In this document: piece after piece, positions 1 through 64,000 of the stretch
How positions within the stretch are numbered: position 1 is the stretch's first letter
Layout: each line of letters starts with the position of its first letter
Assembly (NCBI GenBank): GCA_903876765.1
Contig: CAIRBH010000001.1
Coordinates: forward strand, 1 to 64,000
Reading direction: 5' to 3'
DNA length: 64,000 bases
Source: an uncultured Pseudomonadota bacterium
GTDB taxonomy: Bacteria; Pseudomonadota; Gammaproteobacteria; Burkholderiales; Methylophilaceae
Position numbers and translations under genes: made by a program
Notes under the pieces: generated by a model
The model's input: only the letters and a program-made list of their open reading frames with translations
The model's database searches: none
What the model was told of the DNA's origin: nothing

Positions 1-160
1 AAAGAAAGAGAAAACTAGAGGTAAAATTTACAACACAAGAGAGGAGCTAAAAGCAGAGATATTTGATTACATCGAAGTGTTTTATAATCGTGTACGCAGG
101 CATAGTTATTTGAATTATTTAAGCCCAGTTCAATTTGAACAACAACAAATCGGACATTGA
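1..160 (+). CDS. IS3-family transposase (OrfB), C-terminal fragment
   Basis: Reading from base 2, the 52 visible residues end with the pattern FYNRVRRHSYLNYLSPVQFE, the typical end of the DDE integrase domain (rve family) of IS3-family OrfB transposases. The catalytic DDE residues lie upstream of the window. The stop is TGA at 158-160. OrfB is normally made as an OrfAB fusion by frameshifting; that part cannot be seen here. Whether the element is intact depends on sequence to the left. The family assignment is firm; the subgroup is not determined. Confidence 0.8.
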   Translation, partial: KKEKTRGKIYNTREELKAEIFDYIEVFYNRVRRHSYLNYLSPVQFEQQQIGH

Positions 161-189
161 AAAATGTCTATGATATTGGGGGAAGTCCA
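1..189 (+). mobile_element. IS3-family insertion sequence, 3' end only
   Basis: The window opens inside an IS3-type element reading rightwards. It carries the last 52 codons of the transposase (stop at 158-160) and a short non-coding end. I place the right terminal base at 189, because the sequence there ends in CA, as IS3-family ends do, and because from base 190 the reading frame continues as a recognisable DUF411 protein. The left end and the target duplication lie outside the window, so the exact boundary is inferred. Confidence 0.7.
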
Positions 190-399
190 ACTGCCTTGAT
201 TAATGGTTATGTAGTTGAAGGTCATGTGCCAGTGCATGCCATTAATAAAATGCTCAAGGAAAAACCTGCTATCGTTGGCATAAGCGCTCCTGGCATGCCT
301 CAGAATTCACCAGGGATGGGTGAAATGAAGAAAGGCACTCTGACAATTTATAGTGTTCCTAAAAGCGGTGACGTTGCTAAAGTTTATTCCATCGAATAA
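190..399 (+). pseudogene. DUF411 metal-binding protein, C-terminal remnant cut by the IS element
   Basis: The 69 residues after the IS end read TALINGYVVEGHVP, then a stretch ending GISAPGMPQNSPGM, then TIYSV. This is the conserved second half of DUF411 periplasmic proteins, which are often found near copper or metal resistance genes. In intact members a Ser-Cys-His precedes the Thr-Ala seen at 190, so the insertion fell exactly on the conserved CHTA motif. The N-terminal signal peptide and the CxCC motif are missing. A TTG at 157 would open the same frame through the IS end but would not restore the domain. I read it as a broken gene. Confidence 0.75.
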
Positions 400-413
400 A
401 ACAATCAAGTTGC

Positions 414-441
414 ATCGACCGGTTGAATTCAACCGGTCGAT
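414..441. terminator. 28-bp perfect palindrome after the DUF411 remnant
   Basis: ATCGACCGGTTGAA is followed directly by its exact reverse complement. It sits 15 bases after the DUF411 stop and would fold into a strong hairpin on either strand. No run of T follows on the plus strand, so it is not a textbook rho-independent terminator. It may stabilise or end the old DUF411 transcript. Confidence 0.45.
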
Positions 442-523
442 AGTTGTCAGTGATAGAACTGTTTTTTAGGTAACGACTAAGTATATGGGGATTGGTATTG
501 CTTGGGGTCGTTATTCTGAACAA

Positions 524-568
524 AGCGAAGCATCCAGATAATCCATAGATTATTCTAAATACTTCGCT
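524..568 (-). terminator. Long hairpin just downstream of phaC
   Basis: On the minus strand the bases right after the phaC stop form a stem of about 19-20 pairs: AGCGAAG at one end pairs with CTTCGCT at the other. It has one bulged base, several G-U pairs and a four-base loop. The G-U pairs form only in the minus-strand RNA, so the structure fits the phaC transcript rather than a plus-strand one. Only a weak U-rich stretch follows, so it could be a transcript end or a 3' stabiliser. Confidence 0.45.
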
Positions 569-576
569 ATGCTTAA

Positions 577-1824
577 CTACTCTGGTTTTGTTGGTTTTTT
601 GCTAACTTCTTTTGTTGCTGCTGGTTTAGCCGCTGGTGCTGGTTTAGCCTGAACTGCTGGTTTAGCTGCCGCTGGCTGAGCAACAGGCGTTGGTTTAGCC
701 GTTGCGACAGACGCTGGTTTTTTAGGCACAGGAGCCGCTTTTACAGGCGCTGGTGCATCGCGCTGTATCAGCCATTTTGAAATGGCAGGTGCCAATTCTT
801 TTTGTGAGCGTGACCCAACAAATACGCCAATATGACCGCCTTGAAACTCGTATAAGGTTTTATCAGCAGAGCTGACTAAGTCATTTAATGGCTTGGTGGC
901 AGCGGGTGGCACTAGGTGGTCAGCTGAGGCGTAAATATTCAAAATAGGCATGGTAATTTTGCCCAAATCAACAGTTTTTCCACCAAGTTTGAGTTTACCT
1001 TTAACCAGTTTATTGGCTTGGTAACAGTCTTTTACAAATTGACGCAGACATTCACCGGCTTGGCCTGGACTATCAAAAATCCACTTTTCCATGCGTAAGA
1101 AGCTGAGTAATTTTTCTTTGTCTTCCATCACATGAAGCATATCAACATATTTTTTGATATTGAGATTAAATGGCATGAGCATGAGAAAGCCATCGTTAAG
1201 AATATTGCCTGGCACAACACCGTAGGCATCTACTAGTGCATCTACATCCATGGTTTTAGACCAGTTGAACAATAGGCCATCATTAGTTGAGAAATCAAAT
1301 GGCGCAACTAGGGTAATCAGGTTTTGCACTTTTTCCGGATGTAATGCAGCGTAAATTGCAGAAAAGGTACCACCTTGGCATACGCCCATTAGGCTGACTG
1401 TTTCGCTCTTAGCATTTTTTCTTACCGCATCTACGCAGTTATTGATATAACCGTTGATGTAGTCATCCATGTTCAGGTAGCGGTCAGCTTGCGTTGGGTA
1501 GCCCCAGTCAATAATATAAACGTCTAGGCCTAGTTCAAGCAGATTACGAATAAAGCTGCGATCTGGTTGAATGTCTAGCATATACGGGCGATTGACCAAA
1601 GCATAAACCACTAGTACTGGCACGCCGCAGGCTTTTTCTTTGGTTGGCTTGTAGTGATAAAGCTTGAGTTTATCTTCTTCGTATACTAATTGTTTAGGTG
1701 CTGTACCAACATCTACTTCGCTGATATCTGTGAGTAGTTCAGCACCTTTCATGAGTTTGCTATTAAGCTCACCCAAATGTTTCATCAAGGATTTGGCATC
1801 TAAGCTTGAAAACGGGTTATTCAT
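577..1824 (-). CDS. phaC: Class III poly(3-hydroxyalkanoate) synthase, catalytic subunit PhaC
   Basis: This 415-residue alpha/beta-hydrolase polymerises hydroxyacyl-CoA into PHA at the granule surface, together with PhaE. The nucleophile motif GVCQGG places the active Cys at residue 149. Asp at 302 (in YASADHLVPP) and His at 331 (in GGHIGVF) complete the triad; these are the positions I recall for the Allochromatium vinosum enzyme. The core ends near residue 355. The last 55-60 residues are a Pro/Ala/Lys-rich tail with repeated AAKPA-like units, not part of the usual family length. It follows phaE with 5 bases between, as the last gene of the PHA operon. The class III call is firm; the tail's role is unknown. 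Confidence 0.95.
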   Translation of the reverse strand: MNNPFSSLDAKSLMKHLGELNSKLMKGAELLTDISEVDVGTAPKQLVYEEDKLKLYHYKPTKEKACGVPVLVVYALVNRPYMLDIQPDRSFIRNLLELGLDVYIIDWGYPTQADRYLNMDDYINGYINNCVDAVRKNAKSETVSLMGVCQGGTFSAIYAALHPEKVQNLITLVAPFDFSTNDGLLFNWSKTMDVDALVDAYGVVPGNILNDGFLMLMPFNLNIKKYVDMLHVMEDKEKLLSFLRMEKWIFDSPGQAGECLRQFVKDCYQANKLVKGKLKLGGKTVDLGKITMPILNIYASADHLVPPAATKPLNDLVSSADKTLYEFQGGHIGVFVGSRSQKELAPAISKWLIQRDAPAPVKAAPVPKKPASVATAKPTPVAQPAAAKPAVQAKPAPAAKPAATKEVSKKPTKPE

Positions 1825-1829
1825 GACGG

Positions 1830-2867
1830 TTAATCCTTATTTTTTAATGCTTGAATTTGTGATTCCAGACCTTTGATTTGCTTACGCAGGTCGTAGACTA
1901 TTTTGTACACTTCATCCATTTCAGAACGACGCGCAATAGGCAGTTGTACCAACTCACTTTCTATCATTTCGTTGTATAACTTGCGCGCAGTAAAGCCTGC
2001 ATCGGTCAGTGCATTGCGTTTTTGTGAAAACGCTTTAGTTTGGAATAACTTGTAAAAAGTTTTTTCGTTGATATCTATCCATAAAGCAAAAAACTCATCG
2101 AATTTTTCGAATTTTTCACCAGCTTCTACCTTGCTAGCCAGCGCTTTGCCGACTTCTTGCATGGCTTCTTGGCCGGTAGCTTGCATCATTTGCTGATATT
2201 CAATATTGTTTGCAGCAAAGCTAGACATGGCTTTTGCGCATTTAGATAAGAGCTCCATTTTTTCACGGTCTTTGCCTACCGCAGGCGAGCTAAAAAGCTT
2301 GCCAGTGGCATTTTCAAACAGGCCGTACATGGCTTTCATTTGCACGAGCAAGGCTTCAGGTTGCAGGTCGGCATGGCTAAAATCGCCTTGCATCAATTTG
2401 CTAGACTGGGTTTTAGCTGCATCTGTCCAAGGTTTGCCCAATTGTTGATAGAGGTCGGCGTATTGCGCTGCCTGCTTTTGCAGTTGCGTCATGGCGTCTA
2501 AATCAAAATTGAATAGTTTGTCGATGACTTGCTTAATTTTGGTCGGGTCAGTCAAGTCGCTATAAGTGTTGGCGTTAATGCTGTTATCACGCATTGCATT
2601 GAGTATAGGCTGCCATAGTTCGTAAAGTTTTTGCACGGCATCATTGCCATACAGAGATTTATTAAAAATATCTTTAGTTAAATTGGCATCGGCTGCCAAG
2701 GGGAACGCCTGGTAGGCTGCTTTAGCCCACTGGGTCATTGGGTTGTCTGTTGCGATGCTGTTGTTTTGGAAATACGACTGCATTTGTAGCGCTTGGTCGC
2801 GCAATGTAGCAAAAGCTTGCTGTTGTGTTTTCATCCAGCTGTCAATGTAATCATTTGGGATTTCCAC
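1830..2867 (-). CDS. phaE: Class III PHA synthase subunit PhaE
   Basis: This 345-residue protein is the non-catalytic partner of class III PhaC. It has the usual features of the family: no hydrolase motif, a mostly helical Gln/Lys/Ala-rich body, the N-terminal DSWMKTQQQ segment, and a C-terminal coiled coil near residues 310-345 (VYDLRKQIKGLESQI). In characterised systems PhaE and PhaC form a complex that greatly raises activity. It lies directly upstream of phaC and downstream of a hairpin at 2925-2953 that may lower its transcription relative to the phasin gene. Identification rests on both the sequence pattern and the phaC pairing. Confidence 0.92.
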   Translation of the reverse strand: MEIPNDYIDSWMKTQQQAFATLRDQALQMQSYFQNNSIATDNPMTQWAKAAYQAFPLAADANLTKDIFNKSLYGNDAVQKLYELWQPILNAMRDNSINANTYSDLTDPTKIKQVIDKLFNFDLDAMTQLQKQAAQYADLYQQLGKPWTDAAKTQSSKLMQGDFSHADLQPEALLVQMKAMYGLFENATGKLFSSPAVGKDREKMELLSKCAKAMSSFAANNIEYQQMMQATGQEAMQEVGKALASKVEAGEKFEKFDEFFALWIDINEKTFYKLFQTKAFSQKRNALTDAGFTARKLYNEMIESELVQLPIARRSEMDEVYKIVYDLRKQIKGLESQIQALKNKD

Positions 2868-2916
2868 TATTATTCCTTTTCATCTCGCCTGCTAGTCTAG
2901 GCGCTTGCTATTTAGG

Positions 2917-2953
2917 TAAAACTAGCGTCAGCCGCCCCGTGGGTTGCCGACGC
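2917..2953 (-). terminator. Attenuator-like hairpin between phasin gene and phaE
   Basis: In the minus-strand RNA, GCGUCGGC pairs with GGCUGACGC (one G-U pair) and CCC pairs with GGG, separated by two mismatches. The hairpin is followed by UAGUUUUACC. It lies between the phasin stop and the phaE start, so it looks like a weak internal terminator that would leave more phasin than synthase message. Partial termination is inferred, not shown. Confidence 0.45.
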
Positions 2954-2976
2954 CTAGAAGGTTAAGCTAATTGAAT

Positions 2977-3336
2977 TTATTTAGCTTTTGCTTTAACAGG
3001 ATTAGCAATTTCAATGAAGCTTTTTAATACTTCACGACTAATTTCTAATTGTTTTTCGTAAGCGCTGATGCAATTTTCTTGCACTTTAAGCGCTTCTTCA
3101 GTTGCACTTTGCGTGTTGCTTGCAACAGTGCTGAACCAAGTGTTGAACTGATTTAGCGCTTCTTTAGTTTGTGGTGTTTCTGGTAAGCCAGGAATGCTAG
3201 TAAAAGCAGCGTGTGTTTTGCCAATAGCATCTATCCACTGTACGCGTAAATCTTTTTGAGCGCTTAGTAAATTGTTAAACACTTGTTTCTGTGTGCTAGT
3301 TAAAACGTCAAAATACTCAAGTTGTTTGTCCATCAT
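2977..3336 (-). CDS. Phasin-like PHA granule-associated protein
   Basis: This 119-residue protein has no signal peptide or membrane span. It is almost entirely amphipathic helix rich in Gln, Ala, Thr and Glu, as in phasins, which coat PHA granules. I chose the start at 3336 because AAAGGA stands six bases before its ATG; an upstream ATG at 3351 would place that site inside the gene. The C-terminal motif EKQLEISREVLKSF is shared with the next gene upstream (3364-3807). Position in the phaEC operon supports the role. It is not a close match to the classic PhaP family that I can name. Confidence 0.75.
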   Translation of the reverse strand: MMDKQLEYFDVLTSTQKQVFNNLLSAQKDLRVQWIDAIGKTHAAFTSIPGLPETPQTKEALNQFNTWFSTVASNTQSATEEALKVQENCISAYEKQLEISREVLKSFIEIANPVKAKAK

Positions 3337-3363
3337 TTTATTTCCTTTCATCGTTAAAAAAAA

Positions 3364-3807
3364 TTATTCACCTTTAGCTGGCGAAGATTGCTTTAGTACA
3401 TCAAAAAAACTCTTGGTCACTTCACGGCTCATTTCCAGTTGTTTATCGACAACCTCTTGCCATGCTTGTTGGGCTTTTGCGCTATTTTCGGCGGCAAAGC
3501 GTTGTTGTAAATCGCGCAGCGTATCGGCTAACAATTGGTACTCAGCTTTTAGTGTGGCGTAATCTTTTAGCAAGCTGTCATATTTAGCTTGTGGCACATA
3601 ACCTAGCGATTGATAAAAATCTGCCATGCGCTCCATCATTTTATCTACACCAGGAAAGGCTTGGCTTTCAGGAGCCAGCCCCCAAAACTTACTAGCGGCT
3701 TCCATGCCTTGTTGCTGGGCGATTTTAAAATATTCATTCGCACCCTGCTTGAACATAGGGTTAGAGAACATTTCCATCATCATTTTTATTTGCGGTTCAG
3801 TCATCAT
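3364..3807 (-). CDS. Phasin-like / PHA synthase-associated small protein
   Basis: This 147-residue protein has a Met-rich start (PQIKMMMEMFSNPMF), a helical middle with a probable coiled coil (residues about 80-115), and a C-terminal motif DKQLEMSREVTKSFFDV nearly identical to that of the phasin-like protein downstream. No catalytic motif is visible. The ATG at 3807 is preceded by AAGGAAG at a suitable distance. I infer that it binds PHA granules or the PhaEC complex through the shared C-terminal helix. It could equally be an accessory PhaE-like subunit. I do not recognise a named family. Confidence 0.65.
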   Translation of the reverse strand: MMTEPQIKMMMEMFSNPMFKQGANEYFKIAQQQGMEAASKFWGLAPESQAFPGVDKMMERMADFYQSLGYVPQAKYDSLLKDYATLKAEYQLLADTLRDLQQRFAAENSAKAQQAWQEVVDKQLEMSREVTKSFFDVLKQSSPAKGE

Positions 3808-3848
3808 GTTGTAGGCTTCCTTATATGTGTAGCGGTGTCATTTGGCGG

Positions 3849-4181
3849 TTAATTAGACGTTGAGCTATTTGCGCTAGCTTCATCGTTCGCAGTTGGCGTG
3901 ATAGTAGGCGCCCATATTTGCCAAGGGTTACTCATCATCTTAAACATGTCAGCATCTTTCATCGCGCCAAATTGTTTTAGCCAAGAACCCAACATACCAA
4001 AGTAATTTTTTAAATCCCAACCTGAGGTCAGCATAAATGGCAATGAGCGGTTTAGATCGCGAATATAAGAGCGTACTACGTAAGCCACGTTAATGTCTGG
4101 GTCACCGAAAGCTTCTAGGTGCGCTTTTAGTTTTTCGTATTCTTCTTCATCTAATCTAATGGTGATAGGTTTAAGTGCCAT
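3849..4181 (-). CDS. Ribbon-helix-helix protein with hydrophobic tail; candidate PHA operon regulator
   Basis: Residues 4-50 of this 110-residue protein (ITIRLDEEEYEKLKAH, then VAYVVRSYIRDLNRS) fit a ribbon-helix-helix DNA-binding fold: a short beta strand with alternating residues followed by two helices. The second half is unlike a plain RHH repressor: an aromatic and Met-rich stretch (WDLKNYFGMLGSWLKQF, MFKMMSNPWQIWAP) ends in a polar Ser/Asn/Thr tail. It is the first gene of the PHA operon, with a strong inverted repeat 32 bases ahead of its start. I infer an autoregulator that senses polymer or granules through the hydrophobic part, similar in logic, though not in fold, to PhaR. The RHH call is moderate; the sensing role is speculation. 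Confidence 0.6.
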   Translation of the reverse strand: MALKPITIRLDEEEYEKLKAHLEAFGDPDINVAYVVRSYIRDLNRSLPFMLTSGWDLKNYFGMLGSWLKQFGAMKDADMFKMMSNPWQIWAPTITPTANDEASANSSTSN

Positions 4182-4212
4182 GATTGCCCCAATTAATATT
4201 TCTAAAGTAAGT

Positions 4213-4245
4213 GTATTGTATTACATAAGTAATACATGTCAATAC
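4213..4245. promoter_or_regulatory. Nested inverted repeat, operator candidate for the PHA operon
   Basis: GTATTAC-ATAA-GTAATAC (4218-4235) is a perfect 7-bp inverted repeat with a 4-base spacer. It lies inside a second pair, GTATTG (4213-4218) and CAATAC (4240-4245). It stands 32 bases upstream of the ribbon-helix-helix gene start on the minus strand. RHH dimers commonly bind such repeated half-sites, so autoregulation is likely. Confidence 0.55.
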
Positions 4246-4340
4246 TAAATGGCAATATTTTTAGAATATTTTGGTTAATTTGTGATTTTATTTACTTATT
4301 TGAATATTTTTATCTATTAATTTTATTGATAAGGCTATGC

Positions 4341-4406
4341 CAGTCTAGACTGATAAGTATTGTTAATTGTGCCAATATACTATATCTTATGTCTTATATA
4401 AGACAT
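4341..4406. promoter_or_regulatory. Palindromes upstream of the acetyltransferase gene
   Basis: An 18-bp perfect palindrome, ATGTCTTAT followed by ATAAGACAT, lies at 4389-4406, about 88 bases ahead of the plus-strand gene at 4495. A shorter 12-bp palindrome, CAGTCTAGACTG, lies at 4341-4352. The surrounding 4182-4494 gap is very AT-rich and holds no gene. The longer palindrome is a plausible operator for the acetyltransferase-deacetylase pair; the short one may be chance. Confidence 0.4.
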
Positions 4407-4494
4407 TAATAAAAAATTCATTAAATATCCATACTTGTTATAGCCGTATTAGCATAGTATAGAAGTCATCATTTAAACAAAGATCAGAAAAATC

Positions 4495-7173
4495 ATGAGC
4501 CAGCACCGCCTTAAGTCTTTATTTGCACCCAGTTCTGTAGCGGTATTTGGCGCAAGCGACCACGTTGATTCGGTAGGGCAGATTGTTTTTCAAAATATGC
4601 TGCAAAGCGGCTACAAAGGCGCGCTTTACCCTATTAATGCTAGTCACACTGAGGTGCAAGGTTGCAAAGCGTATAGCGACATTGGGCAAATTACTGGGCT
4701 AGTAGAATTAGCCGTGATTGCAACACCAGCCGATACGGTGCCAGCGATTATTGCAGCCTGTGGTCAGCATCACGTGAAGGCAGCGGTGATTATTACGGCA
4801 GGCTTTGGCGAAGCAGGTGAGGCAGGTAAAGCCTTGGAATTGCAGGTATTAAAAATCGCTCAGCGTTATGGTATTCGGCTGATAGGGCCTAATTGCCTAG
4901 GCGTTATGCGCCCTGACATCGGTCTGAACGCGACCTTCAACAATGGCAGTGCCATCGCCGGTAATATTGCTTTTATCTCGCAATCTGGCGCTTTGTGTAC
5001 GGCAATTTTAGATTGGGCTAAATCTAACGATGTGGGTTTTTCTAGCGTGATATCTATGGGCGCTGCCTTGGATGTAGATTTTGGCGAAATACTCGACTAT
5101 TTAATCTCAGATAGCAAAACACAAAGCATATTGCTTTATATAGAAGGCATACACAACGCACGCAGTTTTATGAGTGCCATACGGGCTGCGGCGCGTATTA
5201 AACCAGTGGTGTTGATTAAAGTAGGTCGCCATGCCGCCGCCTCTAAGGCTGCTGTATCGCATACTGCGGCCATAGTCGGCTCGGATGATGCTTTTGATGC
5301 GGCATTGCGTCGAGCTGGAGTGGTGCGGGTGAGAACTGTAACGCAGCTATTTTCAGCTGCTAAAGTGCTGTCTTACGGCTTTGTGCCTACGGGTAAGCGC
5401 TTGGCTATTGTCACCAATGGCGGCGGGCCAGGCGTTATGGCAACAGATTGTGCCATTGATTTGGGCTTGGTGATGGCAACTTTGTCTAGCACTACTATAG
5501 ATAAATTAAATCAGGTTTTGCCTGCCAATTGGTCGCATGGCAACCCAGTAGACATAATTGGTGATGCACAGGTAGATCGTTATGAGCATGCGGTAAAAGC
5601 TTGCCTAGAAGACCTCAACGTAGATGGCGTATTGACCATATTAACGCCGCAAGCCATGACTAAGCCATTGGCCGTGGCTGAGGCGGTGATTGCGCTTTCT
5701 AATCAATACAACAAACCTTTGCTGACCTCTTGGATGGGTGGAGAGCAAGTTGAGGCGTCTCGAACATTATTCAATCATGCTAAAAAACCTAGCTTTAGCA
5801 CGCCAGAATCAGCGGTAGAGGTTTTTTCTTACCTGTCTGCTTATCATGAAAATCAACAACTTTTAATGCAAGTGCCAGGTTCTTTATCGCATCATATTGA
5901 GCCTGATGTGGAAAGTGCACGCATGATTATTGAAGGGGCCATGTTAGAAAAGCGCAAAGTGTTAGGTGAGATGGAATCAAAAGCACTCTTGGCGGCGTTT
6001 CATATCCCTGTGGCGCAAACCATGGTGGCGCGCTCACCTAATGAGGCCTTGTTGATCGCTCAGCAATTAGGCTTTCCTGTCGCTATGAAAATTAACTCAC
6101 CTGACATTACACATAAATCAGATGTCGGTGGCGTGAAGCTCAACTTAGTGAATGCGCTAGAAGTGCGGGCGGCCTATCATGAAATTATCGAGAGCGTGAA
6201 GCTCAATAGGCCTAATGCGCATATCAACGGCATGTCTATACAGCCTATGATAGTCAAACCCAATGGTCGTGAGCTCATGGTGGGGGTTGTCAATGATGAG
6301 GTATTTGGCCCCATCATTACTTTTGGTGCAGGGGGAACCACGGTAGAGATTGTGGCCGATAAGTCAGTTGCACTGCCGCCATTGAATACATTTTTGGTTA
6401 AAGACCTCATTAAAAGAACGCAGATAGTTAAAATGTTAGGCGCTTTTCGCAATATGCCACCCGCCAATATAGAGGCTTTAGAAGCGGTTTTGCTAAGAGT
6501 GTCAGAAATGGTATGTGAATTGCCGATGCTGATGGAGATGGATATTAACCCATTAATATTAGATGAAAATGGTGTATTAGCCGCAGATGCCAGAATAGTG
6601 TTGGGTACGCGCGCCCCTAGCGCTGACCCTTATTCACACATGGCAATTTATCCCTATCCATCGCATTTGGTCAGCAATTGGCAGATGGCAGACGGCTCTA
6701 ATGTGGTGATACGCCCCATACAACCTGAGGATGTTTGGTTGGTTAAAGAGTTTGTCAGAAATCTATCTGATGAATCACGCTATTTTAGATTTATGAAAAG
6801 CGTAGAAGAATTGAGCGTATTAACCTTAGTACGCTTTACACAAATTGACTATAGTCGAGAAATGGCGCTGATAGCCGTCAATGAAGAACAAGACAAAGAT
6901 GTAGAATTAGGCGTTGCTCGCTATGCCATCAACCCAGATGGTGAAAGTTGTGAATTTGCCCTCGTTGTGGCTGACACCATGCGCGGCACTGGGCTTGGCC
7001 AGAAGCTTATGATAGCTTTGATGGACATTGCGCGGTCTAAGGGTTTGAAAAGCATAGAAGGTGAAGTGCTAAAAAATAACGCTAATATGTTGAAATTGAT
7101 GAAGCGTATCGGCTTTTCTGTAAGCACTAGCGCAGAAGACAGCAATATCAAAAACGTACATAAAGCACTATAA
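4495..7173 (+). CDS. Pat/PatZ-type protein: ADP-forming acyl-CoA synthetase-like domains plus GNAT acetyltransferase
   Basis: This 892-residue protein has, in order, a CoA-binding domain (about 5-130), succinyl-CoA-ligase-like domains (about 150-450, with SHTAAIVGSDDAF holding the His that is phosphorylated in ADP-forming acyl-CoA synthetases), an ATP-grasp domain (about 490-700, motif KINSPDITHKSDVGG), and a C-terminal GNAT domain (about 720-885, acetyl-CoA loop near MRGTGLGQKL). This is the architecture of PatZ/YfiQ lysine acetyltransferases, which acetylate and silence acyl-CoA synthetases. In PatZ itself the catalytic His is lost; here it appears present, so residual ligase activity is possible. 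The next gene, 9 bases on, is a deacetylase, which suggests a reversible protein-acetylation pair. Confidence 0.85.
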   Translation: MSQHRLKSLFAPSSVAVFGASDHVDSVGQIVFQNMLQSGYKGALYPINASHTEVQGCKAYSDIGQITGLVELAVIATPADTVPAIIAACGQHHVKAAVIITAGFGEAGEAGKALELQVLKIAQRYGIRLIGPNCLGVMRPDIGLNATFNNGSAIAGNIAFISQSGALCTAILDWAKSNDVGFSSVISMGAALDVDFGEILDYLISDSKTQSILLYIEGIHNARSFMSAIRAAARIKPVVLIKVGRHAAASKAAVSHTAAIVGSDDAFDAALRRAGVVRVRTVTQLFSAAKVLSYGFVPTGKRLAIVTNGGGPGVMATDCAIDLGLVMATLSSTTIDKLNQVLPANWSHGNPVDIIGDAQVDRYEHAVKACLEDLNVDGVLTILTPQAMTKPLAVAEAVIALSNQYNKPLLTSWMGGEQVEASRTLFNHAKKPSFSTPESAVEVFSYLSAYHENQQLLMQVPGSLSHHIEPDVESARMIIEGAMLEKRKVLGEMESKALLAAFHIPVAQTMVARSPNEALLIAQQLGFPVAMKINSPDITHKSDVGGVKLNLVNALEVRAAYHEIIESVKLNRPNAHINGMSIQPMIVKPNGRELMVGVVNDEVFGPIITFGAGGTTVEIVADKSVALPPLNTFLVKDLIKRTQIVKMLGAFRNMPPANIEALEAVLLRVSEMVCELPMLMEMDINPLILDENGVLAADARIVLGTRAPSADPYSHMAIYPYPSHLVSNWQMADGSNVVIRPIQPEDVWLVKEFVRNLSDESRYFRFMKSVEELSVLTLVRFTQIDYSREMALIAVNEEQDKDVELGVARYAINPDGESCEFALVVADTMRGTGLGQKLMIALMDIARSKGLKSIEGEVLKNNANMLKLMKRIGFSVSTSAEDSNIKNVHKAL

Positions 7174-7182
7174 ACTCAAGAT

Positions 7183-8106
7183 ATGCATACTGCTTATATT
7201 TCACATTTAGAGTTTCTTAAGCACGACATGGGGCCAGATCACCCTGAGTGTCCTGCGCGTATTTATGCGGTCAAAGATCAACTCATTGCCTCTGGGCTAT
7301 TTGATCATCTAAGCCAGCACGATGCGCCTAAGGCTAATCGGCAACAGCTTGCTCGCGTGCATACTGCTGATTATATAGACTGGGTATTTAAGCAATCGCC
7401 AGATGCAGGCCTAATAGACCTAGACGGTGATACTTATATGAATCCCTATACTTTAGATGCCGCTTTGTATGCAGCAGGTGCCGTAGTACATGCGGTTGAT
7501 CTGGTGATGGAGAGCAATACCAATAACGCTTTTTGTAATATTCGCCCGCCAGGGCACCACGCAAAAAGAGCGGGCGCATCTGGTTTTTGTATTTTTAATA
7601 ATATCGCCGTGGCCGCCGCTCATGCGCTGGATTACTACGGTTTAGCCCGCGTTGCCATTGTAGATTTTGATGTTCATCATGGCGACGGCACTGAAGACAT
7701 TTTTCATGATGACCCAAGAGTGATGATGTGTTCCACCTTTCAACATCCTTATTACCCCTATTGCGGGGCTGATTCTGGCAACGAGCATATTATCAATGTG
7801 CCTCTGGCCTCTGGCAGTTCTGGCGAACAGTTTCGTGATGCGGTCGCTACACAATGGCTGCCTGCCTTAGAGCACTTTTCGCCAGAAATGATATTTATCT
7901 CAGCAGGGTTTGATGCGCATTGGGAAGACGATATGAGCGGCCTAGCTTTGCGAGAAAACGACTATTTTTGGGTGACTGAAATACTCAAAGATGTGGCCAA
8001 ACGCCATGCAAAAGGTCGTATAGTCTCGGCGCTAGAAGGCGGCTATGCTTTGCATGCCTTGGGGCGCAGTGTGATGGCGCATGTTAAAAGCTTAAGTGAG
8101 CTTTAA
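7183..8106 (+). CDS. Histone deacetylase-family protein (AcuC/HDAC class II-like)
   Basis: This 307-residue enzyme has all the hallmarks of the arginase/deacetylase fold: RPPGHHAKR with the paired catalytic His residues, the zinc ligands in DFDVHHGDGT and AGFDAHWEDD, and the closing LEGGYAL loop with the HDAC Gly-Gly-Tyr. Bacterial members remove acetyl groups from lysine (for example AcuC acting on acetyl-CoA synthetase) or from polyamines. It starts 9 bases after the Pat-like gene and is almost certainly cotranscribed with it, which favours protein deacetylation. A polyamine or acetoin-related substrate remains possible. Length is usual for the family. Confidence 0.88.
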   Translation: MHTAYISHLEFLKHDMGPDHPECPARIYAVKDQLIASGLFDHLSQHDAPKANRQQLARVHTADYIDWVFKQSPDAGLIDLDGDTYMNPYTLDAALYAAGAVVHAVDLVMESNTNNAFCNIRPPGHHAKRAGASGFCIFNNIAVAAAHALDYYGLARVAIVDFDVHHGDGTEDIFHDDPRVMMCSTFQHPYYPYCGADSGNEHIINVPLASGSSGEQFRDAVATQWLPALEHFSPEMIFISAGFDAHWEDDMSGLALRENDYFWVTEILKDVAKRHAKGRIVSALEGGYALHALGRSVMAHVKSLSEL

Positions 8107-8141
8107 ATAGCCCATCAAGTCTAGCGACTACACCTGTCAAA

Positions 8142-8960
8142 TTAAGCATTGTTTGCGCTCATCAACAGTATTTCACCTTGACCCATACAAGCGGCATCGC
8201 CAACAAAGCGTTGTACGCGCTGAGTCGATACGCTGGCAAATTTGCTATCTAAACCAGCAAAAGACTTAAACATTAAACTTAAAAATGGCAAGGTGTGGGT
8301 GCCACAATTTTGCATGGTGGCGTGCAGTTCAGCGGGCTTTGCCAACAATAATGTGCCGCGCCGCATATTAAAGCCAGCATAACTGCCTACCTGACCTAAT
8401 ACTCCTATGGTGCCCGCTATCATGCGGCTAGCGCAATAATCACCAGCTTCACCTTCTATCAGTATCAGGCCGCGCCGCATTTGATCGCCCACTCGGTCGC
8501 CCGCATTGCCTTTTACCAGCACCAAGCCACCGCACATGCCTTTTCTGAGGCCAGCTGAAGCGCCTCCTAAAAAATCACCGGTATTACCATCAATTTGGAT
8601 TAAGCCATTTTGCATATTACAGGCGGCAAAAGCCAAGCTGCTGCCATGGCAATGAATGCGACCTTGTTTTAAGCCAAAGCCCAAATAAGCGCCAGCATCG
8701 CCTGCAATGTGAATTTCGCCAGATGACATATTCGCGCCAAGATAGTTAAGCGCAGCGCTGCTATTTTTGAAGTGAATGACCTGCCTGTTTTCACCACTAA
8801 TGCTAAATATTTCATCGACACGCAGCTGATTTTTGCCGTAGGGCAACATGATGCTGGCGATTTCTGCCAGCGATTTATCTGCCAGATGATTTGGCGTGAG
8901 CGCCGAGCAGTTAATAGCAAAGCGTAAGGTTTTTTGTAAGGTAAAGGTCAGCGCAGTCAT
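8142..8960 (-). CDS. fhcC: Formyltransferase/hydrolase complex subunit C (FhcC)
   Basis: The 272-residue product matches subunit C of formylmethanofuran dehydrogenase. Repeated Gly-rich turns (AGDAGAYLGFGLKQG, GNTGDFLGG, GNAGDRVGDQMRRG, GEAGDYCASRM) build a right-handed beta-helix like the C-terminal domain of glutamate synthase. In methylotrophs Fhc moves the formyl group from H4MPT to methylofuran and hydrolyses it to formate. I set the start at the ATG at 8960, whose A is shared with the fhcD stop (TGATG), so translation is coupled; a TTG one codon earlier is less likely. It is the last gene of the operon. Confidence 0.92.
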   Translation of the reverse strand: MTALTFTLQKTLRFAINCSALTPNHLADKSLAEIASIMLPYGKNQLRVDEIFSISGENRQVIHFKNSSAALNYLGANMSSGEIHIAGDAGAYLGFGLKQGRIHCHGSSLAFAACNMQNGLIQIDGNTGDFLGGASAGLRKGMCGGLVLVKGNAGDRVGDQMRRGLILIEGEAGDYCASRMIAGTIGVLGQVGSYAGFNMRRGTLLLAKPAELHATMQNCGTHTLPFLSLMFKSFAGLDSKFASVSTQRVQRFVGDAACMGQGEILLMSANNA

Positions 8961-9865
8961 CAAACACTCGCCGCCATAATGTCATGTAATTTGAAATGAT
9001 GTGGGCCTAACTTGCCACCGTAGTTGCCAGCAGAAATGCGCTTGACGCCACTGGCTAGACCTAAGTCGCAAATGGCCTGTATGCCCACTTGCATGGCTTT
9101 TGCAATGTCGGCAAAAGCCATGCCGTCAATGACGATTTCCATTACGCTTTCAATGTCAGCAGAAAGCTCGCTATGCGTGACGCCTTTTAAAGTGGGGCAA
9201 AAAGCGTCATTGGTAGAGGCAAACATGGTTTTATAACGGCTGCCCACTTTAGAGCCTGAGCGCACCACACCGCCTGGAAAGGGCATAATGACGTTAGGGA
9301 TTTTTTTCATGGCCTCCACAGCCCGCTCTGCGGCGGCTAATGCGGCGGGTTGTGAAGTGGCTAAGATGAGAAAATTACCACCACCAATCGCGCGTACCAT
9401 GCCTGTCGTTTCTTCACATAAAAATTCACCATCCATGACTGGAATACGCCAATAACGTTGGTTGTTCATCAATTTAGAGGTTTGATAGCCGTCGCCAAAA
9501 AAACGTAAATGTTTGCCCAAGTTGATATTATCCTCGCTGGTGATGCCAGCGAATGCCGCTGCGGTGGGGCAGGTGAGTATGCATTGTCCCATGCGGGTTT
9601 CTAGTTGTTGCATGAGCACTTTGCTGCCCATGGCAAACATTAAAACACTTATGCCTGGCCTGCCATCTGGGGTTTCATCTGCCGTTAATTCACGCTCGAT
9701 TCCCGCTTCTACCCCACAGCCTATCACTGAGGTGGCAAAGCCTGTCATGGCGTTTGCGGCGTGATAAGCCCATGTTAAGTTTTGTGCGGTGATGATGACG
9801 CGTGTGCCGCGCATATTAAATGCCTCGGCAAAGGTGTCGTCAATGGTAATTCCGTTAATCAACAT
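8960..9865 (-). CDS. fhcD: Formylmethanofuran:tetrahydromethanopterin formyltransferase (FhcD/Ftr)
   Basis: This protein transfers formyl between H4MPT and the furan cofactor within the Fhc complex. I chose the start at 9865 (301 residues) because known Ftr proteins begin Met-x-Ile-Asn-Gly, as here (MLINGITIDDTFAEAF). The frame is open back to 9967, but that stretch overlaps the upstream gene and does not resemble Ftr; an ATG at 9880 is a fair alternative. Clear family motifs are ETPDGRPG, FFGDGYQ, GGNFLILATSQPA, PFPGGVV, ASTNDAFCPT and the terminal SAGNYGGKLGPHHFKLHD. It lies 19 bases after a PNPOx-like gene and overlaps fhcC by one base. Confidence 0.94.
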   Translation of the reverse strand: MLINGITIDDTFAEAFNMRGTRVIITAQNLTWAYHAANAMTGFATSVIGCGVEAGIERELTADETPDGRPGISVLMFAMGSKVLMQQLETRMGQCILTCPTAAAFAGITSEDNINLGKHLRFFGDGYQTSKLMNNQRYWRIPVMDGEFLCEETTGMVRAIGGGNFLILATSQPAALAAAERAVEAMKKIPNVIMPFPGGVVRSGSKVGSRYKTMFASTNDAFCPTLKGVTHSELSADIESVMEIVIDGMAFADIAKAMQVGIQAICDLGLASGVKRISAGNYGGKLGPHHFKLHDIMAASV

Positions 9866-9884
9866 AGCTGGTAGCGCCATACAA

Positions 9885-10544
9885 TCAGGCGGTTTCATCC
9901 CCTGACATAATCTTACCCACCCATGCTTCAATGGGAATAATGCCAATTTCTTGCGCTTTTTTGGCATCGGCTGCTAACAAAATATCTTGCACTAAATCGA
10001 CTTGCTTCCAGCCAGCTAAAGGCGTTTCGCAGTGTTCACGAGGCACATAGCGCGAGTCACGGACTTTTTCATATTTGGGAATATAGCGCGGACAATTTTG
10101 CCAAAACTCAGACAGTTTAACCGTCACCACAAAGTCTGCCTCTTTGTACTGCGCTAATAGCGCAGGGTCTTTTGAAATGCTGGCCTGACCTTGCACACGC
10201 AGCCGGTTAGGCGTTTCAAATGAGATAAAAAGTAGGCCTACGTTGGCGTTGGTGCTGATATTGCCCATAGAAAAAAACATGCCGTTGCCGTCATAGCTAG
10301 GAAAAATCAAGGTGGTATTGTCCAGCACTTTGACAAAGCCAGCATCGCCGCCTTTGTAAGACACCGTAGGGCGCCCCTGATGGTCTATGGAAGATAAAAA
10401 GAACATGCCTACGCTTTCAATAAAAGCTTTAGCGCCTGCATCAAATTCGGTGCGACATACTAGGTTTTCTACACGGTCCGCCATGCCTCTAGTGCCAAAC
10501 TCATCCTGAATGATGCGGTGTTGCTCGCCATATAATCTACTCAT
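9885..10544 (-). CDS. Pyridoxamine 5'-phosphate oxidase-family flavin split-barrel protein inside the fhc operon
   Basis: The 219-residue product has the split-barrel pattern of PNPOx-like FMN proteins: FFLSSIDHQGRPTVSYKGG for the first strands and phosphate-binding region, then FFSMGNISTNANVGLLFISF and RLRVQGQASIS. The C-terminal part (FWQNCPRYIPKYEKV) resembles the family often annotated 'pyridoxamine 5'-phosphate oxidase-related, FMN-binding'. I start it at 10544, where AGGAG stands seven bases before the ATG; the frame runs upstream into fhcA. It lies 22 bases after fhcA and 19 before fhcD, so it is an operon member. Its substrate is unknown; a redox step with a pterin or furan cofactor is a guess. 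Confidence 0.8.
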   Translation of the reverse strand: MSRLYGEQHRIIQDEFGTRGMADRVENLVCRTEFDAGAKAFIESVGMFFLSSIDHQGRPTVSYKGGDAGFVKVLDNTTLIFPSYDGNGMFFSMGNISTNANVGLLFISFETPNRLRVQGQASISKDPALLAQYKEADFVVTVKLSEFWQNCPRYIPKYEKVRDSRYVPREHCETPLAGWKQVDLVQDILLAADAKKAQEIGIIPIEAWVGKIMSGDETA

Positions 10545-10566
10545 GGTCATGCTCCTGTGGTTAGTG

Positions 10567-12237
10567 TTAAAGCCGCTTGTGCTGGTGAACGATGATGCTA
10601 CCACGACCATCGCCGCTAATTTCGTCTGGGCTAATCTTAAAGTGATCTAATTGCATGGTGTGATATTGCTCAAAATATTGCCTGAGGGGTTTTTCTACGC
10701 CTAGGTCAAACTCAGGCTTGGCAGTGTGTGTAGCACCCCAAACGACCTTGACGACCTGACCGTCTTTGACTACCAACTCACCATCTTTAAATACATAATC
10801 AGGCTTGGCAAACATGGCTTCACAGTCAGCTTGGTCGGTATATACCGTAATGTCTGCCCCAGCGCCTATACCCAAATGGCCACGGTCGTTGAGGCCTATC
10901 AGTTTTGCTGCACCTGCTCGCGTCATAATGGCAATTTCATATAAGCTATATTCACGGCTTAAGCTAGCAAGGTTGCTCATGGCTTGTGCGTCTAAATTGA
11001 GCTTGGCAAACGCTTCATTTCTAAAGCTTTTATCCATGAGTAAGCGTATTAGATGCGGATAGCTGGTAAAAGGCGCGCCATTGGGGTGGTCTGTGGTTAA
11101 AAAGATGCGCCAAGGGTCTTCTACCGATAAGAATAGCTCTAGCCCGATGGCCCATTGCAGTGCGTTGACGTAATTTTGATCGCGATATTTAAAAGGTACT
11201 ACGCCACAGCCTGCATCACATTCAATATCCATGATCACGGACTTTTTAGGATGTGCGTATTTTGCATTAAGTTGCTGCATCATGCTGTCGCCAGAGGCAG
11301 TGACGGTTTGCCCAAACAAAATTTGCCCAACATCAGCGGTAATGTGTTGATGTTTATTTAAAGCTTCTGCGATTTGCGCCGCGGCCGAAGAAAAATGCTT
11401 ATCGCCTTCTGTGCCATAGCTATGAAACTGAATGTGCGTCAGATGCATAGGCAGGCCATCAGAGGCGCTGATGGTGTCTAAAGTAGTAGCATAGTTGCCT
11501 GCAACGCCTAAGTTATTGCAATGTACATGCAAAGGTTTGGCAATGCCCAGCTCATATACAGCGCGACTTAGGCTAGTTAGAATTTCTCTAGCCGAGACTT
11601 GATAATATGGGTTGTGTTCATCTAAATCTAATTTGCGCTGATTGAACTTGAAGGCATTGATGCCGCCAGGATTGACCACTTTAATGCCTATGGATTGTGT
11701 GCTATGCAGTATCCAAGCCACGTAATCATTGATAGATTTTTGATCTTTTCGACTGGCTAACATACGCAAAAAATAGTCATCATTACCCAGCATGGCATAG
11801 CCACCCTTATCTATCATGGGCGTATCGGCCATTTCTAGGTGAGCTTGGCGAGCGTTAGCGGGCATGAGCGCTGGTTCAAAGGCGGCGGTATAGCCCATTT
11901 CAATGTAGCGAAAGCCAGTATCTGTGGTGTTCGGCGTGGCATGGTGATTGCAACTGGCCGTGCAAATATGCGCCTCAGGTTCGCTATATTTTTTACTTTC
12001 TTGAAATTCAGGCAACATCATGCGAGCGATATTGATTTTGCCACCGCCAATATGGCTATGCATATCTATTGCGCCTGCCATGACAATTTTGCCGCTTAAG
12101 TCATAGGTTTTAGTTATTTGGCTGCCGTCCAGCGGCTTGGCGATAATACGGCCTTGGGCGATATAAATGTCTTCCAGAACACCGTTTTTTTGATGCGCAG
12201 GATCGTATAAACGGCCATTTTTTAGGCAGGTAATCAC
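10567..12237 (-). CDS. fhcA: Formyltransferase/hydrolase complex subunit A (FhcA), formylmethanofuran dehydrogenase A-like
   Basis: This 556-residue amidohydrolase-fold protein hydrolyses formyl-methylofuran to formate. The metal-binding HSHIGGGK motif is near residue 60; further His-rich motifs are CTASCNHHATPN, HVHCNNLG and HLTHIQFHSYG; TTDHPNGAPF supplies the late catalytic Asp. It is the hydrolytic centre of Fhc and is related to archaeal FwdA/FmdA. It begins with GTG at 12237, which overlaps the fhcB stop in the sequence GTGA, so translation is coupled. The unusual member of the operon, a flavin split-barrel gene, follows. Confidence 0.94.
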   Translation of the reverse strand: MITCLKNGRLYDPAHQKNGVLEDIYIAQGRIIAKPLDGSQITKTYDLSGKIVMAGAIDMHSHIGGGKINIARMMLPEFQESKKYSEPEAHICTASCNHHATPNTTDTGFRYIEMGYTAAFEPALMPANARQAHLEMADTPMIDKGGYAMLGNDDYFLRMLASRKDQKSINDYVAWILHSTQSIGIKVVNPGGINAFKFNQRKLDLDEHNPYYQVSAREILTSLSRAVYELGIAKPLHVHCNNLGVAGNYATTLDTISASDGLPMHLTHIQFHSYGTEGDKHFSSAAAQIAEALNKHQHITADVGQILFGQTVTASGDSMMQQLNAKYAHPKKSVIMDIECDAGCGVVPFKYRDQNYVNALQWAIGLELFLSVEDPWRIFLTTDHPNGAPFTSYPHLIRLLMDKSFRNEAFAKLNLDAQAMSNLASLSREYSLYEIAIMTRAGAAKLIGLNDRGHLGIGAGADITVYTDQADCEAMFAKPDYVFKDGELVVKDGQVVKVVWGATHTAKPEFDLGVEKPLRQYFEQYHTMQLDHFKISPDEISGDGRGSIIVHQHKRL

Positions 12238-13511
12238 GTTAATAAAGCCTCAATTTGCTCGATGACTTGGGCTAAACTGGGTAGCTGGCTGTCACGTAAC
12301 TTTTTCAGCGGTAAGACTACCGAGCTATCCATTCTAAACATCGTACCAGCATGGTCTAAGCCAGGAGTGCCGACGGGGATAAATACAGCTGGCGCTTTAT
12401 CAAACTGCATATTAGCCTGCCCTATGACTATGGTGTTGGCCGCACAATCAGGCGGCTGATGGGCATTAAAAGTACTCACCCATAATAAAGCGTCAGATTT
12501 CTTGAGTTGCTCATGACTAGAAAAATAATAACTATCATAAGTCGCCTGACCTGCAAAAAATTGACTTCTAGTCGGGTAGCCAGTGAGCCAAGTGTTGGCA
12601 TTGTTGACGCTAGTATCACCATCGCCAGCATTTAACGGTAAGCCCGCCACCCGTGTATGCTCATTTAACTTAGCGATGAGCTGAGTAATACTTTGCACTG
12701 TCAGCTCGGCGTGTGGGTAGTCAAAATTGCTGGCACTCCATGTGATCACGGCATATTTTGCCTTTTGTAATTTATCTACAATGCCTTGCAAGGCCTCAAT
12801 GGTTACTCCCGCGACTTGCTGTTCATTCAACTTGCGTTTGTTAGTCAAGGCGTTAAGCGCGTTGATGATTTCAGGTAATTTAGCGGTATCCGCCTCAATT
12901 ACGCTAGGTTTTTGGCCAGTCGGCGAGATGCCAGCCTGCAAGTTGTCTGCCTGCAAATGGCTAGGTAAGGCTAAATAAATAATTTCAGGACTGGTTTTAT
13001 TAAAAAGACTATATTCATTCCACACCAGTTTTTCAAAAAAACGTGGATGGCTGCTCACAATATCCGTGCCAATTGCCAAAATCACATCGGCACGATTTTT
13101 GACTTCTGTGAGGGTGGTGGTTTGCCAACCGCTATTTTGCATGGCCAAAGTGTTACGAACCGTCGCCTCAGCATGCATGTGATCTAGTGAGGCATGAGTT
13201 TTTTTTGCCAAACTGAGTATTGCTCGCATACCTTGTACTTCAGTGCCTAGCCCAGCAAATAAGGGCTGCTCACTCATACGCAAAATATCCGCAGCTGCTT
13301 GAATAGCGCTAGTTAAATCAGTCGCCTTGCCTGCTAAACGCGGTATATTGGCTGATGACTGCCAAGCATGCTGATAAAAACGCATGCTTTTAGCGCAGGC
13401 CTTGTCAATAGTCAGCGGTGTGGTTGACGACAACACTAGGTCATCGCAGAGCAAGCCACAGGCGGGGCAACAATGTGTGCTGGGTAAACTGGGCGGATTT
13501 GACGGTTTCAT
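12234..13511 (-). CDS. fhcB: Formyltransferase/hydrolase complex subunit B (FhcB), formylmethanofuran dehydrogenase B-like
   Basis: This protein is related to the molybdopterin-type subunit FwdB/FmdB. In aerobic methylotrophs FhcB is known to lack redox cofactors and to act structurally. The N-terminal CPACGLLCDDLV matches the start of that family, and the body keeps the Rossmann-like pattern (ADVILAIGTDIVSSHPRF, LPLNAGDGDTSVNN, FIPVGTPGLDHAGTMFRMD). I start it at 13511 (425 residues); the frame extends to a TTG at 13556 with no support. As first gene of the operon it faces ndk across a 130-base divergent promoter region. The subunit order B-A-x-D-C is plain. Confidence 0.9.
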   Translation of the reverse strand: MKPSNPPSLPSTHCCPACGLLCDDLVLSSTTPLTIDKACAKSMRFYQHAWQSSANIPRLAGKATDLTSAIQAAADILRMSEQPLFAGLGTEVQGMRAILSLAKKTHASLDHMHAEATVRNTLAMQNSGWQTTTLTEVKNRADVILAIGTDIVSSHPRFFEKLVWNEYSLFNKTSPEIIYLALPSHLQADNLQAGISPTGQKPSVIEADTAKLPEIINALNALTNKRKLNEQQVAGVTIEALQGIVDKLQKAKYAVITWSASNFDYPHAELTVQSITQLIAKLNEHTRVAGLPLNAGDGDTSVNNANTWLTGYPTRSQFFAGQATYDSYYFSSHEQLKKSDALLWVSTFNAHQPPDCAANTIVIGQANMQFDKAPAVFIPVGTPGLDHAGTMFRMDSSVVLPLKKLRDSQLPSLAQVIEQIEALLT

Positions 13512-13644
13512 TAAACATGATTTTGCCACATAGTCGGGGCTTTTGGTTTGAAACAAGTAAGCGATTTGAAAATGTAGGTTTATTTTAAGGGCTAAAAATG
13601 GTATTTTATCGTTCTTTTCAATATGTTAATTAAATGGAGTCAAT

Positions 13645-14052
13645 ATGGCAGTTCAACGCACGCTTTCTATCATCAAACCTGATGCAGTAGCAAAAAATGT
13701 AATTGGTAAAATCTACACCCGTTTTGAAAATGCAGGTTTAAAAGTGGTTGCTGCAAAAATGGCACAATTAACGCAAGCAGAAGCAGAAGGCTTTTATGCA
13801 GTTCACGCGGCACGCCCATTCTTTGGCGATTTGGTCAAGTTTATGATCTCAGGCCCAGTGATGATACAAGCACTAGAAGGTGAAAATGCCGTACAAGTGA
13901 ACCGCGATTTAATGGGTGCTACCAACCCAAAAGAAGCGGCTGCTGGCACTATTCGCGCAGACTTTGCCGAAAGCATAGATGCTAATGCAGTACACGGGTC
14001 AGATTCAGCTGAAAATGCAGCGATTGAAATCGCTTACTTTTTCGGCAAATAA
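13645..14052 (+). CDS. ndk: Nucleoside diphosphate kinase
   Basis: This enzyme transfers the gamma phosphate between nucleoside triphosphates and diphosphates. The 135-residue protein starts [14 protein letters not shown] and carries the active-site His at residue 117 in AVHGSDS, the phosphorylated residue of the family. A GGAG site precedes the ATG. It heads the plus-strand block ndk-rlmN-pilW-rodZ-ispG-hisS, an order common in Beta- and Gammaproteobacteria. Length and motifs are complete. Confidence 0.97.
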
Positions 14053-14068
14053 GTCAAAATAAACTCAG

Positions 14069-15172
14069 ATGGTTAATTTGCTCAACTTCAATCAGCCGCA
14101 ACTGGCGCTATGGTTTGCTGAAAAAGGTGAAAAGCCTTTTCGCGCTAAGCAGTTGCTGCGCTGGATGCATCATTTTGGGGTATGTGATTTTGAGCAGATG
14201 ACTGATATTGCCAAAGTTTTACGCGAAAAATTAGCATTAGAGGCTGAAATTACTTTGCCTCATGTGCAATTGGAGCAAGTGTCTAACGATGGCACCCGTA
14301 AGTGGCTGATAGGCGCAGACACCGCCAATAGCATAGAAACCGTGTTCATCCCTGAGGATGATCGCGGTACTTTATGTATTTCATCGCAAGTTGGTTGTGC
14401 GCTGGAATGCACTTTTTGTAGCACGGGCCGCCAAGGTTTTAACCGAAATTTAACCGTCGCAGAAATTATTGGGCAGCTTGCGATTGCCAATCAATCGCTG
14501 CGACAAGAGACTGGTTACGATATGTTGCCAGCAGGGGAACGCATTATTAGCAATGTGGTGATGATGGGCATGGGTGAGCCGTTGGCAAATTACGATAACG
14601 TCGTCACTGCCATGCAGATTATGTTAGATGACCATGCTTATGGTTTAAGTCGCCGCCGCGTGACGCTTTCTACCAGCGGTTTGGTACCCGCTATGGATAG
14701 ATTGAAAGAGGACTGCCCAGTGGCGCTGGCGGTAAGCTTGCATGCCCCTAACGACGCCTTGCGAGATGTGATAGTACCGATTAACAAAAAATACCCACTA
14801 AAAGAGCTCATGGCTGCTTGCAATCGCTATTTAGAAAAAGCACCGCGTGACTTCGTGACTTTTGAATACGTGATGTTAGATGGGGTGAATGATACGGTAG
14901 AGCATGCACATCAGCTGTTAGCTTTGGTAAAAAATGTCTCATGTAAATTTAATTTAATTCCGTTTAATCCATTTTTAAATAGCGGCTACCAGACATCTAA
15001 ACCCCAGCATATTCGGGTATTTAGAGATATTTTGATGCAAGCAGGCTATGTGGTGACAGTGCGCAAAACCCGCGGTGAAGACATAGATGCGGCCTGTGGG
15101 CAATTGGCTGGCAAGGTGCTAGATAAAACCAAACGCACGGCCAATAGAATTGCAATTGAGGTGGTGCAATGA
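14069..15172 (+). CDS. rlmN: Dual-specificity 23S rRNA/tRNA adenine-C2 methyltransferase RlmN
   Basis: RlmN is a radical-SAM enzyme that methylates C2 of A2503 in 23S rRNA and A37 of some tRNAs. The 367-residue protein has the radical-SAM cysteines C110, C114 and C117 in CALECTFC, the [10 protein letters not shown] motif and the C-terminal Cys in DAACGQL that forms the methyl carrier. Its stop overlaps the pilW start by four bases (ATGA), so translation is coupled. Confidence 0.97.
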
Positions 15173-15957
15173 GATTTACCATCCGCTTATGCCGCGCTTT
15201 AGCTAGTCTAGCGCTGATCTACCTTACTTTTTTTACCTTGACTTTGATGACTACGGGCTGCGTCAATCAGCAACAACAAGAAAAACAAAATGAAAATTTA
15301 AAAGATCGTGCTAAAGCCCATACTGAGTTGGGTGCAGCCTATTTGCAGCAAAAAAAATATGAAATTGCTTTAGAGGAATTTACCTTGGCCTCGAATGTAG
15401 ATGCTAGCTTTGCTTCTGCATATAATGGCTTGGGTTTAGTCAATGCGGCGCTAGGTAAAGATGCGGCTGCGGAGCTCAATTTTAAAAAATCTATACAACT
15501 AGACCCAGCAAATTCTGAGGCGCACAATAATTACGGCAGTTTTTTGTGTGCAAGAAATAGGGCAGATGAATCTATCGTAGAGTTTTTAACCGCACTAAAA
15601 AATCCACTATATGCAACCCCCGCAACAGCCTATACCAATGCGGGCATTTGTGCTTTGCGTAAAAAAGATAGCGTTAGTGCCGAAAACTATTTGCAACGAG
15701 CGCTAGCAATAGAACCATTATCACAAGTGGCTGCCTATCAACTGGCCACGATTCAATTTAAACGTAATGATGCGCTGGCAGCTAAAAAAACCTTACAAAA
15801 TATTATGCTGGGCCAAACTGGGCCAGAAATATTGTGGTTAGCTATTCAAATAGAACGCTCACTAGGCGCGGCCGATGCTGAAGCTAGTTATGCTTTAGAA
15901 TTGCGGTTTAAGTATCCAGATTCAGAGCAAACTAAGTTATTACAGGGTAGAAAATAA
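15169..15957 (+). CDS. pilW: Type IV pilus biogenesis/stability lipoprotein PilW (PilF), TPR protein
   Basis: The 262-residue product has a lipoprotein signal ending in TTGC, with the acylated Cys at 31. It then has tetratricopeptide repeats ([58 protein letters not shown]). PilW/PilF is the outer-membrane pilotin that helps assemble or stabilise the PilQ secretin. Its place between rlmN and rodZ is the classic location of this gene. The TPR and lipoprotein assignments are certain; the pilus role comes from synteny. Confidence 0.9.
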
Positions 15958-15959
15958 TC

Positions 15960-16880
15960 ATGACTGATGCAGCAATAAGCAACCCTGTTAAACCTGAAAA
16001 TACATTAGATACATCGCTAGGCGCAGTGCTATTTACTGGCAGAACTGCTAAAAATTTGACAGTAAAAGAGGTGTCTAATCAGCTGCGCTTAAGCGTTGCA
16101 CAAATTGAAGCCTTAGAAAGTGATAATTTTGCTGCACTACCCCAAGCCATGGCAACGCGAGGATTTATACGCAATTATGCGCGATTACTAGACTTAGATG
16201 CAGAGCCTTTGTTAGCGCGCTATCGCGCACTGATCCCAGATAACGTACCAAGTGTATTAAGTGTACAAACCTCTATGCAGCAAGTGATGATAAGCAGCAA
16301 TGGCAAGCCAAAGTTTATTTATATACTGAGTGCGATGTTGTTACTGTTGACGGTTTTGCTATGGCTTTTTTATGCGAATTATTCAGTAAAGTCAGACTTA
16401 ACTAGCGTTAACCAGCTGGCTAATGCTAGTCATGAACAAGCTGCGGAGAGTTTGACGCTACCTGAAATTGCTTTGCCTGCGGCTGAACGGCAGCCTGCTG
16501 CAATGCCTGCTGAGCAAGATGCACTTACTGTTAGTGCTACAGCCGCTACTGAGGCTGAAAAGGCAAATACGACTCAAGAAAATGTGGCTAGTAGCAGGCA
16601 AGCAGCAGCTACATTAAAACCCAACATTGCTGAGACAGCGCATGGGAATAGCTTGAGCATATCCGTGACAGAAGAAACTTGGATACAAGTTAAAGATAAG
16701 GCGGGTGTGGTGCTATACGAAAAGAAATTGGCGGCAAATAGCAGCGACAGCATTAATGGCTTACCACCTTTATACTTGTGGGTAGGCAACGTCAAGGCAA
16801 CCACAGTGACTTTTTTGGGTAAGACAGTAGATCTTAGCAATCATACTAAAAACAATATTGCACGCATTACGCTTGAATAA
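15960..16880 (+). CDS. rodZ: RodZ-like cytoskeletal protein (HTH domain, single membrane span, DUF4115)
   Basis: The 306-residue protein has an N-terminal Cro/CI-type helix-turn-helix (about 20-85, including [16 protein letters not shown] and [13 protein letters not shown]), a single transmembrane helix at about 119-140, an Ala/Glu/Thr-rich periplasmic linker and a C-terminal DUF4115 beta domain ([17 protein letters not shown]). RodZ links MreB to the membrane and controls rod shape. The gene lies two bases after pilW and just before ispG, the usual neighbourhood. Confidence 0.9.
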
Positions 16881-16894
16881 TTTTAGGAATCGTT

Positions 16895-18223
16895 GTGACC
16901 TTATCTTTGCTTAAGCCCCCCCGCAAAACCTTGCAGGTGATGATAGGCCAAGTGCCTGTTGGCGGCGGCTTGGACGGCACTAAGCCAGCTGCAGTGGTGG
17001 TACAAAGTATGACCAATACCGATACTGCCGATGCGCAAGCGACCATCAAACAGGTGTTTGAATTGTGGCAAGCGGGCAGCGAACTCGTTCGCATCACCGT
17101 TAATTCGCCTGAGGCTGCAGCACAAGTCGGCCATATTCGCCGCGGTTTGGATGCCTTAGGCTGCAATGTACCGCTGGTGGGTGACTTTCATTACAACGGC
17201 CATAAATTACTAGCCCAATATCCTGATTGCGCACAAGCGCTGGCCAAATACCGTATTAACCCAGGCAATGTGGGCAAAGGCGCTAAGCGTGATGAGCAAT
17301 TTGCCGCCATGATAGAAGCCGCCATTCACTACAAGAAAGCCATACGTATTGGCGTGAACTGGGGTAGCTTAGATCAAGTTAAAATGGCACAAATGATGGA
17401 TGATAACGCCAAATTAGCTACACCATTGTCCTCAGATGCCTTAATGCGTGAAGCGCTAATTCAATCAGCGTTAGAGAGCGCACAACAGGCTGTAGAATTA
17501 GGTTTGCCAGCTAATCAAATTATTATTTCTTGTAAAGTCAGTCATGTGCAAGATTTGGTTAAAGTGTATACCGATTTGGCGCAACGTAGTGATTACCCCT
17601 TGCACCTTGGTTTAACCGAGGCAGGCATGGGCTCTAAGGGAATAGTCGCCTCTAGCGCAGCGTTGGCCCTTCTGCTACAGCAAGGCATAGGCAATACCAT
17701 ACGCGTTTCCTTAACGCCAGAACCTAACGAATCGCGTACTAAAGAAGTGATAGTGGCGCAAGAGATTTTACAAACCATGGGCATACGTTCGTTCACCCCC
17801 TTAGTCACGGCTTGTCCAGGCTGTGGACGTACCACTTCGACTTATTTTCAAGAGTTGGCCATGCAAATTCAAAGCTATTTACGCAACCAAATGCCAGTTT
17901 GGCGAGCACGCTATGCTGGCGTTGAAAACATGAATGTAGCGGTGATGGGATGCGTGGTAAACGGCCCTGGCGAATCAAAACTAGCCAACATCGGCATTAG
18001 CTTGCCCGGTACAGGTGAAACGCCAGTGGCGCCTGTGTTTGTGGATGGCGAAAAAACCGTGACGCTCAAAGGCGACCATATTGCGCAAGAGTTTCAGGCG
18101 ATAGTAGAAGATTACGTACAAAAAAATTATGTAGTCGGTGGTAAGTTACATCAAGCAAATGAGCCCAATCAAATCAATAGTTTGGCGCAAACCAATAAAA
18201 CGATTCCAATTAAAGCAGTCTAG
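16895..18223 (+). CDS. ispG: 4-hydroxy-3-methylbut-2-en-1-yl diphosphate synthase IspG (GcpE)
   Basis: This is the iron-sulfur enzyme of the MEP isoprenoid pathway that makes HMBPP from MEcPP. The 442-residue protein has the TIM-barrel half ([11 protein letters not shown] near 36-46) and the [4Fe-4S] ligands C307 and C310 in CPGCGRTT and C353 in [10 protein letters not shown]. The start is GTG at 16895 with TAGGA placed before it; no ATG fits as well. It lies between rodZ and hisS as in many proteobacteria. Confidence 0.96.
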
Positions 18224-18225
18224 TT

Positions 18226-19521
18226 ATGGTTGAACATTCAACAAAAAATAAGCCAACAAAATTTCAGAGTATCAAAGGCTTTTACGATATTTTGCCTGAG
18301 CATACACCGCTGTGGTTTAAGTTGGAGGATACGGCACGGCGCGTGTTAGCCCAGTATGGCTATCAAAACATCCGTATGCCCTTGGTCGAGCCTACCGATT
18401 TGTTTGTGCGCTCTGTGGGCGAGCATACCGATATCGTAGAAAAAGAAATGTACGCTTGGCAAGATGCGCTCAATGGCGACAAGCTTACCTTACGGCCAGA
18501 AGGCACGGCAGGCTGTGTGCGTGCGGTGATAGAAAGCAATTTATGCTATAACGGCCCAGTCAGGCTATGGTATAGCGGTGCGATGTTTAGGCATGAAAAC
18601 GTGCAAAAAGGCCGTCAACGGCAATTTCATCAAATCGGCGTTGAAGCCTTTGGTTTTGCTAGCCCACAAGTCGATGCCGAGCAAATTGTCATGCTGGCAA
18701 GACTATGGCGCGAGCTGGGTATTCTTGATGTGCAGTTGCAAATCAATAGTATAGGCGATGCTCATGAGCGAGCTGAGTATCGTCATGTGCTGATTGCTTA
18801 TTTTGAGCAACACATAGATTTGCTCGATGAAGACGCGAAACGTCGCTTACACAGCAACCCTTTACGTATTTTAGATAGCAAAAATCCGCGCATGCAAGCT
18901 CTTTGCGAAGCCGCTCCGAAGTTGATTGATAGTTTGGGCGATGAAACCCGCGCTCATTTTGAAGGTCTATGCCAGTTACTGACTGCCGCTGGGGTGGCAT
19001 ATACCATCAATGCGCGTTTGGTGCGCGGCCTAGATTATTACAATCGCACGGTATTTGAATGGGTGACGACCAAACTCGGTGCGCAAGGAACAATTGCTGG
19101 TGGTGGACGCTACGATGCGCTGGTTGAGCGTTTAGGTGGCGATGCTACGCCAGCCTGTGGTTTTGGCATAGGCTTAGAGCGTGTATTTTTATTGATGCAA
19201 GAATACGGTGTGAGTGCAGACCATGCGCCTGACGTGTATTTGGTGAATGTGGGGGAATTAGCCGAGCAGCAAGCTTTTTCAATCGCTGAGACATTACGCA
19301 ATGCTGGTGTAAGGGTTGTATTACATGCAGGTGGGGGAAGCTTTAAATCACAAATGAAAAAGGCCGATAGAAGCCAAGCGCGTTTTGCTTTAATTTTGGG
19401 CGATGATGAAGTGCACAAGCAAGAAGTGATATTAAAGCCTATGCTAGCTTCAGAAAAAAGCGAGCAGCAGCAATTAAGCTTAGCAGCAGCGATTAATCTT
19501 TTAATGCAGAATAAAGGCTGA
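18226..19521 (+). CDS. hisS: Histidyl-tRNA synthetase
   Basis: This 431-residue class II synthetase charges tRNA-His. Visible motifs are the motif 2 region LTLRPEGTAGCVRA and MFRHENVQKGRQRQFHQIGVE, the His-specific signature LVRGLDYYNRTVFEW, motif 3 GFGIGLERVFLL, and the C-terminal anticodon-binding domain from about residue 330. It begins two bases after ispG. A paralogue lacking charging activity, hisZ, lies at 46541-47722. Confidence 0.97.
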   Translation: MVEHSTKNKPTKFQSIKGFYDILPEHTPLWFKLEDTARRVLAQYGYQNIRMPLVEPTDLFVRSVGEHTDIVEKEMYAWQDALNGDKLTLRPEGTAGCVRAVIESNLCYNGPVRLWYSGAMFRHENVQKGRQRQFHQIGVEAFGFASPQVDAEQIVMLARLWRELGILDVQLQINSIGDAHERAEYRHVLIAYFEQHIDLLDEDAKRRLHSNPLRILDSKNPRMQALCEAAPKLIDSLGDETRAHFEGLCQLLTAAGVAYTINARLVRGLDYYNRTVFEWVTTKLGAQGTIAGGGRYDALVERLGGDATPACGFGIGLERVFLLMQEYGVSADHAPDVYLVNVGELAEQQAFSIAETLRNAGVRVVLHAGGGSFKSQMKKADRSQARFALILGDDEVHKQEVILKPMLASEKSEQQQLSLAAAINLLMQNKG

Positions 19522-19531
19522 AAATTTAACC

Positions 19532-20443
19532 ATGAGCAGTACTGAGATAAATCAGGCTAGTCCCTTGTTGCAAGTGCAGCAGCTTTCCATCGCGCCGAAA
19601 AAAACGCCTACGCGCTTGTTGGTCAATCAGGTGAGTTTTAGCATAGCCAGAGGTAAGACCACTTGTGTGGTCGGTGAATCAGGCAGCGGAAAAAGCTTAA
19701 CCGCCTTATCTATTATGGGTTTATTGTCTAAACAACTAGTACTCAGCGCAGGTAAAGTATTGTTTAATGATGGCCTATCGGGCGAGCAGGATTTAACCCA
19801 ACTGGCGGCAGAAGATTTACGAAAAATTCGAGGCGCAAAAATTGCCATGATTTTTCAGGAACCTATGACATCGCTCAACCCCGTGCTGACCGTGGGTTAC
19901 CAAATCGGCGAGAGCTTGACTACCCATTTAGGCCTGAGGGGGGAGCAATTAGCTGCTAAAATTGCCAGCTTATTAGACATGGTGGGCATCCCCGCCAGCC
20001 GCGCTAACAGCTACCCAGATGAGTTGTCAGGTGGCCAGCGGCAGCGGGTCATGATAGCCATGAGTATCGCTTGTGAACCGCTATTGCTGATTGCGGATGA
20101 GCCAACAACCGCCTTAGATGTGACTGTGCAAGCGCAAATACTCAAGCTATTAGACGAGCTTAAAACGCGCATGAATATGGGCATGTTATTTATTACCCAC
20201 GACTTTGGTGTGGTAGCAGACATTGCCGATGATGTGGTGGTGATGTTTAGAGGCGAAATTGTAGAATCAGGCACTAAACAGCAAGTACTTAATCATCCAC
20301 AGCACCCTTACACCAAAGCATTGCTGGCCTGCGTGCCAGATGTAGAAGGCAAAAATGCTTTGAAACCGATAGATTATGCTTGGCTGCCTGAAAATCAGCG
20401 TAGCCAGTCGCAGGCCAATATAATGTCAGAGGCAAGGCTATGA
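19532..20443 (+). CDS. Oligopeptide/dipeptide-type ABC transporter ATP-binding protein (DppD-like)
   Basis: The 303-residue ATPase has Walker A GESGSGKS, Q-loop MIFQEPMTSLNPVLTVG, signature LSGGQRQRV, Walker B LLIADEPTTALDV and the switch His in ITHDFGVVAD. The C-terminal stretch HPQHPYTKALLACVPD is the end region typical of DppD/OppD proteins. It forms a pair with the next gene, overlapping by four bases. No permease or binding-protein gene is nearby, which is unusual; the membrane partners must lie elsewhere, or the pair may resemble the two halves of YejF. Substrate is unknown. Confidence 0.9.
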   Translation: MSSTEINQASPLLQVQQLSIAPKKTPTRLLVNQVSFSIARGKTTCVVGESGSGKSLTALSIMGLLSKQLVLSAGKVLFNDGLSGEQDLTQLAAEDLRKIRGAKIAMIFQEPMTSLNPVLTVGYQIGESLTTHLGLRGEQLAAKIASLLDMVGIPASRANSYPDELSGGQRQRVMIAMSIACEPLLLIADEPTTALDVTVQAQILKLLDELKTRMNMGMLFITHDFGVVADIADDVVVMFRGEIVESGTKQQVLNHPQHPYTKALLACVPDVEGKNALKPIDYAWLPENQRSQSQANIMSEARL

Positions 20444-21243
20444 CCAGCGCCATATTAGTCGCTAATCACTTAATTAAAACTTACACGCAGCGTACTGGTA
20501 AGTTTGGCTTTGGTAGCACACTGGTTAAAGCTTTAGATGACGTTAGTATCAGTTTAACCGCGGGTAAAACCCTAGCCGTAGTTGGGGAATCTGGTAGTGG
20601 TAAATCCACCTTAGCGCGTTGTCTGTTACAATTGCAACCCTTGGACAGTGGCGAAGTACTTTTTGCGGGTCAAGACTTGGCTAAATTAGAGGCAGCCGCC
20701 TTAAGATTAGCCAGAAAAAATCTGCAAATGATCTTTCAAGACCCCTTTGCATCGCTCAATCCGCGTATGCGTGTCGGTGAAATTGTCGGTGAAGGCCTGC
20801 TGATCCATAGTTTAGGCACAAGCGTAGAGCAGCAACGCAAAGTGGTTGCCATGCTAAAGCGCGTGGGTTTAAGCGAAGCTGATATGCAAAAATACCCGCA
20901 CGAATTTTCGGGCGGACAACGGCAGCGAGTAGGGATCGCCCGTGCTTTGGTTTTGCAGCCTAAGGTGGTGGTGTGTGATGAGCCAGTATCCGCGCTCGAT
21001 GTGTCGATACAGGCGCAAATCTTGTTGTTATTAAAAGAGTTGCAAGCTGAAATGGCCTTGAGCTATTTATTTATCAGCCATGATTTACGGGTGGTCAGGC
21101 ATATTGCCGATGATATTGTGGTGATGCATCAGGGTAAAGTAGTAGAGCAGGGCTCGGTAGTGGATATTTATCAACAACCACAACATGAATATACGCGCAA
21201 TTTATTGGCGGCGATTCCGGGTAAAAAGGCCGTTAACGCTTAA
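20440..21243 (+). CDS. Oligopeptide/dipeptide-type ABC transporter ATP-binding protein (DppF-like)
   Basis: This 267-residue ATPase is the partner of the preceding gene and starts within its stop codon (ATGA). It has Walker A GESGSGKST, the Q-loop IFQDPFASLNPRMRVGEI, signature FSGGQRQRVGIARAL and Walker B VVCDEPVSALDV. The QHEYTRNLLAAIPG end matches DppF/OppF. Together the two would power a peptide or related importer, or the inner-membrane part of a YejABEF-type system. It sits between hisS and yfgM, which are often close neighbours, so the pair looks like an insertion into a conserved block. Confidence 0.9.
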   Translation: MTSAILVANHLIKTYTQRTGKFGFGSTLVKALDDVSISLTAGKTLAVVGESGSGKSTLARCLLQLQPLDSGEVLFAGQDLAKLEAAALRLARKNLQMIFQDPFASLNPRMRVGEIVGEGLLIHSLGTSVEQQRKVVAMLKRVGLSEADMQKYPHEFSGGQRQRVGIARALVLQPKVVVCDEPVSALDVSIQAQILLLLKELQAEMALSYLFISHDLRVVRHIADDIVVMHQGKVVEQGSVVDIYQQPQHEYTRNLLAAIPGKKAVNA

Positions 21244-21305
21244 TTTAGCGTGATCATGGACGAATGATATTCAATCAATTAGATAAAGAAAATTAGGAAA
21301 AAGCA

Positions 21306-21929
21306 ATGGCATACGATTTAGAAGAACAAGAACAATTAGATGAGTTTAAAGCTTGGTGGAAACAAAATGGCAAGATGGTGACTAGCGTATTCATCGCTTT
21401 GCTAGTGGGTTATGTTGCTTTTCAAGGCTGGCATTACTACCAAAATAAACAAGCTGTTGAAGCTTCTACCCAGTATCAAGAATTACTAGTGGCGGATGAA
21501 AAAGACTTAAAGAATATACAAGCTAAATCCGCTAAGTTAATGGAATCATTTGCTGGCACCCCGTATGCTGGCCGAGCTGCTTTATTGGCGGCAAAAGCGA
21601 ATTATCAAGCCCATGAAATTAAAAGCGCAAAAGCGCAGTTAGATTGGACGATACAACATGCCACAGAAACAGCGATCAGCGCTTTGGCTAGTTTGCAGTT
21701 AGCTAATATTTTGGCGGAAGAGCAAGATTTTGCAGGGGCATTAAAGCTACTCAATGCCAAACATGATGCTGGGTTTGATGGATTATTTTCTGATTTGAAA
21801 GGCGACGTTTTGCTGAGTTTAGGAAAAAATGCCGAGGCAAAAGCCGCTTACCTAGAGGCTTTGACTAAGTTAGAGCCTAAAAGCAAATATCGCGCATTGA
21901 CACAGCAAAAGCTTGAATCGCTAGGTTAG
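21306..21929 (+). CDS. YfgM-family membrane-anchored TPR protein
   Basis: The 207-residue protein starts with the family pattern YDLEEQEQLDEFKAWWKQNG, followed by a single membrane span (about 24-41, VTSVFIALLVGYVAFQGW). The rest is a periplasmic helical TPR-like domain ending with an EAKAAYLEAL-type repeat. YfgM interacts with the SecYEG translocon and with periplasmic chaperones in E. coli. It lies between the ABC ATPases and bamB; the yfgM-bamB-der order is standard in proteobacteria. Confidence 0.9.
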   Translation: MAYDLEEQEQLDEFKAWWKQNGKMVTSVFIALLVGYVAFQGWHYYQNKQAVEASTQYQELLVADEKDLKNIQAKSAKLMESFAGTPYAGRAALLAAKANYQAHEIKSAKAQLDWTIQHATETAISALASLQLANILAEEQDFAGALKLLNAKHDAGFDGLFSDLKGDVLLSLGKNAEAKAAYLEALTKLEPKSKYRALTQQKLESLG

Positions 21930-21985
21930 TTTTAGCGGTTGTTCATTAAGTCATTGTTTTTATATCAATAAGCTGGAGTATCGTA

Positions 21986-23176
21986 TTGTTCTTACCTCAA
22001 TATAAAAAAATATCATTAGGTTTGCTGGTGATATCTAGCCTATTACTGATGTCTGCTTGCAGTGTGATAGGCGAGCTAAAAACAGATGTTTCTGACAAGC
22101 TATTTGGCCGAGTAGCTGCCGATGCGCCAGATCCATTGCTAGAGATTAAAGAAACCGCCTCGAGCAAGCTGCTATGGCAAACTAAAATGGGTGAATCTCA
22201 AGACCATGACTTTACCCCAGTTATCGAAGCTGGCTACGCCTATGTGGCAAGTGCTGATGGCGAGATCGCTAAATTAGATGCCATTACTGGCAAGCAAGAA
22301 TGGCGGGTTAATGCCGGCGAAACACTCTCTGGCGGTGTGGGCGTAGGTGGTAGTTTGGTCATGGTCGGCACACAAAAAGGCATAGTCTATGCCTACGATA
22401 TTGCAGGAAAATTGCAGTGGAAATCCAAACTCAGCAGCGAAGTATTAAGTGCTCCTAAGTACTTTGATGGTCTAGTTATCGTCAGAACTGGCGATAGTCA
22501 TATTTATGGCATAAACGCCAATGATGGCAGTCGCAAATGGGTCTATGACAGAACTGGTCCTGCACTGACTCTGCGCAGCAGCGCTGGTCTAGTGGTTGAT
22601 GGCGGCGCTGTGTATGCTGGCTTTGGCGGTGGCAAGCTAATTGCAGTGCGTGCTGATAATGGCAAAATACTCTGGGAAGCTTCCGTTGCCCAGCCCAAAG
22701 GCGTGACTGAAATTGAGCGTATTGCTGATATTACTAGCTTGCCCGTGGTTGATGGTCCGCTGGTCTATGCTGTGGCTTACCAAGGTAAGATTGCCGCAGT
22801 TGATCGAGCTTCCGGTCGTGTGGTTTGGAATCGTGATATATCCAGTTTAACTGGCTTGAGCGTGGAAGATGGGCGAATTTTTGTGTCACACGCCATGGGT
22901 TCAGTCTACTCGCTAGACTACGCTACAGGTAAGACTTTTTGGAGACAAGCCGCCCTAAAAAATCGGCAATTATCAGTCCCTGCCACCATGGGCAACCTCA
23001 TTGCTGTGGGCGATTTAGAAGGCTATGTACATTTTTTAAGTCGTGAAGACGGTGCGCTAGCCTCAAGAATTAAACTCGATGATAGCGCAGTGATGCCTAA
23101 TATTACACTGATTAATACTAGCACTGTGCTCGCACAAACCAGAGATGGCGGCGTTTACGCCATACAAGTAAAGTAA
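21986..23176 (+). CDS. bamB: Outer-membrane protein assembly factor BamB
   Basis: BamB is a lipoprotein beta-propeller of the BAM complex that inserts outer-membrane barrels. The 396-residue protein has a lipobox (LLMSAC, Cys near 25) and eight-bladed PQQ-type repeats (WRVNAGETLSGGVGV, SRKWVYDRTGPALTLRS, GRVVWNRDISSLTGLSV). I accept TTG at 21986 as start: TGGAG precedes it by seven bases, and no ATG lies ahead of the signal peptide. Confidence 0.94.
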   Translation: MFLPQYKKISLGLLVISSLLLMSACSVIGELKTDVSDKLFGRVAADAPDPLLEIKETASSKLLWQTKMGESQDHDFTPVIEAGYAYVASADGEIAKLDAITGKQEWRVNAGETLSGGVGVGGSLVMVGTQKGIVYAYDIAGKLQWKSKLSSEVLSAPKYFDGLVIVRTGDSHIYGINANDGSRKWVYDRTGPALTLRSSAGLVVDGGAVYAGFGGGKLIAVRADNGKILWEASVAQPKGVTEIERIADITSLPVVDGPLVYAVAYQGKIAAVDRASGRVVWNRDISSLTGLSVEDGRIFVSHAMGSVYSLDYATGKTFWRQAALKNRQLSVPATMGNLIAVGDLEGYVHFLSREDGALASRIKLDDSAVMPNITLINTSTVLAQTRDGGVYAIQVK

Positions 23177-23220
23177 GCATTAAAGAGCAATTTAGCTCAA
23201 GCATTCTATAGAAGAGTTTC

Positions 23221-24675
23221 ATGTTACCTACCCTAGTATTGGTTGGTCGACCCAATGTCGGCAAATCTACCTTATTTAACCGCCTGACTAAAAGCCGAGA
23301 TGCCATTGTTGCAGATTTGCCAGGGCTCACACGTGACCGTCACTATGGCCGCGGTGTTGGGGCCAGTCAGCCATATTTAGTCGTAGATACTGGCGGGTTT
23401 GAGCCCAATACCGACAGTGGTATTCTTAAAGCCATGGCGCAGCAAACTTTGTTAGCCATAGATGAAGCAGATGTCATTATTTTTATTGTTGATGGCCGCC
23501 AAGGCGCTACGCCACAAGACATGGAAATCGCCAATCGTTTGCGCCGTTGCAAGTGCCCAGTATTACTGGCGGTGAATAAAACTGAAGGTATGAATAAGGC
23601 AGTGGTCAGTGCTGAGTTTCATGAATTAGGCTTGGGTGATCCGCTGTCTATATCCTCTGCACACGGCGAAGGCGTAAAAGATATTATCGACTTGGCGCTT
23701 GAAAGTTTTCAGTTGGTTGAAGAAGAGCCGGAGCTAGACCAAACGGGCGATAGAGTGCCTAAAGTGGCGATAGTTGGCCGCCCTAATGTGGGTAAGTCTA
23801 CTTTAGTTAACGCATTGCTGGGCGAAGAGCGCGTCATTGCTTTTGATGAGCCAGGTACTACGCGCGATTCTATTTCTATCGATTTAGAAAAAAATGGCAA
23901 ACATTACACGTTGATTGATACGGCTGGGGTACGTAAGCGTGGCCGAGTATTAGAAGCCATAGAGAAATTCTCAGTGATTAAAACCATACAGTCGATAGAA
24001 GAGGCTAATGTAGTCATTTTGGTGGTCGATGCTCAAGAAGGCATTACCGAGCAAGATGCACACGTGGCGGCCTATATATTAGATGCAGGGCGTGCTTTGG
24101 TGGTGGCGATTAATAAGTGGGATGGTTTGAAAGAAGAAGAGCGCGATTGGGTGAAGCGTGAAATCGACCGAAAATTGATGTTTTTAGATTTTGCCGAGTT
24201 CCATTATATTTCTGCGCTGCGTAAAAAAGGCCTGCCAGAATTATTTAAATCGGTAGATATTGCCTTTAAAGCGGCCTTTGCCAAGTTGGCTACCCCACAG
24301 CTTACCCGAGTGTTGATTGATGCCCTACAGCAGCACCAACCGCCTATTAGCAAGGGCATAAGACCTAAGCTGCGTTATGCTCACCAGGGCGGCAGTAATC
24401 CGCCTATAGTCGTTATACATGGCAACCATGTCGATGGCGTTAAAGACGCTTACACAAGATTTTTAGAAAAAACCTTTCGTAGAACCTTTCAGCTATCTGG
24501 CACGCCGCTGCGTGTGCAGTACAAACAAGGGAGCAACCCATTTGCTGAAGATGAAGATAAACGTAAGCCAGGTGAAGGTATAGTCAGTATGCGCCGCCGC
24601 AAAACCGCACACAGGGCCGAATTAAAAGCCAAAAAAGTGGTAGAAGATCAAGATAGAAGCGCAAAAAAACGTTAA
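23221..24675 (+). CDS. der: Ribosome-assembly GTPase Der (EngA)
   Basis: Der has two tandem GTPase domains and a KH-like C-terminal domain and matures the 50S subunit. Both G1 motifs are present ([12 protein letters not shown] near residue 8 and [12 protein letters not shown] near residue 187), as are NKTE and NKWD for base recognition. The C-terminal domain includes KLRYAHQGG and ends in a Lys/Arg-rich tail. The 484-residue length is usual. It follows bamB as expected. Confidence 0.97.
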
Positions 24676-24703
24676 ATCTTTATGGCTAATTATTTGCGAT
24701 TAA

Positions 24704-25297
24704 TTAATTTTTACTGATTTTGACTAGACTAGGGTAAGCCCTCGCATTGCTAGACGCGGTAATATTGGCCATCCTATTTTTTGCATCGGGGTGGGTTTTA
24801 GTGCCCAGCGTATTTAATATCAGGGGAATTTCAGCGCTGGCAATGGCAAAATCATAACCCGCCGCTTGCATTAGCCGTTTACCTACCATATCTGCGTCAT
24901 ATTCCTGCGCCCAGGCATCAGATGGAATAATCAATGCTGGCTTAATCCTGCCGTGACCTAGCTCGCAATGCCCCAATTCATGGCCTATCACCCAAGCTAG
25001 TGTTTCATCAGCAACCATCAGTCTTTGCATGGTGGTTTGATTGATAGAAATTTCGCAGCGCGCGGTTAGACCATAGCCAGAAGCGGTGTAATTCCAGACT
25101 TTGGTTTCTGATAATGAACCATGGTGAGTCACATTGATTGAGTAATAATTGCTATTACCCTGACGAAACTTATTCATAGCCTCAGCCATCTTTTCAATTT
25201 TAGCTTGAAACTCAGCCGCACTGGCCACATCTGCCGCCGCGATATTGCTTAAACATAAGCCACCTATCATAAAAATTGCCAGTATGCTGATTCTCAC
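24704..25297 (-). CDS. Small secreted M48-type zinc metallopeptidase
   Basis: The 197-residue protein has an N-terminal signal peptide (about 1-22, ending NIAAAD), then a compact protease domain with the zinc motif HELGHCELGH and a downstream EYDADMVGKRLM that supplies the third ligand Glu. That is the M48 (HtpX/Oma1/BepA) layout, but with no membrane spans and no TPR. It is a single gene on the minus strand, downstream of the bamD terminator hairpin. The substrate is unknown; envelope protein quality control is a fair guess. The peptidase assignment is firm. Confidence 0.85.
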   Translation of the reverse strand: MRISILAIFMIGGLCLSNIAAADVASAAEFQAKIEKMAEAMNKFRQGNSNYYSINVTHHGSLSETKVWNYTASGYGLTARCEISINQTTMQRLMVADETLAWVIGHELGHCELGHGRIKPALIIPSDAWAQEYDADMVGKRLMQAAGYDFAIASAEIPLILNTLGTKTHPDAKNRMANITASSNARAYPSLVKISKN

Positions 25298-25467
25298 AAT
25301 AACGCCCCGTATTAATGGCGGGTTTTAACAGCGGCTGTCGTGAGTTAAAACCTGACCTAGAAGTCAATAACGGAGGCTGGTGGCGTTTCTTTAATGTGCG
25401 AGCTGATGGTTGGGTTCAATTGATATCAAGGTGGTGCTATAGGCAATATTGACGGATACACTAGACG

Positions 25468-25506
25468 AAAAAAAGCGCTGAACAAATGGTAAATTTGTTC
25501 AGCGCT
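25468..25506 (-). terminator. Rho-independent terminator of bamD
   Basis: AGCGCTGAACAAAT (25474-25487) pairs perfectly with ATTTGTTCAGCGCT (25493-25506) around a five-base loop. On the minus strand the stem is followed by seven T. It lies about 130 bases after the bamD stop and so should end that transcript before the peptidase gene. The 25298-25639 gap otherwise holds no gene that I can see. Confidence 0.85.
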
Positions 25507-25590
25507 GCGTATTGCTATGCGGTTTAAATTGGCAATTAAGTTAAGTTAGCTTGCATGGGTTGGTAGGCGGTATTGAGCTCACGCCTATTG

Positions 25591-25610
25591 AGCATAGGCT
25601 AGCCTATGCT
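25591..25610. repeat. 20-bp perfect palindrome downstream of bamD
   Basis: AGCATAGGCT is followed directly by AGCCTATGCT. It lies 30 bases after the bamD stop and ahead of the true terminator. It could be a second RNA hairpin, or a protein-binding site; there is no T-run. Function is unknown. Confidence 0.5.
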
Positions 25611-25639
25611 AGCCAAGTCAATCCAAGTCAAGCAATTGA

Positions 25640-26443
25640 TTAATATAGGCTTTCCCAGAATTTCCACCAAACACGTTCATCGGTAGATATGTTTTTACCG
25701 AACATCTGACTATTCGGGTAATTGGTTTTTAAGATGCGCAGCGTGTCATTTTTTAGGTCATCTAAGCTGAGTAAGTCGTAGGCGCTAATCATAATCACAA
25801 GCGCTTGTTCAACCCCAGGCGATTGCGGGAAGTATTCCAACACATATTTACAGCGGTTGATGGCTGCTACATAGGCCTGACGCTTCATGTAGTAGCGTGC
25901 CACATGCAGTTCATGCTCAGATAAGCTATTACTTAAATAGACCATGCGCTGCGAGGCGTCTTTGCTGTATTTACTGTTAGGAAAGCGCGTGACCAGCTCT
26001 TTAAAGCTGGCAAAAGAATCGCGCAATGAGCGTGGGTCACGGTCGCTAATTTGTTGTTCGGTGAGTTTTTCTATGACGCCACGCTCGTTAAACACCGCTA
26101 GGCCTTTTAAATAATACGCGTAGTCTACATGGGCATGGTTGGGGTGTAATTTAATAAAACGGTCTGCCGCGGCCACGCATAATATTGGGTCTTGTTTTTT
26201 ATAGTGTGCATAGGCGGTTTCAAGCTGGGCTTGTGCGGCGTAGCGACCATTGGGGTAGCGAGACTCTAATTTACCAAAGTAAACAACGGCTTTTTCATAG
26301 TCTTTATCAAACATTTTAGCTTGGCCTTCAGCATAAATGCGCTCAGCCGTCCAACCTTTAGTGTCATCGAGCTCAGTTGGGTTACCAAAAATCGCACAAG
26401 CATTGAGAAACAAGGTAAACATTAAAACTAAGATATACTTCAT
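25640..26443 (-). CDS. bamD: Outer-membrane protein assembly factor BamD
   Basis: BamD is the essential TPR lipoprotein of the BAM complex. The 267-residue protein has a short lipoprotein signal (lipobox LNAC, Cys near 16), then five TPR-like repeats (ERIYAEGQAKMFDKDYEKAV, YPNGRYAAQAQLETAYAHY, RFPNSKYSKDASQRMVYL). I start it at 26443, where AAGGTGG stands seven bases ahead; the frame opens a further nine codons upstream. It is divergent from rluD, the common arrangement. Confidence 0.95.
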   Translation of the reverse strand: MKYILVLMFTLFLNACAIFGNPTELDDTKGWTAERIYAEGQAKMFDKDYEKAVVYFGKLESRYPNGRYAAQAQLETAYAHYKKQDPILCVAAADRFIKLHPNHAHVDYAYYLKGLAVFNERGVIEKLTEQQISDRDPRSLRDSFASFKELVTRFPNSKYSKDASQRMVYLSNSLSEHELHVARYYMKRQAYVAAINRCKYVLEYFPQSPGVEQALVIMISAYDLLSLDDLKNDTLRILKTNYPNSQMFGKNISTDERVWWKFWESLY

Positions 26444-26481
26444 GCTGAAACCACCTTTAAGAATTAGCACAATTATAACCG

Positions 26482-27606
26482 ATGACAGACACCACTCAAC
26501 ACTCTCTTAGTAATTCAGCCGCTGTTAACAATGATTTAGCATTGACCATTCCACAGGATTTAGGCGGACTGCGCTTAGATGTGGCATTGCAGCGGCTATT
26601 GCCAGACCACTCACGCTCTAGACTGCAAGCTTGGATTAAAGACGGTCTAGTCACGGTGGGCGGCTTGGTGAGTACCTCTAAAAGCAAAGTCTGGGGTGGT
26701 GAGCAAGTGTTGGTAAAAGTGCAAAGCAAGCCCGAGCTGCAAGCATTTAAAGCTGAAAATATTCCGCTAGATATCGTGTTTGAAGATGACCATATTTTGG
26801 TGATTAACAAACCCGCTGGCATGGTTGTGCACCCAGCCGCCGGCAATTGGACTGGCACTTTGCTCAACGCTCTGTTATTTTATGCGCCAGCATTAAAAGA
26901 CGTGCCGCGTGCAGGCATAGTGCATAGGCTAGATAAAGACACCAGTGGTTTGCTAGTGGTGGCTAAAACCTTAGCTGCCCAAACTAACTTGGTGCGCCAA
27001 TTACAAGCACGCACTGTTAAGCGTGAGTATCGCGCCATCGTCTGGGGGCAAATTTGGCGTAATGGCACCATAGATCAGCCCATAGGCCGCGACCCACGCT
27101 CACGAACAAAAATGACCATTAATCGTGCTGGCAAACCTGCCATTACCCGATATGAAATGCTAGAGCGTTTTTCTGTGCAAACCTATATGCGCTGTAACCT
27201 AGAAACCGGCCGTACTCATCAAATTCGTGTGCACATGCAACATTTAAAAGCGCCTATTGTGGGGGACTCGGTTTACGGCTTTCGCGGCATTGTACCCATA
27301 CGCTCTATGACGCAAACCCTGCGTGATGCCGTCAGCAAATTTAATCGCCAAGCCTTACACGCCATCAAACTTGGCTTAATACACCCAGCGACCAATGAGT
27401 TTGTAGAATGGCAAATTGAGCTGGCCGATGACATGAAAGCCCTGTTAGAAGCCATGCGCCATGAAGACCCGCACGATGAAGAAGAAGTATTTGAGTTTAG
27501 TACTGAGCCTTATTTAGCTGACGCGGATTATGAAGACGAAGAAGATGAAGACAGCGAAGACGAAGACTTTGATGACTTTGACGATGCTGATGAAGACGAA
27601 GAATAG
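26482..27606 (+). CDS. rluD: 23S rRNA pseudouridine synthase RluD, with an extra acidic C-terminal tail
   Basis: RluD makes pseudouridines 1911, 1915 and 1917 of 23S rRNA. The protein has an S4 domain (about 25-85), the catalytic HRLDKDTSGLLV motif and the RTHQIRVHMQHL motif. The last 45 residues of its 374 are almost only Asp and Glu with a few Phe and Tyr, an extension beyond the usual family end. The DNA for it is a GAA/GAC/GAT-rich near-repeat at about 27470-27603. A perfect 10-bp stem (27597-27606 with 27617-27626) overlaps the stop codon. It is divergent from bamD. Confidence 0.93.
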   Translation: MTDTTQHSLSNSAAVNNDLALTIPQDLGGLRLDVALQRLLPDHSRSRLQAWIKDGLVTVGGLVSTSKSKVWGGEQVLVKVQSKPELQAFKAENIPLDIVFEDDHILVINKPAGMVVHPAAGNWTGTLLNALLFYAPALKDVPRAGIVHRLDKDTSGLLVVAKTLAAQTNLVRQLQARTVKREYRAIVWGQIWRNGTIDQPIGRDPRSRTKMTINRAGKPAITRYEMLERFSVQTYMRCNLETGRTHQIRVHMQHLKAPIVGDSVYGFRGIVPIRSMTQTLRDAVSKFNRQALHAIKLGLIHPATNEFVEWQIELADDMKALLEAMRHEDPHDEEEVFEFSTEPYLADADYEDEEDEDSEDEDFDDFDDADEDEE

Positions 27607-27626
27607 TTACTTAACGCTATTCTTCG
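27597..27626 (+). terminator. Hairpin overlapping the rluD stop
   Basis: CGAAGAATAG (ending with the stop codon) pairs perfectly with CTATTCTTCG across a ten-base loop. There is no following T-run, so this is a weak candidate for the transcript end between the convergent rluD and DUF2269 genes. Confidence 0.35.
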
Positions 27627-27638
27627 CTCACGTTGGGT

Positions 27639-28112
27639 TTACATGGGCTTAAATACCATCCAGTAAATGTTAGCCAATGGCAGTAAAACGGCAATCGCGC
27701 CAAATATCTGCCAACGTTTACTTAACCGCCAGTATTCATCGGGTATGGATTGTGTATTGGCAAAGCTTTGTGCCATGCGGGCTTGTTTAATCTGGGTTGG
27801 AATCAACACCGTCAGCCAGATAATGCCAGAGGCAATAAATAGCCCACGCCCCCATATTAACCATTTGATGTCCCAGCTATTAGGCATAAAGCCATAGCCC
27901 ATCGCATCGCCCGCCATAACCGCCAATAGCGCACCGGGTGCAGTAAACACAAAGTCTGTCAGCGTCACCTGTCGCTGGGCAAAGGCAATTACACTAGGGT
28001 TTTTGGTGCTATCCGCCATCACTTTCCACCAAGCCGTCACGATGATATTACCCATCAGCAAGATGACGCCCAAAATGTGAATAGACTTTAAAAGTGGGTA
28101 GGTGTTTTCCAT
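27639..28112 (-). CDS. DUF2269-family integral membrane protein
   Basis: This 157-residue protein has four predicted membrane helices. The first carries the family's characteristic His (LLKSIHILGVILLMGNIIVTAWW), and a later helix reads TDFVFTAPGALLAVMAG. This fits DUF2269, a family of small predicted membrane proteins of unknown function. It stands alone, convergent with rluD. Nothing in the context shows its job. Confidence 0.75.
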   Translation of the reverse strand: MENTYPLLKSIHILGVILLMGNIIVTAWWKVMADSTKNPSVIAFAQRQVTLTDFVFTAPGALLAVMAGDAMGYGFMPNSWDIKWLIWGRGLFIASGIIWLTVLIPTQIKQARMAQSFANTQSIPDEYWRLSKRWQIFGAIAVLLPLANIYWMVFKPM

Positions 28113-28203
28113 TTTGATATATCTTTGTAATAGCGACTTTAAATTAAGGGGAGTATTAATGCATATTTCATGATGTGATAGATTGGTTTTTTATTTTAAG
28201 ATT

Positions 28204-28425
28204 TTATCTAGTTGGGTTTTTAGTAAACCTATCTACAATTTGACCTTTATGATTTATCCATTCACCAATGACTTCATCATATTCTGGCTCCATATTATTT
28301 AATAACAATTCAATGTTAGATTGAATTTCTAATAATTGATTTTCAAGAGACAGAAATCGTTTTTCAATAGCCCTAACTAAAAATACAAAACATACAAAAC
28401 CAATAATTATTTGCCAGTTATCCAT
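28204..28425 (-). CDS. Small hypothetical membrane-anchored coiled-coil protein
   Basis: The 73-residue product has one N-terminal membrane helix (about 5-20, IIIGFVCFVFLVRAI), a short coiled coil (about 22-45, LSLENQLLEIQSNIELLLNN) and an acidic/polar end. GAGGA stands eight bases before the ATG, which supports translation. The local base composition is more AT-rich than the neighbours. I recognise no family. Its nearest neighbour is the toxin-antitoxin pair on the other strand, so it may belong to the same accessory patch. Confidence 0.5.
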   Translation of the reverse strand: MDNWQIIIGFVCFVFLVRAIEKRFLSLENQLLEIQSNIELLLNNMEPEYDEVIGEWINHKGQIVDRFTKNPTR

Positions 28426-28717
28426 ATTGATGTTCCTCTATACCTATAAGTGAGTAGTTTTGACTAGCTGTGCTAGACGGATTGCTTCTAAAATTCTCAT
28501 TTTGTGAAGTGACTAATGTAAAGTAAATCGTCAAAAAATCACGTAACCTTGTATCGGGGCGGGTTAATATACAGTCTGTAATTTAATTGTATTTAACGCT
28601 ATATTTTTCAGCATGGCAAGCGCCAGCCTTAAGATTTAAGGGTGGCAGATTGAGACTATCTTCTCCAGTACAAAGCTGTTAATCAGTAAAAATTGCGCTT
28701 CCACTCAAACAGGATTA

Positions 28718-28735
28718 TTATAACAATTGTTATAA
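28718..28735. promoter_or_regulatory. 18-bp perfect palindrome, operator candidate for the AbrB-Doc pair
   Basis: TTATAACAA followed by TTGTTATAA lies 24 bases ahead of the antitoxin ATG, where it would overlap the promoter or transcription start. AbrB/MazE-type antitoxins often repress their own operon through such palindromes. The rest of the 28426-28759 gap is AT-rich with no gene that I can support. Confidence 0.6.
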
Positions 28736-28759
28736 CTTAATATTTTTTAGAGGTAAACC

Positions 28760-28984
28760 ATGCAAACTTTAAAACTTACTCAAATTGGTAATTCTGTTGG
28801 GTTAATTCTGCCTAAAGAAGTGCTGGCGCGTTTGAAGCTTGAAAAAGGTGATACGGTGTTTTTGACGGATGCACCAGGTGCAGTAACAATTACGCCGCAT
28901 GACCCTAGCTTTGAAGAGCAATTAGATATTGGCCGTGAATTTATGCGTGATTATCGCGATACATTTAACGCGTTGGCGAAATAG
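28760..28984 (+). CDS. AbrB/MazE-type antitoxin
   Basis: The 74-residue protein has the swapped-hairpin beta-barrel pattern LTQIGNSVGLILPKEVLARLKLEKGDTVFL (residues about 5-35), found in MazE, AbrB and SpoVT antitoxins. It then has an acidic helix (about 48-70) of the kind that wraps the toxin. AGAGG precedes the ATG. It starts a two-gene operon with the Doc-like toxin two bases downstream. The pair is a type II toxin-antitoxin system by arrangement. Confidence 0.85.
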   Translation: MQTLKLTQIGNSVGLILPKEVLARLKLEKGDTVFLTDAPGAVTITPHDPSFEEQLDIGREFMRDYRDTFNALAK

Positions 28985-28986
28985 CC

Positions 28987-29373
28987 ATGCGTCAATTCAG
29001 GTGGGTAGACAAGCAACTGCTTGTTACTTTGCATGATGAGAGTTTGGCCTTACATGGAGGTGCATCAGGCGTTCGCGATGAGGGGTTGTTGGATTCTGCA
29101 TTAAACCGTGGTGTGAACTTATCCATGTATGGCAGTCCTGATTTCGCAGAACTGGTGGCTGCGTATGGTGTTGGTTTAGCTAAAAATCATGCTTTTGTTG
29201 ATGGTAATAAACGCGCTGCATTTCTATCGTTAGGTTTGTTTTTGGGTTTAAATGGCTATAAATTAAAGGCTACTCAGGTTGATGCTACGCTTACCATGTT
29301 GGCCGTTGCCGCTGGTGAGATAGATGAAGCAAGTTTTGCAATTTGGATTCGTAAAAATGCCATACCAAGATAA
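28987..29373 (+). CDS. doc: Doc-type Fic-fold toxin
   Basis: The 128-residue protein has the Doc signature HAFVDGNKRAAF in the Fic core, including the Lys that replaces Gly of AMP-transferring Fic enzymes. The N-terminal pattern (VTLHDESLALHGGASGVRDEGLLDSALNR) is also typical. P1 Doc phosphorylates EF-Tu and stops translation. Its usual partner is Phd; here the antitoxin is AbrB/MazE-like, a known alternative pairing. All key residues look intact, so the toxin should be active. Confidence 0.9.
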   Translation: MRQFRWVDKQLLVTLHDESLALHGGASGVRDEGLLDSALNRGVNLSMYGSPDFAELVAAYGVGLAKNHAFVDGNKRAAFLSLGLFLGLNGYKLKATQVDATLTMLAVAAGEIDEASFAIWIRKNAIPR

Positions 29374-29486
29374 TGTAAGGGTGTTTGTAAAAAACCAAGT
29401 TTCTAAGCAAGGCAAGGCGAGAGCAGAAAAGTGCGACGCCGCATATAGATGATATGTAAGGAGCATTTTTTTGTGAGTATCGTAGC

Positions 29487-30251
29487 ATGGCAACGAAAAT
29501 AGATTTTTTAGAGGCGCCCTTGAGTTTTATCCAGCCTAATTGGCCAGCACCAGTGAATGTTAAAGCCTTGCAAACAACGCGGCAGGGCGGGGTAAGCTTG
29601 CCGCCGTATGCTAGCCTGAATTTAGGTGCACATGTAAATGATGTTGCAGCCGCGGTTGCGGCTAATCGCCAATTACTGATGCCCTATTTACCCAGTGAGC
29701 CGGTGTGGGTGAATCAAGTGCATGGGGTTGAGGTAATAGATGCGTCACAAAGCACTTGTTTACAAAATGCCGATGCGGCGTTTACCACGCAGCCGAATGT
29801 AGTGTGCGTGACGATGACGGCAGATTGTTTGCCAGTGTTGTTGTGTGATAAAGCAGGTACGGTGGTGGTGGCTGTGCATGCGGGTTGGCGTGGTTTGTGT
29901 GATGGCGCCATTGAAGCCGCAGTGCATAAAATGCAAGTGCCTAAAAGTGAGATTTTGGCTTGGTTAGGCCCAGCGATTGGGCCAAATGCATTTGAGGTGG
30001 GGGATGAGGTGCGTGCGCAGTTTATACAGCATGACCAACAAGCAATTCAGGCATTTAAGTCACATGGGGATAAATGGCTGTGTAATATGTATTTAATTGC
30101 TCAGCAACGCTTAAAAGCGCTGGGCGTGGCGCAGATTTATGGGGGTGGCGTGAATGAAAAGTTTTGTACTTATACTGATGAAGCTCGGTTTTTCTCATTT
30201 AGGCGTGACAACATCACCGGCCGCATGGCTAGCTTAATTTGGCTAGCTTGA
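29487..30251 (+). CDS. pgeF: YfiH/PgeF-family peptidoglycan editing factor (LACC1-like copper/zinc protein)
   Basis: The 254-residue protein matches the laccase-domain family: TTRQGGVSLPPYASLNLG near the start, VHGVEV, TADCLPVLL, VHAGWRGL with the metal-binding His, GPAIGPNAFEVG, and RDNITGRMASLIW at the end. In E. coli YfiH removes wrongly added Ser from peptidoglycan precursors; animal LACC1 acts on purine nucleosides. Start at 29487 is supported by alignment more than by a clear ribosome site. In many genomes this gene follows rluD; here the toxin-antitoxin patch lies between them. Confidence 0.92.
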   Translation: MATKIDFLEAPLSFIQPNWPAPVNVKALQTTRQGGVSLPPYASLNLGAHVNDVAAAVAANRQLLMPYLPSEPVWVNQVHGVEVIDASQSTCLQNADAAFTTQPNVVCVTMTADCLPVLLCDKAGTVVVAVHAGWRGLCDGAIEAAVHKMQVPKSEILAWLGPAIGPNAFEVGDEVRAQFIQHDQQAIQAFKSHGDKWLCNMYLIAQQRLKALGVAQIYGGGVNEKFCTYTDEARFFSFRRDNITGRMASLIWLA

Positions 30252-30254
30252 ATG

Positions 30255-31040
30255 TTACTGATAAATCACGCTGCGCATACTTAACGAACCTAAATCAAAA
30301 CTCTCGGTAATAAATTGCATGTTGTCATTGGTATGTTTAACTGCGGCAATATACAGCAAGGGTAAAAAATGTTCGTCAGTTGGCACGGCGAGGCTTGCCG
30401 CATCGCCTACATTGGCAATATTTAATAAGGCCAGTTCATCGCCAGCCATCAGCGCATGTTTAATGTAGAGATCAAAATTAATCGCCCAATCAGGCGTGAT
30501 GCCCTGCATATTTAATCTGGCCAAATTATGCACAATATTGCCACTGCCTAATATCATCACTCCTTGTTCGCGTAGGCTGGCGAGCTGTTTGGCAAGCTCA
30601 AAATGCTGATGAAAATTTAAATTCACATCCAAACTCAATTGCAAAACTGGAATGTCCGCTTTTGGAAAAAGTGACTGTAATATCGTCCAAGCGCCATGAT
30701 CTAAGCCCCAATCCAAGGTGCTAGTGATGGTGTTGGCTGGCAATAAGTCGCAGACTATTTTTGCATAGTCAGCTGCACCCAGCGCTGGGTATTGCTGAGC
30801 AAACAGCTCTTTAGGAAAGCCAGCAAAATCATGTATGGTTTTTGGGTGGCTGGCGGCGCACACTGCTGTGCCTTCAGTCTGCCAATGGGCAGAAACGCAT
30901 AAGACAGCCTTAGGTTTAGGCAGGCTTTTGCCTAAGGCCAGCCAAGCCTCGCGATAGGGGTTTGCTGTGATGGCATTCATGGGGTTACCGTGAGCAATAA
31001 ATAGGGCAGGCATACGGGTTGTTGTTTTTGGCTTATGCAT
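30255..31040 (-). CDS. DODA-type (class III extradiol) ring-opening dioxygenase, YgiD-like
   Basis: The 261-residue protein shows the DODA/LigB-type fold of E. coli YgiD: MPALFIAHGNPMNAI at the start with a metal His, LCVSAHWQTEG with a second, DWGLDHGAWTIL with the third, and LGSGNIVHNLARL near the middle. YgiD acts on L-DOPA-like catechols in vitro; the true substrate is usually unknown. It is convergent with pgeF, three bases apart. The family is firm; the substrate is not. Confidence 0.88.
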   Translation of the reverse strand: MHKPKTTTRMPALFIAHGNPMNAITANPYREAWLALGKSLPKPKAVLCVSAHWQTEGTAVCAASHPKTIHDFAGFPKELFAQQYPALGAADYAKIVCDLLPANTITSTLDWGLDHGAWTILQSLFPKADIPVLQLSLDVNLNFHQHFELAKQLASLREQGVMILGSGNIVHNLARLNMQGITPDWAINFDLYIKHALMAGDELALLNIANVGDAASLAVPTDEHFLPLLYIAAVKHTNDNMQFITESFDLGSLSMRSVIYQ

Positions 31041-31127
31041 GGCTGCATTTTACGCATTATTGCGCTGATTACTGCTTGGCGGCATAGATTTATCTAGCAA
31101 TACATCACGTTGATGGCGCCGCTCGTT

Positions 31128-31164
31128 TATAATGACGGCTTGAGTAAGTCAGCTTAGCTGACTT
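31128..31164 (+). promoter_or_regulatory. -10 box and leader hairpin ahead of the ZIP transporter gene
   Basis: A perfect TATAAT lies at 31128-31133. No strong -35 box is seen at the right distance. Just after the expected start of transcription, AAGTCAGC (31146-31153) pairs perfectly with GCTGACTT (31157-31164) across three bases. This could be an operator or an RNA hairpin controlling the metal transporter whose ATG is at 31191. Confidence 0.4.
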
Positions 31165-31190
31165 TAGTTTCGATTGAACCCAAAATATTT

Positions 31191-32105
31191 ATGTTAAACC
31201 TAGCACTCACCAGCACGCCATTATCCGTATTGACTTGGATAGTTTTGTCCAGTCTATTGGGGGGCTTGTTAAGTGTGTCATTGGCGGCATTATTTGCCTT
31301 AAATGTGCGTACCACTTGGGTGCCGATGTTGGTCAGCTATGCCATAGGCGCTATGCTGGGCGCGGTGTTTTTAGAGATTTTACCCCACGCATTTAGTCTG
31401 GCTGGCAGTGTAGAGGCGGTTTCAGCCACCTTGCTTATTGGGCTATTGCTATTTTTTGTCTTAGAAAAATTGGTGATTTGGCGGCATTGTCATGGTGACC
31501 ATTGTGAAGTGCATGCCATGCACACAGCAGAAAACTGTCCCGCTGCGCATCCTGAACATACCGTGCAAGACACTGGCTTTAAGTATAAAGCGGTAGCGCC
31601 CCAGCCTCCCTCAGCCCTGCTGAGTCATGGCCACATTCATAGCCATGGCCACGACGGTGGGCGTAGTGGCTTGATGATTATGATAGGCGATACTTTTCAT
31701 AATTTTATTGATGGTATTTTGATTGCGGCGGCGTTTACCGCCGATATTAAATTGGGTATTGTGACGGCGCTGGCAATTATTGCTCATGAAATTCCACAAG
31801 AAGTGGGCGATTTTCTCATCTTATTGCATTCAGGCTATAGCAAAAAACAAGCGCTGATATTTAACTTGGTTTCTAGTGTGGCGACCATGGTAGGTGGTTT
31901 AATCGCTTATTATGCCTTGCAATTTGTACAAAGTTGGATACCAGTGATACTAGGTTTAGCCGCCTCTAGCCTGCTTTATGTGGCCGTGGCAGATTTAATT
32001 CCTGGCTTACATAAACGTACCGAATTAAAAGCGACTTTGGCGCAAGTGTTGCTGATTTCAATCGGTGTCAGCACTATCTGGATTGCCCATGTCGTCCTTG
32101 AGTAG
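31191..32105 (+). CDS. ZIP-family divalent metal transporter
   Basis: The 304-residue membrane protein has about eight hydrophobic helices and a His-rich cytoplasmic loop (residues about 95-165, with HCHGDHCEVHAMH and HGHIHSHGHDGG). It also has the core ZIP motifs GDTFHNFIDGILIAAAF and IAHEIPQEVGDF, which carry the metal-binding His and Glu. ZIP proteins move zinc, iron or other divalent ions into the cytoplasm. The upstream region has a TATAAT and an inverted repeat. Its 3' end overlaps a small gene on the other strand by 48 bases. Metal choice cannot be read from sequence. Confidence 0.92.
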   Translation: MLNLALTSTPLSVLTWIVLSSLLGGLLSVSLAALFALNVRTTWVPMLVSYAIGAMLGAVFLEILPHAFSLAGSVEAVSATLLIGLLLFFVLEKLVIWRHCHGDHCEVHAMHTAENCPAAHPEHTVQDTGFKYKAVAPQPPSALLSHGHIHSHGHDGGRSGLMIMIGDTFHNFIDGILIAAAFTADIKLGIVTALAIIAHEIPQEVGDFLILLHSGYSKKQALIFNLVSSVATMVGGLIAYYALQFVQSWIPVILGLAASSLLYVAVADLIPGLHKRTELKATLAQVLLISIGVSTIWIAHVVLE

Positions 32106-32276
32106 TGATTTTTTGTGTTGCATGTGCCGTCTATGGTTAACGCCAAATAGCCATAAAAACAAGCCGCACGGCAATAAGCCGTAAAATACAAAAGTCAGCA
32201 AGCCCGCTGTGATGCTGGCCTCGGTCGCAGACATTAAAGTAACAACATACAGCCAAGCGATGGCAATAATATACAT
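32058..32276 (-). CDS. Small conserved two-helix membrane protein
   Basis: The 72-residue product has two hydrophobic helices (about 2-15 and 21-45, FVFYGLLPCGLFLWLFG) followed by a basic stretch (NHRRHMQHKKS) and an acidic end. This pattern, starting MYIIAIAWLYVV, resembles a small protein seen in many Betaproteobacteria. Its last 48 bases run antisense to the end of the ZIP gene. Function is unknown. I favour a real gene because the membrane topology is clean and the upstream space towards rimO is free. Confidence 0.6.
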   Translation of the reverse strand: MYIIAIAWLYVVTLMSATEASITAGLLTFVFYGLLPCGLFLWLFGVNHRRHMQHKKSLLKDDMGNPDSADTD

Positions 32277-32307
32277 AAGTTAGGCAATTTAATTTAAAGG
32301 TTGGTGC

Positions 32308-33648
32308 GTGTTCATGAGCTTATCAAATCCAAAAGTTGGTTTCGTTTCACTCGGCTGCCCTAAAGCGGGTTCAGACGCAGAGCGTATTCTCACCCAATTG
32401 CGTGCCGAAGGCTATGAAATTTCTGCCAGCTATGAAGAGGCTGATTTGGTGGTTGTCAATACCTGTGGGTTTATTGATAGCGCGGTAGAGGAATCGCTAG
32501 AGGCCATAGGCGAGGCGATTAGCCGTAATGGTAAGGTGATAGTGACGGGCTGCTTGGGCGCTAAAAAAGGGGTGGTTGAAGCCGCACATCCTAGCGTCTT
32601 GGCGGTGACTGGCCCACACGCCTTAGAAGAAGTGATGACTGCGGTACATGCGAATTTGCCTAAACTGCATGAGCCCTTTATCGATTTGGTGCCTGCGCAG
32701 GGGATACGTTTAACTCCTAGCCACTATGCTTATCTGAAGATTTCCGAAGGTTGTAATCATCGATGTAGCTTTTGCATTATTCCTAGTATGCGTGGTGACT
32801 TAGTCAGCCGCCCGATAGGTGAAGTGTTGAACGAAGCAGAAAACCTAGTCAAAGCAGGGGTGAGCGAGATTTTAGTGATTTCACAAGACACCTCAGCTTA
32901 TGGTGTGGATGTGAAATATCGCTCTGGTTTTTGGAACGGTAGGCCAGTCAAAACGCGTATGACAGAGCTTTGTAAAAGCTTGAGCGATTTAGGCGTTTGG
33001 ACGCGTTTGCACTATGTTTATCCTTATCCGCATGTGGATGAAGTCATTCCCTTAATGGCCGACGGTTTGATTTTGCCGTATTTGGATGTGCCGTTTCAAC
33101 ATGCCAGCCCGCGCATTTTAAAGGCGATGAAGCGACCTGCCCATGCCGAGAACAATTTAGCGCGTATTAAAGCTTGGCGAGAAATTTGCCCAGACATTAC
33201 CGTCAGAAGTACTTTTATTGCGGGCTTTCCGGGTGAGACGGAAGACGATTTTGCTATGCTATTAGACTTTTTAGAAGAAGCACAATTAGATAGGGTAGGC
33301 TGTTTTGCTTATTCTGCGGTGGATGGCGCCAAAGCGAACGAATTACCCAACCCAGTGCCAGAAGAAGTCAAGCAAGAGCGCTTAAGCCGATTTATGGCGG
33401 TGCAAGAACGCATCAGCGCAGCTAAGTTACAGGCAAAAATAGGCAGTATGCAAACGGTATTGGTCGATGAGATTGTGCGTGATGCACAAGGCAATATTGA
33501 AGCTATAGGCCGCACCAAAGCTGATGCGCCAGAAATTGATGGTGTGGTGTTTATGGAAGATGCCGAAGGTTTAACGCCTGGCGATTTTGTAGAAGTCGAG
33601 ATTTATAGTGCAGACGGCCATGATTTACGTGGTGGCCCACCACGATAG
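32308..33648 (+). CDS. rimO: Ribosomal protein S12 methylthiotransferase RimO
   Basis: RimO is a radical-SAM enzyme that adds a methylthio group to Asp88 of S12. The 446-residue protein has the N-terminal iron-sulfur domain ([29 protein letters not shown]), the radical-SAM triad in [17 protein letters not shown] and a C-terminal TRAM domain. GTG at 32308 has AAAGG seven bases ahead; ATG at 32314 is the other possible start and changes only two residues. Confidence 0.95.
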
Positions 33649-33717
33649 TGAAAGCTTTTTAAAAGCCAGCATTAAAGCTGAGCTGAGCCTGTTTTAAAGA
33701 TTAATTGAATTTAAAGG

Positions 33718-34056
33718 CTAATTAAATAAGTCAGGTAAGATGGGGGCAGGTCTTTGGCTATCGGCACGGTCTTCTAAAAAATCGAAGGTCAGCGGGCAGC
33801 GTGTCGGTTTGCGGGCGGCTTTGCGTTTTTTAGGGGTGCTGGCTTGTAAGTCTATGTAAGGCGTTTGGCTGATGCGCACATAGCCTGAGGTGCTGAGTTT
33901 TTGAGCGGTGGTTTCAAATAAGCTAAGTGGATTATCAATATTTTGCAGGGTAACTATAGATTTACTGACTTTTAACACGTTGTACATAACGAATTTAGTA
34001 GCAGTTTGTTTACCGTAAATCTCTCCTGTATGAATTTCCACAACGCCCCCATTCAC
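33718..34056 (-). CDS. Uncharacterised 112-residue protein
   Basis: The product has no signal peptide or membrane span. The first half contains beta-like segments (ATKFVMYNVLKVSKSIVTLQNI). Near residues 74-85 there is a very basic stretch (TPKKRKAARKPTR), which suggests contact with nucleic acid. It stands alone, convergent with rimO. The start is unsure: the ATG at 34056 has no good ribosome site, while a strong AGGAGAG lies inside the frame without a nearby ATG. I recognise no family. Confidence 0.5.
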   Translation of the reverse strand: MNGGVVEIHTGEIYGKQTATKFVMYNVLKVSKSIVTLQNIDNPLSLFETTAQKLSTSGYVRISQTPYIDLQASTPKKRKAARKPTRCPLTFDFLEDRADSQRPAPILPDLFN

Positions 34057-34196
34057 AATGTTTACTTATATTATCGCTACAATTAATGATTAACAAGCTT
34101 TTTGCTTGAGAGGGCAGTTGTTTTTGTGTGAGAATAGGTGCAACTGTAAAATAATTTTTTTCGATAGGCAGTATGAAAAATAATATGGAGTCATTC

Positions 34197-35399
34197 ATGC
34201 AATTAAGCGCTACCCGTCAGGCCGATCAAGCTAAATCACAACAGCCTATTTCAAACTTAGTCACAGTGGCCTTGCTGGCAACATTAGTGTTATTCGGCTG
34301 TGGTAAAAAAGACGAGGCTGGAATGCAATCTGGCGCTATGCCGGCCATGCCAGTAGGTGTGATGGTCTTGCAGCCCACTACCGCACCTATTAGTGCCGAA
34401 ACTGTGGCGCAAACAGAAGGCGCAAAAGAAGTTGAAATACGTCCTAGAGTGGGCGGCATTTTGCTTAAAAAAATGTTTGAAGAAGGTGAGCCGATTAAAG
34501 CAGGTCAGACTATGTTTTTAATTGACCCCACGCCGTTTCAAATTGCCCTCACTAACGCTAAAGCACAGCTCGCACAACAAGAAGCGCGGGTGGTGCAAAC
34601 CCAGCGCGAAGCTGCTCGCTTAGAAGGCTTATTAGCCAGTCAGTCTATTAGTAAGCGCGAAGCTGACAATGCCAGCTCTGACAACGCTATGGCACGTGCC
34701 GCCATGGCGCAATACGAAGCCGGGGTGCGTGAGGCGCAGTTAAATTTATCCTACACCACAGTAACATCGCCTTTATCTGGGATTGCTGGCCGCTTTGAGT
34801 TGTCTGAAGGCGCTTTGGTCAATGCAAATAGCAGCTTGCTGACTAAAGTGAGCCAAATCAGCCCTATTTGGGTGAGGTTTAGTTTGTCAGATAGTGAATT
34901 GGCTTTACTGGGCGGGCATTTATCGCCAGCCCGTGTAAAAGAAGTGAGTTTGATTTTGGCAGATGGCAAAGAATATTCAGCAAAAGGCCAGCTCAATTTT
35001 GCCGCCAGCAGCATAGACCCACAATTGGGCACGCAGCAATTGCGAGCTAGTTTTGCAAATGCCGATAAAACCTTATTGCCAGGGCAGTTTGTGCGAATTC
35101 GTGTGACAACTGGCACGCGTAAAGGTGTGTTTTTGCTGCCGCAAACCGCCGTCTTGACTGGAGATCAAGGCAAATTTGTGTTTGTCGCAGAAAAAACGCC
35201 AGATGGCAAAGCCGTCGCCGCGGTTAGACCTATCGTTGAAGGTGGCTGGCAGGGCGAGGATTGGGTAGTGCTGTCTGGTTTAAAAGCTGGCGAACTGGTG
35301 ATAGCCGATAATTTGATTAAACTGCGCCCAGGTGCCAGTGTTGCGCCACATCCCTATAGCTCAGCTGCGCCCTTGTCAGCTAAACCAGCTGGCCAATAG
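34197..35399 (+). CDS. RND efflux periplasmic adaptor (AcrA/MexA-like lipoprotein)
   Basis: The 400-residue adaptor has a lipoprotein signal (lipobox LVLFGC), a barrel-sandwich domain (VEIRPRVGGILLKKMFEEGEPIKAGQ), an alpha-hairpin (AQLAQQEARVVQTQREAARLEG and the returning helix) and the matching lipoyl half (YTTVTSPLSGIAGRF). I prefer the ATG at 34197 because GGAG stands six bases before it; the ATG at 34173 is the alternative. It is the first gene of a complete adaptor-pump-channel operon. Substrates cannot be told from sequence. Confidence 0.93.
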   Translation: MQLSATRQADQAKSQQPISNLVTVALLATLVLFGCGKKDEAGMQSGAMPAMPVGVMVLQPTTAPISAETVAQTEGAKEVEIRPRVGGILLKKMFEEGEPIKAGQTMFLIDPTPFQIALTNAKAQLAQQEARVVQTQREAARLEGLLASQSISKREADNASSDNAMARAAMAQYEAGVREAQLNLSYTTVTSPLSGIAGRFELSEGALVNANSSLLTKVSQISPIWVRFSLSDSELALLGGHLSPARVKEVSLILADGKEYSAKGQLNFAASSIDPQLGTQQLRASFANADKTLLPGQFVRIRVTTGTRKGVFLLPQTAVLTGDQGKFVFVAEKTPDGKAVAAVRPIVEGGWQGEDWVVLSGLKAGELVIADNLIKLRPGASVAPHPYSSAAPLSAKPAGQ

Positions 35400-35408
35400 G
35401 ATTAAATA

Positions 35409-38400
35409 ATGACTAAGTTTTTTATCACGCGGCCTATTTTTGCCTCAGTACTGTCGATTATTATTGTATTGGCAGGCTTGGCGGCTGCATTTAAGCTGCC
35501 GATTGCCCAATACCCGCAAATTGCACCGCCTACTGTAACCATTACCGCCAGCTATCCTGGTGCGAGTGCTGATACCCTTTCTAAAACCGTAGCTGGCCCT
35601 ATAGAAGAGCAGTTAAGTGGTGTCGATAATCTGTTGTATTTTAATTCCAGTGCGGATTCTAGTGGCACCTTGGTGATTACCGCCACGTTTGAAGTAGGCA
35701 CCAATGTTGACCAAGCGACGTTTAATGTCAGCAATCGGGTCAATATCGCGGCGCCTCGGCTGCCTGATGATGTGCGCCGTAACGGTTTGATTGTGCAGAA
35801 AAAATCTAACGATATTTTGTTAGTGGTCATGCTCACATCAAAAGACCCCCATCACAATCGCTTGTACTTAAGTAATTACGCTACGTTAAATGTGCTTGAC
35901 GAATTTAAGCGCGTAAAAGGCGTGGGTGACGCCTTAATCTTTGGCGGGCAAGATTATGCCATGCGAATATGGCTGCGGCCTGACCGTATGGCGCAATTGG
36001 GCGTCAGTAGTAGTGATATTGCGGCGGCCATAGGTGCACAAAATAATCAGTATGCCGCGGGTAAAATCGGGCAAGAGCCAGCGCCAGCTGATCAACAGTT
36101 AGTCTATACCGTGACTGCTAAAGGGCGATTGCTAGACCCTGCACAGTTCGGCAATATTATTATTAGAGCAGACGCGACTAGAGGCTTGCTGTATTTAAAA
36201 GATGTAGCGCGCATTGAGCTGGGGGCGCAAAGTTACAATGTCACTTCGGCGTTGGACGGCCATGCAGGTGTGGCTATCCCTATCTTTTTACAAACTGGGG
36301 CGAACGCGCTGGATACGGCAAAAGGCATTAAGGCTAAAGTTGAAGAGCTCAAAATGCACTTTCCTGAGGGCATGGAATATACCATCCCTTACGACACCAG
36401 TGATTTCGTCAAGGCGACGATTAAAGAGGTATTTAAAACCTTTGTAGAGGCCTTAGTCTTAGTAGTGTTGGTGGTGTTTTTATTCTTGCAAAGTTGGCGC
36501 GCTACACTTATCCCGATTATCGCAGTGCCTATTTCTTTAATTGGTACTTTTGCTGGATTATATATATTCGGCTTCTCGATTAACTTGCTGACACTGTTTG
36601 CCATGATTTTAGCCATTGGCATTGTAGTCGATGATGCGATAGTGGTGCTAGAAAACACCGAGCGCTTGATGCGCGAAGAAAATCTAGCCCCCTTGCCCGC
36701 CGCCATTAAATCTATTCAGCAAGTGTCTGCCGCGGTGGTGGCGATTGTGTTGGTGTTGTGTGCAGTATTTGTGCCCGTGGCTTTTCAAGGGGGTATCGCT
36801 GGTGAGCTTTATCGGCAGTTTGCGGTAACGGTGGCGATTGCCGTGGTTATTTCTGGGGTGGTTGCTTTAACGCTAACACCAGCGCTGTGTGCGATGATTT
36901 TGCAAAAAACGCATGGCGAAAACAAGTTTTTTCAAATATTTAATCAAGGTTTTGGTCGATTCTCACATTTTTATACGCGCACCGTTGCCTTAACGCTAAA
37001 ACATAAAATTATCGGTGGCTTGGCCTTTGTGGGCATTTTGCTTGCTTGTTTATTTTTGTTTATTAAAGTGCCAGGCAGCTTTGTGCCAGCAGAAGACCAA
37101 GGCTACGTGGTCACGGTAGTGGTGATGCCAGATGGCGCCACTTTAAGTCGTACCACCAAAACCACAGAAAATATACGGGCAGGCATAGCCAAAGACCCGG
37201 CGGTCGCCCATGAATTTGCTGTGAATGGGCTAGAGCTGCTGACTGGGGCTAATAAAACTAATGCTGCCACCATGTTTGTGCGATTAAAAGATTGGAGTGA
37301 GCGTAAAACCACGGCAGATCAAATTGTCGGTAAACTTTTTGGCATAGGCATGAGCCAGTCCGATGGCATGGCCTTTGCTGTCAATCCCCCAGCCATTCGT
37401 GGTTTAGGCGCAGCGGCAGGGTTTGAGGTATACGTGCAAAGTCAGCGCGATACTGACCCTATCAAATTGGCGGCAGTCATGCATAACCTGATGGAGGCGA
37501 TGGCTAAAGATCCGCAACTGACGCCGCCCAATACATTTTTCCGACCCACAGTGCCGCAATTGCTGATAGAAGTGGATGAAGCTAAAGCCCTGTCACAGGG
37601 GGTAAGAATTTCAGACATTTATACTACTCTACAAAGTACTATGGGCTCGTATTATGTGAATGATTTTAATAAAAATGGCCGTACCTATCGGGTGCAGTTG
37701 CAAGCAGAGCCTGAATTTAGAATGAAGCCAGAAGACCTAGGCAAGGTCTATGTGCGTAGTCAGCCGACTAGCTCAGCGCCTAATGGCAATATGATCCCGC
37801 TTTCGGCCTTGAGTAAGGTGAGTAATAGGGTGGGGGCAGAACAGCTGGAACGTTATGATGGCTTGTTATCAGGAAAAGTGTTTGGTAGTGGTGCGCCTGG
37901 CATCAGCTCTGGTGATGCGATTAAGGCCGTCGAACGTCTTGCGCTGACCAATTTGCCAGATGGCTATCAAATTGCTTGGACAGCGCAAGCTTACCAAGAA
38001 AAGCGTACAGGCTCAGCTGCCGTTTATGCTTTTGGCTTTGCCATTATCATGGTATTTTTAATTTTAGCCGCACAGTTTGAGACTTGGGCTTTGCCGCTGG
38101 CCGTGATTATGGCGGTGCCGTTTGCCCTAGCGGGTGCTTTCTTGGCGGTGTTGTTACGCGGTATGCCTAACGATATTTACTTTCAAATTGGCTTAATTAC
38201 CTTAATTGGGTTGGCTGCAAAAAATGCAATTTTAATTGTAGAGTTTGCCAGCCAAAAAATGGAGCAAGGCATGCCTGTTGCCGAGGCGGCGCTAGAAGCG
38301 GCAAGATTAAGGTTTAGGCCTATCGTGATGACGTCCATGGCTTTTGTCTTGGGTATAGTGCCATTGGTATTTGCCTCTGGGGCGGGTGCGGCAGCACGCC

Positions 38401-38552
38401 GTTCTATGGGGACTGGCGTATTCGGCGGCATGTTGTTAGCCACTTTTGTGGCGACCATATTTATACCGCTATTTTTTACTTGGCTGTCAGGCAAACACGT
38501 CAGACATCATGGGCATCTTGAAACTGACATCAATGCAAAGGAAACACCGTGA
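35409..38552 (+). CDS. RND multidrug efflux inner-membrane pump (AcrB/MexB-like, HAE-1 family)
   Basis: The 1047-residue proton-driven pump has twelve predicted membrane helices and two large periplasmic loops. It begins MTKFFITRPIFASVLSIIIVLAG as HAE-1 pumps do. The proton-relay Asp pair is seen in AIGIVVDDAIVVLEN in the fourth helix, and the Lys of the relay in GLAAKNAILIVEFA in the tenth. It lies ten bases after the adaptor gene and overlaps the channel gene by four. Length and motifs are complete, so it should function. Confidence 0.96.
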   Translation: MTKFFITRPIFASVLSIIIVLAGLAAAFKLPIAQYPQIAPPTVTITASYPGASADTLSKTVAGPIEEQLSGVDNLLYFNSSADSSGTLVITATFEVGTNVDQATFNVSNRVNIAAPRLPDDVRRNGLIVQKKSNDILLVVMLTSKDPHHNRLYLSNYATLNVLDEFKRVKGVGDALIFGGQDYAMRIWLRPDRMAQLGVSSSDIAAAIGAQNNQYAAGKIGQEPAPADQQLVYTVTAKGRLLDPAQFGNIIIRADATRGLLYLKDVARIELGAQSYNVTSALDGHAGVAIPIFLQTGANALDTAKGIKAKVEELKMHFPEGMEYTIPYDTSDFVKATIKEVFKTFVEALVLVVLVVFLFLQSWRATLIPIIAVPISLIGTFAGLYIFGFSINLLTLFAMILAIGIVVDDAIVVLENTERLMREENLAPLPAAIKSIQQVSAAVVAIVLVLCAVFVPVAFQGGIAGELYRQFAVTVAIAVVISGVVALTLTPALCAMILQKTHGENKFFQIFNQGFGRFSHFYTRTVALTLKHKIIGGLAFVGILLACLFLFIKVPGSFVPAEDQGYVVTVVVMPDGATLSRTTKTTENIRAGIAKDPAVAHEFAVNGLELLTGANKTNAATMFVRLKDWSERKTTADQIVGKLFGIGMSQSDGMAFAVNPPAIRGLGAAAGFEVYVQSQRDTDPIKLAAVMHNLMEAMAKDPQLTPPNTFFRPTVPQLLIEVDEAKALSQGVRISDIYTTLQSTMGSYYVNDFNKNGRTYRVQLQAEPEFRMKPEDLGKVYVRSQPTSSAPNGNMIPLSALSKVSNRVGAEQLERYDGLLSGKVFGSGAPGISSGDAIKAVERLALTNLPDGYQIAWTAQAYQEKRTGSAAVYAFGFAIIMVFLILAAQFETWALPLAVIMAVPFALAGAFLAVLLRGMPNDIYFQIGLITLIGLAAKNAILIVEFASQKMEQGMPVAEAALEAARLRFRPIVMTSMAFVLGIVPLVFASGAGAAARRSMGTGVFGGMLLATFVATIFIPLFFTWLSGKHVRHHGHLETDINAKETP

Positions 38553-39970
38553 TTTCAGCCGCAAATTTTAATGCCAAACGTATCACCCTAGTATTAGGCC
38601 TTGTACTGATTGCAGGTTGCCAATCTGTGGGGCCAGATTACCAGCGCCCCGCCATGGCGATGCCTGAGCAATATGGCGAGGCTGCCAGTGCCGCTGATAG
38701 TAAAATCACCAGTAGTTGGTGGACGCTGTACCAAGATAAAACGCTTAATGACTTGGTGACTACGGCGCAGCAAAATAACACAGATATTAAGTTGGCTGTG
38801 GCTCGTATAGAAGAGGCCGATGCTGCCGCGCGTGAAATAGGCGCAGAAACCTTTCCTACGGTTAATTTAGACGCAAAAGGGGCACGCTCAAGGGTCACAG
38901 AAGCGGGGGCTTTTCCAGTATATGGGAATAATCCACGCAATAGCTATAACGCTCAGTTAGGAACGTCTTTTGAAATCGACTTTTGGGGAAAACTGCGTAG
39001 GGCTAAAGAGTCGGCACGCGCACAAGCACTATCCAGCCGTTATGCAAAAGATACAGTGGCTTTGTCGCTAGCTGGGCTGGTGGCAAATCATTACCTGACA
39101 TTACGCAGCTTAGATACACAAATTGTCATTAGCCAAGAAAACTTAATCAGTCGAGATGAAAGTTTGGCCCTGACTAAGCGTCGCTTAGCAGGTGGGGTAG
39201 TGTCAGCCTTAGACGTGTATCAAGCAGAAGTCGCCAGTGCTAACTTAAAAGCACAGTTGGCTGAGCTCACTAAATTAAGAGCAATGACTTTGCATCAATT
39301 AGCGGTATTAACTGGCAGTTTAGATTTACAAATAACAGCTGCTGACATTGTTGCGCTACCTATTCCGCCTACGCCACCTGCTGGCTTGCCTTCTAGTTTG
39401 CTCGATGCGCGGCCAGATGTGCGGCAGGCAGAACAGCAATTGGTGTCTGCTAATGCCAATATAGGCGTTGCCAAAGCGGCGCTATACCCTAGCATTTCGC
39501 TTACTGCGGCTATGGGAGCTGAGAGTTTAGCTTTAAGTAATCTATTAAAATCTAGTGCAGGTATTTGGAGCACTGGCCTAGCCTTGCATTTGCCTATTTT
39601 TGATTCAGGCAAAACTGGCGCTCAAATTGACCAAGTCAGTGCTAAGCAAAAGCAAGCCTTGGCTAGTTATGAGAGCGCCATGCAAAACGCTTTTAGAGAA
39701 GTCAATGATGCTTTAGTTAATGTCAGACAAACTACCGAGCGTGAAATCGCCCTCAATGACAGTCAGTTGGCCGCTAAACAAGCCTTAGCCATCTCAAAGA
39801 ATCGTTATCAATCTGGCTATTCTGCTTATTTAGAAGTGTTGGATGCGCAGCGTGTGTATAACGAGGCTACGCTAGCTTTTGTGCAGAGTCGTCAGGCCAG
39901 GCTGCTAGCGACAGTAGCTTTATTTAAAGCTTTAGGCGGTGGTTGGCATCCAGATTTGCCTAATGGATAA
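38549..39970 (+). CDS. RND efflux outer-membrane factor (OprM/NodT-type lipoprotein)
   Basis: The 473-residue protein has a lipoprotein signal (LIAGC, Cys near 24), the family start VGPDYQRPAMAMP, and two OEP repeats (NTDIKLAVARIEEADAAAREIGAETFPTV and ANIGVAKAALYPSISLTAAMG) that build the TolC-like trumpet. It starts with GTG at 38549 inside the pump's stop (GTGA), so translation is coupled. With the two preceding genes it makes a full tripartite efflux system. Confidence 0.94.
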   Translation: MISAANFNAKRITLVLGLVLIAGCQSVGPDYQRPAMAMPEQYGEAASAADSKITSSWWTLYQDKTLNDLVTTAQQNNTDIKLAVARIEEADAAAREIGAETFPTVNLDAKGARSRVTEAGAFPVYGNNPRNSYNAQLGTSFEIDFWGKLRRAKESARAQALSSRYAKDTVALSLAGLVANHYLTLRSLDTQIVISQENLISRDESLALTKRRLAGGVVSALDVYQAEVASANLKAQLAELTKLRAMTLHQLAVLTGSLDLQITAADIVALPIPPTPPAGLPSSLLDARPDVRQAEQQLVSANANIGVAKAALYPSISLTAAMGAESLALSNLLKSSAGIWSTGLALHLPIFDSGKTGAQIDQVSAKQKQALASYESAMQNAFREVNDALVNVRQTTEREIALNDSQLAAKQALAISKNRYQSGYSAYLEVLDAQRVYNEATLAFVQSRQARLLATVALFKALGGGWHPDLPNG

Positions 39971-40003
39971 CTTGATAGCTGGCAACTATAGCTGGCAACT
40001 TAA

Positions 40004-40027
40004 GTCATGCTAAAATAAAAGCATGAC
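40004..40027 (+). promoter_or_regulatory. Hairpin that hides the start codon of the HD-GYP gene
   Basis: GTCATGCT (40004-40011) pairs perfectly with AGCATGAC (40020-40027) across eight A-rich bases. The second arm contains the ATG at 40023 of the downstream gene. No clear ribosome site is seen. If it folds in the mRNA, translation should be low unless something opens it. Confidence 0.45.
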
Positions 40028-41057
40028 TGATATTTCTACCATCTTAATCATAGATCATTCGGTCGAAACGCTTGATTTGATAGGCGGTGCGCTGCGCGCC
40101 CAATATCGGGTCTTGACCGCGAATTCAGCTGAAGTCGGATTGCTGTTAGCTGGCAAGCAGCCTAAGCCTCATCTTATTGTGCTCAGTGAGAATATGCCTG
40201 ACATAGGGGCTGGTAATTTGCTGACACTACTGCGCGAAAATCCTGCTAGCAGTGAGACTCCCATCTTGCTACTTACCGAACATGATTCAGAATTAGATTG
40301 TCAGCATGCTTTGCAACTAGGGTTGATGGATTTTATCAGTAAGCCAATTAAGCCTGCGGCGCTTTTAGCCAGGGTGCGTCTGCAAATTGATATTACACAG
40401 CTTTTAGCTGAAAATAAGCTAGTGCAACAAACGACGATCAGAGCGCTAGCGCACTTAGCGGAATTAAGCGATCCTGAAACCAGTAATCACATTTTACGCA
40501 CCTCAGGCTATGTGCGGCATCTGGCGAACAGCTTGCTACAACATCCGCGCTTCATTAAATTTTTAACTAGGCCAATAATAGATGCAATAGCGCAATCGGC
40601 CGCCTTGCATGATATTGGCAAGATTGCGATTTCTGATAATATTTTGCTAAAATCAGGCAAACTTATGCCAGAGGAATGGGGTGTAATGAAAACCCATGCG
40701 CTATTGGGTAGCCAAGCGATTAGCAAGGCCATGCGTGGTATAAAACCGCCAGTGCCTTTACTGGTCTTAGCCAAAGAGATAGCGCACTGGCATCATGAAA
40801 AATGGGATGGTAGCGGCTATCCAGATGGCTTGGTCGGCGACGCTATTCCTATATCTGCTCGGTTGATGGCGCTGGCTGATGTGTTTGACGCATTGATTAA
40901 TGCCAGGGTATATAAGCCTGCGATGACAAATGCTGAAGCGCGTGAGATCATTATTGCGGGCCGCGGCAAACACTTTGACCCAGATATGGTAGATGCCTTT
41001 ATAGAGCATTTTGACGATTTTGTCGCCATTGCCAAAAAATATCAGGATATAAGCTGA
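40023..41057 (+). CDS. HD-GYP domain protein with degenerate receiver domain
   Basis: Residues 5-120 of this 344-residue protein have the receiver fold, but the phospho-acceptor Asp is replaced by Ser55 (LIVLSENMPD) and one of the acidic pair is His12 (LIIDHS), so normal phosphorylation is unlikely. The late Lys (SKPIKP) is kept. Residues about 140-340 form an HD-GYP phosphodiesterase domain with intact HDIGK and HHEKWDGSGYPDG motifs, which hydrolyse cyclic di-GMP. It lies 52 bases after the efflux operon and may be cotranscribed. A perfect hairpin covers its start codon. Input to the receiver is unknown. Confidence 0.88.
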   Translation: MTDISTILIIDHSVETLDLIGGALRAQYRVLTANSAEVGLLLAGKQPKPHLIVLSENMPDIGAGNLLTLLRENPASSETPILLLTEHDSELDCQHALQLGLMDFISKPIKPAALLARVRLQIDITQLLAENKLVQQTTIRALAHLAELSDPETSNHILRTSGYVRHLANSLLQHPRFIKFLTRPIIDAIAQSAALHDIGKIAISDNILLKSGKLMPEEWGVMKTHALLGSQAISKAMRGIKPPVPLLVLAKEIAHWHHEKWDGSGYPDGLVGDAIPISARLMALADVFDALINARVYKPAMTNAEAREIIIAGRGKHFDPDMVDAFIEHFDDFVAIAKKYQDIS

Positions 41058-41154
41058 TAGTTTAATCTAGCAGTATCAGCATGATAACTTTAGAGTCATG
41101 CCCGCAGCCATGTTAAAATAGCGACATTCTCATTACTATTTACGCTTGTTTAAT

Positions 41155-42564
41155 ATGACAGTTCGCACCCGTTTTGCCCCTAGCCCCACAGGTTTTTTGC
41201 ATATTGGCGGTGCACGTACCGCTTTATTTTCTTGGGCTTTTGCGAAAAAGCATGGTGGTCAATTCATACTTCGTATTGAAGATACCGATGTTGCACGCAG
41301 CACACCAGAAGCCGTGCAAGCCATTTTAGACGGTATGCAATGGCTGGGCTTAGATTATGACGAGGGGCCTTTTTACCAAATGCAAAGAATGGATCGCTAT
41401 AAACAAGTGATTCAAACCATGTTAGATGCAGGTAGTGCTTATTATTGTTATAGCAGTAAAGAAGAGCTGGAGGCATTGCGTGAACAGCAAATGGCGAATA
41501 AATTAAAGCCTCGCTATGATGGCAAATGGCGTCCGCAAGCAGGTCTAGCGTTGCCTAACCCGCCGCCAGATGTATTGCCCGTTATTCGCTTTAAAAACCC
41601 ACAAGAAGGCGTAGTAGCTTGGGATGATTTAGTCAAAGGCCACATTGAAATAGCCAATAGTGAGCTTGATGATTTGATCATTGCCCGTGCTGACGGCACC
41701 CCTACTTATAATTTTTGTGTGGTGGTAGATGATAGCGATATGGGAATCACCCAGGTCATTCGTGGTGACGATCACGTCAATAATACGCCAAGACAAATCA
41801 ATATGCTCAAAGCTTTGGCTGAAATAGATAGCAACATTAAAGTGCCGCAATACGCCCATTTATCTATGATTTTGGGCAGTGACGGGCAAAAGCTTTCTAA
41901 GCGACATGGCGCAGTGAGTGTCATGCAATATGATGATGATGGATATTTGCCAGAGGCGGTGATTAACTATTTGGCGCGCCTAGGCTGGAGTCATGGCGAT
42001 GACGAAGTGTTCAGCAAAGAACAATTTGCCTTATGGTTTGATTTAGATCACATTACACCGTCTGCCGCGCAGTTTAATACCGAGAAGCTCAATTGGCTCA
42101 ACGCCCATTATATTAAGCAAGCCGATATTAATTACCTTGTGACAGATCTCAGTCAGCGACTAAATCAGCTAAATATTCAAGTGAGTGAGCAAGTCAGTTT
42201 GCCAGCCGCCATCGCTTTATACCGAGATCGGGTGAATACTTTAAATGAGTTAGCCGCGGGCATTGCTTATTTTTATCAGCGCCCAGTGATAGATGCGCTT
42301 GCCGCAGAAAAGCATTTAACAGCTGACATTAAGCCTATCATGGCGCAACTGGCTAGCGCATTGTGCGCTATTGATTGGCAAGCCCCAGCCATACATCATG
42401 AGATTGAAGCTGCCGTTACGAGCAACGGACTTAAGTTTCCTAAATTAGCCATGCCGCTGCGCGTGATTTTAACGGGCATCGCCCAATCGCCTAGCATAGA
42501 CCAAGTGATGGCGCTGCTAGGTAAAGATGAAGTGTTGGCAAGAATTAACTTGGCAATAAATTAA
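41155..42564 (+). CDS. gltX: Glutamyl-tRNA synthetase
   Basis: This class I synthetase charges tRNA-Glu. The 469-residue protein begins [22 protein letters not shown] with the HIGH-type motif, and has the KLSKR motif ([13 protein letters not shown]). I start at the ATG at 41155; a TTG three codons earlier adds nothing recognisable. The C-terminal anticodon-binding part runs from about residue 330. It stands alone between the HD-GYP gene and hfq. Confidence 0.96.
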
Positions 42565-42741
42565 ACAAAATAGCTGGCTGTGATTGAAAAGACGGACATC
42601 TGCCCCATATTCAATCTGTACAGCAATGATGGCATTAAAAAATCGAACGAATTAGATGGTTGTTAATCTGAACTAGGGTAGTATCAGCAATGTTGCGGAT
42701 GCTATGCAATTTTTATTTAACTCCAAACAATAGGAGAAGTC

Positions 42742-42978
42742 ATGATACAAAAAGGGCAAATGTTACAAGACCCGTTTCTTAATGCATTACGCAAAGAACA
42801 CGTCGCTGTATCTATTTATCTGGTCAATGGTATTAAGTTGCAAGGTCAAGTGGATTCGTTTGATCAATATGTGATTTTGCTAAAAAATACCGTCACGCAA
42901 ATGGTGTATAAGCATGCTATTTCAACCATAGTCCCGGCACGCATGGTCAATATTGCCTTGCCTGAAAGTCATGAGTAA
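42742..42978 (+). CDS. hfq: RNA chaperone Hfq
   Basis: Hfq is the hexameric Sm-like protein that pairs small RNAs with messages. The 78-residue protein has the Sm1 pattern [36 protein letters not shown] and the Sm2 motif [12 protein letters not shown]. It has the short tail usual in Betaproteobacteria. AGGAG precedes the ATG. It begins the hfq-hflX-hflK-hflC block. Confidence 0.97.
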
Positions 42979-42997
42979 GCGTTTGGTCAAATAAGCC

Positions 42998-44134
42998 TTG
43001 AAAGACTTGTTTGAAAGGCCAAGTGTTGGCGATGCTGCAATAATGGTGAGCGTTGATTTTGGTGATGATGATTACGAAGAAAGCTTGCATGAACTTAGGT
43101 TGCTAAGTTTAAGTGCTGGTTTGTCTATACGCGGCACGGTAGAAGCCAAGCGCAGCAGCCCTGACGCGAAGCATTTTATAGGCAGCGGCAAAGCTGACGA
43201 GTTATCGCAAATGATGCAAGCTAGCAAATCGAATATTGCGGTATTTAATCACGATCTTTCGCCATCACAGCAGCGTAATTTAGAACGATTATTGCAGGCG
43301 CGGGTAGTAGATAGAACGGGCTTGATACTGGATATATTTAGTCAGCGTGCACAAAGCCATGAAGGTAAATTGCAGGTTGAATTGGCGCAGCTAGAGCATT
43401 TATCTACACGTTTGGTAAGAGGTTGGACGCACCTTGAGCGGCAAAAAGGCGGCATAGGCGTGCGTGGTGGGCCTGGTGAAACTCAGCTGGAGTTAGATAG
43501 ACGCATGTTGCGTGTACGGGTAAAACAACTGCGTGAGAAGCTGATTAAACTTAAAGCTCAGCGTGGTATGCAGCGTCGGGCACGTAAGCGTTCCAATGTC
43601 ATGACGGTGTCTTTGGTGGGTTATACCAATGCCGGCAAGTCCACCATATTCAATCGTTTAACCAAGGCGGATATTTATGTGGCGGATCAGTTATTTGCAA
43701 CATTAGATACTACTACCCATAAAATTTTTATAGCCGATTGCGGCTCAGTAGTGCTTTCAGACACGGTGGGGTTTATTAAACATTTGCCGCACGCCCTAAT
43801 AGAAGCGTTTAGCGCGACCTTAGAAGAGGCGGTGCAAGCCGATTTGTTATTGCATATTGTTGATACTGCCAGCACTAACCGTGATGAGCAAATAACTCAA
43901 GTGAACAAAGTTTTGTTAGAAATAGGCGCGGCCAATGTGCCGCAAATTTTGGTGCATAACCAGATTGATAGAGTTGGATTGACCCCCTCGGTGAGCCGCG
44001 ATGAGTATGGTAGAATTACGACCATACACGCCTCAGCTAAAACGGGCGAAGGGATGGATTTGTTGAGGCTAGCAATGACTGAGCATAGTCAATATTTGCA
44101 AAAGATGAGCACAGAAGAAAGTGCTTATGGGTAG
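42998..44134 (+). CDS. hflX: Ribosome-splitting GTPase HflX
   Basis: The 378-residue protein has the N-terminal HflX domain (FIGSGKADEL, VVDRTGLILDIFSQRA, GPGETQLELDRR) and a GTPase domain with G1 GYTNAGKSTIFN, DTVGFIKHLP and the base-recognition NQID. HflX splits stalled ribosomes after stress. No ATG starts it: TTG at 42998 is used here, and a TTG at 43007 giving MFERPSVGD is an equally good choice. It follows hfq by 19 bases. Confidence 0.94.
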   Translation: MKDLFERPSVGDAAIMVSVDFGDDDYEESLHELRLLSLSAGLSIRGTVEAKRSSPDAKHFIGSGKADELSQMMQASKSNIAVFNHDLSPSQQRNLERLLQARVVDRTGLILDIFSQRAQSHEGKLQVELAQLEHLSTRLVRGWTHLERQKGGIGVRGGPGETQLELDRRMLRVRVKQLREKLIKLKAQRGMQRRARKRSNVMTVSLVGYTNAGKSTIFNRLTKADIYVADQLFATLDTTTHKIFIADCGSVVLSDTVGFIKHLPHALIEAFSATLEEAVQADLLLHIVDTASTNRDEQITQVNKVLLEIGAANVPQILVHNQIDRVGLTPSVSRDEYGRITTIHASAKTGEGMDLLRLAMTEHSQYLQKMSTEESAYG

Positions 44135-44248
44135 GCTGAGCGCTAATGCTCAATTTCTCTAGGCAGTATTTTATATCAGCTTAAACGCTGATAGCATTTT
44201 CGTCAGATGACTGCGAAAAAAGTAGCGATAGATTTATTGGAGTTTTAA

Positions 44249-45451
44249 ATGATTAAATTTCCTGGATGGTTACAGGGTAATAATGAAGGTCCGCCAGATT
44301 TAGATCAGGTCATGCGTGATTTGAGTCGCAAAATCAACACTTTATTTGGTAAAGGCGGTGGAAAACCGCCCAATAGACCTGCCGCTAATCAACCAAAATC
44401 ACCGAATGCCGATGAGGTGAAATTGCCTATAGTCGCTATTGTTGTAGTGGCAATGTTAATTTGGCTGGCGACAGGGTTTTATATTGTCGATCAAGGCTCG
44501 TTAGGCGTAGTTAAGCGCTTTGGTAATTACGTGGAAACCACAGAGCCTGGTCCGCGCTGGCGTTTACCATACCCATTGGAATCTTCCGACGTGGTCAATA
44601 TGGAGCAAGTGCGCAGGCTTGAAGTTGGCTACAGAAGCGCGGGTGAAGGCAGTGGTAGTAAAGTGAAACAACCCAAAGAAGCTTTGATGCTGACGGCTGA
44701 CGAAAATATTATTGATTTGCAATTTGCGGTTCAATACAACCTGAAGAATGCGAAAGATTATTTATTTAATAATCGCTCGACTGACCAAGCGGTGATGTCC
44801 GCCGCTGAGAGCGCAATTCGTGAAGTGGTAGGTAAAAGCAAGCTGGACGATTTATTACAAAAAGGCTTGGCTGATACCTCCGAGCGTATGCAAATTATTT
44901 TAGATAGCTATAAAACAGGCGTAAATATTACCAGTGTGTCTTTGCAAAGTGCTCAGCCGCCAGAACAAGTGCAAGAAGCTTTTGAAGACGTCAACCGCGC
45001 TAATCAAGACAATCAACGTCAGATTAACGAAGGGCAAGCCTATGCTAATGATGTTATTCCTAAGGCGCGCGGTACGGCATCTAGGCTATTAGCTGAGTCT
45101 GCTGGATACAAGCTAAAAATTGAAAGTGAAGCTAAAGGTAATGCCAGCCGCTTTGAGCAGATTTTAGCTCAGTATAACAATGCACCCGCCGTGACTCGTC
45201 AACGCTTGTTTTTGGACGCCCAAGAGCAAATTTTGTCTAGCGTAAGCAAAGTGTTGGTAGATCAAAAAGCGGGCAATAATATGCTGTATTTGCCGCTAGA
45301 TAAACTGATAGGTACTAACGGCAGTGCTAGCGTTACACAATCACAATCGTTACAGTCGCTCAATACCCCAGCCGTGGTTGCGCCAGAAGCGACGACCGCA
45401 ACCGATCGCACCCGCGACGCTTTTCGTAGTCGTGACAGAGAAAGTAGGTAA
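44249..45451 (+). CDS. hflK: FtsH modulator HflK
   Basis: The 400-residue SPFH/stomatin-family protein has a Gly/Pro/Asn-rich N-terminal cytoplasmic segment, one membrane helix (about 56-73, VAIVVVAMLIWLATGFYIV) and a periplasmic prohibitin domain (GSLGVVKRFGNYVETTEPGPRWRLPYP, IREVVGKSKLDDLL). With HflC it forms a cage around the FtsH protease and limits access to membrane substrates. GGAG precedes the ATG. It lies seven bases before hflC. Confidence 0.95.
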   Translation: MIKFPGWLQGNNEGPPDLDQVMRDLSRKINTLFGKGGGKPPNRPAANQPKSPNADEVKLPIVAIVVVAMLIWLATGFYIVDQGSLGVVKRFGNYVETTEPGPRWRLPYPLESSDVVNMEQVRRLEVGYRSAGEGSGSKVKQPKEALMLTADENIIDLQFAVQYNLKNAKDYLFNNRSTDQAVMSAAESAIREVVGKSKLDDLLQKGLADTSERMQIILDSYKTGVNITSVSLQSAQPPEQVQEAFEDVNRANQDNQRQINEGQAYANDVIPKARGTASRLLAESAGYKLKIESEAKGNASRFEQILAQYNNAPAVTRQRLFLDAQEQILSSVSKVLVDQKAGNNMLYLPLDKLIGTNGSASVTQSQSLQSLNTPAVVAPEATTATDRTRDAFRSRDRESR

Positions 45452-45457
45452 GGAATA

Positions 45458-46333
45458 GTGATGAAAAATTTAACAAATATTCTGCTTGCCAGTATTGTTG
45501 CAATCTTAGTGTTTTCAAGCTCAGCCTTTACTGTGGATCAAACGCAGTTTGTGGTGGTGCAGCGTTTGGGTGAAATTATCGATGTGAAGAAAGACCCTGG
45601 GCTGCATTTTAAATTACCCATAGTGGATAACTTAAAGTACTTTGATAATCGTATTCTTACCTTGGATTGGGAAAAACCCGCCAAATTTATCACCAGTGAA
45701 AATAAATATATGATGGTCGATTCCTTTGTGAAATGGCGCATCATAGACCCTGCTAAGTATTACGTTTCTATTAAAGATGGTGGAGAAGCCGCAGCAGAAG
45801 ACAGGCTCTCAAAAGTGGTAAATGCCGGCTTGCGTGCAGAATTTGGTAAACGTACTGTGCATGATGTGATTGCTGGCGAGCGAGCCACTATTATGGATAA
45901 TCTGCGTAAAAGAGCCGATCTGGAAGCGCGTCAAATTGGCATTCAAGTGGTTGATGTGCGTTTAAAACGGGTGGATTATGCTGAAGAAATCAGTAAATCT
46001 GTTTTTGATCGAATGATAGCAGAACGCAAACGCTTGGCTAATCAATTGCGCTCAGAAGGCGCGGCTGCTTCAGAAAAAATTCGTGCTGATGCAGATAAGC
46101 AGCGCGAAGTGATTATCGCTGAAGCATACCGTGATGCACAGAAGGCTAAAGGTGAAGGTGATGCGGCAGCGGCGGCGATTTATAATCAGTCTTATGGCAA
46201 AAATCCTGAATTTTACGCATTTTATCGCAGCACTGAAGCCTACAAAAATAGCTTTAAAAGCAAGAATGACGTGATGGTATTAGATACCAACTCGGATTTC
46301 TTTAAATATATGCGTAGCCCAGTTAAAAAATAA
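45458..46333 (+). CDS. hflC: FtsH modulator HflC
   Basis: The 291-residue partner of HflK has an N-terminal membrane helix (about 3-25) and the SPFH domain (FVVVQRLGEIIDVKKDPGLHFKLP, VDSFVKWRIIDPAKYYVSI). It is followed by a long charged helix and the family end YRSTEAYKNSFKSKNDVMVLDTNSDFFKYM. It is complete and directly follows hflK in the normal order. Confidence 0.96.
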   Translation: MMKNLTNILLASIVAILVFSSSAFTVDQTQFVVVQRLGEIIDVKKDPGLHFKLPIVDNLKYFDNRILTLDWEKPAKFITSENKYMMVDSFVKWRIIDPAKYYVSIKDGGEAAAEDRLSKVVNAGLRAEFGKRTVHDVIAGERATIMDNLRKRADLEARQIGIQVVDVRLKRVDYAEEISKSVFDRMIAERKRLANQLRSEGAAASEKIRADADKQREVIIAEAYRDAQKAKGEGDAAAAAIYNQSYGKNPEFYAFYRSTEAYKNSFKSKNDVMVLDTNSDFFKYMRSPVKK

Positions 46334-46334
46334 A

Positions 46335-46520
46335 GTGAACTACACCTTATTAACAGCCCTAGGTCTGATGATGGTGTTAGAAGGCTTGATGCCTTTGTTA
46401 TTGCCTAAAACTTGGCGAGAAACCTTTAAACGCATGATTGCCTTTAATGATGGGCAGTTAAGATTTGTCGGTTTGCTGTCGGTATTAGGCGGCCTAGTGT
46501 TAATTTTGTTAAGTAAATAA
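46335..46520 (+). CDS. DUF2065-family small membrane protein
   Basis: The 61-residue protein has two hydrophobic helices (about 5-22 and 43-59) joined by a loop with KTWRETFKRM. It matches DUF2065 (E. coli YjeT), which is usually found right after hflC. It begins with GTG one base after the hflC stop and so is cotranslated. Function is unknown. Confidence 0.88.
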   Translation: MNYTLLTALGLMMVLEGLMPLLLPKTWRETFKRMIAFNDGQLRFVGLLSVLGGLVLILLSK

Positions 46521-46540
46521 TAGCGTTAAGTTGAGAAAAA

Positions 46541-47722
46541 ATGCGTAATTGGTTGCTCCCCGAATATATAGAAGATGTATTGCCTGCCGAGGCGGCGCGC
46601 ATAGAGTGTATGCGTCGTACTTTGCTCGATTTATTTAGAGCGCATGGCTACCAATACGTTATTCCACCGATGTTGGAATATATGGAATCATTAATCACTG
46701 GTGTGGGGCACGACTTAGATTTAGCCACATTTAAAGTGGTGGATCAATTAACTGGCCGTTTGATGGGGGTGCGTGCCGATATGACGCCGCAAGTGGCGCG
46801 TATAGATGCACATTTGTTAAACCATCAAGACATTACCCGCTTATGCTATGCCGGCAGTGTGCTGCGTACTAAGCCAGATGGCTTGGCTATGACGCGTGAA
46901 CCCCTGCAAGTGGGTGCTGAGTTGTACGGCCATGCTGGAGTAGCCAGCGATATTGAAATCCAACGCCTGCTGATAAAAGCCTTGCAAGCGGTAGGTATCA
47001 ATCAATTACATATAGATTTTAGCCATGTCAATATATTTGGCAGCTTGATTGCAGCGATAGCGATTCCAGCGCAACTCGAGCAGGCATTATATATAGCCCT
47101 ACAAAGTAAAGACCAATCCAGTGTTAGCCAACTCTCTCGGCACTTAGATAAAACCACGCGTGAAGCTTTGTTGCGTTTAACTGAGCTCAATGGCGATAAA
47201 TCTGTGCTAGTAAAAGCAGCTAAGGTATTGCCAGCCATTCCAGCCATACAAGCGGCCTTAGCCAGTTTAACTGAGGTCAGTGAGGCATTAAGTGATTTAG
47301 ACCTCACGGTCAGTTTTGATTTAAGTGAGTTGCGTGGCTATCACTACCATAGTGGTATTGTGTTTGCGGCTTATGCGCAGGGTTATAAAGGCCCCTTAGC
47401 TTTGGGTGGCCGCTATGACGAAGTCGGCCAAGTGTTTGGTCGCGCTCGCCCAGCAACTGGCTTTAGTTTGGATTTACGCAGCCTAGTAAGCGCTATGCCG
47501 CCAGTAAAAACTGCGATGGCTATATTTGCGCCTGCTAGCACCGATCTCAGCACTAATTTAAGCTTAGCCGCAAAAATTGACAGCTTGCGAGCTGAAGGTC
47601 ATATCGTGATTCAAGAATTGCCAGGGTCTGCTTCGAATTTAGCAGAATTAAATTGCGATAGAAAGTTGGCGCATTACAATTCTGGCTGGCATGTAGTAGA
47701 AGCAGATAAAGTCACAAAATAA
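46541..47722 (+). CDS. hisZ: ATP phosphoribosyltransferase regulatory subunit HisZ
   Basis: HisZ is a histidyl-tRNA-synthetase paralogue without charging activity. It binds the short form of HisG and makes it responsive to histidine. The 393-residue protein has the class II fold ([50 protein letters not shown]-like [20 protein letters not shown]) but lacks the anticodon-binding domain. Its presence implies a short HisG elsewhere in the genome. It lies between DUF2065 and purA, the classic betaproteobacterial order. Confidence 0.94.
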
Positions 47723-47759
47723 ATACAAATTTAATACTAAAACTTATAAAGTTAATTCT

Positions 47760-49091
47760 ATGTCAAACAATGCAGCAAAAAATGTAGTCGTCATCGGCAC
47801 GCAATGGGGCGATGAAGGTAAAGGTAAGATAGTCGATTGGTTGACTGATCATGCACAAGGCGTGGTGCGCTTTCAAGGTGGCCACAATGCAGGGCATACG
47901 CTGGTAGTAGGTCAGGGTGATGCGCAGCGCATTTATAAACTTAATTTAGTGCCTTCTGGCATCGTCCGTTCTGGCATTAATTGCTATATTGGTAATGGCG
48001 TGGTGTTAGATGCAGGGCATTTGCTTGGTGAAATTGCCGCCCTTGAAAAAGATGGTTTAGAAGTTAAAAGCCGCTTAAAGGTCAGCTCAGGTTGCCCGCT
48101 TATTTTAAGTCACCACGTGGCGGTAGATGTGGCGCGTGAAGCTAAGCGTAGCGCGGATAAAAAAATTGGTACCACAGGCAAAGGCATAGGTCCAACTTAT
48201 GAAGATAAAGTTGCACGTCGTGCTTTGCGTGTTTACGATTTGTTTTATCCTGAAAGATACGCTGAAAAATTACGCGAAGTCATGGATTACCATAACTTTG
48301 TGCTGACCAATTATCTAGGCGCGGCAGCAGTGAGTTTTAATGAGCAGTATGACGCCAGTATGCAACATGCCATAGCCTTAAAACCTATGATTAGCGATAT
48401 TTCTGCTGAGCTTTATGCGGCCAATGCGCGTGGCGATAATTTACTGTTTGAAGGCGCACAAGGCACTTTATTAGATATTGATCACGGTACTTATCCTTAC
48501 GTCACCTCAAGTAATTGTATTGCAGGGCAAGCGTCAGCGGGTACAGGGGTTGGGGCGAATATGCTGCACTACGTGCTAGGCATTACTAAAGCTTATACCA
48601 CGCGGGTTGGCGGCGGCCCCTTTCCCAGTGAACTAGATATTGAAACGCCATGTGTGCCAGGTTACCAAATGTCTACCAAAGGCCAAGAAATAGGCACGGT
48701 GACTAAGCGTAAACGTCGTTGTGGTTGGTTTGACGCCGCTGCGCTGCGCCGCTCTGCCATGATTAATGGCTTAACAGGTTTATGTATTACTAAGTTAGAC
48801 GTGCTAGATGGCATTAAAGAACTTAAAATTTGTACTGGCTATGAGTTAGATGGCAAGAAAATAGATTTACTACCAATAGGGGCGGATGACGTTGCAGGCT
48901 GCAAGGCTATTTACGAAACGGTTGCAGGTTGGTCAGAAAATACTTTCGGCGTAAAAACTTGGGACGGCTTGCCTAAAAATGCACAACACTACCTCAAACG
49001 CCTAGAAGCCTTGTGTGGCGTACCCGTTGCGATTGTTTCTACAGGGCCTGAGCGCGAAGAAACCATAGTGATAGAACATCCATTTTCTTAA
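47760..49091 (+). CDS. purA: Adenylosuccinate synthetase
   Basis: This enzyme makes adenylosuccinate from IMP, Asp and GTP in AMP synthesis. The 443-residue protein has the P-loop [15 protein letters not shown], the catalytic His in [24 protein letters not shown] and the late GTP-binding KLDVLDGI. It follows hisZ and closes the hfq-purA block. The cofactor-synthesis genes begin 27 bases on. Confidence 0.97.
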
Positions 49092-49118
49092 CAATAATAG
49101 TCTTAACAATATAGACAA

Positions 49119-49661
49119 ATGCAAATTCAGCGCTTAGCTTGGGCAATTTCAGGGTCTGGGCATTACCTGCGAGAATCACTAGATCTACTCAATAACCTAG
49201 AAAATGTAGATATTTTTTTAAGTAAAGCCGCAGCCGAAATTATAAAACAATATGGTTTTCAAGCCAGTTTAGAGGCCACTGGTCATCGTGTCTACCACGA
49301 TAAAACCGCCAGTAGCGTGCCAGTAGAGCTGTTTTATCAAGGCAAATATCACACACTAGTAGTAGCCCCTGCTACTTCCAATACCATCGCTAAGATGGCT
49401 TATGGTTTTTCAGACTCTTTGGTGACCAATGTTTACGCGCAAGCTGGAAAAACTCGGGTGCCCAGCATCGTTTTTGCCTGCGATACCTCACCAGAGCTTG
49501 AATCTGAAGCGCCGCGTGACAATAGGGTGAAGGTGTATCCACGCCAAATTGACTTGGCTAATGTGGAAAAGTTGGCGGACTTTGAGGCTACTACCGTGGT
49601 GGCAGATATTGCGGCATTATCAGCGGCGATAAGCCTTCGTTTAAACGACTTGGCGGCTTAA
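49119..49661 (+). CDS. Archaeal-type flavoprotein (AfpA/DmrB family), probable H4MPT biosynthesis
   Basis: The 180-residue product has the flavoprotein fold of UbiX/PpcDC-like enzymes: LAWAISGSGHYLRESLDLL at the start for FMN phosphate, VVAPATSNTIAKMAYGFSDSLVTN in the middle, and FACDTSPELESEAPRD. It resembles archaeal flavoproteins and dihydromethanopterin reductases of the DmrB type, found in methylotrophs that use H4MPT. It heads a four-gene cluster. Reduction of dihydromethanopterin is the most likely role, inferred from family and neighbours. Confidence 0.8.
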   Translation: MQIQRLAWAISGSGHYLRESLDLLNNLENVDIFLSKAAAEIIKQYGFQASLEATGHRVYHDKTASSVPVELFYQGKYHTLVVAPATSNTIAKMAYGFSDSLVTNVYAQAGKTRVPSIVFACDTSPELESEAPRDNRVKVYPRQIDLANVEKLADFEATTVVADIAALSAAISLRLNDLAA

Positions 49662-49670
49662 AATTTAACC

Positions 49671-51086
49671 ATGCAAGCTGAAAATTTACTTTTCTTAACG
49701 GGTAAATTGGCCGAAAAAAGCTTGAATAAAGTCTTAGCCGAAGTGCAGCGCAACCCGAAAGTAGCGCCTTTTAAGTATAGAGTTCAGCAAATAGGCGTGT
49801 CGGTTGCCGCCCTGATGACACCTGATTTAATTGCGCATAGACTAAAAGAAAGCGGTGATGCGGATAAAGTGATTTTGCCTGGCCTGTGCTTAGGAGATAT
49901 CTCGCCATTGGCCGCACAATATGGCGTGCCAGTTGAACGCGGCCCAGCAGATTTGAAAGACTTACCGCAGTATTTTGGGCAAATTGGGACCAAGCCAGAT
50001 TTAAGCCAGTATAGCGTACAGATTTTTGTCGAAATTGTTGATGCGCCTTATTTAAGCGTAGATGCGATTGTAAAAAAAGCGCAGCAATATCAGGCGCAAG
50101 GCGCCAATGTGATTGATTTGGGATGTTTACCCGCAGTTGCTTTTCCGCATTTGCCCGATGCAGTTAAGGCGCTTAAAGCATTAAATTTTAAAGTCAGTGT
50201 GGATTCGCTGAGCACAGAGGATTTGCTTGCGGCAGGCCATGCTGGGGCAGATTATTTACTGAGTTTGACCGAAGCCAGCTTATGGATTGCCAGTGAAGTG
50301 GCAGCCACCCCTATTCTTATTCCTGCCAAACCGCATCATTTACCCTCACTGTACCGAGCAATTGAGGGTTGTCTAAAGCTAGACAAGCCTTTTATTGCTG
50401 ATGCCATTTTAGATCCGATACACTTTGGTTTAGCAAACTCCATAGTGCGCTATCAAAAATTACGCAAAAAATATCCAGATATTCAAATCATGATGGGTAT
50501 AGGCAACCTGACCGAACTCACCGATGCGGATACCACTGGGATCAACGCGCTTTTATTTGGCATGATAAGTGAATTAAATATTAACGCCGTGCTGGCGACC
50601 TCGGTCAGCCCACACGCGGTCAATGCCATTGCTGAGGCGGATTTAGCAAGACGCGTCATGTATGCCGCCAAACAAGATGATAGGTTGCCGCGCGGCTATA
50701 GCAATGGCTTGCTGGGTCTGCATGACAGAAGGCCATTTACCTACACCGCTGATGAGATTAAAGATATTGCCAGTATGGTGAAAGACCCAAGTTTTCGTAT
50801 TCAAGTCAGTGAAAATGGCCTGCATATTTACAATCGTGATGGGCTATATCAAGCCAGTGACCCATTTGCGCTTTATCCTAAACTCAAGGTGGATGATGAT
50901 GCCTCACATGCTTTTTATTTGGGCGTAGAGTTAGCGCGGGCGCAAATTGCTTGGCAACTTAATAAGCGCTATGTGCAAGATCAAGCGCTAGATTGGGGGG
51001 TCAATGCTTTACCGCAACAAACTGCTAAAACTGCGCACCGTGAGACGGTGATTAAAGCGCGAAAAAACGCGGCTAAAAAAACATAA
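49671..51086 (+). CDS. Dihydropteroate synthase-related protein (DUF6513/TIGR00284-like), probable H4MPT biosynthesis
   Basis: The 471-residue protein has a unique N-terminal part (residues 1-130, LLFLTGKLAEKSLNKVLAEV) and then a TIM-barrel related to dihydropteroate synthase (GANVIDLGCLPAV, FKVSVDSLSTEDLLAAGHAGADYLLSL, IMMGIGNLTELTDADTTGINALLFGM). Archaeal and methylotroph proteins of this class are thought to join the pterin to the arylamine sugar of H4MPT. It ends with a Lys/Ala-rich tail. It lies nine bases after the flavoprotein gene. Confidence 0.82.
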   Translation: MQAENLLFLTGKLAEKSLNKVLAEVQRNPKVAPFKYRVQQIGVSVAALMTPDLIAHRLKESGDADKVILPGLCLGDISPLAAQYGVPVERGPADLKDLPQYFGQIGTKPDLSQYSVQIFVEIVDAPYLSVDAIVKKAQQYQAQGANVIDLGCLPAVAFPHLPDAVKALKALNFKVSVDSLSTEDLLAAGHAGADYLLSLTEASLWIASEVAATPILIPAKPHHLPSLYRAIEGCLKLDKPFIADAILDPIHFGLANSIVRYQKLRKKYPDIQIMMGIGNLTELTDADTTGINALLFGMISELNINAVLATSVSPHAVNAIAEADLARRVMYAAKQDDRLPRGYSNGLLGLHDRRPFTYTADEIKDIASMVKDPSFRIQVSENGLHIYNRDGLYQASDPFALYPKLKVDDDASHAFYLGVELARAQIAWQLNKRYVQDQALDWGVNALPQQTAKTAHRETVIKARKNAAKKT

Positions 51087-51089
51087 ATC

Positions 51090-51665
51090 ATGATTTATGA
51101 AACGATTATTAGCTCGGTAAACAGCCATGGTGATGCCCATGTGGCACCATTTGGCATTCAACTACAACAAGGTTTGGTGATTATTTCACCGTATAAACCT
51201 TCGGCGACCTTAGATAATATACTGGCCACTCAGCATGCAGTATTGAACTTGACCGATGATGTGCGTGTGTTTGCTGGCGCTTTAACGAGGCGACAAGCTT
51301 GGTCGCTGATAGCGGCGGATAAAATTATAGGCTATCGCTTGGCTGATACTTTGCAGCACCAAGAACTAAGCTTGCTAGAGGTGCGAGATGATGCCGTGCG
51401 ACCGCAATTAGTCATGCAGGTAGTGCATGAAGTGCAGCATCAACCATTTAAGGGATTTAATCGAGCACAAGCGGCAGTTATAGAACTAGCCGTGTTGGTC
51501 AGTCGTCTGCACTTATTGGCTAAAGATAAAGTGCTCGCTGAACTTGATTATTTACAGATAGCCATTGATAAAACTGCGGGCGAGCGAGAACTGCAAGCTT
51601 GGCGCTGGCTGGCAGAAAAAGTAGAAAATTATTATGCCCAGCAAGCGGGGGAGAATCTCGCTTGA
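51090..51665 (+). CDS. DUF447-family protein, linked to H4MPT genes
   Basis: The 191-residue protein begins MIYETIISSVNSHGDAHVAPFGIQ and fits DUF447, whose N-terminal half is a flavin-reductase-like split barrel and whose C-terminal half is helical (RAQAAVIELAVLVSRLHLL). The family is found in methanogens and in methylotrophs with H4MPT. It lies three bases after the pterin synthase gene, and its stop overlaps the next start. Exact reaction unknown; a role in H4MPT or furan cofactor synthesis is inferred from context. Confidence 0.78.
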   Translation: MIYETIISSVNSHGDAHVAPFGIQLQQGLVIISPYKPSATLDNILATQHAVLNLTDDVRVFAGALTRRQAWSLIAADKIIGYRLADTLQHQELSLLEVRDDAVRPQLVMQVVHEVQHQPFKGFNRAQAAVIELAVLVSRLHLLAKDKVLAELDYLQIAIDKTAGERELQAWRWLAEKVENYYAQQAGENLA

Positions 51666-52378
51666 ATGCGCCTGTCATGTCGACTACCCAAAGCACACAG
51701 CTATTAATTAGCGTCACTAGCATTGCAGAAGCGAAAATTGCACTAGATAACGGTGCAGATATTATTGATGTAAAAGACCCTAGTACAGGGGCTTTAGGTG
51801 CGCTAGCTACGCCGCAAATTAAAGCGATAGTCAGCTTCGTGCATGAGCAAAACCCTATCAATAAAAAAACCACCAGTGCCACCATAGGCGATATTCCTAT
51901 GCAGCCACAGTTGTTGCTAGCGCATGTGTTAGATTTAGTGACCACAGGCGTGGATATTATCAAAATTGGGTTTTTTGACAGCACTGACTATCAGCCATGT
52001 TTAGACGTCTTGGCAACATTGACGCAAAGCGGCACAAAATTGATGGCGGTATTATTTGCTGAAAAAAGCTACCCTGAAAAGCTTGTGCAGTCTATAAAAG
52101 TGGCTGGCTTTATGGGGGTAATGCTGGACACCGCTCAAAAAAATGGCTTAACGCTGTTAGATTATTATTCTTTAGACCAGCGTATGGCATTCGCCCAGCA
52201 AGTGTTGCGCTGTCAATTGCAGCTTGGTTTGGCAGGTTCATTGCAGTTACAGCATATCGCCATCATAAAGCCGCTACAACCTTGCTATATTGGTTTTAGA
52301 GGCGGTGTTTGTCATGACCATCAACGTCAATCGGGTTTAGACGCGAATAAAATACAAGCGATACGCAAAATGCTATAA
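51662..52378 (+). CDS. (5-formylfuran-3-yl)methyl phosphate synthase (MfnB-like, DUF556), methylofuran biosynthesis
   Basis: MfnB makes the furan ring of methanofuran-type cofactors from two glyceraldehyde-3-phosphates. The 238-residue protein keeps the family pattern LISVTSIAEAKIALDNGADIIDVKDPSTGALGA with the catalytic Lys, a second Lys in IIKIGFF, and the C-terminal IGFRGGVCHD. I start at the TTG at 51662, within the DUF447 stop (TTGA) and nine bases after GGGGGAG; the ATG at 51677 is the alternative. The formyl carrier it helps make is the substrate of the fhc complex at 8142-13511. Confidence 0.86.
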   Translation: MNAPVMSTTQSTQLLISVTSIAEAKIALDNGADIIDVKDPSTGALGALATPQIKAIVSFVHEQNPINKKTTSATIGDIPMQPQLLLAHVLDLVTTGVDIIKIGFFDSTDYQPCLDVLATLTQSGTKLMAVLFAEKSYPEKLVQSIKVAGFMGVMLDTAQKNGLTLLDYYSLDQRMAFAQQVLRCQLQLGLAGSLQLQHIAIIKPLQPCYIGFRGGVCHDHQRQSGLDANKIQAIRKML

Positions 52379-52541
52379 ATTGCAGTAAAAATAAATTGTG
52401 GCGCAAAAACAACCAATGTCTAATTAGCTGTTAATTAAAGCCTGCTAAAGGTTGCGTTAGCGCTAAGGGGTGAGTAATATTGAGCTATTAAAAATTTAGC
52501 TTTTTTAAAGCTATCTCTGTATAGAAATAAGGAGCAAAAAA

Positions 52542-53651
52542 ATGCAAAAAAATCTAATTAAAATTGCCGTTGCCACAGCCTTAGGCTTAGTTGCATTGAC
52601 GGCTGCAGCCGAAGATATGTATCGTGGTGCTTGGTATGCTGTGCCTGGCGCAAGCTATATGAGTACGGATAGCGATTTAGAAGCGAAAAATGGTGGGGGT
52701 GCTTTTATACGCTTAGGTAAAGAATTAAGCCCTAAGTGGGATATACAAACTGGCTTAAGCTATAACCGCGCAAATGATGATATAGCTGGCTCTTCAGGCC
52801 ATTATAAGCAAACTACATTTGGGGTAGATGCCTTGTATATGTTGAGTCGCGATAGCTTCCGCCCATTCTTGCTCACAGGTTTAGGCGTGGCACACAATAA
52901 TGTGGACTATTCTATCCCTACGATTCAAGATAAAACCAAAACATCTTGGCTTGCTAACATTGGTGTAGGTGCACAGTATCTCATCAACGATTCTTTTGGC
53001 TTGCAAGCCGATATACGTCAACAATGGTCGCGCTCAAATGCAAAAGCGCCAAGCACTACTTTTGATGCGGATGGCATAGTCGGTAATACTTTGGTCAACT
53101 TAGGCGGTATTTTCCGCTTTGGCGCACCAACCCCTATGCCAGTAGCACAAGCTGAACCAGAAGCGGCGCCAGCGCCAGTTGAGCCAGCACCAGCGCCCGC
53201 CGTAGTAGAAGCTGAGCCAGCGCCAGCACCTGTAGCTGCAGCAGAAGCATGTCAGCCTAGTATTGAAACGATAACGATTTCTGCTGAAAAATTATTTGGC
53301 TTTGATAAATCTAAATTGCAAGATGGCGCTAAGCCGATTTTAGATGGGGTTGTGGCTAAAATTAAAGCAAACCCAGAAATTGAACTCATCATGGTCACCG
53401 GCCATACAGATAGACTAGGTTCAGATGCGTACAATCAAAAATTATCTGAGCGTCGTGCTAACCAAGTAAAAGCATATTTAGTTGCACAAGGCGTTGATGC
53501 TAAGCGTTTAAAAGCGACAGGTAAAGGTGAGTCTGAGCCAGTGGTGGCATGTGAAGGCGTAAAAGCTTCTAAAGAGTTAATAGCGTGCTTACAACCTAAT
53601 CGCCGCGTGGTGATTTCAGCTTCTAGCCAACGTGAAGTAGGTTGCCACTAA
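52542..53651 (+). CDS. OmpA-family outer-membrane protein
   Basis: The 369-residue protein has a signal peptide (about 1-22), an eight-strand beta-barrel domain (about 24-195), a Pro/Ala/Glu/Val-rich linker (about 200-232) and an OmpA C-terminal peptidoglycan-binding domain (FGFDKSKLQDGAKPIL, VTGHTDRLGSDAYNQKLSERRA). It anchors the outer membrane to the cell wall. AAGGAG precedes the ATG, and a clear terminator follows. It has its own promoter region (52379-52541). Confidence 0.95.
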   Translation: MQKNLIKIAVATALGLVALTAAAEDMYRGAWYAVPGASYMSTDSDLEAKNGGGAFIRLGKELSPKWDIQTGLSYNRANDDIAGSSGHYKQTTFGVDALYMLSRDSFRPFLLTGLGVAHNNVDYSIPTIQDKTKTSWLANIGVGAQYLINDSFGLQADIRQQWSRSNAKAPSTTFDADGIVGNTLVNLGGIFRFGAPTPMPVAQAEPEAAPAPVEPAPAPAVVEAEPAPAPVAAAEACQPSIETITISAEKLFGFDKSKLQDGAKPILDGVVAKIKANPEIELIMVTGHTDRLGSDAYNQKLSERRANQVKAYLVAQGVDAKRLKATGKGESEPVVACEGVKASKELIACLQPNRRVVISASSQREVGCH

Positions 53652-53690
53652 TTGAACTGAATTTAGCGAGTGCCACCCAGCTAAAAACTA

Positions 53691-53714
53691 AAGCCCCGCA
53701 TGCGGGGCTTTTTT
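53691..53714. terminator. Rho-independent terminator between ompA-like gene and chrA
   Basis: AAGCCCCGCA pairs with TGCGGGGCTT, followed by TTTT on the plus strand; the GCAT centre forms the loop. It lies 40 bases after the OmpA-like stop. In the other direction the stem is followed by a TTTAGTTTTT stretch, so it probably also ends the chrA transcript. Confidence 0.9.
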
Positions 53715-53727
53715 ATACGACAATTGT

Positions 53728-55065
53728 TTAAATTAAACCAGCTACTTTAAGCAACACAGCTAGTGCGCCACAGGCAAATATCACAATCATGATATTTCGC
53801 TTAAAGCGAAACAGGGCAATCGCCGCGGCGATAGTCAATGCCATAGATAAGCCATCTAGCCGACCACTTATACCCAATGGCCAAAATATATGGTAAGCAA
53901 AGAACAGCGCTAAATTTAAAATGACGCCTACAACAGCCGCGCTAATTGCAGTGAGCGGTGCGGTAAATTTTAGATTGCCGTGTGTGGTTTCTATGAACGG
54001 GCCGCCCATCAAGATAAAGATAAAGCTAGGTAAGAAAGTGAAAAATGTAGTTACACTGGCGGCAACAAAAGCCGAGGCAAATATGGCATGAGGGCCAAAT
54101 GCCTGACCCAGCCAGCCACCAACAAAGCCCACATAGGTCACTACCATGATAAGTGGCCCAGGTGTCGTCTCACCAAGGGCTAGGCCATCCATCATTTGCG
54201 CAGGATTTAGCCAATGATAGTGCTCAACAGCCCCTTGATATACATAAGGTAAAACAGCGTATGCACCACCGAATGTGACTAAGGCCGCCTTGGTAAAAAA
54301 CCAAGCCATTTGTGTAAAGGCCGCATCCCAACCATAAGTCATTATCAAGCCTGCCATCACCACTAGCCAGATTGCAATGCCGACTAAAGCCACACTGAGC
54401 ATCTTTGCCCAGCTAAATAAGGCGTGCTTTGGTATGAGGGAATCATCATCAATCAGGGTGGGGCCAAAGCTGCTGCCATTAGTGCCGTGTGTGGCAGCAA
54501 ATTTAAAGTGCTGCGGAGCGATACGCCCAGCCAAATAGCCGATTAAGCCTGCCGCTAACACTATGAGGGGAAAAGGTAATTTAAGGGCAAATATGGCAAT
54601 AAAAGCCATGGCCGCAATCAGCCATAGCAGTTTGTTTTTTAATGTTCTGCTGCCTATGCGATAGGCGGCAAACAGCACAATAGCGACGATAGCAGGTTTA
54701 ATGCCATACAAGGCGCCAGCTACCGCTGGCACGTTGCCGTAAGCCATGTATATATAGGCTAGCCCAATTAAAATAAAGAACGATGGCAAGAAAAATAGAC
54801 TGCCGGCAATGATGCCACCCCAAGTTCTATGCATTAGCCAGCCTATATAAATGGCTAATTGCTGAGCCTCTGGCCCTGGTAATACCATGCAATAATTCAG
54901 TGCGTGTAAGAAGCGTTTTTCTGAAATCCAACGTTTTTTCTCTATCAAATCATGGTGCATGATGGCGATTTGCCCAGCTGGCCCACCAAAGCTAATGCAG
55001 CCTAATTTAAGCCAGTAGATGGCAGCTTGCGCTAGGCTGACCGCTTGGGGTTTAGTGCTATTCAA
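53728..55065 (-). CDS. chrA: Chromate transporter ChrA
   Basis: The 445-residue membrane protein has the two-domain CHR layout: an N-terminal half with LGCISFGGPAGQIAIMHHDLIEKKRWIS and MVLPGPEAQQLAIYIGWL, and a C-terminal half with KAALVTFGGAYAVLPYV and GLALGETTPGPLIMVVTYVGF. ChrA exports chromate using the proton gradient. It starts with TTG at 55065, with AAAGGA ahead of it. It is a single gene, so it may be a basal rather than an inducible resistance gene. Confidence 0.93.
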   Translation of the reverse strand: MNSTKPQAVSLAQAAIYWLKLGCISFGGPAGQIAIMHHDLIEKKRWISEKRFLHALNYCMVLPGPEAQQLAIYIGWLMHRTWGGIIAGSLFFLPSFFILIGLAYIYMAYGNVPAVAGALYGIKPAIVAIVLFAAYRIGSRTLKNKLLWLIAAMAFIAIFALKLPFPLIVLAAGLIGYLAGRIAPQHFKFAATHGTNGSSFGPTLIDDDSLIPKHALFSWAKMLSVALVGIAIWLVVMAGLIMTYGWDAAFTQMAWFFTKAALVTFGGAYAVLPYVYQGAVEHYHWLNPAQMMDGLALGETTPGPLIMVVTYVGFVGGWLGQAFGPHAIFASAFVAASVTTFFTFLPSFIFILMGGPFIETTHGNLKFTAPLTAISAAVVGVILNLALFFAYHIFWPLGISGRLDGLSMALTIAAAIALFRFKRNIMIVIFACGALAVLLKVAGLI

Positions 55066-55193
55066 TTACTGTCCTTTGCTGGTTAAGACCCATTATTGCC
55101 GCGAGCGCTGCCGAGCCACCTTGTTTGGCCATGCGACAAAAGACCGATAATCTTGAGATTAAATAATTTGACTGAGCATAACAAATCATGGCT

Positions 55194-57290
55194 TTACCAA
55201 CGCCCTTCTAGTGTCATCATTAAACTGCGGTAGCCCGCTTCATTAGTATTAAGTTGCCAACTATTAGTGTCATAGCGATAAGTATTCTGGCTATGAGTAG
55301 CTGACGCTAATAAATTTTGGCCTGCCAGCCGCAAGTTCATTTTTTGGTTAATTTGATATAAGCAAAAAGCATCTACTAGCACGCGTGCTTCATTGTAAGC
55401 GTTTTGTTCATTGGCAATATAAGTGCTGCTACGCCCAGAAATTTGCATACTAAGCCCATAACTAGCGTTTAATTTTGGCAGATTTTGATCTAAGCCCATA
55501 GATAGAATGTAGTGCGGGGTATCGCGTGCCGTGCGCTGTATGCCCAGCCTAACATCATCGACTTGTGCATGTGGTAAGGTTAGATGCGATTTAACGGTGG
55601 CGCCTTGCCAACCAAACTGATCCAGACGCAGTTTACCATCTAGCTCCAAGCCCCAGTGTAGCGCGTCACCTTCATTTTGCGGCCTATCTACCCAGCGATC
55701 TCCCTCGAGCGCTACGCGCCGCTCTATGAAGTTGCTGGTAGCGCGCACATACAAGTTTGCTGCCACCACGCCGGTTTTTTCCGCCAAATAATGCTCAAGC
55801 ACGGCCTCAAAATTTACACTGCGCTCAGGGCTTAAATTGGCGTTACCGCGCTTATCTGCTTCTGTTGGCGTGTTGACAATAATGCTGCGTTCAGTTGAAT
55901 TGCTAATTTCACTTAATTTGGGCATTTTCAGCCCAGCGCCCAGTGATGTGCGCATGACCCATAGTTCACTGACTTGCCAGCGCAAGGCAATAGAAGGCAA
56001 TAGCGCCGCATGCCGTTGCGATACTGCATCAGCATCCAAGCGCATATTTTCTAAGCGCAAGCCTGTGGTTAATGTCATGTTTTCTTCAGGCGTCCAATCG
56101 TCTTGCAACCATATAATTGCATCACGTGATGAAGTTGCATATTGGCGTTGTTGAGTAAATTCGCCTAAATATGTTTGGTCATCATCGCTCATGACTTTTA
56201 TGTACTCCGTGCCGATGGAGATTAAATGCGCTCCCAATGATTGGTCTAAACGTAGTGCTGAGTTAAATTCTCTATTGTGGCTAAGGGTGCTTTCTTTACT
56301 GATGCTGAGTGCAGCCAATTCATCCCATGAGTTGCGCACTAAATCAGAGGTCTGGCGACTATCGGTGTAGGCCGTTCTCGCGCTTAATTTAATGTCGGCA
56401 AAGTGTTTTTCGCCATCTAAGCGCAAGCGCAGCGTTCTGGTTAAGTCATCTTCGGGGGTATCTCTATTGCCGTAGTCAAGTAAATTCGTACTGCTTGCTG
56501 GATTAGCCCGACTGAGCAGGGTATTGCTATTGCGCGCTGAGGGGATGAAAGAAATCATGGGGGCTACTCTTAAGCTATCTTGTCCTGATTTCCAAGTAAA
56601 TTTAGGCGAAATTGAATAATGCCCCACCTTGTTTGACCCATTAGCTTGTTCTTGCTGCCATAAAGTGCGCGAGCCTGCTGCATAATCTTGTTTATCGGTT
56701 AGCGTTTCAAAAGGCGTGTTATTGTAAAACAACGATACAGGTAAAGACCAGCCAACATTGCCCGAGCCGCCATGTTCAGCCCATGATAGAACGCCGCCCA
56801 GTTCATCGCCGCGTACGCCCAGTCCAGCTCTATATTCTGTAGAGCGTTTGGCAATCGCCTTTTTCATGACTAAGTTGACGGTGATAGCCGATGATCCACC
56901 ATACTCAGCCGATGAACCGCGTAATATTTCTATGCGATCCAACTCGCCAGCTGGCAACAGCCCCATGGCATTAATTACCCCTTGTGAAGATTGTCGTTCA
57001 CCATCGATCAGCACTTTTACAGAATCACGTGACATGCCACGCGCTCTTTGACTGCCACCTTTTATTTCTACGCCAGGCAGTCTGCCTAACACCTCAGCTA
57101 TGGTTGTCACACTCATGTTGTCGATTTCTTTACGATCAATAATCACTTTTTGTGTCGCCGCATCACGGCGCATGGCAATATCGTCGCGTTCGCCTGTTAC
57201 CGTAATGCTTTTTAGCTCAATCGCGGTTTCTTCCGCATTTACTAAAGTTGTTGCTGTAAATAATACTAATGTCAGCAGGTAACGCTTCAT
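55194..57290 (-). CDS. TonB-dependent outer-membrane receptor
   Basis: The 698-residue protein has a signal peptide (about 1-19), a TonB-box-like segment (ELKSITVTGERD), a plug domain (about 45-155, EVLGRLPGVEIKGG, VKVLIDGERQSSQG, LDRIEILRGSSAEYG) and a beta-barrel of about 22 strands ending in Trp (MMTLEGRW). Such receptors take up iron chelates, cobalamin or other large nutrients. The ligand cannot be read. It is divergent from mtaD, and the region between holds inverted repeats and a partial Fur-like site, so iron control is possible. Confidence 0.92.
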   Translation of the reverse strand: MKRYLLTLVLFTATTLVNAEETAIELKSITVTGERDDIAMRRDAATQKVIIDRKEIDNMSVTTIAEVLGRLPGVEIKGGSQRARGMSRDSVKVLIDGERQSSQGVINAMGLLPAGELDRIEILRGSSAEYGGSSAITVNLVMKKAIAKRSTEYRAGLGVRGDELGGVLSWAEHGGSGNVGWSLPVSLFYNNTPFETLTDKQDYAAGSRTLWQQEQANGSNKVGHYSISPKFTWKSGQDSLRVAPMISFIPSARNSNTLLSRANPASSTNLLDYGNRDTPEDDLTRTLRLRLDGEKHFADIKLSARTAYTDSRQTSDLVRNSWDELAALSISKESTLSHNREFNSALRLDQSLGAHLISIGTEYIKVMSDDDQTYLGEFTQQRQYATSSRDAIIWLQDDWTPEENMTLTTGLRLENMRLDADAVSQRHAALLPSIALRWQVSELWVMRTSLGAGLKMPKLSEISNSTERSIIVNTPTEADKRGNANLSPERSVNFEAVLEHYLAEKTGVVAANLYVRATSNFIERRVALEGDRWVDRPQNEGDALHWGLELDGKLRLDQFGWQGATVKSHLTLPHAQVDDVRLGIQRTARDTPHYILSMGLDQNLPKLNASYGLSMQISGRSSTYIANEQNAYNEARVLVDAFCLYQINQKMNLRLAGQNLLASATHSQNTYRYDTNSWQLNTNEAGYRSLMMTLEGRW

Positions 57291-57314
57291 TATCGACCTT
57301 ATTGAATTTTGCTT

Positions 57315-57373
57315 ATTGCCGATGGTATCCTGAATTGAGTGTAAAGCACAGACTATCGGTCAACATCGGCAAT
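57315..57373. promoter_or_regulatory. Spaced 10-bp inverted repeat upstream of the TonB receptor
   Basis: ATTGCCGATG (57315-57324) has its exact reverse complement, CATCGGCAAT, at 57364-57373. The first arm is 24 bases ahead of the receptor start on the minus strand. It may be a pair of operator half-sites or the base of an RNA fold in the 5' leader. No known riboswitch shape is evident. Confidence 0.4.
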
Positions 57374-57415
57374 CTGATTAATAGTGCAGCCTAATAGGTT
57401 AGTTAAGTTAAGTGC

Positions 57416-57437
57416 AATGATAATCAGCGATTATGAT
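57416..57437. promoter_or_regulatory. Partial Fur-like site between the TonB receptor and mtaD
   Basis: The sequence holds AATGATAATCA, the core of the Fur consensus, and ATAATC-AGC-GATTAT forms a perfect six-base inverted repeat. The outer parts of the consensus do not match. It lies about 130 bases from the receptor start, which is far, and 45 bases from mtaD. Confidence 0.3.
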
Positions 57438-57481
57438 GCCCTGATGTATCTCAAACATAAATAGCAGGTAAAATAAGCACT

Positions 57482-58834
57482 ATGGTTAAATTATGCAAAT
57501 TCCCTGTCGATCTTGTCATTGAAGCGCGTTGGCTGGCAACTGTGGCCGCCGATCAGGCGGTCTTGGAGAATCATGCAGTTGTTGTGCAAGCTGGCGTTAT
57601 TATAGACCTGCTGCCTATTGCCGAGGCTAGGCAAAAATATACTGCAAGCTCACTGGTTTGTTTAGAAAACCATATACTCATTCCCGGTTTGATTAATTGC
57701 CACACCCATGCGGCAATGAGCTTAATGCGTGGCTTGGCCGATGATATTGCCCTAATGCCTTGGCTAGAGCAGCATATTTGGCCGGCGGAGCAAGCGGTTG
57801 TTTCTGCCCCTTATGTACAAGATGCTTCATTACTAGCCTGTGCCGAAATGTTAAGTGGCGGCATTACTTGTTTTAATGATATGTATTTTTACCCGCAAGC
57901 CACGGCAGCAGCGGTAACACAAGCAGGTATGCGAGCTAATCTAGGGTTGCTAGTGATGGACTTTGCTTCAGCCTATGCCAATGATGCCGATGACTACTTA
58001 CAAAAAGGCTTTGATGCCCACGATACTTGGCGTAGCAATCCATTGATAAGCTCTTCCATCGCGCCACATGCACCTTATACGGCATCTAATCAAACTTTAC
58101 AAAAAGTCATTACTTATGCCGAACAGCTAGGGCTAGGCATACATACACACTTACATGAAACTCAAGATGAAATAGTTAAAAGCGAGGTGCAGTATGCTTT
58201 GCGCCCTATACAAAGATTGGCTGAGCTGGGCTTGTTAGGCCCTAGTTTTGTTGCGGCACATGGCGTACATTTGCTGGAGAATGAGATTCAATTACTGGCT
58301 GACTACGGTTGCCATATCGCACATTGCCCAAGTTCTAATTTGAAGCTGGCGAGCGGCATAGCGCCAGTAACGCAATTATTAGCCACAGGGGTGAATGTTG
58401 CCTTGGGCACAGATGGTGCTGCCAGCAATAATCGCCTAGATATTTTTGCTGAAATGCGCTTGGCGGCTTTATTGGCCAAAGGCACGACGGGTGATGCCAG
58501 TGTCGTGCCAGCCAAGCAAGCCTTAGCGATGGCGACTATCAATGGCGCTAAAGCCTTGGGCTTGGACGATAAAATTGGCTCCATAGAGCTGGCAAAATAC
58601 GCAGATTTAGTCGCGGTAAGATTAGACGATATTGCCACCGCACCATATTACGACCCCATTTCGCACTTGGTTTATAGCTGTGGCCGCGAACATGTCACCC
58701 ATACTTGGGTGGCTGGCGATTTGCGCTATAGTCATGGTGTGTATGCCAATATAGAGCCAAATGAATTAAAAGAAATTATTAACCTCTGGCAAGTAAAACT
58801 ATCACAGTTGAAAGTGGAGCAACACAAAAAATGA
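57482..58834 (+). CDS. mtaD: 5-methylthioadenosine/S-adenosylhomocysteine deaminase (TRZ/ATZ family amidohydrolase)
   Basis: The 450-residue metal-dependent deaminase has the [15 protein letters not shown] motif with the first zinc ligands, [10 protein letters not shown] with the substrate Glu, VAAHGVHL, and [14 protein letters not shown] with the late Asp. In proteobacteria this gene commonly lies directly before ubiG, as here (four-base overlap). It deaminates methylthioadenosine or S-adenosylhomocysteine, feeding methyl-cycle salvage. A related pyrimidine or triazine substrate is possible within the family. Confidence 0.88.
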
Positions 58835-59544
58835 ACACTGATTCGCCCCTAAATGCCGACGACGCTGAATTGCAAAAGTTTGGCGATTTGGCCCATAAAT
58901 GGTGGGATAAAAATAGCGAATTCAAACCGCTACATGAAATTAATCCGCTCAGACTCAATTGGATAGACAGTCTTGTTGCCCTAAAAGGCAAGCGGGTCTT
59001 AGATGTAGGCTGTGGTGGTGGCATTTTGTCTGAATCTATGTATTTTAAGGGGGCAGATGTCACTGGTATAGACTTGGGCGAAAAAGCACTCAATGTGGCT
59101 AAATTACATCAGTTAGAAAGTGGCGCTCAAGTCAATTATCAATATATCTCAGTAGAACAATTGGCGGCAGCCCAGCCAGCGAGTTTTGATGTGGTCACTT
59201 GTATGGAAATGCTAGAGCATGTGCCTGACCCTGCGGCCATAGTGGCGGCCTGTGCAAAGTTGGTGAGAGCTAATGGCGCTGTATTTTTTTCAACCATTAA
59301 TCGCAACCCTAAAGCTTATTTGTTTGCCGTGTTGGGGGCAGAATACCTGTTAAATATGTTGCCCAAAGGCACGCATGATTATGCAAAATTCATTAAACCG
59401 TCTGAGCTCTCAGGTTGGGCGCGGCAGGCAGATTTAAATGTGGCAAGTTTGCGCGGCATGAGTTTTAACCCCATTACACAACATTACAGTTTAGGTGATG
59501 ACGTTACCGTGAATTATTTGATGCATACGGTGTTAACAAAATGA
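58831..59544 (+). CDS. ubiG: Ubiquinone biosynthesis O-methyltransferase UbiG
   Basis: UbiG performs both O-methylations in ubiquinone synthesis. The 237-residue protein has [24 protein letters not shown] near the start, the SAM site [13 protein letters not shown], motif [16 protein letters not shown] and the KFIKPSEL region typical of UbiG. It overlaps both the deaminase before it and the phosphatase after it by four bases, so the three are cotranslated. Confidence 0.96.
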
Positions 59545-60203
59545 CAGTGGTGTTATTTGATTTGGATGGCACTTTGGTCGATACCGCCTATGACTTAGGC
59601 TTGGCGCTTAATATGCAGCTGGTACGCCACGGCAAGCCAGCGTTGCCGCATGATGCCATTTGGCCAGTAGCTTCGCATGGCACACGCGGTTTATTGGCTT
59701 TAGGTTTTGCCATTGACCCCAGTGACAGTAATTATGCCGCCATGCAAATAGAGTATTTAGATTTATATCAATCGGTTTTTACTCATCATCCACAATTCAT
59801 GCCAGGCATAGCACCTATGCTTGAAGCCTTAGATGCAAGAGGCATTAAGTGGGGCATAGTCACCAATAAACCTAGGCGGTTTTCGGTCGATTTAACCAAG
59901 GCGGTTAAATTAGGCCATCAAAGTTTGTACCAGCGTTCTGCCTGCTTGTTGTGTGGTGACGATGCGCCATTACCTAAACCCGCACCAGATACCTTATTGA
60001 TGGCATGTCAAGTGACTCAAAGTGAGCCTAGTGACTGTGTTTATGTTGGGGATGCGGAACGTGATGTAGTCGCAGGTAAAGCCGCTGGCATGAAGACTGT
60101 ACTGGCATTATTCGGCTATATTGCGGCAACAGATCAGCCTCATACTTGGGGCGCGGATGTTTTAATTAATACGCCTAATGACTTATTAGCTTGCCTGCCT
60201 TAA
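59541..60203 (+). CDS. gph: Phosphoglycolate phosphatase-like HAD hydrolase (Gph)
   Basis: The 220-residue HAD-family enzyme has the nucleophile motif [14 protein letters not shown], motif II in [10 protein letters not shown], and motif [23 protein letters not shown] gene of this class often follows ubiG in Betaproteobacteria; it removes phosphate from 2-phosphoglycolate made by oxidative damage or side reactions. The HAD family is certain; the exact substrate comes from context. Confidence 0.88.
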
Positions 60204-60282
60204 ATGAGCAGAATGAGCGGGTCAATTTAACAGCTAATGTTAATGGATTTGGTTTGAGTAGCCTGACCTAAAGCTAGGTAGA

Positions 60283-60302
60283 AAGCCTTGTTGTAAAGGC
60301 TT
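60283..60302. terminator. Weak hairpin between gph and recR
   Basis: AAGCCTT pairs with AAGGCTT across six bases in the gap between the convergent gph and recR genes. No T-run follows in either direction, so it is only a candidate transcript end. Confidence 0.3.
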
Positions 60303-60313
60303 GTTCTGCCATT

Positions 60314-60913
60314 TTAGCTGATACTGCGTCTTTCCATCATGGCTTGAGCCAGCGTGCCACTATCTACATATTCAATCTCACCACCCATAGGCATACCCCG
60401 CGCAATGCGACTAGTTTTAACGCCGCGAGCTTTGAGTAGCTCGCTAATGTAGTGCGCGGTGGCATCACCCTCTACCGTGTAGTTGGTGGCGAGTATGACT
60501 TCTTCTACCATGCCATCTTGCACACGCTTAATCAGTTTATTCAGGTGAATTTCTTTAGGACCTATGCCATCTAATGGTGACAATCTGCCCATTAGCACAA
60601 AATACATGCCAGTATAGGCTTGGGTGTTTTCTAGCATTAACAGGTCGGTTGGCATTTCTACCACGCATAACAAGTTTTTATCGCGATTGCTAGAATCGCA
60701 TAAAGGGCAAACAGGCTGCTCGCTAAAGGTGTTGCAGAGTTGACAATGATCCACCACCTGCAAGGCATTGCTGAGTGATGTGGATAAAAGATCTGCCCCT
60801 TTGCGATCGCGCTGCAATAAGTAATAAGCCATGCGCTGAGCAGACTTAGGCCCCACACCAGGCAAGCAACGTAAACTATCGATGAGCTGTTCTAGTGCAG
60901 GTGGGTTTTTCAT
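60314..60913 (-). CDS. recR: Recombination mediator RecR
   Basis: RecR works with RecF and RecO to load RecA at gaps. The 199-residue protein has the helix-hairpin-helix ([20 protein letters not shown]), a C4 zinc finger ([16 protein letters not shown]) and a Toprim domain ([34 protein letters not shown]). It is the last gene of the dnaX-ybaB-recR operon. Confidence 0.97.
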
Positions 60914-60935
60914 TAAGACGGCTTGACGCTATTGT

Positions 60936-61244
60936 TTAGAATGGCAGCTTCATGCCGGCCGGCATAAAGCTACCCATACGTGCTGATGAAGTCGCCTCAA
61001 CTTTTGCGCTGGCGTCTTTGAGGGCAATGACCAATAAATCTTCTAAGGTCTCTTTATCATCCATGACACTGTCATCTAAAGTCACACGTTTGACAACATG
61101 ATTGCAGGCCATGGTCACTTTAACTAAGCCATTACTGGCAACGCCTTCAACATCCATGTTTGCCAATTCTGCTTGCGCTTTTTGCATATTCGCTTGCATT
61201 TGTTGCGCTTGCTTCATCATGTTGGCCATGCCGCCTTTCATCAT
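60936..61244 (-). CDS. YbaB/EbfC-family nucleoid-associated protein
   Basis: The 102-residue protein begins with a Met/Gln-rich helix (GMANMMKQAQQMQANMQKAQAELA) and continues with VEGVASNGLVKVTMACNHVVKRVTLDD, the YbaB core. These dimeric proteins bind DNA and affect nucleoid structure and gene expression. AGGAG precedes the start. The place between dnaX and recR is universal for this gene. Confidence 0.96.
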   Translation of the reverse strand: MMKGGMANMMKQAQQMQANMQKAQAELANMDVEGVASNGLVKVTMACNHVVKRVTLDDSVMDDKETLEDLLVIALKDASAKVEATSSARMGSFMPAGMKLPF

Positions 61245-61259
61245 TGTATTGCTCCTTAT

Positions 61260-62930
61260 TTAAATCGGTTTAATTGAGTTTGGAATAATCGACGCATCGA
61301 ATTCATTAATCAAAGCCTGCACAAAGCGGTCATCCTCAATGGCGCTCTCTGCATTTGTTTGCGCATGGGCTTTTTCTTGTGAAATTTGCTTAGCAGGCGT
61401 ATTGCCCGTGCCGCCTATGCTAAATTGCAGCTTTATTTTTTTATTAAAATATTGGCAAATGGCACTGCTTAATTTTTCTTGGTAATTCGGTAGCAGCAAG
61501 TGTTTTTGCGCTTCAGGCACGCTAAGTGAAATGCTATTTTCATCATAAGCAATCAGCTCGCAATTTTGTGATAAAGCGCGTGCTAAGCCAAGTTTTAACT
61601 CATCTACTAGGCCACGCCAATTGCCATTAAATTGTGGCGTGGTGCTCAATGCTACTGGGGCTTCAGCTGGTTGTTCAGTATTTTGCGCATCTATGGGCGG
61701 CGCATCTGTTGGCTCTTGTTTGGGGGTGTAAGTCTCAGTTTGACCAGCTATTTGCATGACTGTTGCTGGAGACGTAAGTATAGTTTTAGCTGGGTTATTA
61801 ACTATGCTGGCTTGCGGGTTGCTAGGCAGTTTTTGCGAACCAGCTTCATTGGGCGTAAAAGCCAACATACGTAATAAGCTCATGGTGAAGCCAGCAAATT
61901 CGTCAGGCGCAAGGCCCATGTCGCGGCGGCCAAGCAAAGCGATTTGGTAATACAGTTGCAAGTTTTCCGCCGAGATTTTTTTCGCTAAATCTAGCAGAAC
62001 CGAGCGGTCAGGCAGGTCTTCGGCGATACTATCAGGCACCGCCTGAGCGATAGCAATTTGGTGCAGCAATTGCGCTAAATCATTTAAGGCAATTTCAAAA
62101 GACAGGCTGCGCTCTGCCATCAACTTGGCTTGGGCGATTAAGCTCGCACCATCACTAGCCAGTAAGGCATTTAGCAGTTGGTATAAATAGCTTTGATCAA
62201 TTGCACCTAACATGCTGCGCACTTCTGCTTCATTGACGGTTTGGCCACCATAGGCGATTGCTTGGTCGGTCAGCGAAAGTGCATCTCGCATACTGCCATC
62301 GGCAGCCCTTGCAATCAGTTGCAGCGCGGCAGCTTCATAGGGAATATGTTCTTGACCTAGTATATTTTGTAAATGGCTGATAATTGAACTGCCAGCCATT
62401 TGCCGTAAATTAAATTGCAAACAGCGCGATAACACGGTGACAGGTACTTTTTGTGGGTCAGTGGTCGCGAGTATGAATTTTACATGCGCTGGCGGCTCTT
62501 CTAGCGTTTTAAGCATGGCATTAAAGGCGCTTTTAGACAGCATGTGTACTTCATCGATGATGTACACCTTAAAGCGACCCGCAGTAGGTGCATATTGCGC
62601 GTTATCTAGCAAATCACGCATGGCATCTACTTGCGTATTGCTGGCGGCATCTACTTCAATCAGGTCAACAAAACGGCCTCTATCAATTTCCGTACAGGCG
62701 TTGCAAACGCCGCAGGGTTGGGCGGTGATGCCAGTTTCACAGTTGAGTGATTTAGCCAAAATACGTGCCAGCGTGGTTTTGCCTACACCTCGGGTGCCAG
62801 TAAACAAATAAGCATGGTGCAGGCGTTTTTGTTCTAATGCATTGCTAAGCGCACGCACTACATGATCTTGTCCGACCAAGGTTGCAAAAGATTTTGGACG
62901 CCATTTACGGGCGAGTACTTGATAGCTCAT
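61260..62930 (-). CDS. dnaX: DNA polymerase III subunit gamma/tau
   Basis: DnaX is the clamp-loader ATPase. The 556-residue protein has Walker A GTRGVGKTTLARI, the zinc motif CETGITAQPCGVCNAC, the DEVHMLSK box and sensor region PVTVLSRCLQFNLRQM. A variable Pro/Thr/Gln-rich linker (about 365-425) is followed by a tau-type C-terminal domain. An A7 run in the gene (minus strand, 61976-61982) is a possible slippage point but lies too early for a usual gamma form. The SRP RNA gene is upstream. Confidence 0.96.
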   Translation of the reverse strand: MSYQVLARKWRPKSFATLVGQDHVVRALSNALEQKRLHHAYLFTGTRGVGKTTLARILAKSLNCETGITAQPCGVCNACTEIDRGRFVDLIEVDAASNTQVDAMRDLLDNAQYAPTAGRFKVYIIDEVHMLSKSAFNAMLKTLEEPPAHVKFILATTDPQKVPVTVLSRCLQFNLRQMAGSSIISHLQNILGQEHIPYEAAALQLIARAADGSMRDALSLTDQAIAYGGQTVNEAEVRSMLGAIDQSYLYQLLNALLASDGASLIAQAKLMAERSLSFEIALNDLAQLLHQIAIAQAVPDSIAEDLPDRSVLLDLAKKISAENLQLYYQIALLGRRDMGLAPDEFAGFTMSLLRMLAFTPNEAGSQKLPSNPQASIVNNPAKTILTSPATVMQIAGQTETYTPKQEPTDAPPIDAQNTEQPAEAPVALSTTPQFNGNWRGLVDELKLGLARALSQNCELIAYDENSISLSVPEAQKHLLLPNYQEKLSSAICQYFNKKIKLQFSIGGTGNTPAKQISQEKAHAQTNAESAIEDDRFVQALINEFDASIIPNSIKPI

Positions 62931-63111
62931 GAGGTCAATACATCTACTTTCGTTGCTAAGCGCTTAGTTGCCAGGTTCTTCGTTGTTAAGTTCATTGAGA
63001 GTTTCAGTGTATATAAAAATAACGAGAGAATTTATACTAGAACTTTAGCCGAATTTACTCAGCAAGAGTAGTGAGTCGTAAAAATAGTCTAGTTCATTGC
63101 GCAAATAAGGA

Positions 63112-63205
63112 GGCGAGCCCTGACCCCGGCACTTGCTCAATAGTTGTGGCTGCTTGCTTCCGCACCTGACCAGGTTGGCTACTTTACAATGCGGGGAGGC
63201 CCGCC
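63112..63205 (-). ncRNA. ffs: Signal recognition particle 4.5S RNA
   Basis: Read on the minus strand, the region holds the conserved SRP apical fold: CCAGGTCAGG-type sequence (CCTGGTCAGGTGCGGAAGC) with the GGAA-type tetraloop side and the facing AGCAAGCAGCC. The ends GGCGGGCC and GGGCTCGCC pair to close the long hairpin, giving about 94 nt, the small bacterial type. It binds Ffh and targets membrane proteins. It lies upstream of dnaX, as in many Beta- and Gammaproteobacteria. The ends are set by pairing and could move by a few bases. Confidence 0.92.
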
Positions 63206-63425
63206 AAGGCTTTATTTTACAATACTTTGGCTATTTAACGGCAAGGCAAAATAGAATATTTATATTTTAGCCAAAATAGCTGGGCATCAGTGTATATGCT
63301 AAATAGAGTGATAAAAGTATCAGTTAATTTACAATTGATTTTTTAGTATAAGTAGGACAATACCTCATATATTCTTTTTGAAAAATCACTCAATACATTG
63401 CCAGCACATTCGTTCTCTTAACCCT

Positions 63426-64000
63426 ATGACTGATTATAAAAAAAATAAATCAACGATTGTGGCATCAGAAGCCGCTCGTGAAGCGCTCAAACAGATGGCT
63501 GCGCGGTGCATAGAGCCTACGCCAGATAACTATAGAATTATTTACAATCAAATAGTGGGCATTGAAGATAAAGATACGCTTAACGAGGCGCTAGATAAAG
63601 CATTTAAGCAATTGCCTAGTCACACCGTTGAGCAAAGAAAATGGATTAATCGTTGGAAGAAGACATTAAAGCAGGAAGATTGGCCTGAACTGACGGCTTT
63701 ATTGGCTGAAGGTTCTATTGGCGTTAGTGTGGAACCTGGTGAACTTAAAGAGATTGTTGTTATTTTACAAGAGATGCTCAGGCAATCATTTCAACATGGA
63801 TTAATGCCTAGCTTGCATGATTATCCTGAACTTAAGCAAGTCGCGACACAAATTCTACTGCGAGCTGATAGTGCTAATGAATTAAGTGATTGGCATTTAA
63901 TTGCCGCAGATTTTTCTGTGCTATTGCAGGATTTGCATGCAGTGGACATTAATGAAGAAGGTTTAAAGCAAGATTTATTAAGTTTGCTGCAATTGTTGCT
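63426..64000 (+). CDS. Probable diguanylate cyclase (GGDEF protein), N-terminal part, runs off the window
   Basis: The frame opens with ATG at 63426 and stays open to the window end (191 residues seen). The start, SEAAREALKQMAARCIEPTPDNYRIIYNQI, matches the N-terminal helical domain found in many betaproteobacterial GGDEF proteins, where a segment like 'PTPENY' is typical. No GGDEF motif is visible yet; it should follow beyond the window. If so, it makes cyclic di-GMP, opposite to the HD-GYP protein at 40023-41057. The assignment depends on that N-terminal likeness only. Confidence 0.65.
   Translation, partial: MTDYKKNKSTIVASEAAREALKQMAARCIEPTPDNYRIIYNQIVGIEDKDTLNEALDKAFKQLPSHTVEQRKWINRWKKTLKQEDWPELTALLAEGSIGVSVEPGELKEIVVILQEMLRQSFQHGLMPSLHDYPELKQVATQILLRADSANELSDWHLIAADFSVLLQDLHAVDINEEGLKQDLLSLLQLL

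Follow-up and report, generated by a model that had tools for sequence, protein, structure and literature searches.

The question raised by this locus is what a small, putatively DNA-binding protein does at the head of an operon for PHA storage. In the window (the whole stretch of DNA that was analysed, 64,000 nucleotides of an uncultured Methylophilaceae bacterium), five genes follow one another on the minus strand in the order RHH-phasinA-phasinB-phaE-phaC: (i) the ribbon-helix-helix (RHH) regulator gene (3849-4181; 110 amino acids, ATG start), (ii) a gene for a phasinA-like granule protein (3364-3807), whose match to PhaP_Bmeg (E 0.0037) is below the Pfam cut-off, (iii) a gene for a phasinB-like protein (2977-3351), (iv) phaE, the class III PHA synthase subunit (1830-2867; Pfam PHA_synth_III_E, 2.6e-26), and (v) phaC, the class III PHA synthase (577-1824; TIGR01836, 3e-150). 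The regulator had been placed at the head of a PHA operon by the first-pass annotation, and the four genes downstream bear this out. The reading argued for here, with a probability of about 0.6, is that the protein would be an autorepressor dedicated to the class III PHA operon, binding its own promoter, repressing the genes behind it and coupling this repression to the polymer through its tail.

Known families recognise phasinA and phasinB of the window weakly or not at all. These two small phasin-like families (2977-3351 and 3364-3807) are kept in class III PHA clusters, and neither has a Pfam or NCBIfam match above cut-off. A terminator-like hairpin is located within the operon at the end of phasinA (3367-3385); the frequency of such matches here does not exceed chance. 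The divergent gene (4495-7173) encodes a fusion of a CoA-ligase (ATP-grasp) with a GNAT domain and is followed by a gene of the histone-deacetylase family (7183-8106), a pair that also adjoins the regulator in the homologous loci L001 and L003. Ahead of the divergent gene is a perfect 18-bp palindrome, ATGTCTTATATAAGACAT (4389-4406), with near-copies in the same intergenic stretch of all four relatives examined (L001-L004). It is probably the operator of a different regulator.

The N-terminus of the regulator is likely, though not proven, to be an RHH domain (residues 1-48; 4038-4181, minus strand). The layout comprises a strand at about residues 4-10, placed by pattern, and helices at about 12-25 and 32-46, taken from a low-confidence model. 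Pfam RHH_1 matches the window protein at residues 6-21 with E 0.27 and 11.7 bits, against a cut-off of 20.5. Among 27 family members, RHH_1 is matched in 4 at E<1 and NikA-like, also an RHH family, in 3; unrelated Pfam families match equally often in the same members (AID in 4, SPP1_GP23-1 in 3). A stronger signal comes from an HMM-HMM comparison of regulator residues 1-50 with seven RHH domains, whose source was a set of nine RHH_1 loci in related genomes. The alignment spans residues 2-41 with a three-residue insertion, a score of 23.5 and a probability of 61%. None of 200 column-shuffled controls reached this score (maximum 16.7), the reversed alignment scores 6.9, and for the tail this comparison yields a probability of 0.2%. 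The RHH domain originally proposed at residues 4-50 is thus probable, with profile support for residues 2-41 and a weak Pfam match. A PDB profile search with the regulator returned no match to E 10. AlphaFold2 gave monomer models of poor quality (pLDDT 55.6 for the full length and 54.6 for residues 1-90; pTM 0.25). At this low confidence the full-length model has helices at residues 12-25, 28-51, 57-72 and 76-83, the 90-residue model has them at 12-25, 32-46, 49-52, 57-73 and 76-84, and there are no strands in either.

The DNA ahead of the gene has promoter elements interleaved with repeated boxes. Read on the gene strand, the layout is TTGACA-T-GTATTAC-TTAT-GTAATAC-AATA-CACTTAC. On the minus strand, the -35 element TTGACA (4237-4242) is followed by operator box 1, GTATTAC (4229-4235), and by operator box 2, GTAATAC (4218-4224), which overlaps the -10 element TACAAT (4215-4220); operator box 3, CACTTAC (4207-4213), is 11 bp further on and covers the probable +1. 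The GGGG at 4187-4190 is, judged by sequence, the probable ribosome-binding site. The TTGACA/TACAAT pair, with 16 bp between its elements, is the best promoter match within 500-4600, agreeing at 11 of 12 positions; promoter-like matches in that interval show no excess (5 against a shuffle mean of 9.3). A nested inverted repeat had been described at 4213-4245. Its inner repeat (4217-4224/4229-4236) is perfect, but the outer arms, GTATTG (4213-4218) and CAATAC (4240-4245), are centred elsewhere than the inner dyad and coincide with the -10 edge and box 3 (4213-4218) and with the -35 element (4240-4245). On sequence grounds, the element would be better described as a box array, with one near-palindromic box to each helical turn, than as a single nested dyad.

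This array recurs ahead of the homologues. A scan of up to 200 bp ahead of the starts of the window gene and its 30 homologues, 31 in all, found GTAWTAC-n4-GTAWTAC with at most two mismatches in 28 upstreams, the exceptions being L016 (3 mismatches), L025 (4) and L149 (5). At shuffle p<=0.02 the operator is matched in 29 of the 31, and in all 28 PHA-type members (the window, 25 phasinA-linked loci, L022 and L039), 27 of which are within two mismatches. The boxes are present in one of three integrase-linked paralogues (L024; not L025 or L149). When upstreams were registered on the first two boxes, with the third left out of the registration, 18 of 27 had the TAC of a third box 11 bp beyond them, compared with 42 of 4159 background positions (1.0%). 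Where an upstream has TA at 26-27, C comes next in 18 of 20 cases, which exceeds what a start-site TA would explain. Part of the conservation of boxes 2 and 3 may be that of the -10 element and the start site. Extra boxes at the same 11-bp step are visible by eye in some Nitrospirota members (L016, L021, L022, L023). We infer that each box is occupied by one RHH dimer. The protein is very probably a sequence-specific autorepressor of the pha operon.

The 30 homologues besides the window comprise 25 from genome contigs and one from the window's family; a Nitrospirota sample and a class-wide search around G569 contributed two each. Going by record titles, their lineages are Methylotenera, Sulfuritalea, Gallionellaceae, other Nitrosomonadales, Methylococcaceae, Methylumidiphilus and Nitrospirota. 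In 25 of the 30 loci the next recognised gene is phasinA (L001-L021, L023, L038, L040, L150), so that homologues do not occur mostly away from PHA genes. Only two pieces of phasinA are seen in L011, and in L021 the gene begins some 520 bases on. The phaC gene is found downstream in 21 of these 25 loci, and the contig ends first in the other four (L007, L010, L011, L014). In L015 and L023 the gene run extends to two more genes, which by eye are reductase-like and thiolase-like. In L022 and L039 the regulator is followed by a different small ORF, and phaEC is at another place in the genome; a phasin-like appearance of this ORF, noted by eye, found no confirmation.

Across genomes, the regulator accompanies the synthase. 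In the window's family it is present in 6 of 187 genomes and class III phaC in the same six (hypergeometric p 1.8e-11, uncorrected for relatedness). In the Nitrospirota sample (the phylum of G561, named by record title; 295 genomes), all five genomes with the regulator are among the 18 with class III phaC (hypergeometric p 4.8e-7, likewise uncorrected for relatedness). The regulator is not obligatory for class III phaC, since 13 of those 18 genomes are without it. Thirteen Nitrospirota phaE-phaC clusters (L104-L112, L114-L117) have no RHH gene; phasinA is present in 11 of them, and the operator is absent upstream of these 11. Over 18 loci, the distances between RHH sequences and those between their neighbours are weakly and positively correlated (Spearman 0.32-0.37, Mantel p 0.001-0.002). 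The family is rare: when genomes were sampled evenly from the class of the window, the regulator was found in its own genome only (1/369). The plasmids and viral contigs searched contained no relatives.

In three further loci, L024 (539-1816), L025 (6001-7641) and L149 (1095-2735), a paralogue of the regulator precedes a tyrosine integrase, once with an excisionase-like ORF between; these paralogues are a candidate subfamily of mobile-element regulators. Their integrases and excisionase-like ORF are what would favour regarding the window protein as an ordinary mobile-element RHH protein, captured beside PHA genes and without a PHA function. This is hardly credible given the same position and operator across lineages, the co-occurrence with phaC, and the operators at two remote phasin genes.

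Those two remote operators emerged from a search of whole genomes. The window's own genome (90% complete) has a single perfect GTAWTACn4GTAWTAC site, none with one mismatch and 20 with two; the last number is within chance, as the reversed-pattern control gives 48 places against 21 in all. In 21 other genomes, 38 sites with at most one mismatch compare with 33 for the reversed pattern, so most of them are chance matches. Seven of the 38 are perfect: five are regulator promoters from which the motif was drawn, and two are new (G844:C39 and G558:C515). Ten of the 38 are regulator promoters, and two of the remaining 28 precede a phasin. The perfect site G558:C515 is about 70 bp ahead of a stand-alone phasinB-family gene (profile E 9.7e-36), and the site G559:C321, with one mismatch, is ahead of a stand-alone phasin (profile E 3.8e-27); both have the full layout of TTGACA, two boxes and CATACTTTA (CATAC box). 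The site in G844:C39 (L095 1501-1572) belongs to a second copy of the regulator promoter, with the start ATGGCACTGAAACCCAT, which runs off the contig and is either a duplicate or an assembly variant.

Stand-alone phasin genes number four in 20 genomes (three phasinB-type, one phasinA-type), with the operator at two of them and absent before the other two, G564:C171 and G566:C357. None of 12 Nitrospirota-cluster phasinA genes without an adjacent regulator has an operator within 268-300 bp (best 4-6 mismatches). In G794 the regulator is on another contig than the PHA cluster and carries its own operator there; in G794 and G566, where the regulator is apart from phaEC, no operator is found at the phaEC cluster.

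A DNA-binding domain joined to a hydrophobic tail could also serve as a tether between granule and DNA, placing or segregating granules with regulation as a secondary matter. PhaM and PhaF are models for such a role: PhaM binds DNA, has phasin-like properties and links the granule to the nucleoid (PMC9049629). The regulator has a single perfect, specific site in its own genome, in the core of a promoter, in contrast with general DNA binding, and a tether is therefore very improbable.

The tail consists of a helix at residues 57-72 (LKNYFGMLGSWLKQFG; 3966-4013, minus strand), partly kept in the integrase-linked paralogues, a second segment at residues 73-91 (AMKDADMFKMMSNPWQIWA; 3909-3965, minus strand), missing in those three paralogues, and a polar, unconserved C-terminus at residues 92-110 (3852-3908, minus strand). 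Mean pairwise identity among 25 aligned members (L024 and L025 left out) is 0.84-0.87 for residues 1-48, 0.67 for 49-56, 0.83 for 57-72, 0.58 for 73-91 and 0.14 for 92-110, so that helix 57-72 is conserved about as well as the RHH domain. The richness in Trp, Phe and Met first remarked on is real, residues 49-91 of the window protein having 6 Met, 4 Trp and 4 Phe among 43. The conservation pattern suggests more than mere greasiness, as a merely greasy tail would not be so conserved. The motif NPW is found within residues 73-91 in 23 of 28 PHA-type members; it is replaced by another PW in L010 and L019, and by WW in L021, L022 and L039. The description of the tail as phasin-like is not supported as a statement of homology: hhalign comparison with the operon's own phasins and PhaE gave probabilities of 1.4, 0.1 and 0.1%, and no phasin family in Pfam matched the regulator to E 1.

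The division of the tail into two parts follows from the integrase-linked paralogues, which share 48-51% of residues 1-70 or 71 with the window protein and retain N59 and G65, yet end differently. Part of helix 57-72 need not concern PHA, as it is kept in these paralogues, which have no PHA genes beside them; the helix is perhaps a general part, possibly holding dimers together on the DNA. Residues 73-91 would, on the basis of the three paralogues, be the PHA-specific part, and are a candidate PHA-specific sensor or contact. The shared part of the helix, together with a one-turn box spacing that calls for dimer-dimer contacts, is what would be expected of a plain autorepressor, in which the tail merely joins RHH dimers cooperatively on the 11-bp boxes, senses nothing, and keeps the levels of regulator and phasins constant. 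Against this stand residues 73-91, which are absent from the three integrase-linked paralogues and yet 0.58 identical among 25 other members, and a storage operon would presumably need a signal; we consider a plain autorepressor unlikely.

If there is a signal, it could in principle be a small metabolite such as acetyl-CoA or 3-hydroxybutyryl-CoA, bound by the tail in place of the granule. The conserved aromatic tail and the metabolic nature of the operon are compatible with this, and CdbA is an RHH protein that binds a small-molecule ligand, c-di-GMP (PMC7156744). The position of the regulator before the phasins and the operators at remote phasin genes point instead to control of the granule coat, and the regulator matches no ligand-binding family in Pfam or NCBIfam, which makes a metabolite sensor quite unlikely. 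We lean slightly towards a tail that senses the granule, the polymer or a granule protein.

That a storage operon opens with a repressor and two coat proteins suggests the logic of PhaR, and the dedicated, polymer-responsive autorepressor favoured here would work as follows. The N-terminal RHH domains would occupy the boxes at 4207-4235 as adjacent dimers, with one dimer for each turn of the helix. Since the boxes take up the whole promoter between the end of the -35 element and about +1, the bound protein would exclude RNA polymerase, and repression would silence the regulator's own gene, both phasins and phaEC. As granules form, the tail (residues 57-72 and 73-91) would be attracted either to the granule or to a granule-bound phasin or synthase. 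This capture would release the DNA, and granule-coat protein would be made to match the granule surface. Once the surface is covered, the repressor would go back to the DNA.

Storage-granule repressors are known on unrelated folds and are often sited with a phasin gene. If one were also built on the RHH fold, the convergent evolution of a switch that senses a surface could be tested directly, and the tail is short enough to be cut, swapped or grafted. For the class III PHA operons found in methanotrophs, methylotrophs and Nitrospirota, the locus also supplies a candidate regulator together with a defined operator. A tentative proposal, to which we give rather less than even odds, is that granule sensing by a PHA repressor evolved independently once more, on yet another DNA-binding fold. 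The RHH regulator would then be related to mobile-element regulators with integrase and excisionase neighbours, carry the PHA-specific residues 73-91, act on an operator of 11-bp boxes, and have spread along with class III PHA cassettes in Nitrospirota, Methylococcaceae and Nitrosomonadales.

Several known repressors provide a comparison. PhaQ has a PadR-type fold, PhaR of Cupriavidus necator belongs to the PHB_acc families, and Arc, MetJ and CopG are RHH repressors with tandem operators. The window regulator has no PadR match (Pfam, NCBIfam) and no AbrB match (Pfam, to E 1); PHB_acc is matched neither in the regulator (Pfam, to E 1) nor in its own genome. With Arc, MetJ and CopG it shares a small, here probable, N-terminal strand-helix-helix domain and an operator of repeated short boxes (here by sequence conservation); unlike them, it has a conserved aromatic tail of some 43 residues and is found in the context of a PHA operon.

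The first-pass annotation had proposed a PhaR-like switch built on another fold. Its logic has precedents in PhaQ and in haloarchaeal PhaR, but the RHH fold was not found described for it in the texts and excerpts covered. The literature searched, which comprised papers outside subscription, contained no RHH regulator tied to PHA genes; in the relevant excerpts of PMC9605863, RHH and PHA are mentioned in unrelated connections.

The PhaR of Haloferax mediterranei has an AbrB-like domain and is encoded in a phaRP operon, whose promoter contains four tandem repeats (PMC9049629), and haloarchaea have a class III PHA synthase (PMC13038957). As is proposed for the window regulator, this PhaR is an autoregulated repressor that is co-transcribed with a phasin and has tandem repeats in its promoter (PMC9049629); its AbrB-like domain is C-terminal, whereas the probable RHH domain here is N-terminal. 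PhaQ of Bacillus megaterium is a different protein, similar to what is proposed here in being a PHA-responsive autorepressor whose gene is upstream of phaP and co-transcribed with it (PMC9049629). PhaR of Cupriavidus necator represses phaP and leaves the DNA for the PHB granule, although phaP and phaR are under separate promoters there; in its cycle, the repressor leaves the DNA for a fresh granule, phasins are made, and it returns when the granule is covered (PMC9049629). Judged by its sequence, then, the regulator of the window is outside all PHA-regulator families tested, though it would work like a known kind.
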